64,000 bases of DNA. Source: Leuctra nigra. Taxonomy: Eukaryota; Arthropoda; Insecta; Plecoptera; Leuctridae. The notes below the pieces were generated by a model. That model made no database searches. It saw only the letters and a program-made list of their open reading frames with translations, and was not told where the DNA came from. Position 1 is the stretch's first letter; the number at the start of each line of letters is the position of its first letter. Location: positions 33,955,629-34,019,628 of the forward strand of contig OW203764.1 of NCBI GenBank assembly GCA_934045905.1. Direction: 5' to 3'. Below, piece after piece: positions 1 through 64,000 of the stretch. A program made the position numbers and the translations under genes.

Positions 1-665
1 TTTTGTCATTCCTCTTGAAGTTATAGGAGCAATTTAACACCAATATTACTGGACGATTTCAAGTCTCCCTGTGTTATCATATGGGGGAAAAGATGATCTT
101 CAATCAAGATTATCTAATTATATCATACGGAAAGGGGCAAATATTTTTTGTTGGTTGTATGTAATATGGTTTCATTAATCTTTGGTATAAATTGCAACAA
201 ATTCTCATTCCTATGCCATAACCCTGGAACCCCCTTGAATTAGATTGAACATGAACCGTGTAAACTAGGCTTTGACCTTATTCAGGCGGGTCCAATCCAT
301 GTTTTGAAAGAATATTTTTTTGCGTGTTGTTTAATCATGGATGAATACAAAAAGGTGTATTCATCCATGATTTAATGTAGGTACAAGATGGAAATATAAA
401 AACAGCTTATAATTTAATTTATAACTGAAAAATATTTTTTTTTATATTGCGAGATTGCTTCATTGTTTCATGATTGCAACATTTCTGCTTCATGGTCTGA
501 CCTGTCAGCGGCAACAGAAGGTAAAAGGAAAGGTAAATATCAATTCTGTACCTCAGAGGAAGAAGGTCGGAAGTCCATGTTCTCGATTTTGCTTTACACA
601 CTTTTGGAATCAATAGAACTATATCAATTGTCGTTTGACTGAAGTCAACAAATATACGCAAATAA
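1..665. other. AT-rich intergenic sequence, no gene recognised
   Basis: No ORF here has family resemblance. The only structured element seen is a short perfect hairpin at 333-372. The sequence turns abruptly GC-rich at 666, where the minisatellite starts. Confidence 0.6.
333..372. repeat. Perfect short hairpin
   Basis: A 16-nt arm (333-348) is exactly complementary to 357-372 across an 8-nt loop. It could be a small foldback relic. No function is implied. Confidence 0.7.
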
Positions 666-1650
666 ATGGATGGTGAAGACGATGAGGAGGAGGACAACGG
701 GGAAGAAGTCGGAATGACCGGCCGGCTGCGGCATCCCAGGAGGCCCTAGAGGACGGTGAAGACGATGAGGAGGACAACGGGGAAGAAGTCGGAATGGCCG
801 GCCGGCTGCGGCATCCCAGGAGGCCCTAGAGGACGGTGAAGACGATGAGGAGGAGGACAACGGGGAAGAAGTCGGAATGACCGGCCGGCTGCGGCATCCC
901 AGGAGGCCCTAGAGGACGGTGAAGACGATGAGGAGGACAACGGGGAAGAAGTCGGAATGACCGGCCGGCTGCGGCATCCCAGGAGGCCCTAGAGGACGGT
1001 GAAGACGATGAGGAGGACAACGGGGAAGAAGTCGGAATGACCGGCCGGCTGCGGCATCCCAGGAGGCCCTAGAGGACGGTGAAGACGATGAGGAGGACAA
1101 CGGGGAAGAAGTCGGAATGACCGGCCGGCTGCGGCATCCCAGGAGGCCCTAGAGGACGGTGAAGACGATGAGGAGGAGGACAACGGGGAAGAAGTCGGAA
1201 TGACCGGCCGGCTGCGGCATCCCAGGAGGCCCTAGAGGACGGTGAAGACGATGAGGAGGACAACGGGGAAGAAGTCGGAATGACCGGCCGGCTGCGGCAT
1301 CCCAGGAGGCCCTAGAGGACGGTGAAGACGATGAGGAGGACAACGGGGAAGAAGTCGGAATGACCGGCCGGCTGCGGCATCCCAGGAGGCCCTAGAGGAC
1401 GGTGAAGACGATGAGGAGGACAACGGGGAAGAAGTCGGAATGACCGGCCGGCTGCGGCATCCCAGGAGGCCCTAGAGGACGGTGAAGACGATGAGGAGGA
1501 GGACAACGGGGAAGAAGTCGGAATGGCCGGCCGGCTGCGGCATCCCAGGAGGCCCTAGAGGACGGTGAAGACGATGAGGAGGAGGACAACGGGGAAGAAG
1601 TCGGAATGGCCGGCCGGCTGCGGCATCCCAGGAGGCCCTAGAGGACGGTG
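666..1650. repeat. 80/83-bp GC-rich minisatellite, about 12 units
   Basis: Twelve head-to-tail units of 80 bp, or 83 bp where one extra GAG triplet is present, are nearly identical over the whole array. Each unit contains GACAACGGGGAAGAAGTCGG and GGCATCCCAGGAGGCCC. On the plus strand each unit reads as a short acidic stretch (DGEDDEEDNGEE) followed by an arginine/proline-rich end and TAG. The first unit is preceded by an ATG at 666, giving a 27-codon mini-ORF to 749. The overlapping serine-rich minus-strand ORFs are a by-product of the repeat. The array may be an amplified fragment of an acidic coding exon, but no gene context supports that. Confidence 0.9.
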
Positions 1651-1799
1651 GAGCTACCTCCACTCCCCAACCCGACATTAGTTGGATGGGGAAAAAAGAT
1701 ACAATAAAAAAATAGTTACTTTTAAGTAATCCTATTACAAAATGACTGCTAAAATGTACACTAATCTCGGATAAACACTGAGATTAATTAAAGGCCATG

Positions 1800-1985
1800 T
1801 AAATGGACCGCGATATTTCGCCGCCTCGTTCGGTCGGATTCCTCAGGCGGGACCATGGTGGTATATAGGTTAGGTGAGAGAACGCCCTATCTCGTTCCCA
1901 TTGCCCGCGCGGTCTCAAAAGGCACGCTGTTCACAGTTCCACCGCCAGGCGCGTGAGCGTCACCCGGTCTGAAGCACGGCGGGCT
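1800..1985 (-). repeat. Interspersed repeat, copy a
   Basis: Read on the minus strand, this stretch matches plus-strand 3955-4073 and then 4512-4560. Shared landmarks are TCAGACCGGGTGA, CACCTAACCTATATACCACC and GAGGAA(T/G)CCGACCGAACG. It is the uninterrupted copy and shows the empty site of the insertion at 4074-4511. The family is unknown. Confidence 0.6.
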
Positions 1986-2159
1986 GATAGTCGCGGAACA
2001 GAAGTAAAACATCACAACTTGGCGGGAAGGTCTGTTAAAAGTTGCCAACGTCGATATTCCTATGTATTTTGACGCGCTGAATCCAAAAAGAACCGTTGGC
2101 AATTTGTGGTTTGACTCCTTCACCCTTAAATTCAACAAAAACGGGGATAACTACCCTTA

Positions 2160-2960
2160 TTCATAAAATCAGCTCTATGTCCAAAACTAGACGAGCTAAA
2201 ACAAATCTTAAAAAAACATAATATAGCTGGCAATGTCATGAACATATTTGTCGCTGCATGTATGGTCAAAATGTCAACATATAATGGTCAAAATTATTTT
2301 TTTATTTCGACTTGATTAAAATTCCGCCAAATTGAAAACATAACACTAAATTCCGGCAAGAATATACAAACCAAGCAGTTGCCATTTTTTCGTAACATTC
2401 CCAACTTCTCGGCTACCATAACAAAAGAAACGGCATGCAATAATATTGAATAGTTTCGTCTACACAAATTTTCAAATACATTTGCCTCATATCGCGGCCG
2501 CCTCGGCTCGACTCACGCGGCGTAGACCCCGCCTTCCTTTACAGCCATTCAGCCAATTAGAATAAAGAATGACATCATGTTGATCAGCTGATTCCTAGCT
2601 TCTTCAGGGTTTTTTTTTGCATAAAAATGCATTTGTTTTATTATGATAATATGATATAAGTATGATATTATGTCCTTACGTATCTCACGCGGCGAAGGTA
2701 TACATATAGATAAGTGATATTTCACAAGATCACAATGAAAGTATAGATAGCAAAGCAACACATGAAAGACTGGACAATATGTCACATAATTAACTGTCTG
2801 TGGAAAACATAATTGTAATTAATGATACTATTAATATGATAATAGTAATACGATATCGACTTATGCCAATAAATATGAACGTGACGTGTCTACGCATTGC
2901 CGACATTATTAATAATTAAAATCATACTTTTATGCACAGTGTTGAATGAATTTCAACAAT
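2160..2960. other. Intergenic, nothing recognised
   Basis: AT-rich sequence with no credible coding potential on either strand. A GC-rich patch with a NotI-type GCGGCCGC lies near 2495. Confidence 0.5.
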
Positions 2961-2967
2961 TTAGCCC

Positions 2968-2993
2968 GGGGGGGAGGGGGGGGGGGGGGGGGG
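2968..2993 (+). repeat. Poly-G tract
   Basis: Twenty-six bases of G, interrupted by one A at 2975. Confidence 0.95.
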
Positions 2994-3229
2994 CAAACAG
3001 ATTTTGCAAAAATAAGTGGTCTAGCCGGGCTCAATGGGTTCTTGACCCCCAGAAAAATGCCGCGCGGCGAAATTTTTTATAACTGACTATCTTAGATTAG
3101 TTTCAAATTAACTTATAGAGCATGTTGGGTCTGTCATATCTGCAATCTAAAGGAGGTCTATAATGACAAGTTTGACAGTGCAAAAGGTGTCAAAGTAGGG
3201 AAAAAGTAGGGTTTGTAAAATGTTCGGCT

Positions 3230-3253
3230 CCCCCCCCCCCCCCCCCCCCCCCC
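3230..3253 (+). repeat. Poly-C tract
   Basis: Twenty-four uninterrupted C residues. Confidence 0.95.
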
Positions 3254-3950
3254 TTCAAGGATGCCATGATGCAACACTGTTTGTGCATACCAAATGACGA
3301 AAAATTATGTTCACCCTGAGATCAAAATGAATGTAGATGTCACAAAGTCAAGACTATAGATTATATCTTACAAATTAAAGGTAATGAAAAATATGTATTA
3401 TCTGTGGACTGATAATAGCCATCTTGCCAGAAGTGCCTCCATCACGGGAACTTAATGAGCCCAGATTGTTATGAAGAATCATTGAGCAGTGTATTTGGAC
3501 AAAGGGCAATTAATTTTTTAGTGTGCTCACAAAGATGATGTTGATTATTCATAACTACATTTAAACTAAAGAATGCGACAACATTGCAAACAAACAACAC
3601 TGTCTCCGAAGTAAAATCAAACCAAGAAAAAGTTATCAAAATTAACGACATCGTAAAACATAATTTTAATTGCCTACCTATGTGTAATAGTAACATTTCA
3701 GTTTGAAATAGTTTATCGTGTGCAATTTCAAATATCAACCATTCAGTGCACAGTACTAAAAAATCAATGAAAACAGTGATAGAACATTAATTGTATTTTT
3801 ACATAAGTGTAACAAATAGCGTATTGCTTAAACTGATACGTAAACAATTATTATCGTTTGTGAACACACAATATGCGTAAGTGTAGAAATGAACGCGGCG
3901 TGAAATAGCACTTTGCCGTCAGCGAAATCCTCGTCCTTGCATATGCTTGC
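3254..3950. other. Intergenic, nothing recognised
   Basis: AT-rich sequence without recognisable coding, RNA or repeat features. Confidence 0.5.
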
Positions 3951-3954
3951 ATTA

Positions 3955-4560
3955 CAAGCGTCAGACCGGGTGATCGCAGCGCGCGCTGCGGCAGCGCGCG
4001 GAACCGCGTGCGTTCTTGTACCACTGCCTCAGCTTTGGTTCACTCACCTAACCTATATACCACCATGGGCGGGACTGACGAGACAACATCAAAACAAAAC
4101 AAAACAAACTACGAGCTTAAAATAACCCCTATTGAGTAATTGTGAACTTGTCACATCACCTATCCCGCGTATGTGCATGTCTCGCACAACCGGCCGCACA
4201 ATACTGCGCCATGAGTCATCGAAGAAATAGCTGGGTTTGCTGACAATGTTTTAATAAAGACGGCTTCAAATAATTTTCTTTTTTTCCACATTGTTTTCTT
4301 TACAAACTTCCACAGCAGAATCCCAATCAAATGATGCATATTCGACCAAGCATGATCAGGTACCAGTGAAGAAGAAACTATATGCACCTCAAGAGGCCTG
4401 CCATTTCACCTACATATACAACCAGGTTGAAGATCACCGGTTGTTCAATAGATATTAGATAGTAAATAGTAGCTGGGTTTGTTTTTGTTTTGGTGTTGTC
4501 ATGTCGTCAGTCTCGCCTGAGGAAGCCGACCGAACGCATCGACGAAATATCGGTGTCTAA
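3955..4560 (+). repeat. Interspersed repeat, copy b (split)
   Basis: This is the plus-strand counterpart of the repeat at 1800-1985. The matching parts are 3955-4073 and 4512-4560, separated by an inserted terminal-inverted-repeat element. The GC-rich stretch around 3980-4010 has repeated GCGCG units. Confidence 0.55.
4074..4511. mobile_element. Terminal-inverted-repeat element (MITE-like)
   Basis: The ends are imperfect inverted repeats of about 35 nt: ACTGACGAGACAACATC on the left, mirrored by a right end finishing in CGTCAGT, both running inward into (AAAAC)n. It interrupts a repeat whose intact copy lies at 1800-1985, so its boundaries are supported by an empty site. There is no transposase ORF, so it would be non-autonomous. 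The superfamily was not determined. Confidence 0.6.
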
Positions 4561-4561
4561 T

Positions 4562-7387
4562 GGAACATTATCCGGATAATGTTTTTTTTCGAGTTTATAG
4601 TGTACATTTATAAATTTTACTGGAATCGATCTTCTCGTTTTTTTTTTTTTTTTTTTTACATTAAAATGACTGGTGTCTACAAAATATGTTCGGATGAAGC
4701 AGAATTGGTTTGACCTCAAGAATCATTGAAATAAACATGCGACCTCTGAGGTACAGAATGTATCCATTTAGAGAATATTAATTGTCGTATAAAGAGCCGA
4801 AGATATCCTCTTTAACCAGGTTTTGATTTGAAATCATTGTAACCTAGATTCCTTTGCCGCCTCTTTTTTAAAACACGAAATATCAATTTGACGCAGTACT
4901 TCTCTCGACTGATATTGAACAATATACAATATCCATCGAGTGTCTGAGGAAGATAGTCGCGTCGCCGGAGTAAAAAGCGATCCGCTCCGATGAAGATTAC
5001 TGAATCTGGACCAACTCAAAGACATAGTCAATTTGCTGACGTTGCTGCTCGGGAATTGCCCATCAGTATCAGTTATACTTTCCTACATATTATCCAATAC
5101 TTTTCCAATCACGAGATAAAACATAGAATTCGCTTGCTTTAATACAAACACAAATATAATTACAATGTTTCTAGTACACTTTGTTTTTGTCTGGAAATAG
5201 CACTGCATGGTCGTAAATAAGGATCTGTGAACACGAACGCAGCATGGCATTCGCGCAACAACATACGATACACATAGGTAATTATTCCCGGAGCAGAGTC
5301 TCTGCGGCATTCCTAAATCTGCATTAAAGCGCCGGCTAAATTCCGCATCACGTATCATTATTAGGTTATTGAGTTATTGTTTAGATTTCACAGTGATTTA
5401 TCCGCGAGACATGTTAACACCGTTGTGAATAACTATGACGCGTGGCGACTTGGGTAGATTTCAGTGCGCGCGCAGCATTCTGAGCTGACGTTTGATCAAT
5501 CAGACGCGTAGGAACTACTTTCATAATGGGAGGGATTGCGACACCCGGAGGTGGGGGTCAGGTTTAGCCCTCAGTTTTTTTTTTTTTTTTTTTTTTAGAA
5601 TTTAACAATTTAAAAGTGATTTTGGGATGCTAAATTTAATTTTGTATGATGAAGGAGGGGGGTTCAGTCTGGTCGAGTGGGGGAAGGGTAAATCCCCCCA
5701 TCCCCCCTTCCTACGCGCCTGAATCTTAATACCTACGTTATTCGTTTACAGCAGGGACTGAAACCGGAACCGAAGAGCCGGTATTGCGGAATCGGAATCA
5801 TAGTTTTAGGTAGACCGGACCCGAATTTGAATCCTTAGTTTAACATTATTTGGGTTCCATAGAGTTTCTTTAAGTAATTCATTTCGTTTCTGCATTTCCC
5901 TTCCCCATCTCAAATTACCACTATTTTCATGAAGATGATAAATGCGAGTGTGGAGAAGTGCAGAACCATCAACATCTTCTAGTCTATTCGAAAATGGAAG
6001 GACCTTGAACAATGGTCGATTTGATTTTAGGAAATGACAAAGCTATCAGAGTGGCGGATTTTTGGAAGAATTTGGTCTAAAGTCTTTCCATCATTATTCT
6101 TAAAGTTCAAAAAATCCTTGAAATTTTGTCAAGGTATTCACTGAACATAGACAAATGCATATGTGAAGTCAAAAAACCACCTTGCGGTACTCTTTTTTGA
6201 GATATGACTTCTTTTATATGATGACATTTCTCATAAGATAACATGGTAATCATGATTACTTACACACTCAAATCATGATTTTAAAAAAGTTACACCGTAC
6301 AAGTCTTTTTTTATTCAATTAATTCGAGGTCGACATATTTCTCAATCGAATCACCGTTTTAAAAATATGTGTCACCATACTAATTACCAAGATATCTTCG
6401 TTTAAAGCCAATGGAATCCTGTATTTTTGAATTACAAGCCTTACATCTGGCAACAGAGATCTTTGCAAAGATTAGATATCAAGGTGATTAGAAGCAAGCC
6501 GTTTTCAAACATGGACTTAAACAACATACTTTCACGATTCTTTTAATAATAATAAACAGTATGTCTTCATTTATAGAATGCAGTAATCTTTATTCGATTC
6601 ATAGAAGCAATAATCTTCTGTTTAAGCAAGTTTAATCCACAATGTTCTCGATGTTTGGTTTTTGAGGGTTAGTGTTGGATTACACTCAGTACATATGTCA
6701 TTTGCTAACAAATAAAAATCAAGGTATTCCTCGGGCACTGTTTTCGCGACATTCTTCAGACTATGTTGAACTTTTGGTCACTTCACATTTGGACATTCAT
6801 CTCGCATCATCTTTCTTTTTAATAAAATGCCTCCTGACAACTGGAATTCCACACTTTTGACAGAAGCCATTATCTTTCTATACTTTACTGATAAACAACT
6901 GTCTCCCTGGGAACGAAAGAGCAATGTTGCAACCAACTCTCTGCAGTTTGTATGTTGGCAATAATACTCAAAATATGCTTATAAAACAGTAATTCGCGAC
7001 TAAATCAAATTGTTTCACATTTATGTGACCACAAGCATGTCATCTAAACATCAATAAATTACTCTTAGGTCAAAATAATGTAATTGTGTGTGATATAAGT
7101 TTTATAAATTTTATGGTTAATTTTGAATTGAAATGTTGGCTAACTTTTTCCAAATCACAACTTTTTTCTTTTCATTCAAAATAAATATAAAATCCTCTAA
7201 AATTAAACTATATTTCGGTTATAAACATTAACAAGAACTCACTGTTAAATAAATATAAGACCACAATATTTATATTAGAATATAATAATGATTTGAATCA
7301 TACTCTATTGTACACAAGTATCTAACTTGAGCTTGAATTAATAATGATGGCAAGACTAGGTATAATATGGTGTTCTGGGGTGCGATC
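4562..7387. other. Intergenic, nothing recognised
   Basis: Low-coding AT-rich sequence with poly-T tracts near 4639 and 5577 and short G-rich patches near 5655-5700. I saw no gene, RNA or transposon signature. Confidence 0.5.
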
Positions 7388-7492
7388 ACATAAAATGATA
7401 ACTTCCTTGTCACGGTGACAAGTCCCTAGAAGGCCGTGAATAGCATTGAGTGAGAAGCTTGTCACCGTGACAAGGAAGTTATCATTTTATGT
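7388..7492. repeat. Perfect 35-bp inverted repeat (foldback)
   Basis: The arm 7388-7422 is exactly complementary to 7458-7492 across a 35-nt loop. Each arm ends in its own near-palindrome, CTTGTCACCGTGACAAG. It is probably a small foldback transposon relic. Confidence 0.85.
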
Positions 7493-7645
7493 AATCCCAC
7501 CCCTGGGCACGGAAAGTAAGTAACTTACCACAATTGCTATTTACAGTTTTTGAAATAATGGATCACGTAGTCAAGTAAAGTTATATCAAGTGCATATCTT
7601 GCCTTACTCATGGAATCTATACATTGTTCTAATATCCAAAACGTC

Positions 7646-7836
7646 AATAGACAACATCATAAATTATCTAGTTAGCTCTGCTTTTCAAAAAATTTCTAAT
7701 GCAGTACCGTGATCCAAGTATCTATTATGGTTTTTCAACAATGGATCATAACCATAATAGATACTTGGATCACGGTACTGCATATGAAATTTTTTGAAAA
7801 GCAGAGCTAACTAGATAATTTATGATGTTGTCTATT
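7646..7836. mobile_element. Near-perfect 87-bp-arm hairpin (foldback/MITE)
   Basis: The arm 7646-7732 pairs with 7750-7836 with only a TA/AT difference near the middle, leaving a 17-nt loop. There is no coding content. The near-perfect complementarity suggests recent formation. A transcript would fold into a long dsRNA-like hairpin. Confidence 0.85.
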
Positions 7837-10555
7837 AAAAAAAATAGTTTGAATCGTAAGGAACCAAATGCATCCCAAATGGAACCAAAATAGAACCCGT
7901 ACAGGAACATTTAGATTATATTTGAAGGAACCTGAATCGGAATCGATATATTTAAAAAATATTTGAACCGGATCGGAACCAGAACAGAAATTAAATTTTG
8001 TTCCAAACCCCGGTTTACAGAATGGTTTTTTGCTTTTTGTTACATTTTGATTTGATAGATAATATTTACATTTCCGTACTCAATGAAAACAACATTGTGA
8101 TCAATACTGATGCAATGAGAATTGAAGTTGTTATTGTGAACTATACCGACCGACAGTTGATATTGAAGATTGATCATCATACAATTGCTACTAGCTCACT
8201 CAACTGACTGAGTTGCGAACTATCTGCAAACACCACCACTAATTAGTAAATATGTGTTAGGAAAATAGAATTAGTTTAGTTCATCCTTCTGGTTTGAAAT
8301 AACTCCACAAACTAGCGGTTAATTTTCTGGTGTCCTTTAGATTCTGAAGTAAAATACCATTACAGAGAATGGAAAAGAATGAAAAGGACTACATCTTCTG
8401 ATTGTTTCTTTGTGGCTGTTTCTTACGAGACTTTTCGTTGTCTCATGCAAGTTTCTCAATAACTAACGAGATTATCTATAAAAAGAATCAAGTGCAAGTA
8501 CACAAGAGAAGATGTTCTTTATGGACATTTAAGATCCACGAAGTCCCTATGTAACGCGTTGACGAAGTGAAATTCTCCACACAGAAAACATGCGCCAAAT
8601 GTAAGCATGACACGACCCATCATATAAAATCTCATTAAACCAATGAAATAATACCCATTATAAGGTTTATTTGATCGATTATACCATTTTATTAAATCAA
8701 TCCCTGTTTACATTACAATCAATCAATTATAGTTAATTAATTGGGTAAATACCATTTACAAATTTGAAAGTTTGGAAAAACTGTCAATAACTTGTAAAAG
8801 CTGTGGCCTGTTAATCTCAACATTGTATAAACGAGGAAGCTTGCGTTACAAAGAAAAATCAGTTTTATAGTTAGATGTGTAATTCAAAAATGTTTTTAAT
8901 CCTTCTTCTTGTAAATAAAAATAAGGTGTACAAAATCTTTCCTTCTATGACCTGCATTGAAAACGCTTTCCCCAAGCTATAAGTACAGGAATTACAACTT
9001 GTTTTTCCTGTTTTGTTCGAACTATGCGTTTGCAGATGTACGATTTTGCTTTCCCTCAGATGTACAATTAATACTTTGTTCCAATAAAAATGTATATTTC
9101 AACTTGACGCTCACATTGACCATTTTTACTTTCATATTTATATGTGTGCCGAATTTCAGCTTGATCAAAGAAAAGTTAACCTGAAATCCCCAGAAAAAAC
9201 GCAGGAAAACGTTAGATGCGGAAAATACGGAACGGCTGCTTGCTTTGGGTATCTTTTGTTGAAGATGATTACGTAGTTTCAAATTGGTGATGCTCGTATT
9301 TTGAGTTCGATCTCAAATTTAAGACCCGGATAGCATGATTAGAGACTAAACATCATGTAAAGCTCAGCTTTTCTTCTCTCCGACTCAAATGACTAACGGA
9401 AGACATTTTATCCTAGAAGTCACCTGTTAAAAAGTTATCAACAGTATAATATATAGCTTCGGGCTTGAGTTTTACACTCGCCGTATAATCAGAAACCCTA
9501 TACTGTTTCAGAGCGCACGCTCAGATGGGAATAGAAGTAAGTGACATATTTTACGTGCCAATAAACCTGCTTCAAATTCAGCTTTGAAAAGTTATAGTAA
9601 TGAGGTGCTCGGGTGCCAATCAGAATTAAGAGAAATTGTATAAAATGTACTCACGGTTAAATATGAAAAATATTTTTTATACGATTTTTTTTAATTGTTA
9701 ATCATTGTGATTGGACCTTCAAGCAGAACCATGAAACTGCAGAATTTTGTGTAAGTACTAGATTCCCTAAAAGATACAGTCTATTGTGTGAAATCTATTT
9801 CCCTTATCCCAGTCACTCTTCAAAAATTGAAGATATGTATAGGCGCAAAGGAACTTTTTAAAGGGGTCAAAATTATCGGGGATCGATGGATGTGAGAAAA
9901 AGGCAAAGCGCATTTAGAAGGGTCTTTTTGAATGTTGGATACAAAAGAAACGAATTTCAGGCTATTTTGGTATCCCTTTCAAAGAAATGTGAAATAAGTG
10001 ATATGCAATATTCTTGTAATTTTTTTAGGCAAATGCGGTAATAGTTTAACAACTCCTGTCAATGTCAAAATAATTGTAAAACATAATGTCACTGCCTACT
10101 TATATACAGAAATGCAGTATACTATGAACACTAAACACATAGTGCACTATGAACCGACTATATATTTTTTAAGAATTTGTATGATATTGACAAAATTGAA
10201 ATAATTGGTCTGTTTATTGGTGCGCGTGGCACGATTTCAGATTTTTTTATTCAATTTTGTAAACGATTTTCTATTTCTGTTAGGTTCTTTATTGATGACA
10301 TTGTTTTATTAGCTTTAAAAGGTTCAATTAGAATTTTTAGGAACCACTTATATAATCTAAAATAGTTATGTTTATTTCATTTACACTATGTAGTATAATT
10401 ATTAATTTATCAATTTAATTCATTATTGTTGATTATTATTCTGATTATTTGTATACCTTGTTGCAAGGCTGAGACATTTCGAAAATAAATGTTTTATATA
10501 TATTGGTCCATAGGTATTTTATGAACATTTCGTAGAAGATTTCGTTGATACGATA
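7837..10555. other. Intergenic, nothing recognised
   Basis: AT-rich sequence. Short ORFs occur on both strands but none has a recognisable domain, splice context or codon pattern. Confidence 0.5.
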
Positions 10556-10559
10556 CAAA

Positions 10560-10767
10560 AATCAAGTTTCCGATGAAACTAATGGACCGAACTTGCTGAA
10601 AATCATTTTGACCACAACCACGAATGAATAGTAATATAAGTTTTGTGAAAAAATTGGCCTGATCCGTTATTTCGTTTAGCAGGAGACGCCAGATGCACAA
10701 ATAAACAAAAAAAAACAGAGATTCGAGCCATAAGTTTCAAGTGGAGACGCTCGCTCCACTCGCTTAA
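10560..10767 (-). mobile_element. Helitron-like family 1 fragment (5' end)
   Basis: This is related to 42215-42386, sharing ACTAATGGACCGA, AAGTTTCAAGTGGAG and GATCCGTTA. The right boundary ends CGCTTAA, the mirror of the TTAAGCG start used by family 1. Only the 5' part is present. Confidence 0.55.
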
Positions 10768-11564
10768 TGATCAAGCTAGAAAACTTAGTCAATACCTACT
10801 GTGTTCAATTAGTTTTGCTCAATTAGAAAAAAGATTGAGACTTAACCTCATAATGGAAGTATGTAAGTTTTGCACCTGTTTGAAATGTTTTATATATGAA
10901 GGTGTATTTGGGGGTGTCAAGATGAAAAGTGGGGTGTCATTGTCACCCCCAACTTCCTACGCGGCTGTTTATGTAAAGACTTGCGGAAAATCATTATTTC
11001 AAAAATTTCCAAACTTCTGCTGACCACTCTCACATTACTTTACCGAAATAACAATTCTAATGATAAATATGCTCCCCATTCCCCGAAGCCTGAAAGTAAT
11101 CTTCTTCCCCCCTCCTTCTAATCCAAATCTTCAGTCGTCTATTGTGGCTCCAAGAATGAGACCCGTGTGCGTTCATCTTCATATTCTTCATCAGCCTCCG
11201 TGAAAGGAGCAGTAATGATCCCAGCACTAACTCGAGTCTTGCTCACCAATCTTCGTTACTCGAGCACGTGAGACGAGCGCGTGAAATCTGAATCGCAGGA
11301 CATTAGACACTTGCAACCAACTTTATCTCGAACAGGAGCTGAGGGTAGGTTTTATAGCATCTTCAGCCCTTGCAAACCCAGATCTTAGAATTAGTTCAAA
11401 GGGTGACGCCGGCAATTGCAATGCTAATATTTTTCACATTTATAGTCGTGAATAGTTTTAGAGGGCTCGGTAAGGTAAACGGGATGCTGTTATTTTTTAG
11501 TTTATTCATCATGCTAACAGAAAGTTTTTAGGTAGTTTTTATTTTTTTTTAAATAAGAAATTGC
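10768..11564. other. Intergenic, nothing recognised
   Basis: No gene or complete element is seen. Confidence 0.45.
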
Positions 11565-11678
11565 CACACTGGAGTACATGAAGACTTCTGGTACGACCTC
11601 AAAGTAATAGGTGTTTATTTTACGATTGACAATTGACAGTTTGAGGTCGTACCAGAGGTCATAATGCACTGCAGTGTG
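11565..11678. repeat. Imperfect inverted repeat, about 39-bp arms
   Basis: Arm 11565-11603 pairs with 11640-11678. The inner segment TGGTACGACCTCAAA is exactly mirrored and the outer segments CACACTG are mirrored with a few mismatches. It is MITE-sized with no coding content. Confidence 0.7.
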
Positions 11679-11679
11679 A

Positions 11680-13006
11680 CATTATTTAGTAGAGTAAAAT
11701 TGAAATCTGCATACTTCTGGATTTTGTTTAAATCTAATAGTGTGCAGAAAAAACTGAAAAAATCAATTGAAAGATTTGCGGGAGTCAGACTTTAAAAAAC
11801 TCTATTTTAATCTAACTAATCAGATAGAGCCACTGAGTTCCGTAGGCGTTAAATTACCAATATCCTGGACTATTTCTCTGGAATAGAGTACCAAATACGA
11901 TTAGCCAAGCACAAATATACGTCATTATACCACATTATGCCACATGCCACTGAACACAGGAAGATGACTCGCTAAACTCAAATCGCAAGCACAGCACTCT
12001 GATAAAGCTCGTAAAGATTTTTATTAAAATACTTGTTCACATATTCACTGATACTCAATTTATTAAAGAAGATATTGATTGAATTGAGTCGGATTTGGGT
12101 TTTTATGATGGGATAACTTCTTTACAAATTAATCAACAAATTTTCTTCGGTACATCCGATTTGAAAGTAATAAATTCAAGGAAGTGTACATAAAAATTCC
12201 ACGCTCTCAATTTAAATAGCTTGGGGAAAACATGTAGTTATTATGTCTAGGGGCTAAAGAATTAATGTAAGCACTCCTGCATTTATCGACTGCAAACTCT
12301 GTTGTTTACAATGTTGACATTAATAATTTATCATTACCGAAATGTAAATATGTGATTCTTAAGATCCAATCTGTGATGAGTGACATTTTGTTGTTTTATC
12401 AAAGCATTTTATTTAAAATAGTTGTAATTATCTCTGTTGCGTTACGTTGTGCGTTGTATCAATTGTACTAGTGGGACAATTGTCCTGTTGTTACAATAAC
12501 GAATAAATCATTGTACTCCAAACGCGAACATGCGATGTATTGTTCCGACCTTCACACATGGGAACGAGGTGAAAGCCCGGAAAAACATGTCTGGAACTGG
12601 AAAACACTACGAGTTCTGCGGATGAACATGTGGTTACCGATCATGGTTTAGTGGGAGTCAGAAACGTCCAAGACTAGATTCTACACGAGGACGAACGAAG
12701 TTATGCTTAAATAGATATTTGTTGTTTTATTACAAGGGCCTTTAGGTAGATTATGACAATATTAACATATCTCGCGCTAGACTGTACACTTTTCTTTACA
12801 AGGGACTCGGTAAATATGCAAAACTTTAACAAGTTGCATAAGAATGGGCTCGTACGAGTTCCCGGATAACCCCCTTCATCCCCTTTAGCTCACCCCTGGG
12901 TGTCACCTTGGAGGGAAGTCCCGCGTCATAATAAAAACGAAATCGAATTATTTCAAGTTCCGGCGACAATTGAGCGCTCAAAGGAGGGAAATTTTCCTCG
13001 TCCCCG
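11680..13006. other. Intergenic, nothing recognised
   Basis: AT-rich, no credible genes. Confidence 0.45.
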
Positions 13007-13035
13007 CGTTCGGTTCGGTTCGGTTCGGTTCGGTT
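13007..13035 (+). repeat. GGTTC pentanucleotide microsatellite
   Basis: About five tandem copies of CGGTT/GGTTC. Confidence 0.85.
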
Positions 13036-13670
13036 CATTAGCTAAGAGAAGAAAAGAGTCGAGTCGAACTATTATTGGTTCTTGGTAGATAAACTGAAGA
13101 CAAGCACAGCTAATTGCAAGATCGATTCAGATGCAATATTCATCCGCAGGGAAGTCGATTGCCGAGGAGCAAAGAACACGTTCGAGTTATTTCATTGGAC
13201 AAAACCAATAGTTCGATTTAGATCACTTCATTGGCATTTAAACTATTTCATATTGATTTGTACTGACTTAAGACGGGATTTCATAGTTTTACTTTTAGAC
13301 AAAAATTATCAGGTTACGCCACATTTGGTCCTGAAAAGTAATGAAGCCCATTAAGCCCATGAAGCCCATTGATGCCCATTAATCTTGGTTCAAATCAACA
13401 GTTGCCGAGTTGCATATAACCTCTTTTAAATAGCATCTCTTCCTGAAGGTAAACCATCGGACTAATAATCGACAAATAATGAAGCTCGAATTACTGTAAA
13501 TATTTGTTTAATGGAGAATGATTATTTGGTATGAGAATGAGATAGTTTGTTGGTTCTGATAATCAACCCCCCCTCCTCCCCCCCTGCCCGAATACTATTC
13601 ATCTGCGTTTGCCTATGTGTTTTCGTCTGGTTAATCAAGTTTAGAAAAACTTGGACTCAGTGGTCGAATA

Positions 13671-13686
13671 GGGGGGGGGGGGGGGG
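13671..13686 (+). repeat. Poly-G tract
   Basis: Sixteen G residues, followed by another G-rich stretch. Confidence 0.9.
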
Positions 13687-14035
13687 TTGCGGGGGTATGG
13701 CATCCCCCCATGGGGAATATATTGATAGTTGCATCCCCCCATGACTAATTTGTTTACTTCACAATGCCCCCATTAGAGATTAAAGAACCCCCCATAAAGA
13801 ATATGCGTGGGGGTCTAGAGACACAGTATGGTTGGGCCACAGCAATGTGCACATCAAAATAATATAATTTCGATATAATGTTTTTAATGAATAGCCTCTG
13901 TGGCTCTCTTCGCGATATTTGTCGAGATAAAAATATTTTAAATACCGTAAAAATCGCTTAGAAACGCACCAAATTAATTTCTGAAATTAAAAAGAAACTG
14001 TGCAGTGCGGTCCAGACTAACATGTTGCTGGGGTG

Positions 14036-14058
14036 CCCCCCCCCCCCCCCCCCCCCCC
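14036..14058 (+). repeat. Poly-C tract
   Basis: Twenty-three C residues. Confidence 0.9.
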
Positions 14059-14321
14059 ACGCCTCACTACATTTTACTTGGTTAAAATGTTAATAAAAGG
14101 TTAATAATAAAATGTAAATGTTTATTTTTTATTTTTGTTTATCTGCTATTCCAGGGCTATTCATGTATTTCATTGTTATATCTAGATATTTAACATTGTA
14201 TTTTAATGTGTTTTTGACAATGAATGTATATTCAACGATACGTATTTTATGTATTTATGTACCTATATTTTAATAGCAGAACTGCTAAAAAATAAATAAA
14301 TCTATCTATCATTTGAAATAC

Positions 14322-14518
14322 CAACTGCAATGTGAAATGATTTTACTCGAGTGGGACTCGAACCCACGACCTTCCGTCGTGGCTGTGTATATTGGAACAC
14401 AGCCGCAGTAATGTGAACTGCCTCGATAGCTCAGCTGGTAGAGCATCTGACTGGATATCGGAAGGTCGTGGGTTCGAGTCCCACTCAAGGAAAATCTTTT
14501 CACATTGCAGTTGGTATT
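14322..14518. mobile_element. Foldback tRNA-derived SINE-like unit
   Basis: The unit begins ACCAACTGCAATGTGAAA and ends with its mirror TTTTCACATTGCAGTTGGT. Immediately inside the left end, 14340-14374 is the reverse complement of the 3' half of the tRNA-like sequence at 14420-14491, so the locus folds back on itself. The plus-strand tRNA-like part has pol III box A and box B, the usual design of a tRNA-derived SINE head. Confidence 0.65.
14420..14491 (+). tRNA. tRNA-like sequence (SINE head, probably non-functional)
   Basis: The D-stem GCTC/GAGC, anticodon stem TCTGA/TCGGA with loop CTGGATA (GGA at 34-36) and T-arm GTGGG TTCGAGT CCCAC can all be formed. The acceptor stem has mismatches (G1:A72 and C5:A68) and there is no long variable arm as expected for tRNA-Ser. 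Its relatives at 14722 and 30339 have the same flanks, so I read it as repeat-derived. Confidence 0.5.
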
Positions 14519-14721
14519 AATTAACATTCACCTAACTGAGGGAATCAGTAAAAACCATATTTCATACATATGCGCACTCAACTGCTTATGAGAAATCCAA
14601 GTCGAATAAAGTTAGTCAGTTGTCAAACGTGGATGAAATTCACGGTCTTCTGACACTATCTTCAAAATCGGTAGGTTGCTAACGCAGCTTATATTGGAAC
14701 ACAGCCGCTGCAATGTGAACT

Positions 14722-14793
14722 GCCTCGATAGCTCAGCTGGTAGAGCATCTGACTGGATATCGGAAGGTCGTGGGTTCGAGTCCCACTCGAGGA
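14722..14793 (+). tRNA. tRNA-like sequence (SINE head)
   Basis: Nearly identical to 14420-14491, but with a better acceptor stem (CCTCGA/TCGAGG, 6 of 7 pairs). Box A and box B (GGTTCGAGTCC) are intact. It is followed by the same tail, AAAATCTTTTCACATTGCAG, as the other copies, supporting a mobile origin. The tail abuts the family 2 element starting at 14823. Confidence 0.55.
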
Positions 14794-14822
14794 AAATCTT
14801 TTCACATTGCAGTTGGTATTTA

Positions 14823-16456
14823 TCTAGTGGAGCGGTCGCTCCACGCCAGCCAAGTCGTACAGCGTGCACACTCTCATATAAAGGCTGGAGCAAACCCACT
14901 TTTACTGTAAGTTTCAAAGTAGCATTTTCGGCCTACTGGATCTTAAAATTGGGAAATCTCACATTGTTGCGAAATATCTTAATTTCGAGCTATGGCCCAC
15001 CCTACAACATATACCAAATTTGGGAACAATAGGTTACGCCCTTTGCGAGCTAGAGGGTCGTGAAAACCGTGTTTTAGGGCGGTTTTTAATCAGTAATAAT
15101 CATAGTCTCCTGGAATTCAAATCCGGTAACATGGCCACAGCCTAAACGGCTGAACCGATTAATCTCACATTTTTACCACGTGTGCACTTTTGGCGTCTGA
15201 TTTAACCTTCACCCCATGAATTTTTTGTGCCGCCATTTTGAAACCGGAAGTGACGTCATATCTCGTCAACGGCTAGACCGATCGGAACGAAATTTGCGCC
15301 AAACGATTCAGATGGTCATCTTTATGGATTATCAGATGCAAAAGACTTAACATTATGTTAATGAAACCGGAAATGACGTCATGAAATTTGAAATACATCG
15401 ATTGACATTTCGGCAACAAATTTGATCCGATTATTTTGATATTTATGTAACGTATGTACTTTTGATATCTCATTTGACTTGTTATAAAACCAACCAGAAG
15501 CCGCCATTTTGAAACCGGAAGTGACATCATATCTCAATAACGGTTAAATAGATTTGAACGAAACCAGCGCTAAACAATTTAGACGGTCAACTTTATGTAT
15601 TATCATCAATAATATTTGCAGTTACCCATACCAAAACCGGAAATGACGTCACACTTTTTAAAAAAATCTCACAAATGTACATTTTGATGCAATAAAAATA
15701 CTATTTCAGACAGCTTATAATAAAATGTAATCATGTTTAAATTATAATTCAAGGAGTCAGTGATTTCAGCAGCCATTTTGAAACCGGAAGAAACGCCATA
15801 TCTCGAAAACTAGTTGACAGATCGGTATGAAACTAGCGCGAAACGATCTATGGAATATGAACAGTTAAACTAGAATGTTCCTATTTATGAGACCGGAAAA
15901 GACGTCATTCAAATTTATTAATTATTATAATTTCTTCCTATACAATAAATACATATTCAGAAAGCTAAAAATCATACACATCATTTATAGTTATAAATTC
16001 TATGTAGCAGCGCAGAAAGTTCAGCAGCCATTTTGACAACGGATATGTTGCCATATCTCGGACCTTGGTTGACCGATTGGAATGAAACCTTTGCTATTCC
16101 TGATGAAAATAACCAAATTGTAAAGGGTGATTTTTTTTAAGGATAGTAATTGTTCGTTTGATTGTCACAAGTTGTAAGAATAAACTAAAAAAAGGAGTGA
16201 TATCCCCATAAAAAACACTTCGTGTAAAAGTAACAGCCAAGTCTCTTCAACTAAAAAAAATATGAAATCTAAAAATTCTGCACCGAAAAGTTGTGATATC
16301 AAAAAATTTGCTAAGTCAAAACTTTATTTGAAAATCAAAAAATACTTGGCGCATCGTTTTTTTTAGGGCATTATAGGTGTTTTATGTATATGGATATTTT
16401 ATGTATATTTTATAATTGGCCTATACTTCCAAGCTAATAGCTAAATATATACACGT
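14823..16456 (-). mobile_element. Helitron-like family 2, copy 1 (5'-truncated)
   Basis: On the minus strand the element ends GTGGAGCGACCGCTCCAC then CTAGA, followed by T. The 18-nt palindrome just before CTAGA fits the hairpin-plus-CTRR 3' terminus of Helitrons (established feature); assignment to Helitrons is inference because no Rep/helicase is present. The interior has about four modules spaced about 265 bp apart, each with GCCATTTTG and ACCGGAAGTGACGTCA-type sequence. Near 16204-16373 lies one arm of the terminal hairpin seen in copies 2-5; the outer arm is missing, so the 5' end is lost. Confidence 0.7.
15229..15260 (+). promoter_or_regulatory. YY1/Pho-ETS-CRE composite motif
   Basis: GCCGCCATTTTG (YY1/Pho-type site) is followed directly by ACCGGAAGT (ETS consensus) and TGACGTCA (perfect CRE palindrome). 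Degenerate versions recur at 15500-15530 and 15769-15800, with half-modules ACCGGAAATGACGTCA near 15364 and 15634. Site identities rest on consensus matching. Activity is not shown. Confidence 0.5.
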
Positions 16457-16715
16457 CTTTACGAAGACGTGTCTTTACGAACTCATCACAGTTATAAACC
16501 AATTATATTGTACTCAATTTCCACGCTTGTACATACGTATAGATGAGGTCAAATTAGGGCAATGCTGAGTGGTACAAAATTGTGTCTCGATTCATTTGAC
16601 TGTGAAAGAATCTGATAATTGCATTAATCAGATGCCTTTCTACATGCCTTGAATATTGTCCCAGTGAGTGTGTGGATCATTGTGTGAATGGTAGAACATT
16701 CGTGTGAACAGGCCA

Positions 16716-16888
16716 TAGGGAATTCTCTTAAATTTTTTAATTAATTAAAAACACGAACGTTTTAAAATATTTTTATGATGACGAAAACAAAAATTATTCT
16801 TGAATGATAAATAGTCATCACGGAATCTTTTTTCAAAATCTGAATTAACTAAGTAAATAATCGAAAGCGCCTAAACGGCTGATGTCAA
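16716..16888 (+). repeat. Interspersed repeat, about 173 bp
   Basis: Directly repeated at 19199-19371 with few differences. Landmarks are AGGGAATTCTCTTAAATT, ACACGAACGTTTTAAAATAT and CGGCTGATGTCA. No coding content. Confidence 0.8.
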
Positions 16889-18789
16889 AACCTAATAAAT
16901 AGACAAAAACAATGTCTATAATATAACATTGCTATCTACGTCATTTCCTTCGTTGACAACACTCTATGTTTTCAATACTCAAACGTATTCCATATGTCAC
17001 ATTGCGAGATTTGCAATTTTCAATGAATTTTGACAGCAATACTTTGGCCAAGATTTTGGAATTTGGAACAGCAATAATTTGTAGAAAGTAAAAACAGCAT
17101 TCGAAAGAAATTGATTGGCTGATAAAGATTTGAAGGCACCACCCGCAGAAGGCTAACGCATTCTAAATCTAGTAGGATGAGATCGGATTTCATTGATAAT
17201 AACAAGTATTCCAGTAGCCAATCCGTTTAGTTCTAATGCCGGTTTCCCTTCGGCCAAGTTTACACAAATATAGAAGTGTTTTGAATTAGTTGGCTTGTGG
17301 ATCCATCATGACATGATACATTGCATTGTAAACTTAAGTTGAAAATGTTCTAGATTATTTTCTCATGCGAGGTTTTATACGCGGAGCTTAATCATCAGCA
17401 AAGAACCTGTTGTGTTGACGTGACTTCACAAACATACCTGTGATTATTACGAAGCACGCTTCATTTTCATAACCTAGCGACTAGAAATGACAGCAAACCT
17501 CGTCAACTGCTCTTGGCTTCTGCTTTATGCAAAGAGCTCGATCACTATCTGTCGACTTCTGTTCAAGACTGCAACTTGCAAGAGACGTGCAAGATAAGGA
17601 TGATAAAAGTGCTTCAAAGTCCAGCCAGTGAACTTACTTTTCACACTCATAGTCACTTGCTTGCGTGGGATTATCATCAGGCGAGAAGAATAATTCAAAT
17701 ACACATTGCTTTGAGGATTATAATAACGTATTCAGTTTGTAAATAGTGTTGAAGATTGCTCACATGCATTTTATAGTAGATTCAAGACTTTATATTTGTT
17801 TAATAAACTGACAAAATATCGAGCCACAATATTGCAATGCGATGTGTTGATCTTTCATTGCATGTGCAGCCACGAGGGAAAATATTATTATATAATTAAA
17901 ATGTACATATTTCGTATTCCTTTTACTCTTGGAAATTTTCTATTTCGTATTCATGACGAGAAACTGTTCTCTCAGATAATCAGAAGTAACTTGTTTTGAA
18001 AAAAGTACTTTGCATTAACAAAAGTACTGCATAGCAAGTCAAACGAAATGCACGGAGAGTAGGAATTGTGGTTCATTTCTAAGAAGTAAGAACAATGATC
18101 ATTGGTATATGGATAATCAGAACAGTAAACATATCATGACTGCAAATGACCCTAGTAATCACTCAGTGTAGAAAATGCCTCGTCATTCCCGCCCCCCAAA
18201 AAAGAAGTATTCATAAATTAAAAATTAGTGTCAGGTTAGCTAACATGAAACATAATTTTTTAATAACACAAATTTGCTTTGAGGCAACCCTTTCATATGG
18301 TTGGTTTACTGATTGTTTATATCATGATTTTAATTAATAAACGTGAAATGTGAACATTGAAAGGTGAAATGTGGCACACTTAACAAAAAATAGTTCCGTT
18401 TTTCAGGCTTTGAGTGAGACCATTCAACTCTGTGAGGGCATCGTATTTTTTAAGTGAAAAACATTTCTATAATAAAATTACTCTGATGAATTTGAAAATA
18501 TCGAAGACAATTATTGAATTATTAATTTTCCGGTGACTTTAGATTTACTTGGGTTGTGATGTGGACATACGAGTATATTCAGTGTGCAATTAGGTTGGGG
18601 GCAGTGCAGGAGGAGATTACTCCCCCCCCCCCCGTTCCCCCCCACCACCCCCACCACAACCACGTCCACCGCCGAACCGATTTCATGGACTCATATTGAC
18701 CATATCGATTCATCGGCCCATTTGGCAATCTAAATTAGATTTCAAAAAAAGATATCCCTAGTAGAAATTATATAGATCTACAATATATT
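16889..18789. other. Intergenic, nothing recognised
   Basis: AT-rich sequence. A 12-base C run lies at 18622-18633. No gene model is supported. Confidence 0.45.
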
Positions 18790-19134
18790 TATTTGGTATC
18801 CAACCAATAAATATCCACCGATAAAATGTAGAATCCCGGGCATCCACACGGCGGCCGAAGATATACAGCAATAATTGGCTGCCACAGATCTGGTGTCTAT
18901 CAAAGGCCACCGTGGATACATCATGGATAAATCAGCTACACGGTATTAGTAAAACATCCACACATATCCAGTATAGCTTCTTGTGGATAAACAGTGGCCA
19001 CTTGTGGATACCCAGTGAATGCATATGGTAGGTATCTCTGGTCGCTGGTGGATCCCTTAAAAATATACAATGGACATAGGGCACTTACGTAATGGATCTT
19101 CAATCGATACTAGTGGATGCAGCATGGCAATAGG

Positions 19135-19185
19135 AGTATACTATACTATACTATACTATACTATACTATACTATACTATACTAGG
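19135..19185 (+). repeat. CTATA pentanucleotide microsatellite
   Basis: About nine tandem ACTAT/CTATA units. Confidence 0.9.
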
Positions 19186-19198
19186 AGTATAATAGGCA

Positions 19199-19371
19199 AT
19201 AGGGAATTCTCTTAAATTTTTTAATTAATTAAAAACACGAACGTTTTAAAATATTGTTATGATCACGAAAACAAAAATTATTCTTGAATGATAAATAGTC
19301 ATCACGGAATCTTTATTCAAAATCTGAATTAAATAAGTAAATTATCGAAAGCGCCCAAACGGCTGATGTCA
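19199..19371 (+). repeat. Interspersed repeat, second copy
   Basis: Second copy of the 16716-16888 repeat. It lies just after the CTATA microsatellite and interrupts the GTGGAT-rich region. Confidence 0.8.
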
Positions 19372-19590
19372 CACTTCCACAGTGGCTGTCCTCAGGATCT
19401 ACTGTGGATCTATGATGGACGCTCGGGCACTCACAGAATGGCGGCCACAGAAAGTTGCCATGCTACATCCATATGGTACATTGATTACCTGATGGATGCT
19501 CCCAATAGATCTGCAACTAATCAGTAATCAGCAATGGATATCGCAAATAGATCTACTATGGTCTCTCCATGGCCGCTCAGAATTATGCTG

Positions 19591-20181
19591 GGTAATTAGC
19601 ATAAGAAAACTTACGTTTCTTCTAGTCTGAGATAAAAAATTGTATTATTAAAATAGTTATAATGAAAAGAAGAGTAGTCTTCTAATCTATTACGTAGATT
19701 CAATGTACCGTTTACTTTTCTCAGCCTTAATCTGTACACACAAGGGGATTCCACTAGCTACTAAGATCAGTTTAAAATCACATGCAGATATTATCCATGT
19801 TTACTGAGCTAATGGCAACGATTAGTTAACTTAATTGAGAGTAATCGATTTTACTTACTCCTATCTTCGTACCTTGTCATTATTTGAATGTTTCTTAGAA
19901 TTTCTACATACAATTGAACGTAAATTCAACGGTCTTTAGAAACACTAATTACTGTAAAATGGCTACACTCAGATAATTAACCCAATTGTTTTAAAAGTTT
20001 CCCCGGGAATTTAATTTTCAAATGTATAAAAACTTGAAATCAGAGTAATGCTATGGAAGTGAAGACGAGAAATAGTTCTCAGTAACTCGATGAAAATGTG
20101 GAATGAAATCTCTAACGTGACTCATCACGTTCCATTAGTGAACAACAAATGTGTTATGGTAGAATAATAGAGAACGCTTAC
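19591..20181. other. Intergenic, nothing recognised
   Basis: AT-rich, no feature seen other than the start of the LINE target site at its end. Confidence 0.45.
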
Positions 20182-21820
20182 AATAACGCGTTTTTTTTAT
20201 TTATTTCGTATGGTTTTTATTTGCTTTCATTAATAAATACTACATAACAGCAACATAAGAATATATATATATATAACAATTGAAAAATATTAACAGTTAA
20301 TTCTACAAACTAATATCTAGGTCATTCAGCCATTGAACTGCAGGCGGGGTCAACGATTGCAGTGCTAACAACCCCCCAGGAAAGCTTCTTTTTGGGCAAT
20401 GGTCTACGATGTGGTCTGTCGTCTGCTCTTCTTCGCCGCAATCACATGCTGGAGATGCTGCCATTTTCCATTTATACAACATGGAGTTGCATCTGGCATG
20501 GCCGGTTCGCAGACGATTCAGAGCAGTCCATGTCTTCCGAGGCAGATCAAACCCACTTGGCCACTCAGTTGGGTCATCTACAAGTCCGCCATTATGAACA
20601 GACTGCAAAGTCCAGTACGATCGCCAAGCTGATGCCGTGTTCGTATTCTCTTCGTCCAGGAGAATGGCGTCCTCCCATATTGGATGGCGGGACTTCAATC
20701 GACTTATTGGGATGTTGTCTAATTCGAGACGTATTGGTAGATCTTTTTCACAGTTGGTCCTGAAGCACTTCTGCCATTCTCTTTTTGCTGCCGCTGTTCG
20801 CCTCAGATCAGGAGGTGCAATGTTTGAAAGCGTGGAGAGCCAAGCAATGGGAGTTGACTTCAGCGTCCCAGAAACAATCCTCATGGAGGAATTCAGTTGC
20901 ACATCCACCTTGTTAGTGTGAGCACTATTGCGCCACACTGGAGCACAATACTCTGCTGCTGAGTACACCAGAGCGAGAGCTGATGTACGTAGCGTGGCAG
21001 CATCGCTCCCCCAAGTTGTCCCAGCTAACTTACGGATGATGTTATTCCTAGTCTTCAATTTCTGTCCCGTTCTTTCTAGATGTTGCTTGAATGTGAGTGA
21101 ACGATCTAACTGGACCCCGAGATATGTTGGTAAGAAGTTATGCTTCACCAATTTGCCACAGAATATCACGTTTAGTTGACGATTTGCTTCTTGATTGTTT
21201 AAGTGGAAAGCAGAAACTTCCGTTTTTGTCGGATTTGGACAGAGTCGCCACTTTCTATAATATTCAGCTAGTATGCGTAAATCCGAACTTAGAACATCTT
21301 CACATGCTTCCAAATCACGGTCCTGAATTGCCAAAGCAAGGTCATCGGCATATACGAACTTCCTGGCATTTGTATCTGGCATGTCACTTCTATACAAGTT
21401 GAATAGTAATGGTGCTAATACTGACCCCTGCGGCAAGCCATTCTTTACTGACCTTGTTCGACTTGTTTTACCTCCCATTTGAACCCTAAATTTGCGATTG
21501 CTCAACAGCTGTTCGATCAAGGACGTTAACTTATTAGCTGGCTTAAGTCTAAGAAGTTTCACCATTAATCCTTGTTTCCAAACTGTATCATATGCAGCCG
21601 ACAAATCTATGAAAGCCACAGCCGTCTTGAGCCTCTTTTGAAAACCTGCCTCAATATGTGACGTTAGAGCCAGAACTTGATCACAACAGCTGCGCCCAGC
21701 ACGAAAGCCTGCTTGCTCGGGTGGTATGCTTGGATTCAGCTCCACATTGATTCTATTGTAAATAATCCTCTCTAGGAGTTTGTAGCAGACGCGTTAATAA
21801 GGGAGCACGAATAACGCGTT
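20182..21820 (-). mobile_element. 5'-truncated non-LTR retrotransposon (LINE)
   Basis: The element runs on the minus strand. Its A-rich 3' tail appears as poly-T at 20191-20198. The 11-base sequence AATAACGCGTT occurs at both ends (20182-20192 and 21810-21820) and fits a target-site duplication. The 5' end is truncated inside the reverse transcriptase: coding similarity stops at about 21791. Between that point and the right duplication is a local repeat of GCGTTAATAAGGGAGC (21791-21806 and 21817-21832), probably made during integration. Truncation, A-tail and TSD are typical of target-primed reverse transcription. Confidence 0.85.
20303..21793 (-). pseudogene. LINE ORF2 fragment: reverse transcriptase and C-terminal region
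   Basis: An open frame of about 496 codons encodes the reverse transcriptase palm and a C-terminal extension. In order it shows YKLLERIIYNRI, then QAGFRAGRSCCDQV, FIDLSAAYDTVWK (motif A), GLPQGSVLAPLLF (motif B) and FVYADDLALAIQ (motif C, catalytic YADD at about 21341-21352). Near the C-terminus is a zinc-knuckle-like CDCGEEEQTTDHIVDHC, common in jockey-type LINEs. The endonuclease domain and earliest RT motifs are missing, and the frame opens directly after a stop, so it cannot retrotranspose on its own. The first in-frame methionine-like codon (21745) is a GTG and is not a real start. The RT frame itself has no internal stop, so the insertion is fairly young. Exact clade is uncertain. Confidence 0.88.
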
Positions 21821-21832
21821 AATAAGGGAGCC

Positions 21833-22477
21833 TTTTTCGTGCTTATAATAGCTTATAATAGCCGTTGTCTGGCTTATAATAATGCTACGTAATAAATTGA
21901 AATATCTACTCATGAAAATCGGCATGATGCCAAAATCGACGAATTTTTTAAGAATCAATGCGTAGGTATGCTTTATTCAGAGAAATATTGTAAAATACTC
22001 TCTAAAATACATCAACATATCATTTAAACCATGCAATTATCTATCGCATATAGTTGACGTCTTGAGTCAGTATAGGAATTGTAATAACACCATCTTATAA
22101 ATATTTGTACCCAAACTTGAGGAAAGGGAAAATGTGGTAATTTACCTACGCGTTGTGTTTTGGAGACAAATATAGCTTCTTTACCTATACTTATATATAT
22201 CTTATGTACGTCAGAGGTGGAAGGCCGGAAATCCATTTCAGTGATTAGGTTAGTTCAAACACCAATAATTCTGCCTTCATCCAATCATATTTGTAATGCT
22301 GACATTATTGTGCAAGAGATTTTAATATTACTGTGACTTCAATCGAATTGCAATTCTTATAGCTTGTAGGTTTTGAAATCCTCGGAGCCGTTCTTGATTA
22401 TATCTCTATAAACAATATTTCGCAGAAACAAGAAATATAATCTTATAGCTTGGTTATTATATGAGAATGCAGTTTTC
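21833..22477. other. Intergenic, nothing recognised
   Basis: AT-rich, no gene or element recognised. Confidence 0.45.
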
Positions 22478-22650
22478 TGTGGAAAACTTCCATGGAGTCA
22501 GGATGATATGAAGGGATGTGTGTTGTGAAAAATATCCGACCGAACTGGGGCTCGAACCCGGGACCTCTCACTTGCCGGGCGAGAGCTCTACCAACTGAGC
22601 TACCCGATCGGACGGACGGACATTAGACACAACACACTGATGAGGGTTAG
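22478..22650 (-). mobile_element. tRNA-derived SINE-like element
   Basis: Shares with 57988-58170 the leader CTGTGGAAAACTTCCATGG, the segment GTCAGGATGATATGAAGGG, a tRNA-like core and the segment ACATTAGACACA. The core is bracketed by mirrored GTGTTGTG/CACAACAC. Two such copies far apart with the same flanks show a mobile repeat. Confidence 0.65.
22538..22609 (-). tRNA. tRNA-like sequence, GGC anticodon (Ala-like), SINE head
   Basis: On the minus strand the D-stem is GCTC/GAGC, the anticodon stem CTCGC/GTGAG with loop CCGGCAA (GGC at 34-36, C instead of U at 33), the T-arm CCGGG TTCGAGC CCCAG, and the acceptor GATCGGG/TTCGGTC with G:U pairs. C33 and the C:A mismatch in the T-stem argue against a working tRNA. 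Confidence 0.5.
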
Positions 22651-23243
22651 AGAAGTTATGATTCTAAAAGTGTACAACACGAAAAAGAGAACATGGACTT
22701 CGGGCTTTCTTCCCCTGAGTTTCAGATATTATCATGGTATTCATATTTTCAAATATTGACTCAGGAAATATCAGCGGAAAATAATTCTCACTTTGCAAAA
22801 ACTTCGTACGGTTCAAAAGTTATGTTAATATTGTCCCAAGAATTAACCCCCTGCTGACATTTAATTAAAAAGAACTCCTCTGATAGAAAATGCCACTTTG
22901 CATTTCACAAAACAACACGACGTCTTTCTCTCTCTGTCCAATCAGAACTGTGAACTGTTTCGTTTGAAAAGGCGCTCTGAACAAAACACCTCGTTGCAAT
23001 TAGCTAAGTGGCGTCCGTCGCCGCCATCTTTCCTCCCGGCGTCGCGACGCTAATCCCGTGCAGTGATGACTGACTGCTCACACCTGCGTGTGCTTGACAC
23101 TTGTTGTTCGCACTTAGCGCACTAATTAGTCAGTCAACTCCAAGCAATTACCTGTTGATTGTGCGCTCCTCGACATGTATTGGGCGGTTGCACCTCTCAG
23201 ACGAAGTGGTACACTTCATGGTTCACGCTATTGTTTATATCAT
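22651..23243. other. Intergenic, locally GC-rich
   Basis: A CpG-containing patch at about 23005-23120 includes CGCCGCCATCTTTCCTCCC. It resembles a promoter-proximal or SINE-like sequence, but no gene can be tied to it. Confidence 0.35.
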
Positions 23244-23394
23244 CGGCGCTGTTTTCTCAATAGGTTTATTTTATTTGCATCCCGCAAAAGGTTTTGCTCG
23301 CCACCACGGGCGACGATAATACCGCTGCCTATCGGTTGATGCACAACCTTTTGCGGTATGCAATTAAAATAGACCTATTGAGAAAAGTAACGCC
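23244..23394. repeat. Inverted repeat, about 52-bp arms
   Basis: Left arm 23244-23297 mirrors right arm 23343-23394. Both contain TTTTCTCAATAGGT and CCGCAAAAGGTT, with a few mismatches. It directly precedes a 30-base poly-G. Confidence 0.7.
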
Positions 23395-23396
<2 letters not shown>

Positions 23397-23425
<29 letters not shown>

Positions 23426-23426
23426 G
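23397..23426 (+). repeat. 30-base poly-G tract
   Basis: Thirty uninterrupted G residues between an inverted repeat and a MITE terminus. Confidence 0.95.
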
Positions 23427-23637
23427 CTGGATTCACAAAGAAGTATAACTTTATGACCGAAAAAACTGATATCAATATTAGCTATTACTTGTTTTACCGG
23501 CATATCTTTATGATTTTAATTGAACAAATCAAAATTATAATGATAAAATACCAAGATTTTAACATGGTAACATCTTCTTGGTAATAAAGATATAGATATG
23601 CCGGAATAAGGCTTAAAACTTTTGTGAATCCAGCCCT
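23424..23637. mobile_element. MITE with GGCTGGATTCACAAA termini
   Basis: The ends are inverted copies of GGCTGGATTCACAAA. CCGGCATATCT is also mirrored inside (left near 23499, right near 23590). At about 214 bp with no ORF it is a non-autonomous element. A related pair of ends is at 40483/41070. Confidence 0.65.
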
Positions 23638-23639
23638 TG

Positions 23640-25330
23640 TAGTATATTATGTTCGCTGACTACACCCAGTAACATTGTGATATAACTACAGTTTTCTGCT
23701 TTCTGGATCTTAATAATGAAATATATCACATTGTTGTTAAAACCCATGTTGTGTTTTGAAGCCGAGACATTTTGTACTAGCGCATGAATTTGAAATTGAA
23801 ACCGCCCCGTCAACAAATATGATTTGATAAATATAATAATTTTTACCTCACTACATTTGGTGGCAGGTGTAGATTTATTTTTTCTACAACTTATACGAAT
23901 ATGTTTAACAACTATTACGATCTTTTGGGGCAAGAGGGCCGTGAATATCAAGAAATTTCACCGTTCACTTCTTCAACAATATCTGCTTATTATACTTCTC
24001 CCAAGATATTCCGGTGCTTGAATCCGGACGAATAGGCTAAAATTTACACAACTGATCCAACAACACCAGATATATGAAATATATGAAATTCTATGTACAC
24101 TATGGAATCTATGAATGATACCTACGGCTACATCAAAATCAATAGATTAACTTGTTTTTCCTAATTAACGAAACCGGAAGTGACGTCATAAATTTTACAA
24201 ATGTATCTTAATTAACTATTATATATACAAAGCCTATGCGTCACTTCTCGTGTTAACTTAGCTACACTATTCAGACGACAATTAAAATTAAATATTAGCA
24301 TTCACACCGATTCAGAGAGGCAGCAACTTTTCAGACGTAATTTTTAAAGTGATATTATCTCAAAAAATCATCCGGATTGATCGAAATAATAAAACAGGAC
24401 TAGGTATTCAATTAAGATGATAGATCTTTTCAATTTTTCTGAATCAATTTTTTTTTTATCAGTAATTTATATTCCAGAAATTAGCGATGGTCAATGTCAA
24501 AACTTGTATTAAACAGCAGTTAATACGCATTATCTTCTTATTCTCATCATTCATAAGGAGTGATACAAGAAGGTGCCAAGAAAAATGTTAATTCCAAGAT
24601 AATTCTTTAAAATCCAAAACATTTTAGTTTATCGTTTTATTTTGCTGTTGCATTTTACTACTACTCAGTGTTGGGTGGTTTTTCTACTAGAAGAGACGTG
24701 GCTGCTATTTTTACAGGACGTAGGTTTTTCATGGAGATTGTCAATGACAGCGACGTGACGAGGTAGGCAATTGAAATTTCACTGCATATTTTATCCGATT
24801 ACATTTTGTAGTATGAAAACGCAATTGTCTCTCTCTGATGGGAAGCTACCTCCATCTAGGGCAGGGCAAGCCGAGGGGGGGAAACGGGGGGTTAAGTAAT
24901 CACATCTGGCTGTAATCTTATCCGAATTGTTATAAAACTGGTTTCATGAGTAAGGAAATCAATAGGTAATACCATTTGCTAATAAGCACCTCAGACGCAT
25001 TGCACACATACCTGTGGTTTCTAAGATTTCGGATCAATCAGTTTAGACGTTTAGTCTATGGCATTTTCAACAGATTGTTTGATATCATCTGAATCGTCGT
25101 CAGAATCAAAAAGAGGATGAAATTTCATGATTTTGATTGCTTAATTGTTGGTAAGTTTGGAAATGTGGGCCTCTAATGTGGGCCAATTAATAGTTCACAT
25201 CAATTTAAGATTTTACATTTCTAAGATTCAGTAAGCCTAAAATACCATTAGGAGCTTGTTGTAGTGGCTTGAGCCTTAGAATGTGCACTGTTACGGCTTG
25301 GCTGGCGTGAAAGTACCGCTTCACTGGATA
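23640..25330. mobile_element. Degenerate Helitron-like family 2 fragments
   Basis: Decayed pieces resemble family 2: CTGGATCTTAATAATG near 23704, GAGGGCCGTGAATATC near 23933, ACCGGAAGTGACGTCA near 24175, and an old terminus near 25195-25326 with CAGTAAGCCTAAAATACC and GGCTTGGCTGGCGTG. They are too decayed for firm boundaries. Confidence 0.4.
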
Positions 25331-26040
25331 TATTAAGTCATAGTTCGTTAATCGTATTCGTAATTTCGATACCAAACTTTGAATGTGTTGTCAGGTAGGC
25401 ACGTGCTCCTAATTATTAAAAGATTATTACTATTGAGATTCAATGGAAATCAAATTAGAGTTATTGTAAACACTGCTGGCTGACGTCTAATGTGACGGCC
25501 CCACGTCATTGTTTAAAGAATAACACATTTTCACAATCTTTTTAATTCGCATTTAGCAGAAAATATGAAGCAACAGTTTTCAAGTTCTTTTAATCCGGAT
25601 AGAACAGGTGCTTTGAAAGCTGTGAAACTTTTTAAGTTAAAGTTAAAATATGTTTTCACTGTCCAACGCTATGACTTTTAAACATTTAACAATAAGAAAA
25701 ATATGAGTTAGAAAACCCGGAGTGGAATGAGGAGGAATTCTGAATCGCTCTCACTTAAAACTTTCTTTACTTAGGCAAAACATTCTTGAAGAAATAATTA
25801 CATTGACAGGAATGATTTGACGTCAAAGCTACAATTAATTTTGAAACTTGATTTTAAAAAAGCCTTAAAAACTTTTTTTGAGCAATAGAAGCTTGAAAGT
25901 GAATTGCCGTACAAATTATAACCAGGAAAACGCTCTGTGAAACGCGTTGATGAGCGAGCCGAATGCACGGGATGCAAATTAGTTTGATGTGTGAAAATTG
26001 CTGCTCCGCGGACCTTGAAAACAGCTGTAAAGACAACCTA
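25331..26040. other. Intergenic with family 1 end remnant
   Basis: A decayed family 1 terminus (CAGGAAAACGCTCTGTG then ACGCGTTGATGAGCGAG) lies at about 25922-25960, just outside the complete copy at 26041. Confidence 0.45.
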
Positions 26041-27363
26041 CTAGGAAAACGCTCAGTGTAACGCGTTGATAAGCGAGCACGGGTACGTGCAAATTCTCGA
26101 ACCGGAAATGCGTACACAACGCACAGAAAACATATACATCCATATGGAATTGATTATGATATCAACTTAAAAGTGTATGCTTTTCATCGAAACTTTAAAA
26201 TAGCATCTAAGCACCTGGTTCATAAAGCAAATCAGAATCAATTTTCAATTGGCACTGGAAAACATTCATTTCGATACTTCATTACTGACAGATATTAAAA
26301 ATGTAAATAACTTCATACGTTCTTAACTGATTGGGATGAAATTTTGTAAAATAAGAGACAATATTGGTCTTAATGATCATGCAAAATATGAGTTTGATCA
26401 GAATTATCGAAGACCGTTTTCATTTTTCAGCCTATCAGGAGATATTTATTTAAATTTTAACCAATGAATCTGAGTAACGCGTTGATGAGCGAGCACGGAT
26501 ACGCGCAACACCTCGAACCGAAATTCTGTCTATCGAAAATGTCATTAAAAGCCAATAATTCTAAAATTTCGCCACAGATTTGTATAGAAATCTCAAAAAA
26601 TTCCTAAAATATTGGTCCAAATAACCATGCAAAGCTTTAAGTTGATCAATTGAACCTTTATGATTGAACTGTTCCGTGTTAATTTTCAAAAATCACAGGA
26701 TCTCCTTCAAAAAATATACCTGAGACCACTCATATGATATAAGTGTGTCTACACAATATCAGATCGACTGTTGAACGGTCATTATCAGTTTCATTTGCGT
26801 TTGAAAGTTTCTGCTCTAACTACCTTGCCTTGAACTGAAGAGTCGAAGTCGCCGTGAATTTGACAGCCAACACGCTAATAGTCCGTAAAATGTCAATAAC
26901 GTTTGGATTTAAACACAGATTAGTATGAAAATTGTCAAAAATGCAGATAATGTTGGACCCAACCATCATGCGAAGTTATAAGTTGATCGTTCAATCGGTT
27001 ATAGTTTAAATTTCTAAAAACACAGGAAAGATGGTTTTAAATTTTAACCAATGGGAGGATTTGGCTGAAACTTTGTTTGATTGGGTACAATGTTGGGGGT
27101 AATGACTTGTCAAAATTTCAATTTGATCAAAACAACCAATCGAAAGTTAATTTTTTTTAAATTTGAACCAATCAATGGATTTCAAAAAAATTAGGGTCTG
27201 CAACAATCAGAAATGTTACGTACATGTGTGCAAAATTTCAGCTCGATCGAAGAAAAACTCTGACCTGTATATCGTCAGTAACAGAAAAAAAAAAACAAAC
27301 AAAAAAAAAAACAGAGGTCCGTGCCAAAAGAGCCAAATGGAGACGCTCGCTTCGCTCGCTCAA
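26041..27363 (-). mobile_element. Helitron-like family 1, full-length copy (1323 bp)
   Basis: On the minus strand it starts TTGAGCGAGCGAAGCGAGCG, preceded by A, and ends CGTTTTCCTAG, followed by T. No target-site duplication is seen. A hairpin AACGC...GCGTT lies a few bases before CTAG. Insertion at A/T without TSD and a CTAG 3' end with a nearby hairpin fit a non-autonomous Helitron; the 5' TT instead of TC is atypical. It has exactly the same length as the inverted copy at 31615-32937. Near 26470-26515 it contains an internal second 3'-end-like segment, so it may be composite. Only spurious short ORFs. Confidence 0.65.
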
Positions 27364-28504
27364 TGATGTGTATCAAGGTGTAGTATTTTTCTCAAAGAAG
27401 AATAAATTCATCTCTACACAAACTCCGTAGTAGAAGTTCGTGAAAGATTTGGGATGCAAATGACAAACTCTTTTTAGTACCAGGGCCTCTTTAGGCCCTA
27501 TTACCCAGTTTCGACCAATATAAACAAATTAAAATTACATTTTAAAGGCACTTAGTAGTCCATTACTTCATTTGTCCATTAGTAGTTTGTACTAAATAAA
27601 TTAATTTCCACAGTCATAGCAAAAGGAAACTAAACTCAATTATACTTCTAGCGAGCGAATGCATATTAAAACGAAAACTACTGAGAACACTTCGCTCACA
27701 TTCTTCACTTACTTACATCCCTCACTTTGAGCTTGCATTGATATGTTCACAGTTTCATTTGGTAATATTCTCATATCGGCGTTAGCCAAAAACTTCATAT
27801 ATTTATAATAAAATTCTAAATTCTAAATTCATGTATCCGGTACATTGGTATAGAAATGTCATATTTCATACTACATAGTAATAAGTCAGTAACATACATT
27901 ATCGAACAAGTTGTACAAATACAATACAAGACTACTTAAGTAAAAAAATCATCCAATTTATAAAAGCAGTTTTCTATCAATAATACAATCGTAATCAATA
28001 TTCTGAAATAAATTAATCTGATAAATTATGTAATGAAAATAATGCTATGACGATTAAATAAACCCCATTACAAGATCTCTAAGTATCCCGCAAACAGTGC
28101 TGGGTAAGTAGGTATTTGCAGGTATTTATAAACAGGTTCGAATGTAGTACTTGTGGGTAAAAATTACTGCGCACGTAATTGCTGCATGGCGTGCCGTCCT
28201 TTGAGGTAATTTACGTTTTCTCGATCGATGTTGCAAGGTTAAAATATCACGAATCTCAACTTGATAATGTCATAGGAATCGTGGAGTTATACTCTGTAGT
28301 TACGTCACGAGAGGGCTTGGGTTCGCATTCCGCAAGCACAAGAAATCTAATTAGTAAATGTAATTAGAATGTTCGTAATTAGTAAATAATGCATTATTAT
28401 CACAACGATAATCAGCGGCCAGGGTTTTCATTTGTGAGTAAAGTCAGCGAATGAATTCAGTATACAATTTGCAATTATTTTTTGGCAAAGATAACTGTTG
28501 TATT
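27364..28504. other. Intergenic, nothing recognised
   Basis: AT-rich, no gene or complete element found. Confidence 0.45.
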
Positions 28505-28690
28505 ACTACTAGCAACGTTCTTAACGCGTTGATAAGCGAGCATTGGTTTATGCATAGACATTGTATAGCCTTCAAGCCGAAGCTATACAATGTCTATGGT
28601 TTATGTAACACCTCGAGCAGAATTTCACATCTGAATAAAGATATCAAAAAGAGCCTTAGTTCTAGACCAATTGGCTTCAATTGATACTAA
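28505..28690 (-). mobile_element. Family 1 fragment with inserted hairpin
   Basis: AACGCGTTGATAAGCGAGCA at 28523-28542 is the family 1 3' subterminal sequence. It is interrupted by a 17-bp-stem hairpin (28553-28569 with 28582-28598), with GGTTTATG on both sides. Confidence 0.5.
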
Positions 28691-30315
28691 TATGTTATAT
28701 GTTGCTTTTAATGAGAATGGAATGATAACAAGTCAATTTCACTTTTAAACCAATCGGAGTATCTCGTTCAAATAATGTATGTACTACAGAAAAGCTGAGG
28801 GGTCAAAACAATGTATAAACATTTTCAGCTCGCCATCGTAACACCAACAATGAACATTTTCTTTTTTAGAGTGTGATAAAGGTATATTATGCTACTGTTA
28901 TTTTAATTTACACATAAAAGTAAACCAGCACAAAATATTGAAGACAAAAAATATACGAGTATTGTTCCCTATTGGCAAATCAATTGGAATGTTGAAATGC
29001 TTCTTGGACTTTGCCCAAATGTCAACTGCTGCGACTGTTTTTATTGTGTAATAAAAACGATATACAATATAGTTTTGTGAATAAGTATAACGCATTGTAA
29101 AACAAAAACACACTACATGTATCAGATTGCGAATGGGCGTTAAAATACAAAAAAACATGGCCGTGGTATATAGTTATGTTTGAAAACGGCCTTAGTTATT
29201 GCAATTGTGTGTATCAGCCTGTAACTGGTCGCAACGTTAAGCAATTCACAGGCGAAATGTCAGGAGAGTTTGCCTCTTTGTTGTTTGCGCAGTGAAAAGA
29301 AAGTCTCGATCTTCCGGGAGAAGGGGGGGGGGGGGGATCTGGGAGGTCGCAGCCACCCAGGAGGAATTATCCGAGTAATGATGTTTTCTCTTGTTTAACA
29401 TCACCGAGTTCCACTGGGAACGTACCGACAATATTTCCACACATTCGCAAGTATTCCGTCGCATTTCATTTCCTTTTCAGATATAAACTAGATTTTCCTA
29501 TTGAAATTCAATTTTATCCTTTAGGAAGAAAGGAAATATGTTGTGTGAGGGACATCAACATTGTGACCGTGGAACATGCGACATCAACGCGAGAGGACGA
29601 ATGGAAAAGTTTTCTCTTTGATCAGACTTTCAAGTGGCGTGGAATCCGTGTGTAGCTTGACAAAAACAAAACTGTCATTGAAATAGTAACAAGTTAAATA
29701 GACACTTAACTTCCTTCCTTACGCACAACCTTCTATTTACTACTTACTTACTTTTACTTACTTACTTCCAATTCGTTCAGTCCTTACTTGTTCCATCCTT
29801 ACTTACAACAGATGACTCTACATATCAGCCACTGGAAAATTGATCTGCGCATTCTTTAATTTCTCATTAATAATGCACAGTTCCTAAGCTGTTAATACAA
29901 ATTATTTTCTATTCTATTCTATTCTATTCTATTTTGTTATATTTTATTTTATTATACTTACTTATTTAAATGTGGGCTTATACTCTTCCTCACTTGCATA
30001 TAGGTTACTTACTTTTTACTTACCTACTTACAAAGTACTATTATTTATTGAAATTGAATTCCATCCTTTTTAAGAAGGACAGAAAAATATCCTATGTAAA
30101 GGGCTTACATGTAATGATTTACTACAAATGCAAATGTATTTGATTAAGATCTTTTCTTATGTGATTTGGTCATTTCAGGGAGGCTAACTGATTTATGTAA
30201 ATCAGTAACTCATCAACAATATTTTTCTAATCGAAAGTTTTTGTACAAAATACATCCAACATAGAGTTAAATATGGTTTTCGCTGATAACCTCATGATAG
30301 GTATGTAAATAAATA
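28691..30315. other. Intergenic with low-complexity tracts
   Basis: Contains a 14-base G run (29323-29336), ACTT-rich low-complexity sequence (about 29725-30035) and a TTCTA pentanucleotide repeat near 29905-29933. No gene is supported. Confidence 0.5.
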
Positions 30316-30494
30316 CCAACTGCAATATGAAAAGATTTTCCTTGAGTGGAATTCGAACCCACGACCTTCCGATATCCAGTCAGATGCTCTACCAACTGAG
30401 CTACCAAGGCAATATAAGCTGCGTTAGCAACTTACCGATTTTGAAGATAGGTTCGAATCTCACTCAAGGAAAATCTTTTCATATTGCAGTTGGT
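30316..30494. mobile_element. Foldback tRNA-derived SINE-like unit
   Basis: The left end ACCAACTGCAATATGAAAAG and the right end CTTTTCATATTGCAGTTGG are mirror images. The unit holds a minus-strand tRNA-like core plus a partial plus-strand 3' half near 30450. Same architecture as 14322-14518. Confidence 0.6.
30339..30410 (-). tRNA. tRNA-like sequence (SINE head)
   Basis: Minus-strand relative of 14420-14491 with loop CTGGATA and a damaged T-arm (GTGGG TTCGAAT TCCAC). Considered repeat-derived. Confidence 0.45.
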
Positions 30495-31614
30495 TGTAGG
30501 CAATTTGTGCGAATCAAGCCAAGGGGTCGCAATCAAGCAAATGGTTTGGATTTCTAATCCGTTGTACCGTAAGCCGTATTCACTGGATGAATCCTGTGCT
30601 GGCTCAGCCCCACAAAGGAAGATTAAAACTTCCACATAAGTCTCTGCACCGCGACAAATATTGATAAGAATAATGAGATTTTTCATGTATAGGTAGTCAG
30701 CATAATGTGTCCATCTCATCCATAACCATCTTAATCTATTTTTATTGTTTATTTCTTTTTAGAGAATCGAATTGATTAATAAACGTCACAACAAGCAGCC
30801 CGAACACTGCACAGATCAGTGATCACCCTCGACATTTGACCAATCACAGTCGGAGTTCCCCTGAGCATGGAAGTTTATAAAATGTCCGTACTTCAAATTC
30901 AAAGTGAACAAAAGTGGTCTAAAACATGTCGAGTTCTTTTAAATTACTTCTACATATTTAAAACTTCTTTAGCGTCTTTAGACCATGAAATATAATTTAA
31001 GAAACAAGGAGATGATTAAATTCTGTGAGTTTTTGTAAATCTTCGCAACAAAAGTAAAAAAGGAGGCTCAATGTTGCATGAAATCTCGAGGTTTAGCGAA
31101 GATGGATTGGGACAGCGAGGGGGGGGTTATACGATGAGGGGTGGGGGCAGACAGAGGGGAAGGGTGGAATATAATTAACACTATTTACTGAATGCAAGTT
31201 GAACGCTGCGACACAGTGACATGCAGATTTACTAGCGAAATAAATTAACGAACTTTTTCAACTTGCCAACGCGATAAAAAAGTGCGGACGTAGTCAAGCG
31301 GGTTGGAAACTTTCGTCAACTTTCAACTGTTGAATCAAATTCTGGAAAACTTTCCTAACAACTTGACGATTTTTTGTCAATAAGTTTCTAAGAAAAGTGT
31401 TTGACTTTCTCATAAAATAAAGAGATATCGAGACAATTTCAAGCATAAAATATTAAAAAATACATAGTAAGAAATTCAGCCATCTCTTTGAGCTCTTTTA
31501 ACCCGCATTCTTGTTCGAAAATATTAATGTATCGCACATTGCATTGTAAAAACCCTATTCAATGATCCTCTGTTGTAGACACTATACATCAGTGGCAATT
31601 AAAGTATGTAGTAA
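30495..31614. other. Intergenic, nothing recognised
   Basis: AT-rich with a G-rich patch around 31120-31165. No gene seen. Confidence 0.45.
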
Positions 31615-32937
31615 TTGAGCGAGCGAAGCGAGCGTCTCCTTTTGGCTCTTTTGGCACGGACCTCTGTTTTTTTTTTTTTTTGTTTTTTTTTTTTTCTGTT
31701 ACTGACGATATACAGGTCAGAGTTTTTCTTCGATCGAGCTGAAATTTTGCACACATGTACGTAACATTTCTGATTGTTGCAGACCCTAATTTTTTTGAAA
31801 TCCATTGATTGGTTCAAATTTAAAAAAAATTAACTTTCGATTGGTTGTTTTGATCAAATTGAAATTTTGACAAGTCATTACCCCCAACATTGTACCCAAT
31901 CAAACAAAGTTTCAGCCAAATCCTCCCATTGGTTAAAATTTAAAACCATCTTTCCTGTGTTTTTAGAAATTTAAACTATAACCGATTGAACGATCAACTT
32001 ATAACTTCGCATGATGGTTGGGATAAACATTATCTGCATTTTTGACAATTTTCATACTAATCTGTGTTTAAATCCAAACGTTATTGACATTTTACGGACT
32101 ATTTGCTTGTTGGCTGTCAAATTCACGGCGACTTCGACTCTTCAGTTCAAGGCAAGGTAGTTAGAGCAGAAACTTTCAAACGCAAATGAAACTGATAATG
32201 ACCGTTTAACAGTCGATCTGATATTGTGTAGACACAATTATATCATATGAGTGGTCTCAGGTATATTTTTTGAAGGAGATCCTGTGATTTTTGAAAATTA
32301 ACACGGAACAGTTCAATCATAAAGGTTCAATCGATCAACTTAAAGCTTTGCATGGTTATTTGGACCAATATTTTAGGAATGTTTTGAGATTTCTATACAA
32401 ATCTGTGGCGAAATTTTAGAATTATTTGCTTTTAATGACATTTTCGATAGACAGAATTTCGGTTCGAGGTGTTGCGCGTATCCGTGCTCGCTCATCAACG
32501 CGTTACTCAGATTCATTGGTTAAAATTTAAATAAATATCTCCCGATAGGCTGAAAAATGAAAACGGTCTTCGATAATTCTGATCAAACTCATATTTTGCA
32601 TGATCATTAAGACCAATATTGTCTCTTATTTTACAAAATTTCATCCCAATCAGTTAAGAACGTACGAAGTTATTTACATTTTTAATATCTGTCAGTAATG
32701 AAGTATCGAAATGAATGTTTTCCAGTGCCAATTGAAAATTGATTCTGATTTGCTTTATGAACCAGGTGCTTAGATGCTATTTTAAAGTTTCGATGAAAAG
32801 CATACACTTTTAAGTTGATATCATAATCAATTCAATATGGATGTATGTTTTCTGTGCGTTGTGTACGCATTTCCGGTTCGAGAATTTGCACGTACCCGTG
32901 CTCGCTCATCAACGCGTTACACTGAGCGTTTTCCTAG
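31615..32937 (+). mobile_element. Helitron-like family 1, full-length copy (1323 bp)
   Basis: Starts TTGAGCGAGCGAAGCGAGCG after A and ends GAGCGTTTTCCTAG before T. Near-identical to 26041-27363 in opposite orientation and of equal length. Both contain poly-T near the 5' end and several ATTGGTT-containing blocks. No transposase or Rep/helicase ORF, so non-autonomous. Confidence 0.7.
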
Positions 32938-33659
32938 TTTAGACTATTGTTTTGGATTATTATATTACAAGAACAGTAAATAATACTCATAAATATAATT
33001 TTTTAAATTTGGCATTTCCAACTTCCTAGGGGACAAAAAGGAGAGTCTATCATATCTGTCGACGGGCAATTTATATCCAGCAGAATGTCAAGAAATTCGT
33101 TTAGACAATCTGGTCACTCTTATTTGAATGGTGGGGCATTTAAGCCAGGTTGTACAATGTCCGGATAAAGTTAGCGGTATAGGCAGCGTGTTTAGACAAC
33201 AGATGGCACTGTAAAAAGTACAGACAGAGCCACCTAATCTGTGGGAAGGAAGCTTACCTTTTGGCAAGGCGTCCAAGTCGCTGCAGTTATATGTTATGTT
33301 GCTGCACATATTACGCATTATCAATTCTTAAAATTTACACATGTTTATCTAATGTTTATTCGCCTACAAAATATTAATAATAAAGTGTTCACAATTTCAA
33401 TGAATCTGATCACAATATTAATTTGCGCGACTTAGTTTGATTCCGAAATATTTTGAGTACATTTGTTGACATCTGATCGGTTGCTAGGTCACGGCCAATG
33501 AGAAATAAAACAGTTGACGATCTTCCCACAAAAGTTGCTAATTTCTCTCACTCGTGGCGAACACTCGGTGCCTATAGGAAATTTATCGGAGGTTACCTTG
33601 GCAACAGCCCATGAAACACAGCAAATGAGAAACAGCCATCTAGATCATTCTGTTCAATT
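32938..33659. other. Intergenic, nothing recognised
   Basis: No supported gene between the family 1 copy and the TIR element. Confidence 0.45.
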
Positions 33660-34273
33660 TAGGCTAAGGCCGAGTAGGACCAATTTTGGATTAGCTAACT
33701 ATCGATAGTTAGTGGCCAGTTAACCAATGAATCAAGTTCGCGAATTCCACAGCCAATAAGATTCCCTAATTTCCACTAACCATTGATAATTATAATGTCG
33801 TTTTCAGCTGGCTGTACTGGGGTTACACTGAGTTCTTGATCGTGACATCATGTCGTAACCTGGTTTTGCCCTAGTGCTGCCCCCAAGTGCGGTCTCCGCC
33901 GAAAACGAATGATATGTTTTGATTTGTGTTTTGATACGGACAGCGATTTTCAAATGGAAACCGAAGAAATTGAGCTCCTGAGTGTTTTGAAGGAAAGCCT
34001 CAAGTAACAACATCAATTTTGTTTTTCGCGACGCCATTTTGGTGGAGTGTAAGGGGCAACTCTACCAAATATTTCCGAGCAAGAAATAGTGCACTGAGTG
34101 CGCACCCAGTGTGCACCACTTCCCAGTCAAATACGAAAACATTGCCCCAGAGCAACTGCACACTGCCAGTCGAACACGCCACTTGCACTCAGTGCAGCTC
34201 AGTGCAACCCCAGTGCGGCCAGCCGAAAACGACATTTATAACTTAATCCAAAGTTGGTCCTACCCGGCCTAAG
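33660..34273. mobile_element. TIR element, about 610 bp
   Basis: The left end TAGGCTAAGGCCGAGTAGG (33660) and the mirrored right end CCTACCCGGCCTAAG (to 34273), with GGACCAA and TTGGATTA shared further in, form terminal inverted repeats of about 30 nt. The interior has recurrent AGTGC phrases and no transposase. Confidence 0.55.
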
Positions 34274-34290
34274 TGAACTTTATCTTACAT

Positions 34291-34422
34291 AGGCCCGGTA
34301 TTACAAAAGTTAAGTTTTGCCGGATTAACTAAATATTAGACTATCCAATCAGATACCTACTTCAGAATAATTGAAACAGTTGACATTAATCCAAAAGTTT
34401 AACTTTAGAAATGCCAGGGCTT
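34291..34422. mobile_element. MITE, GGCCCGG family
   Basis: Begins AGGCCCGGTATTACAAAAG, with GGATTAACTAAATATTAGAC inside, and ends with a decayed mirror (CCAGGGCTTA). Related to 37389-37550. Confidence 0.55.
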
Positions 34423-35017
34423 ATCGGGACATACCTTAGTATCTATCAGTTGGATATGTACTTTCGACTTGTGGAATTTGGCGCCTATCATTTCGCAACC
34501 ATCCACTGAGGGTCCTTGCAGTGACGAACTGTCCGTGATCGAACCCCGGACGCATGGAGGTAGGTGTGCGGGGACTGCGGTCGCAGGTGGCGGCGGCGGC
34601 GGCGAGTGTGGATAAGCCTCGCTTGAACGCCGGATTAATAATGCACAGCGTGTTAAGTGCTGCACACTCAGTCCGGAGACCGCATCGGTGTGTAGGCGGG
34701 GGTCCGGTCATTAGTGCAATACTCGTGCACGGAGGATTTAGGAAATATTATTAGATATTTTTATAAGGGGACATGGTCGTCCGCAGGATTTATGTAGGGG
34801 GGGGGGGGGGGGGGCAAGATGTTACAGTTCATAACTTAATAAATGAAAGAAGAAGATAATATACCAGGAATCAACTGGTAAAATACAAATATTTGGCAGA
34901 AACACTGGTATTGTCAAGATAAAATAAAATAAAACGGTAGTGGTAACAGAACGTCAGTCGCGCTTTCGATCGAACGTATCGATGGAAATATTGCGGCGGA
35001 CTCATTTTATTTTATTT
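34423..35017. other. Intergenic, GC-rich patch and poly-G
   Basis: A GC-rich segment with a GGC repeat lies at about 34540-34720. Open frames there are short and I cannot connect them to a gene. An 18-base G run is at 34797-34814. Positions 34878-34922 reappear inverted at 36001-36045. Confidence 0.45.
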
Positions 35018-36000
35018 TTGAGCGAGCGTCACCACGGTACTCTTAATGCACTTTCTCTGTGTGTGTTTTTTTTTTGTGGTCACAGCCCAGGTCTAACCGC
35101 TCAAGCAATCGATCTGAAATTTTGTACACATACTAACGTACTCTATGCGGTCCCTGGGATCGTTTTTGAACGGGCTCCCGTGATTGGTTCAAATTTAAAA
35201 AGAATTATCTTTTGATTGGTTGCTTCGATCAATTTGAAATTTAGCAAAAACATTGCAACCAACATTGTACCCAATCATAAAAAGTTTCAGCCAAATCCTC
35301 CTATTGGTTCAAATTTAAAACCATTTTTCTTTTTTACGTTTAAACTAGAACAGATTGACCGTTCAACTTAAAACTTCGCGTGGTCATTGGTACCAACATT
35401 TTAGATATTTTTGCCAATTTTCAGTCTAATCTGTCGTTATTTTCAAAAGTTTTGTCATTTTAAGGTCATTTTATTCCATAATCTTGAAAAATTTATACTC
35501 AATTGTCATCCCTGCCTTCTTTAAGCTTCTGTTCCAAGGCAAGGCCTGTAGAGCAGCCAAGCTATCCACAATGTACAGTAAAATGAAAGCATTTTTGAGC
35601 TAGCGCATAAAATCGGATGCAGTACGAAGGCCAAATCCTCTTATTGGTTTAAGTTTAAATAATGTCTTCTGATTGGTCGACAATAAAAATGTTCACATTA
35701 AGTTCAAATTTTTCATGGTGATCAAGACCAACTTAATATTAAATTTTACATATTGTAAGCCCAATCAGTCAAGTATTAATTGTAATTTTACGAGTTTAGA
35801 ATGGGATGTTACAAGAGATTTCTGGAGAAGGTATGTAGGTAAGACTTCACGACACAATGGATCTGTTATTCATCCAGAGTATTATGGAGATTGAAAAATT
35901 GCAGAGAAAATCGTCTTGTGCCGTGTCGTGCATCGTTACTATGGGGATGTTGCATGTTCTGTGCTCGCTCATCAACGCGTTACACTGAGCGTTTTCCTAG
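35018..36000 (+). mobile_element. Helitron-like family 1 copy (palindrome left arm)
   Basis: Starts TTGAGCGAGCG and ends CGTTTTCCTAG before T. It is the inverted partner of 36117-37148 with high similarity throughout. Compared with that copy its first bases are shorter by one internal GAGCGNAGC unit. Confidence 0.7.
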
Positions 36001-36116
36001 TATCTTGACAATACCAGTGTTTCTGTTCAAATATTTGTATTTTACTATGTTTCAGTTCATTGTATGCGGGTCTGGGACGCAGAGTCCCAAATCAGTTTTG
36101 TATACATTTTACTCGA

Positions 36117-37148
36117 CTAGGAAAACGCTCAGTGTAACGCGTTGATGAGCGAGCACAGAACATGCAACATCCCCATAGTAACAATGCACGACACGGCACA
36201 AGACGATTTTCTCTGCAATTTTTCAATCTCCATAATACTCTGGATGAATAACAGATCCAATGTGTCGTGAAGTCTTACCTACATACCTTCTCCAGAAATC
36301 TCTTGTGACATCCCATACTAAACTCGTAAAATTACAATTAATACTTGACTGATTGGGCTTACAATATGTTAAATTTAATATGATGTTGGTCTTGATCACC
36401 AAGCAAAATTTGAACTTAATGTGAACATTTTTATTGTCGACCAATCAGAAGACATTAGGTACCTATTTAAACTTAAACCAATTAGAGGATTTGGCCTTCG
36501 TACTGCATCCGATTTTATGCGCTAGCTCAAAAATGCTTTCATTTTACTGTACATTGTGGATAGCTTGGCTGCTCTACAGGCCTTGCCTTGGAACAGAAGC
36601 TTAAAGAAGGCAGGGATGACAATTTAGTATGCATTTTTGAAGATTATGGAATAAAATGACCTTAAAATGACAAAACTTTTGAAAATAACGACAGATTAGA
36701 CTGAAAATTGGCAAAAATACCTAAAATGTTGGTATCAATGACCACGCGAAGTTTTAAGTTGATCGGTCAATCTGTTCTTGTTTAAATGTCAAAAATCACA
36801 TGAAAAATGGTTTTAAGTTTGAACCAATAAAAGGATTTGGCTGAAACTTTTTATGATTGGGTACAATGTTGGTTGCAATGTTTTTGCTAAATTTCAAATT
36901 GATCAAAGCAACCAATCGAAAGATAATTTTTTTTAAATTTGAACCAATCACGGGAGCCCCATCAAAAACGATCCCAGGGACCGCATAGAGTACGTTAGTA
37001 TGTGTACAAAATTTCAGATCGATTGCTTGAGCGGTTAGACCTGGGCTTTGACCACAAAAAAAAAACAAAAAAACAAACAAACAAACAAACAAACACACAG
37101 AGAAAGTGCCATAAGAGTACCGTGGTGACGCTCGCTACGCTCGCTCAA
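36117..37148 (-). mobile_element. Helitron-like family 1 copy (palindrome right arm)
   Basis: On the minus strand it starts TTGAGCGAGCGTAGCGAGCG after A and ends CGTTTTCCTAG before T. With 35018-36000 it makes a palindrome of about 1 kb per arm around a 116-bp centre. Confidence 0.7.
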
Positions 37149-37388
37149 TTAGTGCAATTTGGACATTTCCAAAACGCATCACAAGACAATTTTTATTGGA
37201 CAAATTCGAACATAAGAAAATCGGATTTCAGAGTTTCCCACAAAACGCTGTTTCATTGGTTAGAAACTATTCGAGAAAACAAGGAACACGACTGACCTCT
37301 GGTGGGTTCTTTGGTACTATCCATAAGGGGGATAATGGAGTATATAAAGGGTAATTATTTATGTAAATAAATGATATAAAATTTGTTT

Positions 37389-37550
37389 AGGGCCGGTATA
37401 ACCAAATTTAATCTGAGCTGGATTAACTAAATATTGGACTAAATTGGCGGCACAGCCAATCAGATACCTCAAAATGAGTGGCACAATTGAATTTAATCCA
37501 AAAGTTAGTTAATCCAGCACAATTTAACTTTGATTATTCCGGGCCTTAGT
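37389..37550. mobile_element. MITE, GGCCCGG family
   Basis: The left end TAGGGCCGGTATAACCAAAT mirrors the right end ending in CCGGGCCTTA. GCTGGATTAACTA is shared inside both arms, giving inverted repeats of about 43 nt. No ORF. Confidence 0.65.
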
Positions 37551-39332
37551 TGTTTGTTATAGCTGAAAAAGTAAACTTGTAACTAAATCTAAATTTCATT
37601 TGTTTCTCCTTTTTCACTGCCCTATGGAAACACGAACATCAACATAAAAAAGTGCATCTAAAAGTTTCCTGCCAGAAGTGGCTCCATACGTATCTCTTAT
37701 TTGTTCGAATAGTGTGACATATTATACACTTTAGGAGATTTTCCATTTTTCATACAAAGCGGTCAAGAAGTTCAAGAACTTGTTTCGTTCAGAAATAAAT
37801 TTTCACCTCAACTTCATACAAATTTGATAGGTTCGTTTTCACAGTGGTTTTCAAGGTCTATAGAGCAAACTTACTTGGCAACGCGTTTCAGAGAGCGTTT
37901 ACAACTCCTGTTAAGCATCTAGCAGCAGAAGCATCTTAAAGTCCGCATCCCGGAGGCAGCTTGATAATATCATCACTACACACAGATAACTATGCAGGTT
38001 CACAAACAATGACCGACCACAATTAGTTACCTGGCTACTCCATTCTCATGGACAGTTAGCGGTGACCACAGCCACGGAATGTCTGACTATTCATCAAAGC
38101 CACAGACAGCGTGGAAGCTGGATGCAACCGCAGTGTATTGAGATGTATCAAGACAGAATTCCAGTTATTGCTTATTACATTAGTTGGTGTTGAATAGTCT
38201 CATGCCACAGTTTAGTCAACCTGCGTATAGACATTGCAGTATGTCACAATAATTATCTTCAGGTAGAGTTCTTGGACGTGATGATTTCTCCCGCACCCGT
38301 TAAGTGATACCAATTATGTTTTAAGTAGACAACCATGTATTAATATTATGATTTTACTTGCTCTTATAATGCTGGCAAAATAAGACTCATAAATTGCTTT
38401 CAAAATTCGAAGTCCTTTTTCAAAACTTGATTAACTAAACGACACCACAGAGGTATAGGGAGATGGCGAGCATGTGGGGTTGGAGGGTTTGGTTATAAGA
38501 ACCGACTAACTACCATCTAATAATTATTGCTCCATTAACAAATATTGACGGATTCTCGAACTCCAATAATCTCCAACCAACCACAATGCTTATGAATACA
38601 AGAGATTCTTCAACGATGTAAAACTCATGAAAAACACTTTCTGATTCGGATGACCACAAATGTGAACATAAAAGTATAACATTATTCGGATAGGTTCTGT
38701 GCAAACATTCAATCAAATTAAATATTTTTAAATTAATATTTGCAGAAAACGGACCGGAAAGTCGATTGTAGCTTCCTCATAGCTATAGTTAATATTGAGT
38801 TTATATTTTTTAATATCACTGTGGAATCTTTGTAATCTGTTTGGGATTAAAATAAAATTAAAAAAGTGAAAAATGAAAATGGGTAGTCTAATGTGAATTG
38901 TAATAAAATAAACCTTTTTTTTTTGTTCAACGGCGTTCTCTTCTTCCGATCCACAGCTGATTTTAATAAGAAAAACGGATATACTTTCATTACACAATCT
39001 CCTTCGAAGCATCAGTATTTTTACTATCAGTAATTTGAGGGGGAGGAAAACACCCTACTGTGTAGGTGTTTCTCTCACAACAGTACGTGTACTGACATCT
39101 AGCGTGAAAACCTAGAATTCAACTCCAGAAGTTGGTTCAGAGTTCACCACATAGAGTACACTAGTGGCCTGTTTTAGTTAGAGAGCCTATATAATATATC
39201 AATTCCTTCTCTAGTTTTTGTAAAGATTCCTATTCCATAATAATTATAAATCTTAGAAGAAATAACAGTGTAATATCATTTATTTTGTACAGATAACAAC
39301 AACTTCCTAACCATTTGATTGCCAGGTATTAA
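37551..39332. other. Intergenic, nothing recognised
   Basis: AT-rich sequence without supported genes. Confidence 0.45.
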
Positions 39333-40295
39333 TTAAGCGAGCGGAGCGAGCGTCTCCACTTGACTCTTGCGGCACTTTCTCTGTGTGTGTGTTTTTTTTT
39401 TGTTTTTGTTTTTGTTTTTTTTGCTGGTTCAACCCACGTCGCACCGATCAACGTATCGATCTGAAATTTTGCACACACCTTCATCTCATACTAACTTAGA
39501 CCTGTATAGTTTTTGAGAAAGATCCGTCCATAAATAAAAAAAAAAATCATGTTTTCCTATATAAATAGCATTGTAGGTTCGAGGAGTCCGTTGCGGCCGC
39601 TCGATGCGCCCCATTCAAAACAGCTCGGAAGCAAGCAGCTGCCTATCTATTTTATTGTTAGAATACGTTTTACAGTATGATATATAGTTATAGCAATACC
39701 TGCTAGGTTATACTTAGGTTTTATATTATTTTCTTGAAGAAGATGTAATTAATGTAGGTATAGGTTATTATAAGAGTTTTAACATGCAGTCTCACTTTAA
39801 ATCCTTTTAAAGGTTGAGCTAATTATTTGTAGACCGGCAAGTCTGCTTGATTGTAGAAACAGTTTGGTTAGTTGTTAATTGAAATTAATTTTATAAAATA
39901 TTTTATTTATTTAGACGATATGTTTCTTATAGATCCAACGAGTTAGGTTTATGTTAGGTAAGCAATGTGTTAGGTAAGCTCTATTAAACGGAACGGTCTG
40001 TTTGGATAATATTTCTTAAATTAGGTTTGCTCATATTAGCACTTAGATAATGGTCTATTTTGTGGATTGAATCTATGTATTTTTATTTTGTGTTAATCCA
40101 TAATACCTACATATTCCAATAAATACACATGAGTGTAGTGTTACTTGCAATGAGAAGCAAATTCATTTTTTTAATATAATTTAATGGATCGTGCTTCTAG
40201 ATTTCAATTGTTTTACGTATATTATTGATTATGGTTCGAGGTGTTGCACGTATCCGTGCTCGCTTATCAACGCGTTACACAGAGCGTTTTCCTAG
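39333..40295 (+). mobile_element. Helitron-like family 1 copy with divergent interior
   Basis: Starts TTAAGCGAGCGGAGCGAGCG after A and ends GAGCGTTTTCCTAG before T. The ends are family 1 but most of the interior is unlike the 1323-bp copies. Confidence 0.65.
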
Positions 40296-40482
40296 TAAAT
40301 AAAATAGCGCCGTTTGTTCATTTGAGTTGTGTGAGAGACACAAACGCAGCTGCTCTCACATTTCAAGTTAGAGGCGATTCAATTTAATTTGCCGTAATTT
40401 TCATATGACCAACAATTATACAGGTAACTAAATGATGCTAAATGGCATAAAATCCGAAGAGTTGAAAAAAAATCAGCTTGAG

Positions 40483-41070
40483 TCAGCTTCACAAAAAGTA
40501 TTAACTCCTTACACACCTATCACGGTGTTTTTGGTATTAAGGTGGCGCGATCACTCGAGGCATAGTCTCAGATCTTCATAATTTTTTGTGTACTTATTGA
40601 TAATCATGCCATACACAATCCCTGAAAAAATTAAACACTTCTCGTGTCTGGTTTATGAGATAATTTAAATTTTCTTCCCCATGTTATCTTATGGCAGCCA
40701 AGTAAAATCGTGTAATTTTTTTTAGCTAAAATGAAGCTCTAATTTTTTTGTACCGCGAGAACTTTTTTTCTGGTAGACATACGGACATACTATCAGGAAA
40801 AAAATGAAAACAAAACCAACGTGTGCTATTGTAATTTACCAAATTCGAAATGATTTTCCTATACCTCCCATGTTAAAGTTTTGTTAATTCTCAAAAGACA
40901 TAAAATTGAATACTCATTATTGGGCAGGAGTTGCAAATGAACTGTTGTAAAAAGGTTTTTAAAATGGTTATTTAAAAAATAAATAAAAATTTGCTTTATC
41001 GAGTGATCGCGCCACGTTAAATCAAAATATAATTTTTATAAACAGATAATACTTTTTGTGAATCCAGCTC
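40483..41070. mobile_element. MITE of the GCTGGATTCACAAA family (outer, interrupted)
   Basis: The left end CAGCTTCACAAAAAGTATTAA and the mirrored right end AATACTTTTTGTGAATCCAG belong to the same family as 23424-23637. A second TIR element sits inside. Confidence 0.55.
40541..41016. mobile_element. TTAA-flanked TIR element (piggyBac-like MITE)
   Basis: Termini GTGGCGCGATCACTCGA (40542-40558) and TCGAGTGATCGCGCCAC (40999-41015) are perfect 17-bp inverted repeats. TTAA lies directly outside both ends (40537-40540 and 41017-41020), the target duplication used by piggyBac elements. No transposase ORF. Superfamily is inferred from TTAA only. Confidence 0.65.
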
Positions 41071-41157
41071 CAGTAGTTCAGAGTCTACGCTGCAAAAAGG
41101 GGCCTAACCCACCACAAATTGCAACAGTAGATTATTTTAATGTTAATCGATTCATAC

Positions 41158-41860
41158 AAATGCCCTCTATAACGTATTAAAAGTTCTCCAAAATTTTATT
41201 AGGGTGGGTGGGCTAAAATGCAAAATTTGTCAAAAAGTCATTGTTGTCATTATCAAATGATCAAATTAGATCAACCTAGTCGAGTAGCATATCAAATGAA
41301 AGCTTATGATTAGTTCAACTTATAAAAATATATATCACCGTTATAAAGTTGATACAGAGGTCAAAAGGGGGCAAAAAGTGTCAAAATCTAATTTTTGAAG
41401 TGTTCCAGGACATATGCGATATCTTCATCCCTGATATTAATAATTACATACTTTTTTATATAAATCGATCCGAAATGAATTTGTTTATAACATATCAAAA
41501 GTTCTACAAAATTCTTTGAACATGAGTGGGCCAATGAATCAGTCAAAAAGTTTAAACGGACGATTTTTATTTTTGAGTGCAATATGTCTAAGCAACTAAG
41601 ATTAAACCAATTTCCTAAATCACCACTATTTATAACAAAATGTTTTTTGATATGAAACGATACAGAACAATGCCCTCTTAAACATATCAAATGTTCTCAG
41701 AATTTTGATTAGGGTGATTGGGCCAAATTTCTAAATTTTGCAAAAGCCCATTGTTGTAATTACCAAATTATCAAATTATATCAACATAGTCGAGTAGCAT
41801 ATAAAATGAAAGCTTACGATAAGTACAACAAATAAATTCAAATATTACCTATAAAAATGT
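41158..41860 (+). repeat. Direct repeat, two diverged units about 510 bp apart
   Basis: Phrases such as AATGCCCTCT, AGGGTG, CATTGTTGT and TCGAGTAGCATAT occur in the same order at 41158-41345 and 41667-41860. No coding support. Confidence 0.6.
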
Positions 41861-42214
41861 CATACAAAGGTCATGAGAGGTAAAAACAAAACGTGGTCAA
41901 AGTTCCCATTATTAAGCGTCCAAGGACAAATACCTGAGATTTGCCTTTATCGAATCTCAGATCCAAAAATCTAAAAAAAATCTATCGATCCAAAATTAAT
42001 TTAACCGTGGGTAAGCCAATAAGTATTTAATTCAATTTCAAAATTGTGATATTTTGGTGATATAAAAATCGAATCGAACGTATAGTGTCAAAATGATGGA
42101 TAATCGTTCTGAATATACGTATATTTAACATTTAAATATGAAGAAAATAATACAAATAGACAAACACTATACCCTATTTAATGCAAAGAAACCAGCGTAA
42201 CCGAAACCAACGTA

Positions 42215-42386
42215 AAGTATTAGTTTCCGATGAAACTAATGGACCGATTTTGCTGGAAATCATTAGCATTCTGCATTGGATAGTAATGAATCTTTTGTGA
42301 AAAAATTTGCCAGATCCGTTACTAAATACACAGATAAAAAACAAAGAGATTTGAGCCATAAGTTTCAAGTGGAGTCGCTCGCTTAA
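42215..42386 (-). mobile_element. Family 1 fragment (5' end)
   Basis: Related to 10560-10767 and ends GCTCGCTTAA at 42386, the mirrored family 1 start. Confidence 0.5.
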
Positions 42387-42548
42387 TAAGATCGAAATAT
42401 CTCTTGTTGCAATGGCAACAAATTTAGATATTTCGATTTTGATTGTTTCCGAAACGAATGAATAGTTTTCGGTAAAAAGCATGGTGCTGGTACACAAAGT
42501 ATGGGCTGGTGTAATTCGGGAGGAATGTGGTCCAACAATTCATTCGTC

Positions 42549-42611
42549 TCAATACTGCAATAATTGGTATTGTCTTAGTAGAATTGTTCGCATGAAGATG
42601 TCGAAGAGCAC
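42549..42611 (-). CDS. Gene A exon 5 (C-terminus)
   Basis: Follows a 79-bp intron ending TTTCATTTCAG. Encodes VLFDIFMRTILLRQYQLLQY and TGA, the short C-terminal TM7 segment typical of the family. Confidence 0.85.
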   Translation of the reverse strand: MLFDIFMRTILLRQYQLLQY

Positions 42612-45600
42612 CTGAAATGAAAAGACGTACCTATAGTTTGACATCCTCATGACACAATATGACGGACTACTGCGCATGTCCAAGACTCACTTGCGTCATC
42701 AGCTCCATGGACAAGACTGTGACGTTGCCCGCCAGGAGCTGCATGGGAGTCTGCGCGCGCATCATGATCATCTGCACGTAGTGGCGTGACGTCTTGTCCG
42801 CGCGATACCATCTGCAGCTGTACGCAGCCTGGGCCAGGCGCTCGCTCTGCAACACACGAGTTGTACAACACATCTGCAGCTGTACGCAGCCTGGGCCAGG
42901 CGCTCGCGCTGCAACACACAGTTGTACAACACATCTGCAGCTGTACGCAGCCTGGGCCAGGCGCTCGCTCTGCAACACACGAGTTGTACAACACATCTGC
43001 AGCTGTACGCAGCCTGGGCCAGGCGCTCGCTCTGCAACACACGAGTTGTACAACACATCTGCAGCTGTACGCAGCCTGGGCCAGGCTCTCGCTCTGCAAC
43101 ACACGAGTTGTACAACACATCTGCAGCTGTACGCAGCCTGGGCCAGGCGCTCGCTCTGCAACACACGAGTTGTACAACACATCTGCAGCTGTACGCAGCC
43201 TGGGCCAGGCGCTCGCGCTGCAACACACGAGTTGTACAACACATCTGCAGCTGTACGCAGCCTGGGCCAGGCACTCGCGCTGCAACACACGAGTTGTACA
43301 ACACATCTGCAGCTGTACGCAGCCTGGGCCAGGCGCTCGCTCTGCAACACACGAGTTGTACAACACATCTGCAGCTGTACGCAGCCTGGGCCAGGCGCTC
43401 GCGCTGCAACACACGAGTTGTACAACACATCTGCAGCTGTACGCAGCCTGGGCCAGGCACTCGCGCTGCAACACACGAGTTGTACAACACATCTGCAGCT
43501 GTACGCAGCCTGGGCCAGGCGCTCGCTCTGCAACACACGAGTTGTACAACACATCTGCAGCTGTTCGCAGCCTGGGCCAGGCGCTCGCTCTGCAACACTC
43601 GAGTTGAACAACACATCTGCAGCTGTACGCAGCCTGGGCCAGGCGCTCGCGCTGCAACACACGAGTTGTACAACACATCTGCAGCTGTACGCAGCCTGGG
43701 CCAGGCACTCGCGCTGCAACACACGAGTTGTACAACACATCTATAGCCAAAACATTGTGAATCAAACCCCAACGGCTGGCGCTCAATGTTAAGCAACATT
43801 GAGCGCGGTCAGCGGTTGGATGGGTGACCAATCTACTCTGAACCCTTACCTAATATCGCCAAATTTCAGTAGCACCGTGTTACTGTAGCACGATCGGCTA
43901 GTTGCCATGGCGACAATGTTAATTCTTATGGCTAAAACTTTTAAAACAAAAGTTGTGCTACAGAACACGGTGCTACTGAAATATGGCGATATTATGTAAG
44001 GGTCATGACTTGCCAGTTGCTGCCATTGGGCCAGAGGGACTGGGGTGTTTGGGGGTTAGTGTGACGACGACGTCCCTCCACCTGTTATCAATCTCTCGAC
44101 GGGGCGGGTTGTGAATGTTACACTGTCCTTCGGATAGGACGTTAAGCCGTTGGCCCCCTTGGTACCTCTCGTCAGGAGTAGGCTACATGCTGGTACCGGG
44201 TTTCCTCTCCTCCCTTCTCTATTACATTCTCACTTGTGGAACCTCGGCTTGATATCTTTGATAGGCTCAAATCCAAATCAAATCAGTCAAAAACAAACGA
44301 AACCAAAACAGCGCCATTGAATATATAGCCATTTTGGCTAACATTTTAGGGACTGTTTTAGGGAAAAAGTGAACAAATACACAACAAAAAGAACAAGAAC
44401 AAGCAGCACTGGAGCTGCTTCTGATATGCTTTTGATTTTCGACTGTTTTTAAAGCCTATTTTGGATAAATGCTTTTTAAGTGTGTGGCTTAAAATCTAAT
44501 CCCCATAAAAAACACTCCGTGTAAAAATACCAGCCAAGTCTCTTTACTTTAAAAAAATTCAACACCGAAAAGGAGTGATATCAAAAAAGGAGCCAAGTCA
44601 ATGACATTTCCAAATATTTAATCGTATCTTTGAAATAAAAGTATAAACACCGAGAAATACTTTACAAAAGGACTTGGCGCATCGTTTTTTTAAAGACATT
44701 TTTCTATTCATAAGCGTAATATGCCATTTATATACAACCGTCATTAAGAACTTTTATCATAATAGGGACACATCTTTCAATTACATATTATATATACCTA
44801 CTGTAAATAATTTTCTATTTGAATATGTACACATGAAACTTGTTGCCTATGTTTGTAATAAATACACAATAGATATCTTCGTAATATTGTTTCGTGGTCA
44901 ACATATTAATTAAGTCTCATGCGTTATACCTTCTCATCATGAAATAAATTTCTATTAATCCGCAATTTATAATAGTACATTTCACGAAGTACACAGTGAC
45001 GGCACATTGAATTTCTTTAACATTTTTAAATTTATTCACTTTACACTTGAAAAATATATAATAGTGTTCTATCGATAGTTAGTAATTTATTTGACAACGT
45101 TTCATGATTTCCCTCAGAGTCAAGATCATATTATGAAAAGATACCCTTCTAATATCACCATATTAACAGTGTTATAAGAATATATATGAGCGCACTTCCT
45201 TGTTACTTAATTCTTTTACCATATCACTTATGTATTACAACATGAAATCTTTCTTCTATCGCCATTGACAAAACTATAAAATAGCAATTACTAAAAGTAG
45301 CTTGATTCATAGCTTGAGTAGCTTGATGGCTCTAATAGAAAGAGGAAAAGTACTTAAACTTTTACATTTCTTTCCACTTTTAGGATAGAAAGATGTCTTT
45401 AAAAAAACGATGCGCCAAGTCCTTTTGTAAAGTATTTCTCGGTGTTTATACTTTTATTTCAAAGATACGATTAAATATTTGGAAATGTCATTGACTTGGC
45501 TCCTTTTTTGATATCACTCCTTTTCGGTGTTGAATTTTTTTAAAGTAAAGAGACTTGGCTGGTATTTTTACACGGAGTGTTTTTTATGGGGATATCACTC

Positions 45601-48600
45601 CTTTTTTCAGTTTATTCTTACTCACCAATGACTATAATTCCTTTAAAAAAATACGCCTTTGTGGTTTGGTTGCTAAGAAGAATTGTGTTTGGTGCTAAAT
45701 GTAAGCTTAAAATTATATTCCATGATGAATTGCGAAAGCATCGTTCCAATCGGTCCAACTGTTCTCGAGTTATCGCATCACTTCCAGTTTTCAAAATGGC
45801 GGCTGACATCACTGCCACCTAATATCTGTATCTTAAATGTTATGTAACATTATAAGCCTTCTGAATATGTATTTATTGTTATAAGAGATGGTTTTAGTCA
45901 GATTTGGCATTGTTATGGCGTCATTTCCGGTTTTAGTAATAGTGCATTTCTATTTCGACTATTGATGTTTCATAAAGATGACCGTCTGAATCGATTGGCG
46001 CAAATTTCGTTTCGATCGGTTCAGCCGTTTTCGAGATATGACGTCACTTCCGGTTTCAAAATGGCGGCATAAAACCGGTTATAGCAAAAGGCACCTTAGA
46101 CGCCAAAAGTGCACACGTGGTAAAAATTTCAGATCGATCGGTTAACCCGTTTAGGCTGTGGCCCTGTCAACAGTGTTTCCTGATATCTGAATCATCATCA
46201 TCATCATCATCAGATAGCTTTTAAAAGGGGTGTAATTTCACTGTTTTCACGGCCATCTTGCTCGCAAATGACATAACCTGTTGTTCCCAAATTTGGTATA
46301 GGGGGTGGGGTGGGCCATAGCTCGAAATTAAGATATTTCGCAACAATGTGAGATTTTCCAATGTTGAGATCCAGTAGGCCGAAAATGCCATGTTGTTGCT
46401 TACAGTAAAAGTGTTTGGTCTGCTCCTCAGTTTATTAGGCATTTACAGTATGTTGAGTGAGTTTGAGTGTACCGTACGACTTGGCTGGGTGGAGCGACCG
46501 CTCCACTAGATGACAAATTAAGTTAAATGAGTGATTTACCTCGGTAATTAGTATCTGTCCAAAGTTGCAGAAAATGTATAGTCTCTGTGAGGCAAATAGA
46601 AGTGTCCAGACGTATTTACTCAGCTCTGGGTCATCCCAACTGCCCATCTGCACGCAAACATAGCGTTAACATTTAATAAGAGATCAAGTTGCAGTGGATT
46701 CTCATTTCGATGCCATCGCTTCTGACAGCTTATTCAAATAAGTATATATACAATAACTACTGATAATTTTATATAATAGGAGTAAATTATAGTCAACAAT
46801 GCAAAATTTGAACTTAATGTGACTACCTACTTTAATTTTTCAGCCAATCAGGAAAAAATTATTGAATTTAGTTTTGATTTAGCCAAACAACGAAATTCAT
46901 TAAATTTCTAGCAGTAAAACTGTACGACAGCTGCAAACACTGTGAAAATTTAGGACTTTATAGATCAAACTGTGTGAGCTAGCTGCCACTTTCATTTTTT
47001 AAGAAATCGTAGGCAGCACCCAAAAACTTTAAACCATAGAATGATTTAGTAAAATTTTGTGAAAAATTTCAGCTCGATCGGAAAAATATTGTGACCTGTG
47101 GAGTGGGGTCAAATAACAAACAAAAAAAGAACAGAGAAAATGTTCAGTGACGAATGGAGACGATCGCTACTCTCGCTCAATAACCAATTTATTCAGTCAG
47201 AATTGTCAAAATGCAGATTTTTTTGTCAGATGCTAAATTTTCCTTTCAGTTCTAATTTTAGTTAAATCCACTTACCACTGCCAATTTCAGTGCAAAGATG
47301 CTCATAATGAGTGCTGTCAGCCTTAATAGTGTGAATGCATATGATTTCCAATACACATTTAGATCTTCGACAAATCTGAATTAATAACATTATAATCAAT
47401 GATAATCAATGATAATTTACATCTCAAATATAACAAGCTCTGTTTTAAATAATATTACCTTAACAGCAGATTATGTTTTATGCAACACTCCTTTAAAATC
47501 ATTGCCACATTTTGATTCCTGTCTCTTGAATTCTGTTTCGAGGTTCGTTCTTCACAGACTTCTTCTGGGTTGGGTTTCGATGTCACAACATTGATGTCTG
47601 CTGATGAATCCGATACTTGATTCCACTTGAGTTTGCGTGAAGTTGGTTTTATAGGATAAATGTCCGTCTTTCTGGCCGCAATCCGAGGATATTCTTCAAT
47701 GTCCGTCTTTCTGACCGCAACCTGAGGATATTCTTCAATGTCCGTCTTTCTGACCGCAATCTGAGAATATTCTTCAATGTCTGTCTTTTTGACCGCAACC
47801 TGAGGATATTCTTCAATGTCCGTCTTTCTGACCGCAATCTGAGGATATTCTTCAATGTCCAGATCTTCAATGTCCAGAGACACCATTTGAGTTCCATCAT
47901 TATGGACTTCTGCTTTGATTATCTTAACATTATCGCTTATACCTGGTTTACTTAGAGTAAATATTTCATGACTCCCAGCAGATATATTTTCTTCTTGCTT
48001 CACATTTAGTAGTACATTCTTTACCAGCACAATGTTAACTGTATCTTGCGTTTTCTTACAATTTTTGTTACTACCGATTTCCGCAAGAGTATTGCTAAGT
48101 TGCTTTATCAAGACAGATAACTCAGATACTATTGTAAACATAATTGCACCCATACAAATTCCAAGAAAAAGTTCAATAATAGCAGCAAATATGTCAAAAA
48201 TCAAAGAAATCTTTGACGTGATAAATTTGCTAATTGTAACTGATTTTATTATTGCATTGTTCAGTGTAAGCTGTTGTAAATTAGCGTCTGCAAAAAAGCT
48301 TAATACAAAAATAAAAATGAGGTTAGCACCAGCAAATATAACTAGCAGTACGAATACAAAAAACCTTAACAAATGTATTTTCTTTTCTTTAAAGTGTGGT
48401 TGAATTATATTGCTGCTAATTCCAAATTGATGCGTAATAGAAAACAACTTTTCTAATAGGTCATGAAGAACTACTCGTTTTAATAAAATAATCCAAATCA
48501 GCAATGGTTTATCAATAAAGCAAAGGAACAAAACTAGATTACTGGTGACCTTGGGGAAATCTGTCCATGTCATTGCTGCGCTGAGTAAGCGAGAAGCTGG

Positions 48601-48783
48601 TAGGAAGCAGGCGATGAGAGTTATGCAGATGGTGTAGCAGAAATACAAACGTGACTTCCAGTCGTACAGAAGTCTGCCGTCCGGTTTGTCAATCCCATGG
48701 TAAGACAAACCAGCGATGAACAGGAACCGATTTACACGACGGAATTTCAGATTCGTTTCAGTTTTGGTGTCCATTACTGACAT
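42549..48783 (-). CDS. Odorant receptor gene A (7tm_6), five exons
   Basis: Insect odorant receptor, a seven-transmembrane ligand-gated channel subunit with cytoplasmic N-terminus that works with the co-receptor Orco in sensory neurons (family knowledge). Five exons splice in frame: 48783-47459, 47375-47276, 46647-46540, 42846-42691 and 42611-42549, all with GT-AG introns. The product is about 580 aa, long for the family (about 400) because of an extended loop before TM5 with five 13-residue repeats. Family landmarks are HNLLLRFVEDLN, FCNFGQ, AAYSCRWY and a C-terminal LLRQYQLL. The start is either the codon at 48783 or, preferred by comparison with gene B, the in-frame ATG at 48774 (MDTKTET). 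Exon 4 begins inside a 15-unit repeat of its own splice acceptor. Introns 2 and 3 hold transposon sequence. Confidence 0.88.
42691..42846 (-). CDS. Gene A exon 4 (loop to TM7)
   Basis: A 156-nt exon, phase 0, encoding SERLAQAAYSCRWY..., TSRHYVQMIMMRAQTPMQLL and AGNVTVLSMELMTQ, donor GTGAGT. Same length and landmarks as gene C exon 4. The acceptor lies in the first unit of the 62-bp array, and ITE|SERLAQAAYSC joins exon 3 to exon 4 as in other receptors. Confidence 0.88.
42809..43738 (-). repeat. 62-bp array repeating the exon 4 splice acceptor, 15 units
   Basis: Fifteen head-to-tail units of 62 bp (one is 61 bp). On the minus strand each unit contains CTCGTGTGTTGCAG, a usable 3' splice acceptor, then AGCGAGCGCCTGGCCCAGGC and GCGTACAGCTGCAG, the first 35 bases of exon 4. 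The unit nearest the coding sequence supplies the real exon start at 42846. The array has no stop codon in any minus-strand frame, so ORFs of 343-394 codons run through it. Exactly three units (186 bp) would keep the reading frame. Confidence 0.95.
43766..44292 (+). mobile_element. 5S rRNA-derived SINE (SINE3-like), interrupted
   Basis: The head GTTAAGCAACATTGAGCGCG ... GGTTGGATGGGTGACC closely resembles the 3' half of 5S rRNA including the box C promoter region. The body contains CCTTCGGATAGGACGTTAAG and GGAGTAGGCTACATG. A MITE at 43842-44003 splits head and body. It lies in gene A intron 3, next to the acceptor array. The class is inferred from the 5S similarity. Confidence 0.7.
43842..44003. 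mobile_element. MITE inserted in 5S SINE
   Basis: Termini ACCCTTAC(C/A)TAATATCGCC and the mirrored GGCGATATTATGTAAGGGT form about 50-nt inverted repeats that also share TTTCAGTAGCACCGTGTT. No ORF. Confidence 0.75.
46039..46068 (-). promoter_or_regulatory. YY1/Pho-ETS-CRE composite motif, copy 2
   Basis: TGACGTCA overlaps ACTTCCGGT and runs on into CAAAATGGCGGC. This is the same composite as 15229-15260, in reverse, inside gene A intron 3. Confidence 0.5.
46190..46213 (+). repeat. ATC trinucleotide microsatellite
   Basis: About seven ATC units within copy 2 of family 2. Confidence 0.9.
46540..46647 (-). CDS. Gene A exon 3 (TM6)
   Basis: A 108-nt exon, phase 0 at both ends, acceptor GCAG and donor GTAAAT. 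Encodes MGSWDDPELSKYVWTLLF... through FCNFGQILITE, the conserved TM6 region. Same length as gene C exon 3. Confidence 0.9.
46683..47180 (-). mobile_element. Family 1 fragment in gene A intron 2
   Basis: Matches the copy in gene B intron 2 (52714-53360) and has the same junction, CTCGCTCAA next to TAACCAATTT, so the insertion predates the A/B duplication. The CTAG end is missing here. Confidence 0.6.
47276..47375 (-). CDS. Gene A exon 2 (TM5)
   Basis: A 100-nt exon with acceptor TTCAG and donor GTAAGT. It completes the arginine and encodes FVEDLNVYWKSYAF followed by TM5 LTALIMSIFALKLAV. Confidence 0.9.
47459..48783 (-). CDS. Gene A exon 1 (N-terminus to TM4 and loop)
   Basis: Encodes the N-terminus, TM1 (LYFCYTICITLIACFLPAS), TM2, TM3, TM4 (ELFLGICMGAIMFTIV) and a long cytoplasmic loop. 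It ends ...HNLLL plus AG of a split arginine codon, with donor GTAATA at 47458. Confidence 0.88.
47665..47859 (-). repeat. 39-bp coding repeat, five units, gene A
   Basis: Five in-frame units encode DIEEYPQIAVRKT with small variations (PQV, VKKT, YSQ, PRIAA). Located in the cytoplasmic loop between TM4 and TM5. Confidence 0.95.
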
Positions 48784-49394
48784 ATCGTTTTTTCATTCTA
48801 ATATACCTGTAAAGAAGCCGAGACGATTTGGATCCAAGTGTTGTAACCTTTTAACGAATAGCTGTTGTAACATGTATTGGGACAACTAGTTAGAAGCTTG
48901 CGTGATTAAATTATTTTAACGAAACACCCAGTGGGAATTGTTCACCTGCAGGCAAGCAGAAGTTCTTCAGACAATTTTTCAGTGAGCGATGATCGTCTAA
49001 ATAATTCATCGACTCAATTGTGGGCGGTCGACTTTGTGAAAAAAATACAGCTCATAGATATTATGTTGATCGCCCACGCAGTTAATGAAGTATACGCATT
49101 TATAAATATGCAAAATTCTTCTCCACATATTCAAAAGCATAAATAACTTAAATCACGTGTCATTTGATTTTAAAAATCCTGGATAATATTTAGGATTTTT
49201 ATATGTCCATGTTCTACGATAACAATGTATTGAGAAACATTCATTGCTACCTGTGCATGACAAATAATATTTTCCCTTATCCTATATTTCATTAGAAAAT
49301 AATTTGAAATGTTTGATATTATGTTCGTACATCTCAAATTGTAATCAGGAATATATGAAAATAGAACACTTGAATTTATTTAAGTAAAAAATTA
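48784..49394. other. Gene A 5' flank, duplicated upstream of gene B
   Basis: CAGTGGGAATTGTTCACCTG and CAAGCAGAAGTTCTT recur upstream of gene B (about 55040-55080) in the same place. The duplication that made A and B therefore includes the putative promoter region. No TATA or initiator could be assigned with confidence. Confidence 0.6.
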
Positions 49395-50543
49395 CCCCAT
49401 AAAAAACACTTCGTGTAAAAATACCAGCCAAGTCTCTTCTACTAAAAAAAAAATATATGAAATCTAAAAATTCTGCACTGAAAAGTAATGATATCAAAAA
49501 ATTTGCCAAGTCAAAACTTTATTTGAAAATCAAAAAATACTTGGCGCATCGTGTATATTAATAGCTTAGAAGTATAGGCCAGATATAAAATATTAATATA
49601 CATAAAATATACAAACATATAGTATACCTAAAATGCCCTAAAAAATCGATGCGCCAAGTATTTTTTGATTTTCAAATAAAGTTTTGACTTGGCAAATTTT
49701 TTGATATCATTACTTTTCAGTGCAGAATTTTTAGATTTCATATATTTTTTTTTTAGTAGAAGAGACTTGGCTGGTATTTTTACACGAAGTGTCTTTTATG
49801 GGGATATCACTCCTTTTTTTAGTTTATTCTAACAACTTGTGACACATATGAAATGAACAATTACTAAATTCTTTTAAAAAATCATCACCCTTTACAATTT
49901 CGTTACCACTAATGAATAGCAGCGTATGGTCCTAAATAATTGCTTTAAATGATCTTTCACGAAGAATAGCAAAGGTTTCATTCCAATCAGTCAACCCAGT
50001 TCCGAGACATGGAAACACTTCGGTTTTCAAAATGGCTGCTGAACTTTCTGCAATGCCACATAGAATTTATTTCTATAAATGATGTGTATCATTTTAAGCT
50101 TTCTGAATATGTATTTATTGTATAGGAGGGAATTATAATAATTTATACATTTAAATGACGTCATTTCCGGTCTCATAAATAGGACAATTCTATTTGTACT
50201 GTTCATATTCCATAGAGATAGCCATCCGAATCGTTTGGCGCTAGTTTCATACCGATTTGTCTACCAGTTTTTGAGATATGACGTTACTTCCGGTTTAAAA
50301 ATGGCGGCTGAAATCTCTGACCCCTTGAAGTATATTTGAAACATGATTACAATTTTATAAGCTGTCTCAAATAGTATATTTATTGCATCAAAATAAAAAT
50401 TTGTGAGATTATTAAAATGTGTGACGTCATTTCCGGTTAAGGTATGGGAAACTGCAAATATTATTGATGATAATACATAAAGTTGACCGTCTAAATTGTT
50501 TTGCGCTGGTTTCGTTGAAATCTATTTAGCCGTTATTGAGATA

Positions 50544-50573
50544 TGATGTCACTTCCGGTTTCAAAATGGCGGC
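50544..50573 (-). promoter_or_regulatory. YY1/Pho-ETS-CRE composite motif, copy 3 (third module)
   Basis: TGATGTCACTTCCGG runs into CAAAATGGCGGC, with one mismatch to the CRE palindrome. Confidence 0.45.
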
Positions 50574-50815
50574 TTCCGGTTGGTTTTATAACAAGTCACA
50601 TGAGACGTCAAAAGTACATACGTTACATAAATATCAAAATAATCGGATCAACCTTTGTTGCCAAAAAGCCAATCGATGTATTTCAAATTTCATTACGTCA
50701 TTTCCGGTTTCTTTAACATAATGTTTAGTCTTTTGCTACTTATCATGCATATAGATGACCGTCTGGATCGTTTGGCGCAATTTTCGTTCCAATCGGTCCA
50801 GCCGTTGACGAGATA

Positions 50816-50845
50816 TGACGTCACTTCCGGTTTCAAAATGGCGGC
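50816..50845 (-). promoter_or_regulatory. YY1/Pho-ETS-CRE composite motif, copy 3 (fourth module)
   Basis: A perfect TGACGTCA overlaps ACTTCCGG and is followed by CAAAATGGCGGC. Confidence 0.5.
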
Positions 50846-51362
50846 ACAAAAAATTCATGGGGTGAAGGTTAAATCAGACGCCAAAAGTGCACACGTGGTA
50901 AAAATGTGGGATCAATCGATTCAGCCGTTTAGGCTGTGGCCTGTTTACCGGATTTAAATTCCAGGAGACTACTACTACTACTACTACTACTACTACTGAG
51001 ATTATTATTATTATGAAAACCGCCCTAAAACACTGTTTTCACGGCCCTCTAGCGCGCAAAGGGCGTAACCTATTGTTCCCAAATATGGTATATGTTGTAG
51101 GGTGGGCCTTAGCTCGAAATTAAGATATATCGCAACAATGTGAGATTTTCCAATTTTAAGATCCAGTAGGCCGAAAATGCCACTTTGATGCTTACAGTAA
51201 AAGTGGGTTTGCTCCAGCCTTTTTAAATGAGTGTGTGCGCGCGCCGTACGACTTGGCTGGCGTGGAGCGACCGCTCCACTAGATATTCAAAATAGGATAT
51301 GTTATATCAACATTTTGCAAAAGGGCAAGAGAGGGGTTTGACAAAATCAATTAACCTGTTTA

Positions 51363-51707
51363 TTGAGTGAGCGAAGCGAGCGACTCCTTTTGGTTCTTTT
51401 GCCACGGACCATTTTTTTTCTTTTTTTCTGCTATTAACCGATACACAGGTAGCACCGTTTCACCGATCGATCTGAAATTTTGCACACATGTAAAGACAAC
51501 CTTCTCTGTTTGCAGCTTCTGATTTGTTTGAAATCCATTGATTGGGAAAAATTTAAATAAACATCTCCTGATAGGTGAAAAATGAAAATGGTCTTCGTAA
51601 AATCTGATCAAACTCATATTTTGCATGGTCATTAAGACCAACATTGTATCTCATTTCACACATTTTCATCCCAATCAGTTAAGAGCGTATGAACTTATTA
51701 AAAATTT
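51363..51707 (+). mobile_element. Family 1 copy running into the assembly gap
   Basis: Starts TTGAGTGAGCGAAGCGAGCG after A and shows family 1 internal blocks up to the N run. Confidence 0.6.
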
Positions 51708-51907
51708 NNNNNNNNNNNNNNNNNNNNNNNNNNNNNNNNNNNNNNNNNNNNNNNNNNNNNNNNNNNNNNNNNNNNNNNNNNNNNNNNNNNNNNNNNNNNN
51801 NNNNNNNNNNNNNNNNNNNNNNNNNNNNNNNNNNNNNNNNNNNNNNNNNNNNNNNNNNNNNNNNNNNNNNNNNNNNNNNNNNNNNNNNNNNNNNNNNNNN
51901 NNNNNNN
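51708..51907. other. Assembly gap (200 N)
   Basis: Two hundred N residues, a round number that suggests a gap of unknown real size. ORFs crossing it are artefacts. It lies downstream of gene B exon 2, where B exons 3-5 would be expected. Confidence 0.99.
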
Positions 51908-52035
51908 CGGGGGCTGCAACATCGAGGTTACGCCAGTGAGTTCTTATTGGAATTAACTTATTATTTTAATAAATGAAGCTGATTAAAACAAGGAATTTTA
52001 ATTTAAAAAATAAAACTTATATTTTAATTTTTTTG

Positions 52036-52613
52036 TTGAGCGAGCGAAGCGAGCGACTCCTTTTGGCTCTTTTGGCACGGACCTCTGTTTTTTTTTGGTT
52101 TTTTTTCTGTTACTAACCGATACAAAGGTTGCACCGTTTCACCGCTCGATTTGAAATTTTGCTAACATGTAATGACAACCTTTTCTTTTTGCAGACCCTA
52201 ATGTTTTTGAAATTCGTTCATTGGTTAAAATTTAAATAAATATCTCCTGATAGACATGAAATATGAAAATGGTCTTCGATAAATCTGATCAAACTCATAT
52301 TTTGCATGATCGTTAAGACCAACAATGTCTCTCATTTTACAAATTTTCATCCCAAACAGTTAAGAACGTATGCACTCAGAAATGAAGTATCGAAATGAAT
52401 GATTTTTCACTGCAACATGAATCTGATATGCTTTAGGTACCAGAGATGCTTAGATGCTATTTTCAAGTTTTAATGAATAGCAGATACTTTTATGTTGATA
52501 GAAGAGTGGATCATATTTCAATTCAATATGGATGTATATGTTTTCATATACGTTCGAGAATTTGCACGTACCCGTGCTCGCTCATCAACGCGTTACACTA
52601 CGTGTTTTCATAG
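52036..52613 (+). mobile_element. Family 1 short copy (578 bp)
   Basis: Starts TTGAGCGAGCGAAGCGAGCG and ends with a modified terminus, GTGTTTTCATAG before T. Contains the subterminal GCTCGCTCATCAACGCGTTA. Confidence 0.65.
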
Positions 52614-52713
52614 TAAAAACACTGGTTTAATTCCTCATCAAGACAAAGCCATAATCGTAGAGGTAATATTCCATTTTAATACTACCATAAAATGATACTT
52701 CATTTAATTAATA

Positions 52714-53360
52714 CTAGAAAAATGCTTGCTTTTACGCGTTGATGAGCAAGCACCTATGCGTGCAAATTCTCGAACTGGAATTCCGTAAGATGCAGAGAAG
52801 ATCCATATTAAATTGAAATATGATCCACTCATTTTACTTAAAAGTTTGTATTTAATTGGAGCTGAGAATAGCCATAGATACCAACACTCTGTATACATTA
52901 AGAAAATTATATCAAGTTGTAATGGAAGAACTATTTCGATACCATCAATACCAACACAGCTATTTCAAAAATTTGAAAATGACAATAAGTAGTGCATACT
53001 GGTATATGTAAAATTTGAACTTGATCATACCACAATTTTTCAGCCATTCAGGAGGAATTTATTTAATTTAATTTAATTTTAACCTATCAACAGATTTCCA
53101 TCAAATCTACAACCTTAAAACATTACGGCGGCCTTAAAAAACTGTGAATATTTTCGATTTGATAGATCAATCGGGTTCATTTTCCAACCAATCATAGGAA
53201 GCCGCCCAAAAACTATAATTATCAAGTAAAAATGAAGCTTGTGCAAAACTTCAGTTCAATCGGAAAAACAAATTGACCTGCGGCCTCGGGTTAAATAACC
53301 AACAAAAAAACGATAACAGAGAATGTGTCCAAAAGTACCAAATGGATATGCTCGCTCAAT
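52714..53360 (-). mobile_element. Family 1 copy in gene B intron 2
   Basis: On the minus strand it starts TTGAGCGAGCA after A and ends TTTTTCTAG before T. It is homologous with the fragment in gene A intron 2 and has the same 5' junction. Confidence 0.6.
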
Positions 53361-53400
53361 AACCAATTTGTTTCGATCAGTCAGTTATTAATCCACTTAC

Positions 53401-53500
53401 CACTGCCAATTTCAGAGAAGTGATACTTAAAATGAGTGTTGTCAGCCTTATTATTGTGAATGTCAATACATTCCAATAATTATTTAGATCTTCCACAAAT
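53401..53500 (-). CDS. Gene B exon 2 (TM5)
   Basis: A 100-nt exon encoding FVEDLNNYWNVLTF and TM5 LTTLILSITSLKLAV, acceptor TTTTCAG and donor GTAAGT. Confidence 0.87.
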
Positions 53501-54886
53501 CTGAAAATATAACATGATAATCAATGATAATTTACATCTCAAATATAACAATTTATGTTTTAAATAATATTACCTTAACAGCAGATTATGTTTTATGCAA
53601 CACTCCTTTAAAATCATTGCCACATTTTGATTCCTGTCTCTTGAGTTCTCTTCCGAGGTTCGTTCTTCACAGACTTCTTCTGGGTTGGGTTTCGATAGTA
53701 CAACATTGTTGTCTGCTGATGAAGCCGATACTTGATTCGACTTGAGTTTGCGTGAAGATGGTTTTATAGAATAAATGTCCGTCTTTCTGACCACAACATG
53801 AGGATATTCTTCAATGTCCGTCTTTCTGACCGCAATCTGAGGATATTCTTCAATGTCCGTCTTTCTGACCGCAATCTGAGGATATTCTTCAATGTCCGTC
53901 TTTCTGACCGCAATCTGAGGATATTCTTCGATGCCCGTCTTTCTGACCGCAACCTGAGGATATTCTTCAATGTCCAGATCTTCACTGTCCAGATACACCA
54001 TTTGAGTTCCATCTTCATGGACTTCTGCTTTAATTATTTTAACATCACCACTTATACCTGGTTTACTTATAGTAAATATTTCATGATTCTTGGAAGATAC
54101 GTTTTCTTCTCGCTTCTCTTTTAGTACTACATTATTTTCCAGCACAATGTTAACTGTATCTTGCGTTTTATTACAGTTTTTGTTACTTCCGATTTCCTCA
54201 AGAGTATTGCTGAGTTGTTTTATCAAGACAGATAACTCAGATACTATTGTAAACATAATTGCACCCAAACAAACCCCAAGAAAAAGTTCAATAACAGAAG
54301 CAATCATTTCAAAAATCAATGAAATCTTAGAAGTGACAAAATTTCTCAATATAACTGGTTTTAATAATGCATTGTTCAGTGTAAGATGTTGGATGCTAAG
54401 GTCAGAATAAAAACATAGTACAAAAATAAAAGAGAGGTTAGCACCAGTAAATATTACTAGCAGAATGATACCATAATATCTAATCAAGTTTATTTTTTTT
54501 TCCTTGAAATGTTGAGCTCTACTGCTCTTATTTTCATATTGATGCGAAATAGCAATCAACTTTTCTATTAGTTCATTAAGAATTGATCGTTTTATTAAAA
54601 TTACCCAAATCAGCATAGGTTTGTCAATAAAGCAAAGGAACAAAACTAGATTACTTGTGACCTTCGGGAAATCTGTCCATGTCATTGCTGCGCTGAGTAA
54701 GCGAGAAGCTGGTAGGAAGCAGGCGATGAGAGTTATGCAGATGCTGTAGCAGAAATAGAGACGTGACTTCCAGTCGTACAGAAGTCTGCTGTCCGGTTTG
54801 TCAATCCCATGGTAAGACAAACCAGCGATGAACAGGAGCCGATTTACACGACGGAATTTCATTTGCGTTTCAGTTTTGGTGTCCAT
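53401..54886 (-). CDS. Odorant receptor gene B (7tm_6), 5' two exons only
   Basis: Paralogue of gene A. Exon 1 (54886-53574) starts MDTKTET and exon 2 is 53500-53401; the intron is 73 bp with GT-AG ends. Together they give 471 codons covering TM1-TM5. The first 107 residues are nearly identical to A, the TM3-TM4 segment is clearly more diverged, and the loop is again conserved, including five 13-residue repeats. Exon 2 has a good donor (GTAAGT), but no TM6, AAYSC or C-terminal exon is seen before gene A. They may lie in the gap at 51708-51907, be lost, or B may splice to the 3' exons of A. No stop or frameshift is present in what is visible. Confidence 0.8.
53574..54886 (-). CDS. Gene B exon 1
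   Basis: Encodes N-terminus to the loop before TM5, ending HNLLL plus AG with donor GTAATA, the same junction as gene A. A 1-bp difference upstream puts the ATGTCAG codon out of frame, supporting MDTKTET as the start in both genes. Confidence 0.86.
53780..53974 (-). repeat. 39-bp coding repeat, five units, gene B
   Basis: Five in-frame units encode DIEEYPQIAVRKT or variants (GIEEYPQ, PHVVV). Same position and copy number as in gene A. Confidence 0.95.
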
Positions 54887-56500
54887 ACTGACATATTGTT
54901 TGATCCGTCTAATATATCCGTAAAGAAGCCGAGACGATTTGGATCCAGGTGTTGTAATCTTTCAATGACAAGCTGTTGTAACATGTAACAGTGGGACTAG
55001 AAGTTAGATGTTGCGTGATTATATTATTGGAACGAAAAACCCAGTGGGAATTGTTCACCTGGTGGCAAGCAGAAGTTCTTTGGAACAATTTTTCAGTGAC
55101 CGCTATAATCAAATGAATAATTCTTCAACTCAATTGTGGGCGGACAACTTTGTAAAATAAGGTAATCATAAAACCGGCGCCGAGATATTATGTTGATTGC
55201 CCACGCAATTAATAATAGTATAAGTTGATTAGATGCATGTAGGTACATTTAAAATTTGGTGTATCTGCTCCACATGATCTAATGCTTAAATAAGTGTATG
55301 TTATGTAATCCTTACGATTTAAAAAAATTGGACGATGATCTGGATTTTTTTTGTATCTATATTGTTACATTATAATTTGAGAAACATTAATTATTATCAT
55401 TGTGCTTGACAATATTAGTTGGCACTTCCTAGAATATTATTTTTCCTATATTATTATTTTATATCTTTTCTTCGAAATTATTTTAAATGTTTGATGGGTT
55501 ATAGATAATTTTCTCCTGACATATATTATAGTTAAAATTGAAAACAGGGTTAGAACGTTTGAGATTTTTTAATTTAAATAATTTTATTCCAAATCAATTT
55601 TTTTTAAATGTTAACTAAATTTTGTACTAAAGGTTTCAAATTTTTAGGGACGTACTTAATGTATCATAACATTTTTTGACAAACTAAGGATGACTTGAAA
55701 TTTGGATTATAAAAAGAAGTTTACTGGCCAATGCACCGCATGATTTTTTTTAAATATTTTTTTTGCCAATATATATCACGCATAAAGTGTCTGAGGTTTC
55801 GTATGATTATCTCTGAATTATGAATTGTGGACTTCATGCGAATTGAAAAAAGGAATCCTCATTATACTTTTGGGATAGGTCAATTTTGACATCAAAATAG
55901 GTAGGTTTATTTGTTCAACAACTCAACCTTAAGTTACTAAACGATTTAGCTGACCATTTTTAAATATTATCACTTGTAACTGATGACGTTTAACACACAA
56001 GATTGAGAAAAGTTACATGACTTGAAGAGAAAAAAATAACATTTATTAGTGAATATTATGGATGTCTACAGAAACTTGAAGTGCATAAATCCAGTTGATG
56101 CACAAACATTATAATTCATTCGACAATTAGAAATACACTTTATACAATCAGATCAATTGAATTCTGCAATAAATATATAACACATATTCTAATTAAATTA
56201 TATTATTATAATATACCTATACATATTTAGAACACTGAATTTGCAACCTTTGATATATAATACACATAACACTTTTTATGCAATCTCGTGTTTTGTACAA
56301 ACCTATTATTAATTACGGGCATATTACCATTAGTTTAAGCTGCAGTTAGTTTAAGCTAAACTAACTGCAGTTTAAACTAATGGAAATGCCGGCCCTTAGA
56401 ACACTAAATTTGCAATCTTACGCATTCACTTATTTAGAACAATGAATTTGCAATGGATATAAGTATACATATTATTTAAATGATTTTCATATTTCCTATA
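54887..56500. other. Intergenic between genes C and B
   Basis: The part next to B (to about 55290) is shared with the gene A 5' flank. The rest is AT-rich with a small palindrome at 56327-56383. No gene. Confidence 0.5.
56327..56383. repeat. 27-bp hairpin
   Basis: 56327-56353 pairs with 56357-56383 with one mismatch and a 3-nt loop. The outer CGGGCAT/ATGCCGG suggests a small MITE (about 56312-56399). Confidence 0.75.
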
Positions 56501-56569
56501 TTATTGATTATTGTAAACCGACGTATACTGCCGTAGAATGCTGAAGATAGAGTAAGACTCATTCATTAT
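56501..56569 (-). CDS. Gene C exon 5 (C-terminus)
   Basis: Acceptor CTATTTCAG. Encodes IMNESYSIFSILRQYTSVYNNQ and TAA. Confidence 0.85.
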   Translation of the reverse strand: MMNESYSIFSILRQYTSVYNNQ

Positions 56570-59500
56570 CTGAAATAGAAAATCAGTTGTTAACGTTTTA
56601 GAAAATTGAGAGAGAAAAATTGTTTCATAAATGAGTGTAACTTTTACAGGATGTTCACATGATCAGTCTGATTGTATATTAGTAGCACTTTTTCATTTTT
56701 GCTTATTGCATCGTTAATTAGGCGCCGGTTATTCAACAAAACAGCGCAAAACAATGAAATTTGCGATACGTTTGGAGACCAAACCCGTTAACCAATTGAT
56801 CTCAAATTTTAATCATGATTAGATGAAAGACAAACTTAGGGTTATCCCTTGGCACATTTTTGAAATTTAATTTTATACGGCGCCCAGGGAGACAAGAAAA
56901 TAGCTAATTTTTAAACAAAAATCCACTAATTATTACTAATTAACGAAACAAAAAAATTAAAAATGTACCAAGGGATAACCCTAAGTTTGTCCTTTATCTA
57001 ATCACGATTAAAATTTCAAATAATTTGGTCTACCCATTTCGTCTCCAATCGTATCGCAAAAAGTGTCTACAAAAAGCATCAAAATCGCTCGCGCTTGCAG
57101 CACCTTAAATGAAAGCAGTTGTTAAAATGTAAGATTAATAATCTTCTTCGTCTTACATTGAGCAATGTTTCCAATGAGAGCACATAGAAGTATCCTGCCA
57201 TCAGCTGCAGCGGTTGTTGAGTTCTCTGAATTAACATCTGCACGTAGCGATGTGACGATCTGCAGCTGTTGTACCACGTGGTGTTGTATGCTGCGTGGGA
57301 GAGACTCACGCTCTGAAACAGTCGTTCTAGATCATCTTCCTGCAATGGACATCGGGATTAAATAGTACGGCTCTGGGCAATGATGATTCACCACCCACAA
57401 CGCCCATTACTGGATCCCGATATTGGGATACATACAATTGTTTTTTTTATTTTATTTTCTGTTTGCAGCACATGCAAATTGCAAAATACACAGAATACCA
57501 AATCAAATTAAAGAAAATTACATAGCATATTTAACAGTATGAAAGAATTAAATAATTAAACATTTCTAGATATTATATCAAATAATTGAGAATGAAATAG
57601 GACATTAATATACAAAATTGGTAATAAAATTATAATAATACTGGTTAATATTGAGGCATCATAATAAATTCAATATGATACATATTCATATTCATATTCA
57701 TTCAATGGATTTTTTAATAAAGTATTTAGGTTCATTTACGAAAACCTTCGTCAATCTAACTTTATAAACTGTAATGTTTAGAGTTTGAGTTGAAGCATTG
57801 ACTATTCTAACATTAGTATATTTTGGTCACTTCCATAAGGACTGCAAATAAGCGGAACCTGGGTTTCGTAATTATCTCGGAGTATACAGAAGTAGTTGCG
57901 TTTTGTTGAGACGCTCCTAATTTATAATGTAGCATTTTGTAGGATCTCATTGAACCTAAATATACCTACAGTTGAGAATGTAGGTCTCTGTGGAAAACTT
58001 CCATGGAGTCAGGATGATATGAAGGGATGTGCGTTGTGAAAAATAGCCGACCGAATCGGGGCTCGAACCTGGGACCTCTCACTTGCCGGGCGAGAGCTCT
58101 ACCAATTGAGCTACCCGGTCGGTCGGACGGACATTAGACACAGCGCACTGATTAGGGTTAGAGATCTCCGAGGAAAATGGAATGAAGGTAGAGAATGCTC
58201 ACTACGAACTGTCATACCACCGGCGACGACACTGCCACCCTGTCCTGTCCGTCCGACCGGGTAGCTCAATTGGTATAGCTCTCGCCCGGTAAGTGAGCGG
58301 TCCCCGGGTTCGAGCCCCGATTCAGTCGGCTATTTTTCACAACGCACATCCCTTAATACTAAATATACTGTGTTCTTTCAAAGTATCGGCTCAACGGCTT
58401 GGCATTGTTCAGGTCGATTTTAAAATTACCTGATTTTGAAAATGCTCGCCGACGTAGCAGAAAAGTGAAAGTTTTAAGACAGCTGATGCGAGAGTGACAG
58501 AGTATTTAAATAAATCTGGATGACTCCAAGATCGAATCTACAAAAATGAAATTAGGTATTATCAAAGATATTATTGTAGATAATGAAATGTCGTATACCA
58601 ATAATGTATCTGTAACAATACAAACCAGCGCTAAATGAAATGCGCAGATACTTAAAATAACCTTTGTAGTGATCACAACAGCAAAGAACAGTGACTCCCA
58701 GATTCTTTGCAAATCGTTATAGTAACTGCAAAGAGAAAATGCAAATTATGTTATCAAAAATAAAGATAATATACCTACGTATAAATAATCTATAGTACAC
58801 ACCAATAACAAAGTGTTAGAATAGAATAGAATTTTTATTAACAGCTTAGTAATACACTGTACATTAATAATAATATATTAAGAAAAATACAAATGTAAAT
58901 TTTCCAGTGGCTGCTAGTCAGCTGTTGTAGTATCAAGTTTCAATGACATTTTCATAGTTACACAAATGCATTCCACAAACCTCACAAGCTCGTCATGCCA
59001 GATCATACAAGAAATAAGCATTGCTTCCATCGACTTGGTACTACTTGACGATGCCATTCTAGTTACCAATTCGATGTCAGAACTTCCATTTTCCAGATCA
59101 ATCAGTGCAGTGCCGTCTTGCTCAACTGGGTAACTCGGCTGCTCACAGACTGGCATTGTTGTGACGATTATATCAACAACTCGGCTCATTAATAGAGAAG
59201 TACTTCTTTGTTCTTTGTCCTTCTCACTACGTTTCAATGTGTCTTCATCTGCTCTCATGCTTCCAGCAGAAAGATTCTGATTCAGCGACTGGATCTTGGC
59301 GCTGAGTTTGAAGACAAGAGTGAAGAGAAGAAAGTACCCACCTCCTCCAACTGTTAGCTGACACAGTAGACCCAAGTGTTCGAACACAATCCTCAGCTCC
59401 ATGTACGGCGATTGATTCATGACATCCGGATACCAAGTTGAAAATATTGAAGTGTTTTCACCGCTCAAGATCGGTTTGATTAGCCAAGAGGCAATGGTGC

Positions 59501-59915
59501 AAAGAAAACAAAATAAAACACATCTAGCAAAACAAATCAAGAGTCTACCACTAAATGGTTGATGTTGAGTTTCTATTTCAACTGAGTGAATGAAGCTAGT
59601 GTTCAAATAAACCGAAATACGTGTCAATGACGAACGATACGTGAAAACAATCCAAAATATCATTGGCTTGTCTACAGTCATTAAAAATATACACACATTT
59701 GTAGTTGCAGCTGGAAAATCGGTCTTAAATAAGACAAATGCGCTCAACAATTGAACAGCCGGTAATGCGGAAACTACAAATGCCACGAAGACTGAGTAGC
59801 AGAAATAAAGCTTTGATTTCCAGTTGTGGTCTGTGTCGACACCGTGGTAGGATAAGCCAGAAATATACAGCAGACGATTGCATAATAGAAAACCGGGAGA
59901 TGATTGTTGAGACAT
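56501..59915 (-). CDS. Odorant receptor gene C (7tm_6), five exons
   Basis: A complete 455-aa insect odorant receptor, expected to act in the dendritic membrane with Orco. Exons 59915-58981, 58725-58626, 58537-58430, 57312-57157 and 56569-56501 splice in frame. Exon lengths 100, 108 and 156 match gene A exactly. Landmarks are YISGLSYHGVD near the N-terminus, TM1 LYFCYSVFVAFVVSALPAV, FCYVGEHFQNQ in TM6, SLSHAAYNTTWY and YFYVLSLETLLN before TM7, and a C-terminal SYSIFSILRQYTSVYNNQ. It lacks the 13-residue repeats but still has a loop of about 105 residues before TM5. The donors of introns 1 and 2 are both GTTTGT, weaker than those of A. Introns 3 and 4 contain foldback sequence. Confidence 0.88.
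56760..57060. mobile_element. Long inverted repeat in gene C intron 4
   Basis: Arms 56760-56870 and 56960-57060 mirror each other. TTTGCGATACG, AAACTTAGGGTTATCCCTTG and GATTAGAT are shared. It is a foldback or MITE without coding capacity. Confidence 0.7.
57157..57312 (-). CDS. Gene C exon 4
   Basis: A 156-nt exon after CTGTTTCAG, donor GTAAGA. Encodes SVSLSHAAYNTTWYNSC..., HRYVQMLIQRTQQPLQLMAG and YFYVLSLETLLN. The acceptor is single copy here, unlike gene A. Confidence 0.87.
58049..58120 (-). tRNA. tRNA-like sequence (SINE head), GGC anticodon
   Basis: Same as 22538-22609 apart from a few changes. The acceptor GACCGGG/TTCGGTC and loop CCGGCAA are formed, with C at 33. Repeat-derived. Confidence 0.5.
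58255..58327 (+). tRNA. tRNA-like sequence (SINE head), damaged
   Basis: Plus-strand counterpart of 58049-58120. The D-stem is broken (GCTC/TAGC), the loop is CCGGTAA, and there is one extra base before the T-arm. Not expected to be a working tRNA. Confidence 0.45.
58430..58537 (-). CDS. Gene C exon 3 (TM6)
   Basis: A 108-nt phase-0 exon, acceptor TTTTTGTAG and donor GTAATT. Encodes IRSWSHPDLFKYSVTLAS... LFCYVGEHFQNQ. Confidence 0.87.
58626..58725 (-). CDS. Gene C exon 2 (TM5)
   Basis: A 100-nt exon with acceptor CTCTTTGCAG. Encodes (S)YYNDLQRIWESLFF and AVVITTKVILSICAFHLAL, aligning to TM5 of A and B. Confidence 0.87.
58981..59915 (-). CDS. Gene C exon 1
   Basis: Starts MSQQSSPGF and ends ...CMIWHDELV plus AG of a split codon (donor GTTTGT). 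Reading on without splicing gives RFVECICV... and a stop at 58914, so an intron is needed to reach TM5. Confidence 0.85.
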
Positions 59916-61133
59916 GTTTCACAGATATCTACAGTGGCTCTTGTGAGGAGAATTCTGACACATTTTCACGAAACTGAAAGAAAAATTCACACCTGTTCAA
60001 TTAGTTTATTCATTTCTAACACTGCGAGTGTATTGCTTGAGTCAAGAACATATGAATATTTTATTTAGTTTCTGTAACAAGTTACAGGTTCTATTTCAGC
60101 AAGAGAAAAACAGAGTATTTCATTTGTTGAACAGTTTCAATAAGAGTCTGTAATATAACGAGAAGTTATTGACACGCCCTTCCATTTTGTTTTAGCTTTG
60201 AAACTGAAGTTAAGCACTTTTTAAACACGGTAAAGTAAAGTTTGTTACATGTTATTAAACTAGTGTAAAAATTAAGCTAGATTAGAAAAAATAAACACAA
60301 AAATTACTAAAAATGTGAATGTTAATTACCTACCAACTAAACGCCCTTCCCCCGGAATTTAGTTTTAAATCATTTTAGTCTGAGCAATCTGAGGATTACT
60401 GCGCATGATTTAGAACATCTTCTTAATCTACTTCTACTTAAAAATGTTGTCCGCACAGTCATTTTAATATTTAAAATGTAATCCTCGACTGGTCAGTCAA
60501 TGGCCACTTGCACTGATTCGCTGGGAGGATAAAATAAGGAACATTATCTACTGATTTAGGAGGTCTTGCTTCAACATGTGATTCATCTTCTATTCATCAT
60601 GTATGAGGTTGTTTTGCAGTAATAAAGTTGGTTAATCAAAAACCCATCATCGCTGGGAAATGTCTAAGGCTGGGAGAAGCTATCGAGTCAAATTCAGTTC
60701 CCTATTGGTCAACGCTGCAACAAGCATTGGCGAGATGAAGGGATGAGAGCCACAGCATTTCGTTCTCCCTAAGTTCGAACTAAAGACTGACAATCACTGA
60801 TTCAACACACCATACTAACAGTGTTGCGAACGGCTGGGACAAGATTAGGTTTGTACTCTTTATATTTTTAATGATTTCATGTTTGTAATTGTATAGTTTT
60901 TGTTATGTTTGTTAAATAAGTAAGTGTTATTCTTATTCCTTGCAACCTGTGTCAGCTATTTGCAAGATGTATTAATATAATGAATGAATGAATGAATGAA
61001 GAGCATTCACTTTACTAACAATGAGTATGACCATGGGGAAAATAGTTATGCAAATCTATTTTAAGTTGCTGTTCGAAATACTATCTCTCTAAACTAGTGC
61101 ACCCCACGTTGTTTTCCCTAAGTGTAAAAGAAA
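59916..61133. other. Gene C 5' flank and intergenic
   Basis: No further gene is seen. An (AATG)n microsatellite lies at about 60978-61001. The promoter of gene C should lie in the first few hundred bases, but no core motif could be fixed. Confidence 0.5.
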
Positions 61134-61668
61134 TCCCCATAAAAAACACTCCGTGTAAAAATACCAGCCAAGTCTCTTTACTTTAAAAAAATTCAACACC
61201 GAAAAGGAGTGATATCAAAAAAGGAGCCAAGTCAATGACATTTCCAAATATTTAATCGTATCTTTGAAATAAAAGTATAAACACCGAGAAATACTTGACA
61301 AAAGGACTTGGCGCATCGTTTTTTTAAAGACATTTTTCTATTCATAAGCGTAATATGCCATTTATATACAACCGTCATTAAGAACTTTTATCATAATAGG
61401 GACACATCTTTCAATTACATATTATATATACCTACTGTAAATAATTTTCTATTTGAATATGTACACATGAAACTTGTTGCCTATGTTTGTAATAAATACA
61501 CAATAGATATCTTCGTAATATTGTTTCGTGGTCAACATATTAATTAAGTCTCATGCGTTATACCTTCTCATCATGAAATAAATTTCTATTAATCCGCAAT
61601 TTATAATAGTACATTTCACGAAGTACACAGTGACGGCACATTGAATTTCTTTAACATTTTTAACTTTA

Positions 61669-62993
61669 TCTAGTGGAGCGGTCGCTCCACCCAGCCAAGT
61701 CGTACCGTACACTCACAGTCACTCAACATACCGTAAATGCCTAAAAAACCGAGGAGCAGACCAAACACTTTTACTGTAAGCAACAACATGGCATTTTCGG
61801 CCTACTGGATCATAAAATTGGAAAATCTCACATTGTTGTGAAATATCTTAATTTCGAGCTATGGCCCACCCCACTCCATATACTAAATTTGGGAACAATA
61901 GGTTATGCCATTTGCGTGCTAGAGGGCCGTGAAAACAGTGAAATTACACCCCTTTTAAAACCTATCTGATGATATCAGGAAACACCGCTATCACCGCCAC
62001 AGCCTAAACGGCTTAGCCGATCGATCTGAAATTTTTACCACATGTGCACTTTTGGCGTCTGAGGTGCCTTTTTATAAATCAAACCGGTAGTCGCCATTTT
62101 GAAACCGGAAGTGACGTAATTTCTCAAAAACGGCTTAACCGATCGGAACGAAATTTGCGCCAATCGATTCAGACGGTCCTCTTTATGAAATAACAATAGT
62201 TAAATTAAAGTTTTCTAATTACTGAAACCGGAAATGACGTCATAGTTTAGCGAAATCTGCTTAAATTCACTTCCCTGTATATAAAAACCAACTATATATT
62301 CAGAAGGCTTATAATGAAATATTAGTATTTATGTACATATTAATACCTACAATGTGTAAGAGCTTTCAGCCGCCATTTTGAAAACCGGAAGTGATGCCAT
62401 ATCTCGAAAACGGCTGGACCTATTGGAACGATGCTTTCGCAATTCTTCATGGCATATCACTTTAAGTTTAAATTTAGCTCCAAACAATATTTTTTTAGTA
62501 ACTAATTCGGAAATGGCGTATTTTTTTAAAGGAATTAGCCATTGTTGCCCTAATAAGTTTTACAAATTGTGTAAATAAACTAAAAAAATAAGTGATATCC
62601 CCATAAAAAAACACTCCGTGTAAAAAAACAGCCAAGTCTCTTCAACTAAAAAAAAAAATTATGAAATCTAAAAATTCTGCACTGAAACGTAGTGATATCA
62701 AAAAATGAGCCAAGTCAAAACTTTATTTGAAAATTAAAAAATACTTGGCGCATCGTTTTTTTAGGGCATTGTAGGCATAGGTACTATAAGTATATGTATT
62801 TATATATAGCCTATACTTCTAAGCTATTTATTTACACGATGCGCCAAGTATTTTTTAATTTTCAAATAAAGTTTTGACTTGGCTCATTTTTTGATATCAC
62901 TACGTTTCAGTGCAGAATTTTTAGATTTCATAATTTTTTTTTTAGTTGAAGAGACTTGGCTGTTTTTTTACACGGAGTGTTTTTTTATGGGTA
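61669..62993 (-). mobile_element. Helitron-like family 2, copy 5 (nested)
   Basis: On the minus strand it runs from CCCATAAAAAAACACTCCG to the 18-nt palindrome and CTAGA. Hairpin arms are 62599-62761 and 62837-62993; two to three modules follow (near 62093 and 62368). Comparison with copy 2 (uninterrupted near 45034) places the insertion at an A/T junction without target duplication. Confidence 0.75.
62090..62118 (+). promoter_or_regulatory. YY1/Pho-ETS motif, copy 5
   Basis: CGCCATTTTG then ACCGGAAGTGACGTAAT: the YY1-like and ETS sites are intact and the CRE has one change. Confidence 0.4.
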
Positions 62994-64000
62994 CACTTTA
63001 CACTTGAAAAATATATAATAGTGTTCTATCGATAGTTAGTAATTAATTTGACAACGTTTCATGATTTCCCTCAGAGTCAAGATCATATTATGAAAAGATA
63101 CCCTTCTAATATCACCATATTAACAGTGTTATAAGAATATATATGAGCGCACTTCCTTGTTATTTAATTCTTTTACCATATCACTTATCTATTACAACAT
63201 GAAATCTTTCTTCTATCGCCATTGACAAAACTATAAAATAGCAATTACTAAAAGTAGCTTGATTCATAGCTTGAGTAGCTTGATGGCTCTAATAGAAAGA
63301 GGAAAAGTACTTAAACTTGTACATTTCTTTCCACTTTTAGGATAGAAAGATGTCTTTAAAAAAACGATGCGCCAAGTCCTTTTGTAAAGTATTTCTCGGT
63401 GTTTATACTTTTATTTCAAAGATACGATTAAATATTTGGAAATGTCATTGACTTGGCTCCTTTTTTGATATTACTCCTTTTCGGTGTTGAATTTTTTTAA
63501 AGTAAAGAGACTTGGCTGGTATTTTTACACGGAGTGTTTTTTATGGGGATATCACTCCTTTTTTCAGTTTATTCTTATAACTTGTAACATTGTTTCACCA
63601 ATGACTATAATTCCTTTAAAAAAATACGCCTTTGTGGTTTGGTTGCTAAGAAGAATTGTGTTTGGTGCTAAATGTAAGCTTAAAATTATATTCCATGATG
63701 AATTGCGAAAGCATCGTTCCAATCGGTCCAACTGTTCTCGAGTTATCGCATCACTTCCAGTTTTCAAAATGGCGGCTGACATCACTGCCACCTAATATCT
63801 GTATCTTAAATGTTATGTAACATTATAAGCTTCTGAATATGTATTTATTGTTATAAGAGATGGTTTTAGTCAGATTTGGCATTGGTGTGGCGTCATTTCC
63901 GGTTTTAGTAATAGTGCATTTCTAGTTCGACTATTGATGTTTCATATAGATGACCGTCTGAATCGATTGGCGCAAATTTCGTTTCGATCGGTTCAGCCGT

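What the first reader, a model, noticed from the sequence alone, without database searches (positions are those of the whole stretch)
42809..43738. Splice acceptor and 5' end of an odorant receptor exon amplified into a 15-unit array
Each 62-bp unit contains a plausible acceptor (GTGTGTTGCAG) followed by the first 35 bases of exon 4. The spliceosome therefore meets about 15 near-identical acceptors before the unique part of the exon. Only 0 or a multiple of 3 extra units keeps the frame (62 residues per 3 units), and no minus-strand frame in the array has a stop. This could act as a splicing buffer, generate length isoforms, or be neutral expansion. Gene C has a single acceptor at the homologous place.
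Basis: partly seen in the sequence, partly recalled or inferred. Interest (0 to 1): 0.9.

Follow-up and report, generated by a model that had tools for sequence, protein, structure and literature searches.

The report
Repeated splice sites in smell receptors
In an insect smell-receptor gene the DNA that marks where an exon begins has been copied fifteen times in a row, and the same kind of copying struck the same spot in many sister receptor genes, most likely harmless because the cell appears to use the last copy, yet a rare natural test of how cells choose splice sites.

Summary
The array is real: 15 copies of a 62-bp unit (97% matches, window 42809-43742, minus strand), each holding an acceptor plus about 35 nt of exon 4 of a five-exon odorant receptor (7tm_6, E 4.8e-26). 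The acceptor-15 product aligns without a gap to Orco across the join; the other in-frame forms add 41 to 289 aa.

It is not unique. In the same genome 34 of 100 sampled OR exon-4 acceptors sit in such an array, in six modal unit lengths (23, 29, 56, 62, 110, 119 bp), against 0 of 34 P450 exon starts. In 12 of 12 loci read in full the last acceptor leaves exon 4 open; only 16 of 160 upstream acceptors do so in frame. Best reading: a boundary-spanning 'mirage' minisatellite, as in amphioxus, tolerated because splicing uses the exon-proximal copy. No transcript was seen; acceptor use is inferred. The six modal lengths are all 2 modulo 3, noticed afterwards, with exceptions. By unit family (6 of 100 against 0 of 34) OR-specificity is not established.

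The parts
47459..48783 (-). gene A exon 1 (holds a 39-bp coding repeat, 13 aa x about 5)
47276..47375 (-). gene A exon 2
   Evidence: acceptor and GTAAGT donor, frame continues
46540..46647 (-). gene A exon 3, ends on a whole codon
42809..43742 (-). 62-bp x 15.1 array spanning the exon-4 acceptor
43740..43742 (-). AG (43741-43742) just above the array, CTATAG|ATG, exon start 43740; use would be in frame
   Evidence: read; YTNAY branch-like motifs start at 43812, 43792, 43765 and 43761 in the 161 nt scanned, none in the consensus unit
42920..42921 (-). site of the 1-bp deletion in unit 14 that resets the frame of units 1-13
42691..42846 (-). exon 4 as given by acceptor 15 (156 nt), the inferred main form
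42549..42611 (-). exon 5 with stop
57312..57312 (-). homologous acceptor of gene C (first base of its exon 4), without an array

Best explanation
The array is a minisatellite born from the intron 3/exon 4 boundary of an odorant receptor gene. A tandem duplication between two AGATG copies, one in the intron and one in the exon (inferred from the array edges), made a 62-bp unit that later expanded to 15. The spliceosome mainly joins exon 3 (46540) to the last, exon-proximal acceptor (42846), so the 14 decoys are removed with intron 3 and the 583-aa receptor is unchanged. Because the acceptor segments do not differ consistently in sequence, the choice would rest on context: exon definition across a 156-nt exon with a consensus donor after a 3.7-kb intron. 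Shown: array, gene structure, frame consequences, recurrence in the family. Inferred: acceptor choice and near-neutrality.
For: The 583-aa product of acceptor 15 matches 7tm_6 at 4.8e-26 and aligns without a gap across the exon 3/4 join to Apis Orco (8z9a) and the two other sequences printed (8v00, 6c70): LITE|SERLAQAAYSCRWY against LIEESSSVMEAAYGCHWY in 8z9a. In 12 of 12 array loci read in full, exon 4 after the last acceptor is open; of 160 upstream acceptors 53 are in frame and 16 are in frame and open. Between last unit and upstream consensus the acceptor segment shows no fixed difference in 10 of 10 arrays, the exonic segment shows some in 9 of 10 (the five 23-bp and two 29-bp loci are close kin). 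In L020 (same gene as L004) the upstream copy of the 110-bp duplication has decayed while the downstream one is intact. A relative without an array exists: L021 (same gene as L002), identical over 48 bases across the last acceptor, 10 intronic and 38 exonic. Array edges share AGATG (read). Amphioxus boundary minisatellites were reported not to disturb splicing (passages of PMC3087553; PMC3902484).
Against: No transcript was seen. The branch-like YTNAY motifs found in the 161 nt scanned lie above the array and none lies in the consensus unit, and recalled work on duplicated 3' sites (Reed and Maniatis 1986, not read here) found preference for the intron-proximal copy; both point to acceptor 0 or 1, which in this gene happen to be in frame and open. 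In this gene 5 of 14 upstream acceptors are in frame and open, more than in any of the other 11 loci. The six modal unit lengths all being 2 modulo 3 is not predicted by plain neutrality. dN/dS between genes A and B is 0.76 (bootstrap 0.53-1.15, exons 1-2 without the coding repeat), so function of the gene is not proven by selection.
Confidence: 0.68

Rival explanations
1. The first acceptor reached (unit 1, or the AG just above the array) is used, so the array is translated as 62-aa repeats inserted into the receptor (+289 or +298 aa).
For: Unit 1 is in frame and the array open, the AG above it too (read); branch-like motifs were found only above the array; intron-proximal preference is known from recalled experiments.
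Against: Stop-free reading of the unit on this strand arises in 6.4% of shuffles and frame is a one-in-three matter. In the other nine arrays of more than two copies the most upstream acceptor runs into a stop. Any insert would split the alignment block shared with Orco.
Confidence: 0.13
2. The arrays are a device for unproductive splicing: upstream acceptors shift the frame and send the RNA to decay, so copy number tunes receptor output.
For: All six modal unit lengths are 2 modulo 3, and the nearest upstream acceptor lies 2 modulo 3 away in 30 of 34 loci (paralogs not independent); 144 of 160 upstream acceptors do not give an in-frame open exon; arrays occur in many paralogs, and in the 119-bp group the neighbouring copy resembles its own gene's exon more than other genes' (96.4% against 89.1%; own strictly best in 6 of 11, two ties).
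Against: A shift of either kind meets a stop in exon 4 in most of the 40 loci, with or without an array (33 of 40 for +1, 37 of 40 for +2), so stops need no design. The copy next to the last meets no stop in exon 4 in L047 and L055, and is in frame and open in L056; in L112 it lies 120 nt away, in frame by length. No consistent excess of conservation of the acceptor segment over the exonic one among upstream units.
Confidence: 0.09
3. Array-bearing copies are dying genes in which the boundary expanded after loss of function.
For: dN/dS of genes A and B is near 0.8 with an interval reaching above 1; gene B shows no exons 3-5 between its exon 2 and gene A, where a 200-N gap lies.
Against: Gene A has five open exons with consensus sites; exon 4 is open after the last acceptor in 12 of 12 loci.
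Confidence: 0.1

Closest known systems
Amphioxus 'mirage' minisatellites at exon-intron boundaries (Adh3, globins BflGb6/BflGb9, PGBD5, TnC; passages of PMC3087553 and of PMC3902484; the 2002 Adh paper is not held)
   Same: Tandem units (10-160 bp in the passages) holding intron end plus exon start, or exon end plus donor; variable copy number; authentic copy beside the array
   Different: Here in an insect chemoreceptor family, at one homologous acceptor in 34 of 100 sampled loci, up to about 34 copies by TRF, six modal unit lengths all 2 modulo 3; splicing untested here
[quoted passage not shown] potato RdRp, passages of PMC4974935)
   Same: Tandem duplication copies an intron-exon boundary with its acceptor
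   Different: No GT of donor quality in the 62-bp unit by eye (seven listed), so no new intron is expected from these copies
Human internal tandem repeats in segmental duplications (passages of PMC2812944)
   Same: Boundary repeats can change intron and exon structure in young paralogs
   Different: Shorter arrays, on average 4 units of 30 bp; recurrence at one homologous boundary is not described in the passages seen

Membership tests
Insect odorant receptor (7tm_6) | Pfam 7tm_6 over its cut-off | tested here: met
   92 bits against 25.8 for the spliced 583-aa product; gene A exon 1 alone gives none
Insect odorant receptor (7tm_6) | Sequence match to solved odorant receptors over the C-terminal block | tested here: met
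   Orco E 4.1e-10, OR10 1.6e-7, OR28 5.8e-7
Mirage minisatellite | Tandem units spanning an exon-intron boundary | tested here: met
Mirage minisatellite | Authentic boundary at the edge of the array, copies on the intron side | tested here: met
   exon open after the last acceptor in 12 of 12 loci
Mirage minisatellite | Copy number varies | tested here: met
   between paralogs only: 56-bp group 2.0 to 18.1 copies, 119-bp group 1.8 to 7.1, several cut by the window fetched; not tested between individuals
Mirage minisatellite | Regular splicing of the mRNA | not testable with these tools
   no RNA data
Intron gain by tandem duplication | New donor and acceptor made by the duplication | tested here: not met
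   seven GT in the unit, none near the recalled consensus MAG|GTRAGT, judged by eye

The most novel reading that the evidence does not exclude
The exon-4 acceptor of this receptor family is a standing hotspot for acceptor amplification, and arrays are kept mainly when the unit length is 2 modulo 3, so that slips to the neighbouring acceptor shift the frame and are destroyed rather than making altered channel subunits: a frame-gated, copy-number-tunable splicing safeguard shared by dozens of receptors.
Probability: 0.06. Interest if true: 0.88.

Novelty: new variant of a known kind. Interest (0 to 1): 0.62.

Why it matters
These loci are natural competition tests: runs of 12 to 30 near-identical 3' splice sites, with several unit lengths, in receptor genes whose exon 4 stays open. 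Reading their transcripts would say directly whether proximity to the branch site, transcription order or exon definition wins. They also suggest how a coding family can carry fast-changing repeats at exon edges without visible damage, and such repeats could mislead gene annotation in chemoreceptor families.

Tried and rejected
Special RNA fold of the unit: energies no better than shuffles (z -0.58 to +1.16 for six sequences, one of them from gene C), rejected. Three-unit higher-order pattern: lag-3 similarity permutation p 0.04, weak. Selection on upstream acceptors: a first comparison with the last unit seemed to show a conserved acceptor segment, but comparing upstream units with each other removed it in most arrays (L047 alone still shows it strongly, its sister L055 does not), so it was dropped. 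GC-rich exon starts as cause: array loci 0.52, others 0.55, rejected. Protein database: none of the 7998 scored candidates reached E 0.001. PF02949 genome search was asked once, not answered and not repeated. Gustatory receptors as a second control: family searched, most rows cover nearly the whole profile in one exon; donor windows could not be fetched. The first script call translated exon 3 one base out of frame; one search replaced it.

Rows left out before counts: of 42 loci L018-L059, L027 is the upstream copy of L019 and L048 was not re-found by the script, leaving 40. L020 and L117 hold decayed or partial copies and L059 a weak TRF call (score 62); none of these is counted. L095 is counted on its self-match alone. 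The 100 loci are not a random sample: 40 are hits of the gene A exon (42 hits; 150 of 650 candidates scored); 60 are from the 150 scored of 2107 candidates of the L053 exon: 40 are ranks 1-45 without five already held, 20 were picked by hand from lower rows without seeing their sequence. The 34 P450 windows were picked by hand from 98 rows, and the hit start is not always the exact exon start. Paralogs are not independent: the locus-level Fisher test (34 of 100 against 0 of 34, p 1.5e-5) overstates; by unit family 6 of 100 against 0 of 34 gives p 0.34.

Full report
Observation. The window holds, on the minus strand, 15 copies of a 62-bp unit at 42809-43742 with 97% matches. Each copy carries 27 nt of intron end (ATGTGTTGTACAACTCGTGTGTTGCAG in 13 of 15 copies) and 35 nt of exon start. 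The consensus unit is free of stops in all six frames; in the array itself one plus-strand frame is cut in unit 3. The window lies in a 536-Mb assembly held here as G000, at C3:33955629-34019628; the full array is found only there.

The gene. Exons at 48783-47459, 47375-47276, 46647-46540, 42846-42691 and 42611-42549 join in frame to a 583-aa protein that is an odorant receptor by Pfam (92 bits) and by match to solved receptors. The three alignments printed there run without a gap through the exon 3/exon 4 join made with acceptor 15. The other in-frame forms were not aligned; by arithmetic they carry inserts of 41 to 289 aa. From recall, this segment lies at the cytoplasmic end of helix S6.

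Frame. Because unit 14 lacks one base, acceptors 1, 4, 7, 10, 13 and 15 are in frame (extra 867, 681, 495, 309, 123 and 0 nt). Acceptors 3, 6, 9, 12 and 14 meet a stop 77 nt before the exon 4 end; 2, 5, 8 and 11 meet none through exon 5 as modelled. A further AG 27 nt above unit 1 is also in frame (read). Branch-like YTNAY motifs start at 43812, 43792, 43765 and 43761, above the array, and none lies in the consensus unit.

Recurrence. A DNA search of the genome with the array returned, besides itself, seven short matches. One, L003, proved to be a sister gene in which acceptor plus exon start are duplicated with a 110-bp unit; its neighbour L004 carries the same duplication with the upstream copy decayed. 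A protein search with exon 4 gave 42 hits. In 40 usable loci the acceptor lies in an array in 12: 62 bp x 15; 110 bp x 1.9; 23 bp x 13-25 in five genes of a chromosome 7 cluster; 29 bp x 25 and x 34; 56 bp x 18; 119 bp x 1.8 and x 7.1. From array coverage of the same loci 2.1 would be expected counting other arrays only, 4.25 counting all. The exon-4 donor lies in an array in 2 of 40 (L032, L041; Fisher against the acceptor p 0.006, with kin among the loci). Arrays elsewhere in the same loci look, by reading their units, like other receptor boundaries: exon-3 end plus donor in L031 and L035, the whole last exon in L032. This was not tested by alignment.

Sixty more acceptors were fetched from the hits of a second exon. 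Of the first 40, 15 carry a second copy or array (eleven 56-bp, four of about 119 bp, one of those with 131-bp steps); of the next 20, 7 do, all about 119 bp. The total is 34 of 100, in six unit families. The sample leans towards these subfamilies and is not a genome-wide rate. As a control, 34 cytochrome P450 exon starts show no array across the start: 0 of 20 and 0 of 14; one, L122, has two small arrays in the intron. By locus this differs (p 1.5e-5), but by unit family it does not (6 of 100 against 0 of 34, p 0.34), so I do not claim that the receptors are special. In the window, 3.6% of bases lie in arrays by the same TRF settings.

Which acceptor. In the 12 fully read loci exon 4 is open after the last acceptor in all; of 160 upstream acceptors 53 are in frame and only 16 are in frame and open. 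If the genes work, the exon-proximal acceptor must dominate in most. Upstream units vary about as much in the acceptor segment as in the exonic one in most arrays, with L047 a strong exception, so neither retention nor removal of decoys is clear. The acceptor segment of the last unit does not depart from the upstream consensus in 10 of 10 arrays, while its exonic part does in 9 of 10, so acceptor strength is unlikely to decide; context is the likely judge. This is inference.

Unit length. The modal lengths 62, 110, 23, 29, 56 and 119 are all 2 modulo 3. If the six are independent, the chance of one common class is 3 x (1/3)^6, about 0.004, but this was noticed after the fact. The nearest upstream acceptor lies 2 modulo 3 away in 30 of 34 loci; the exceptions are L056 (114), L112 (120), L102 (121) and L105 (238, the copy between having no AG that passes the script). 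Over all steps between recognised acceptors 193 of 225 are in class 2, 20 in class 1 and 12 in class 0; some of these steps span units whose acceptor was not recognised. The donor-side or whole-exon arrays (105, 142, 114, 83 and 147 bp) do not share the class.

Turnover. In the 119-bp group the copy above the last one resembles its own gene's exon more than other genes' exons (96.4% against 89.1%, own strictly best in 6 of 11, two ties); in the 56-bp group the test is uninformative (0 of 11 strictly best, 7 ties, one row misaligned by an indel). So at least some arrays were probably re-copied after gene duplication.

Known kinds. Amphioxus globin, Adh3, PGBD5 and troponin C genes carry 'mirage' repeats across exon-intron boundaries that were reported or inferred not to disturb splicing (PMC3087553, abstract and passages; PMC3902484, one passage). 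Nine full-text searches listed no such report for insect odorant receptors, but only named odorant receptors; that is a limited check of one open library, seen mostly as listings.

Noticed in passing
window 53401-54886 (minus): Gene B: open exons 1 and 2 of a second receptor (exon 1 79% aa identity to gene A) with no exons 3-5 found before gene A; a 200-N gap lies at 51708-51907. Its exon 2 ends in the phase of gene A exon 3, so lost exons, exons in the gap, or shared exons 3-5 are all possible.
   Followed up: partly
window 47659-47860 and 53774-53975: 39-bp coding repeats of about 5 copies (13 aa) in exon 1 of genes A and B, in frame, unlike the acceptor array.
   Followed up: no
window 668-1650: 80-bp x 12 array with an acceptor-like CTCTAG|GG after a pyrimidine tract on the minus strand, by eye; gene unknown.
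   Followed up: no
window about 44500-46510 and 49390-51290: Related repeat elements with inverted ends in intron 3 of gene A and below gene B, by eye.
   Followed up: no
L032, +667 to +1626 from its exon-4 acceptor: A 147-bp unit that reads as a whole last exon with its acceptor, about 6.5 copies.
   Followed up: partly
L050, +893 to +1528 from its exon-4 acceptor: 70-bp x 9 array below the stop codon with repeated GTAAGT-like donors, by eye.
   Followed up: no
genome G000: The receptor family is very large: 150 scored hits out of 2107 candidates for one exon, on many chromosomes.
   Followed up: no
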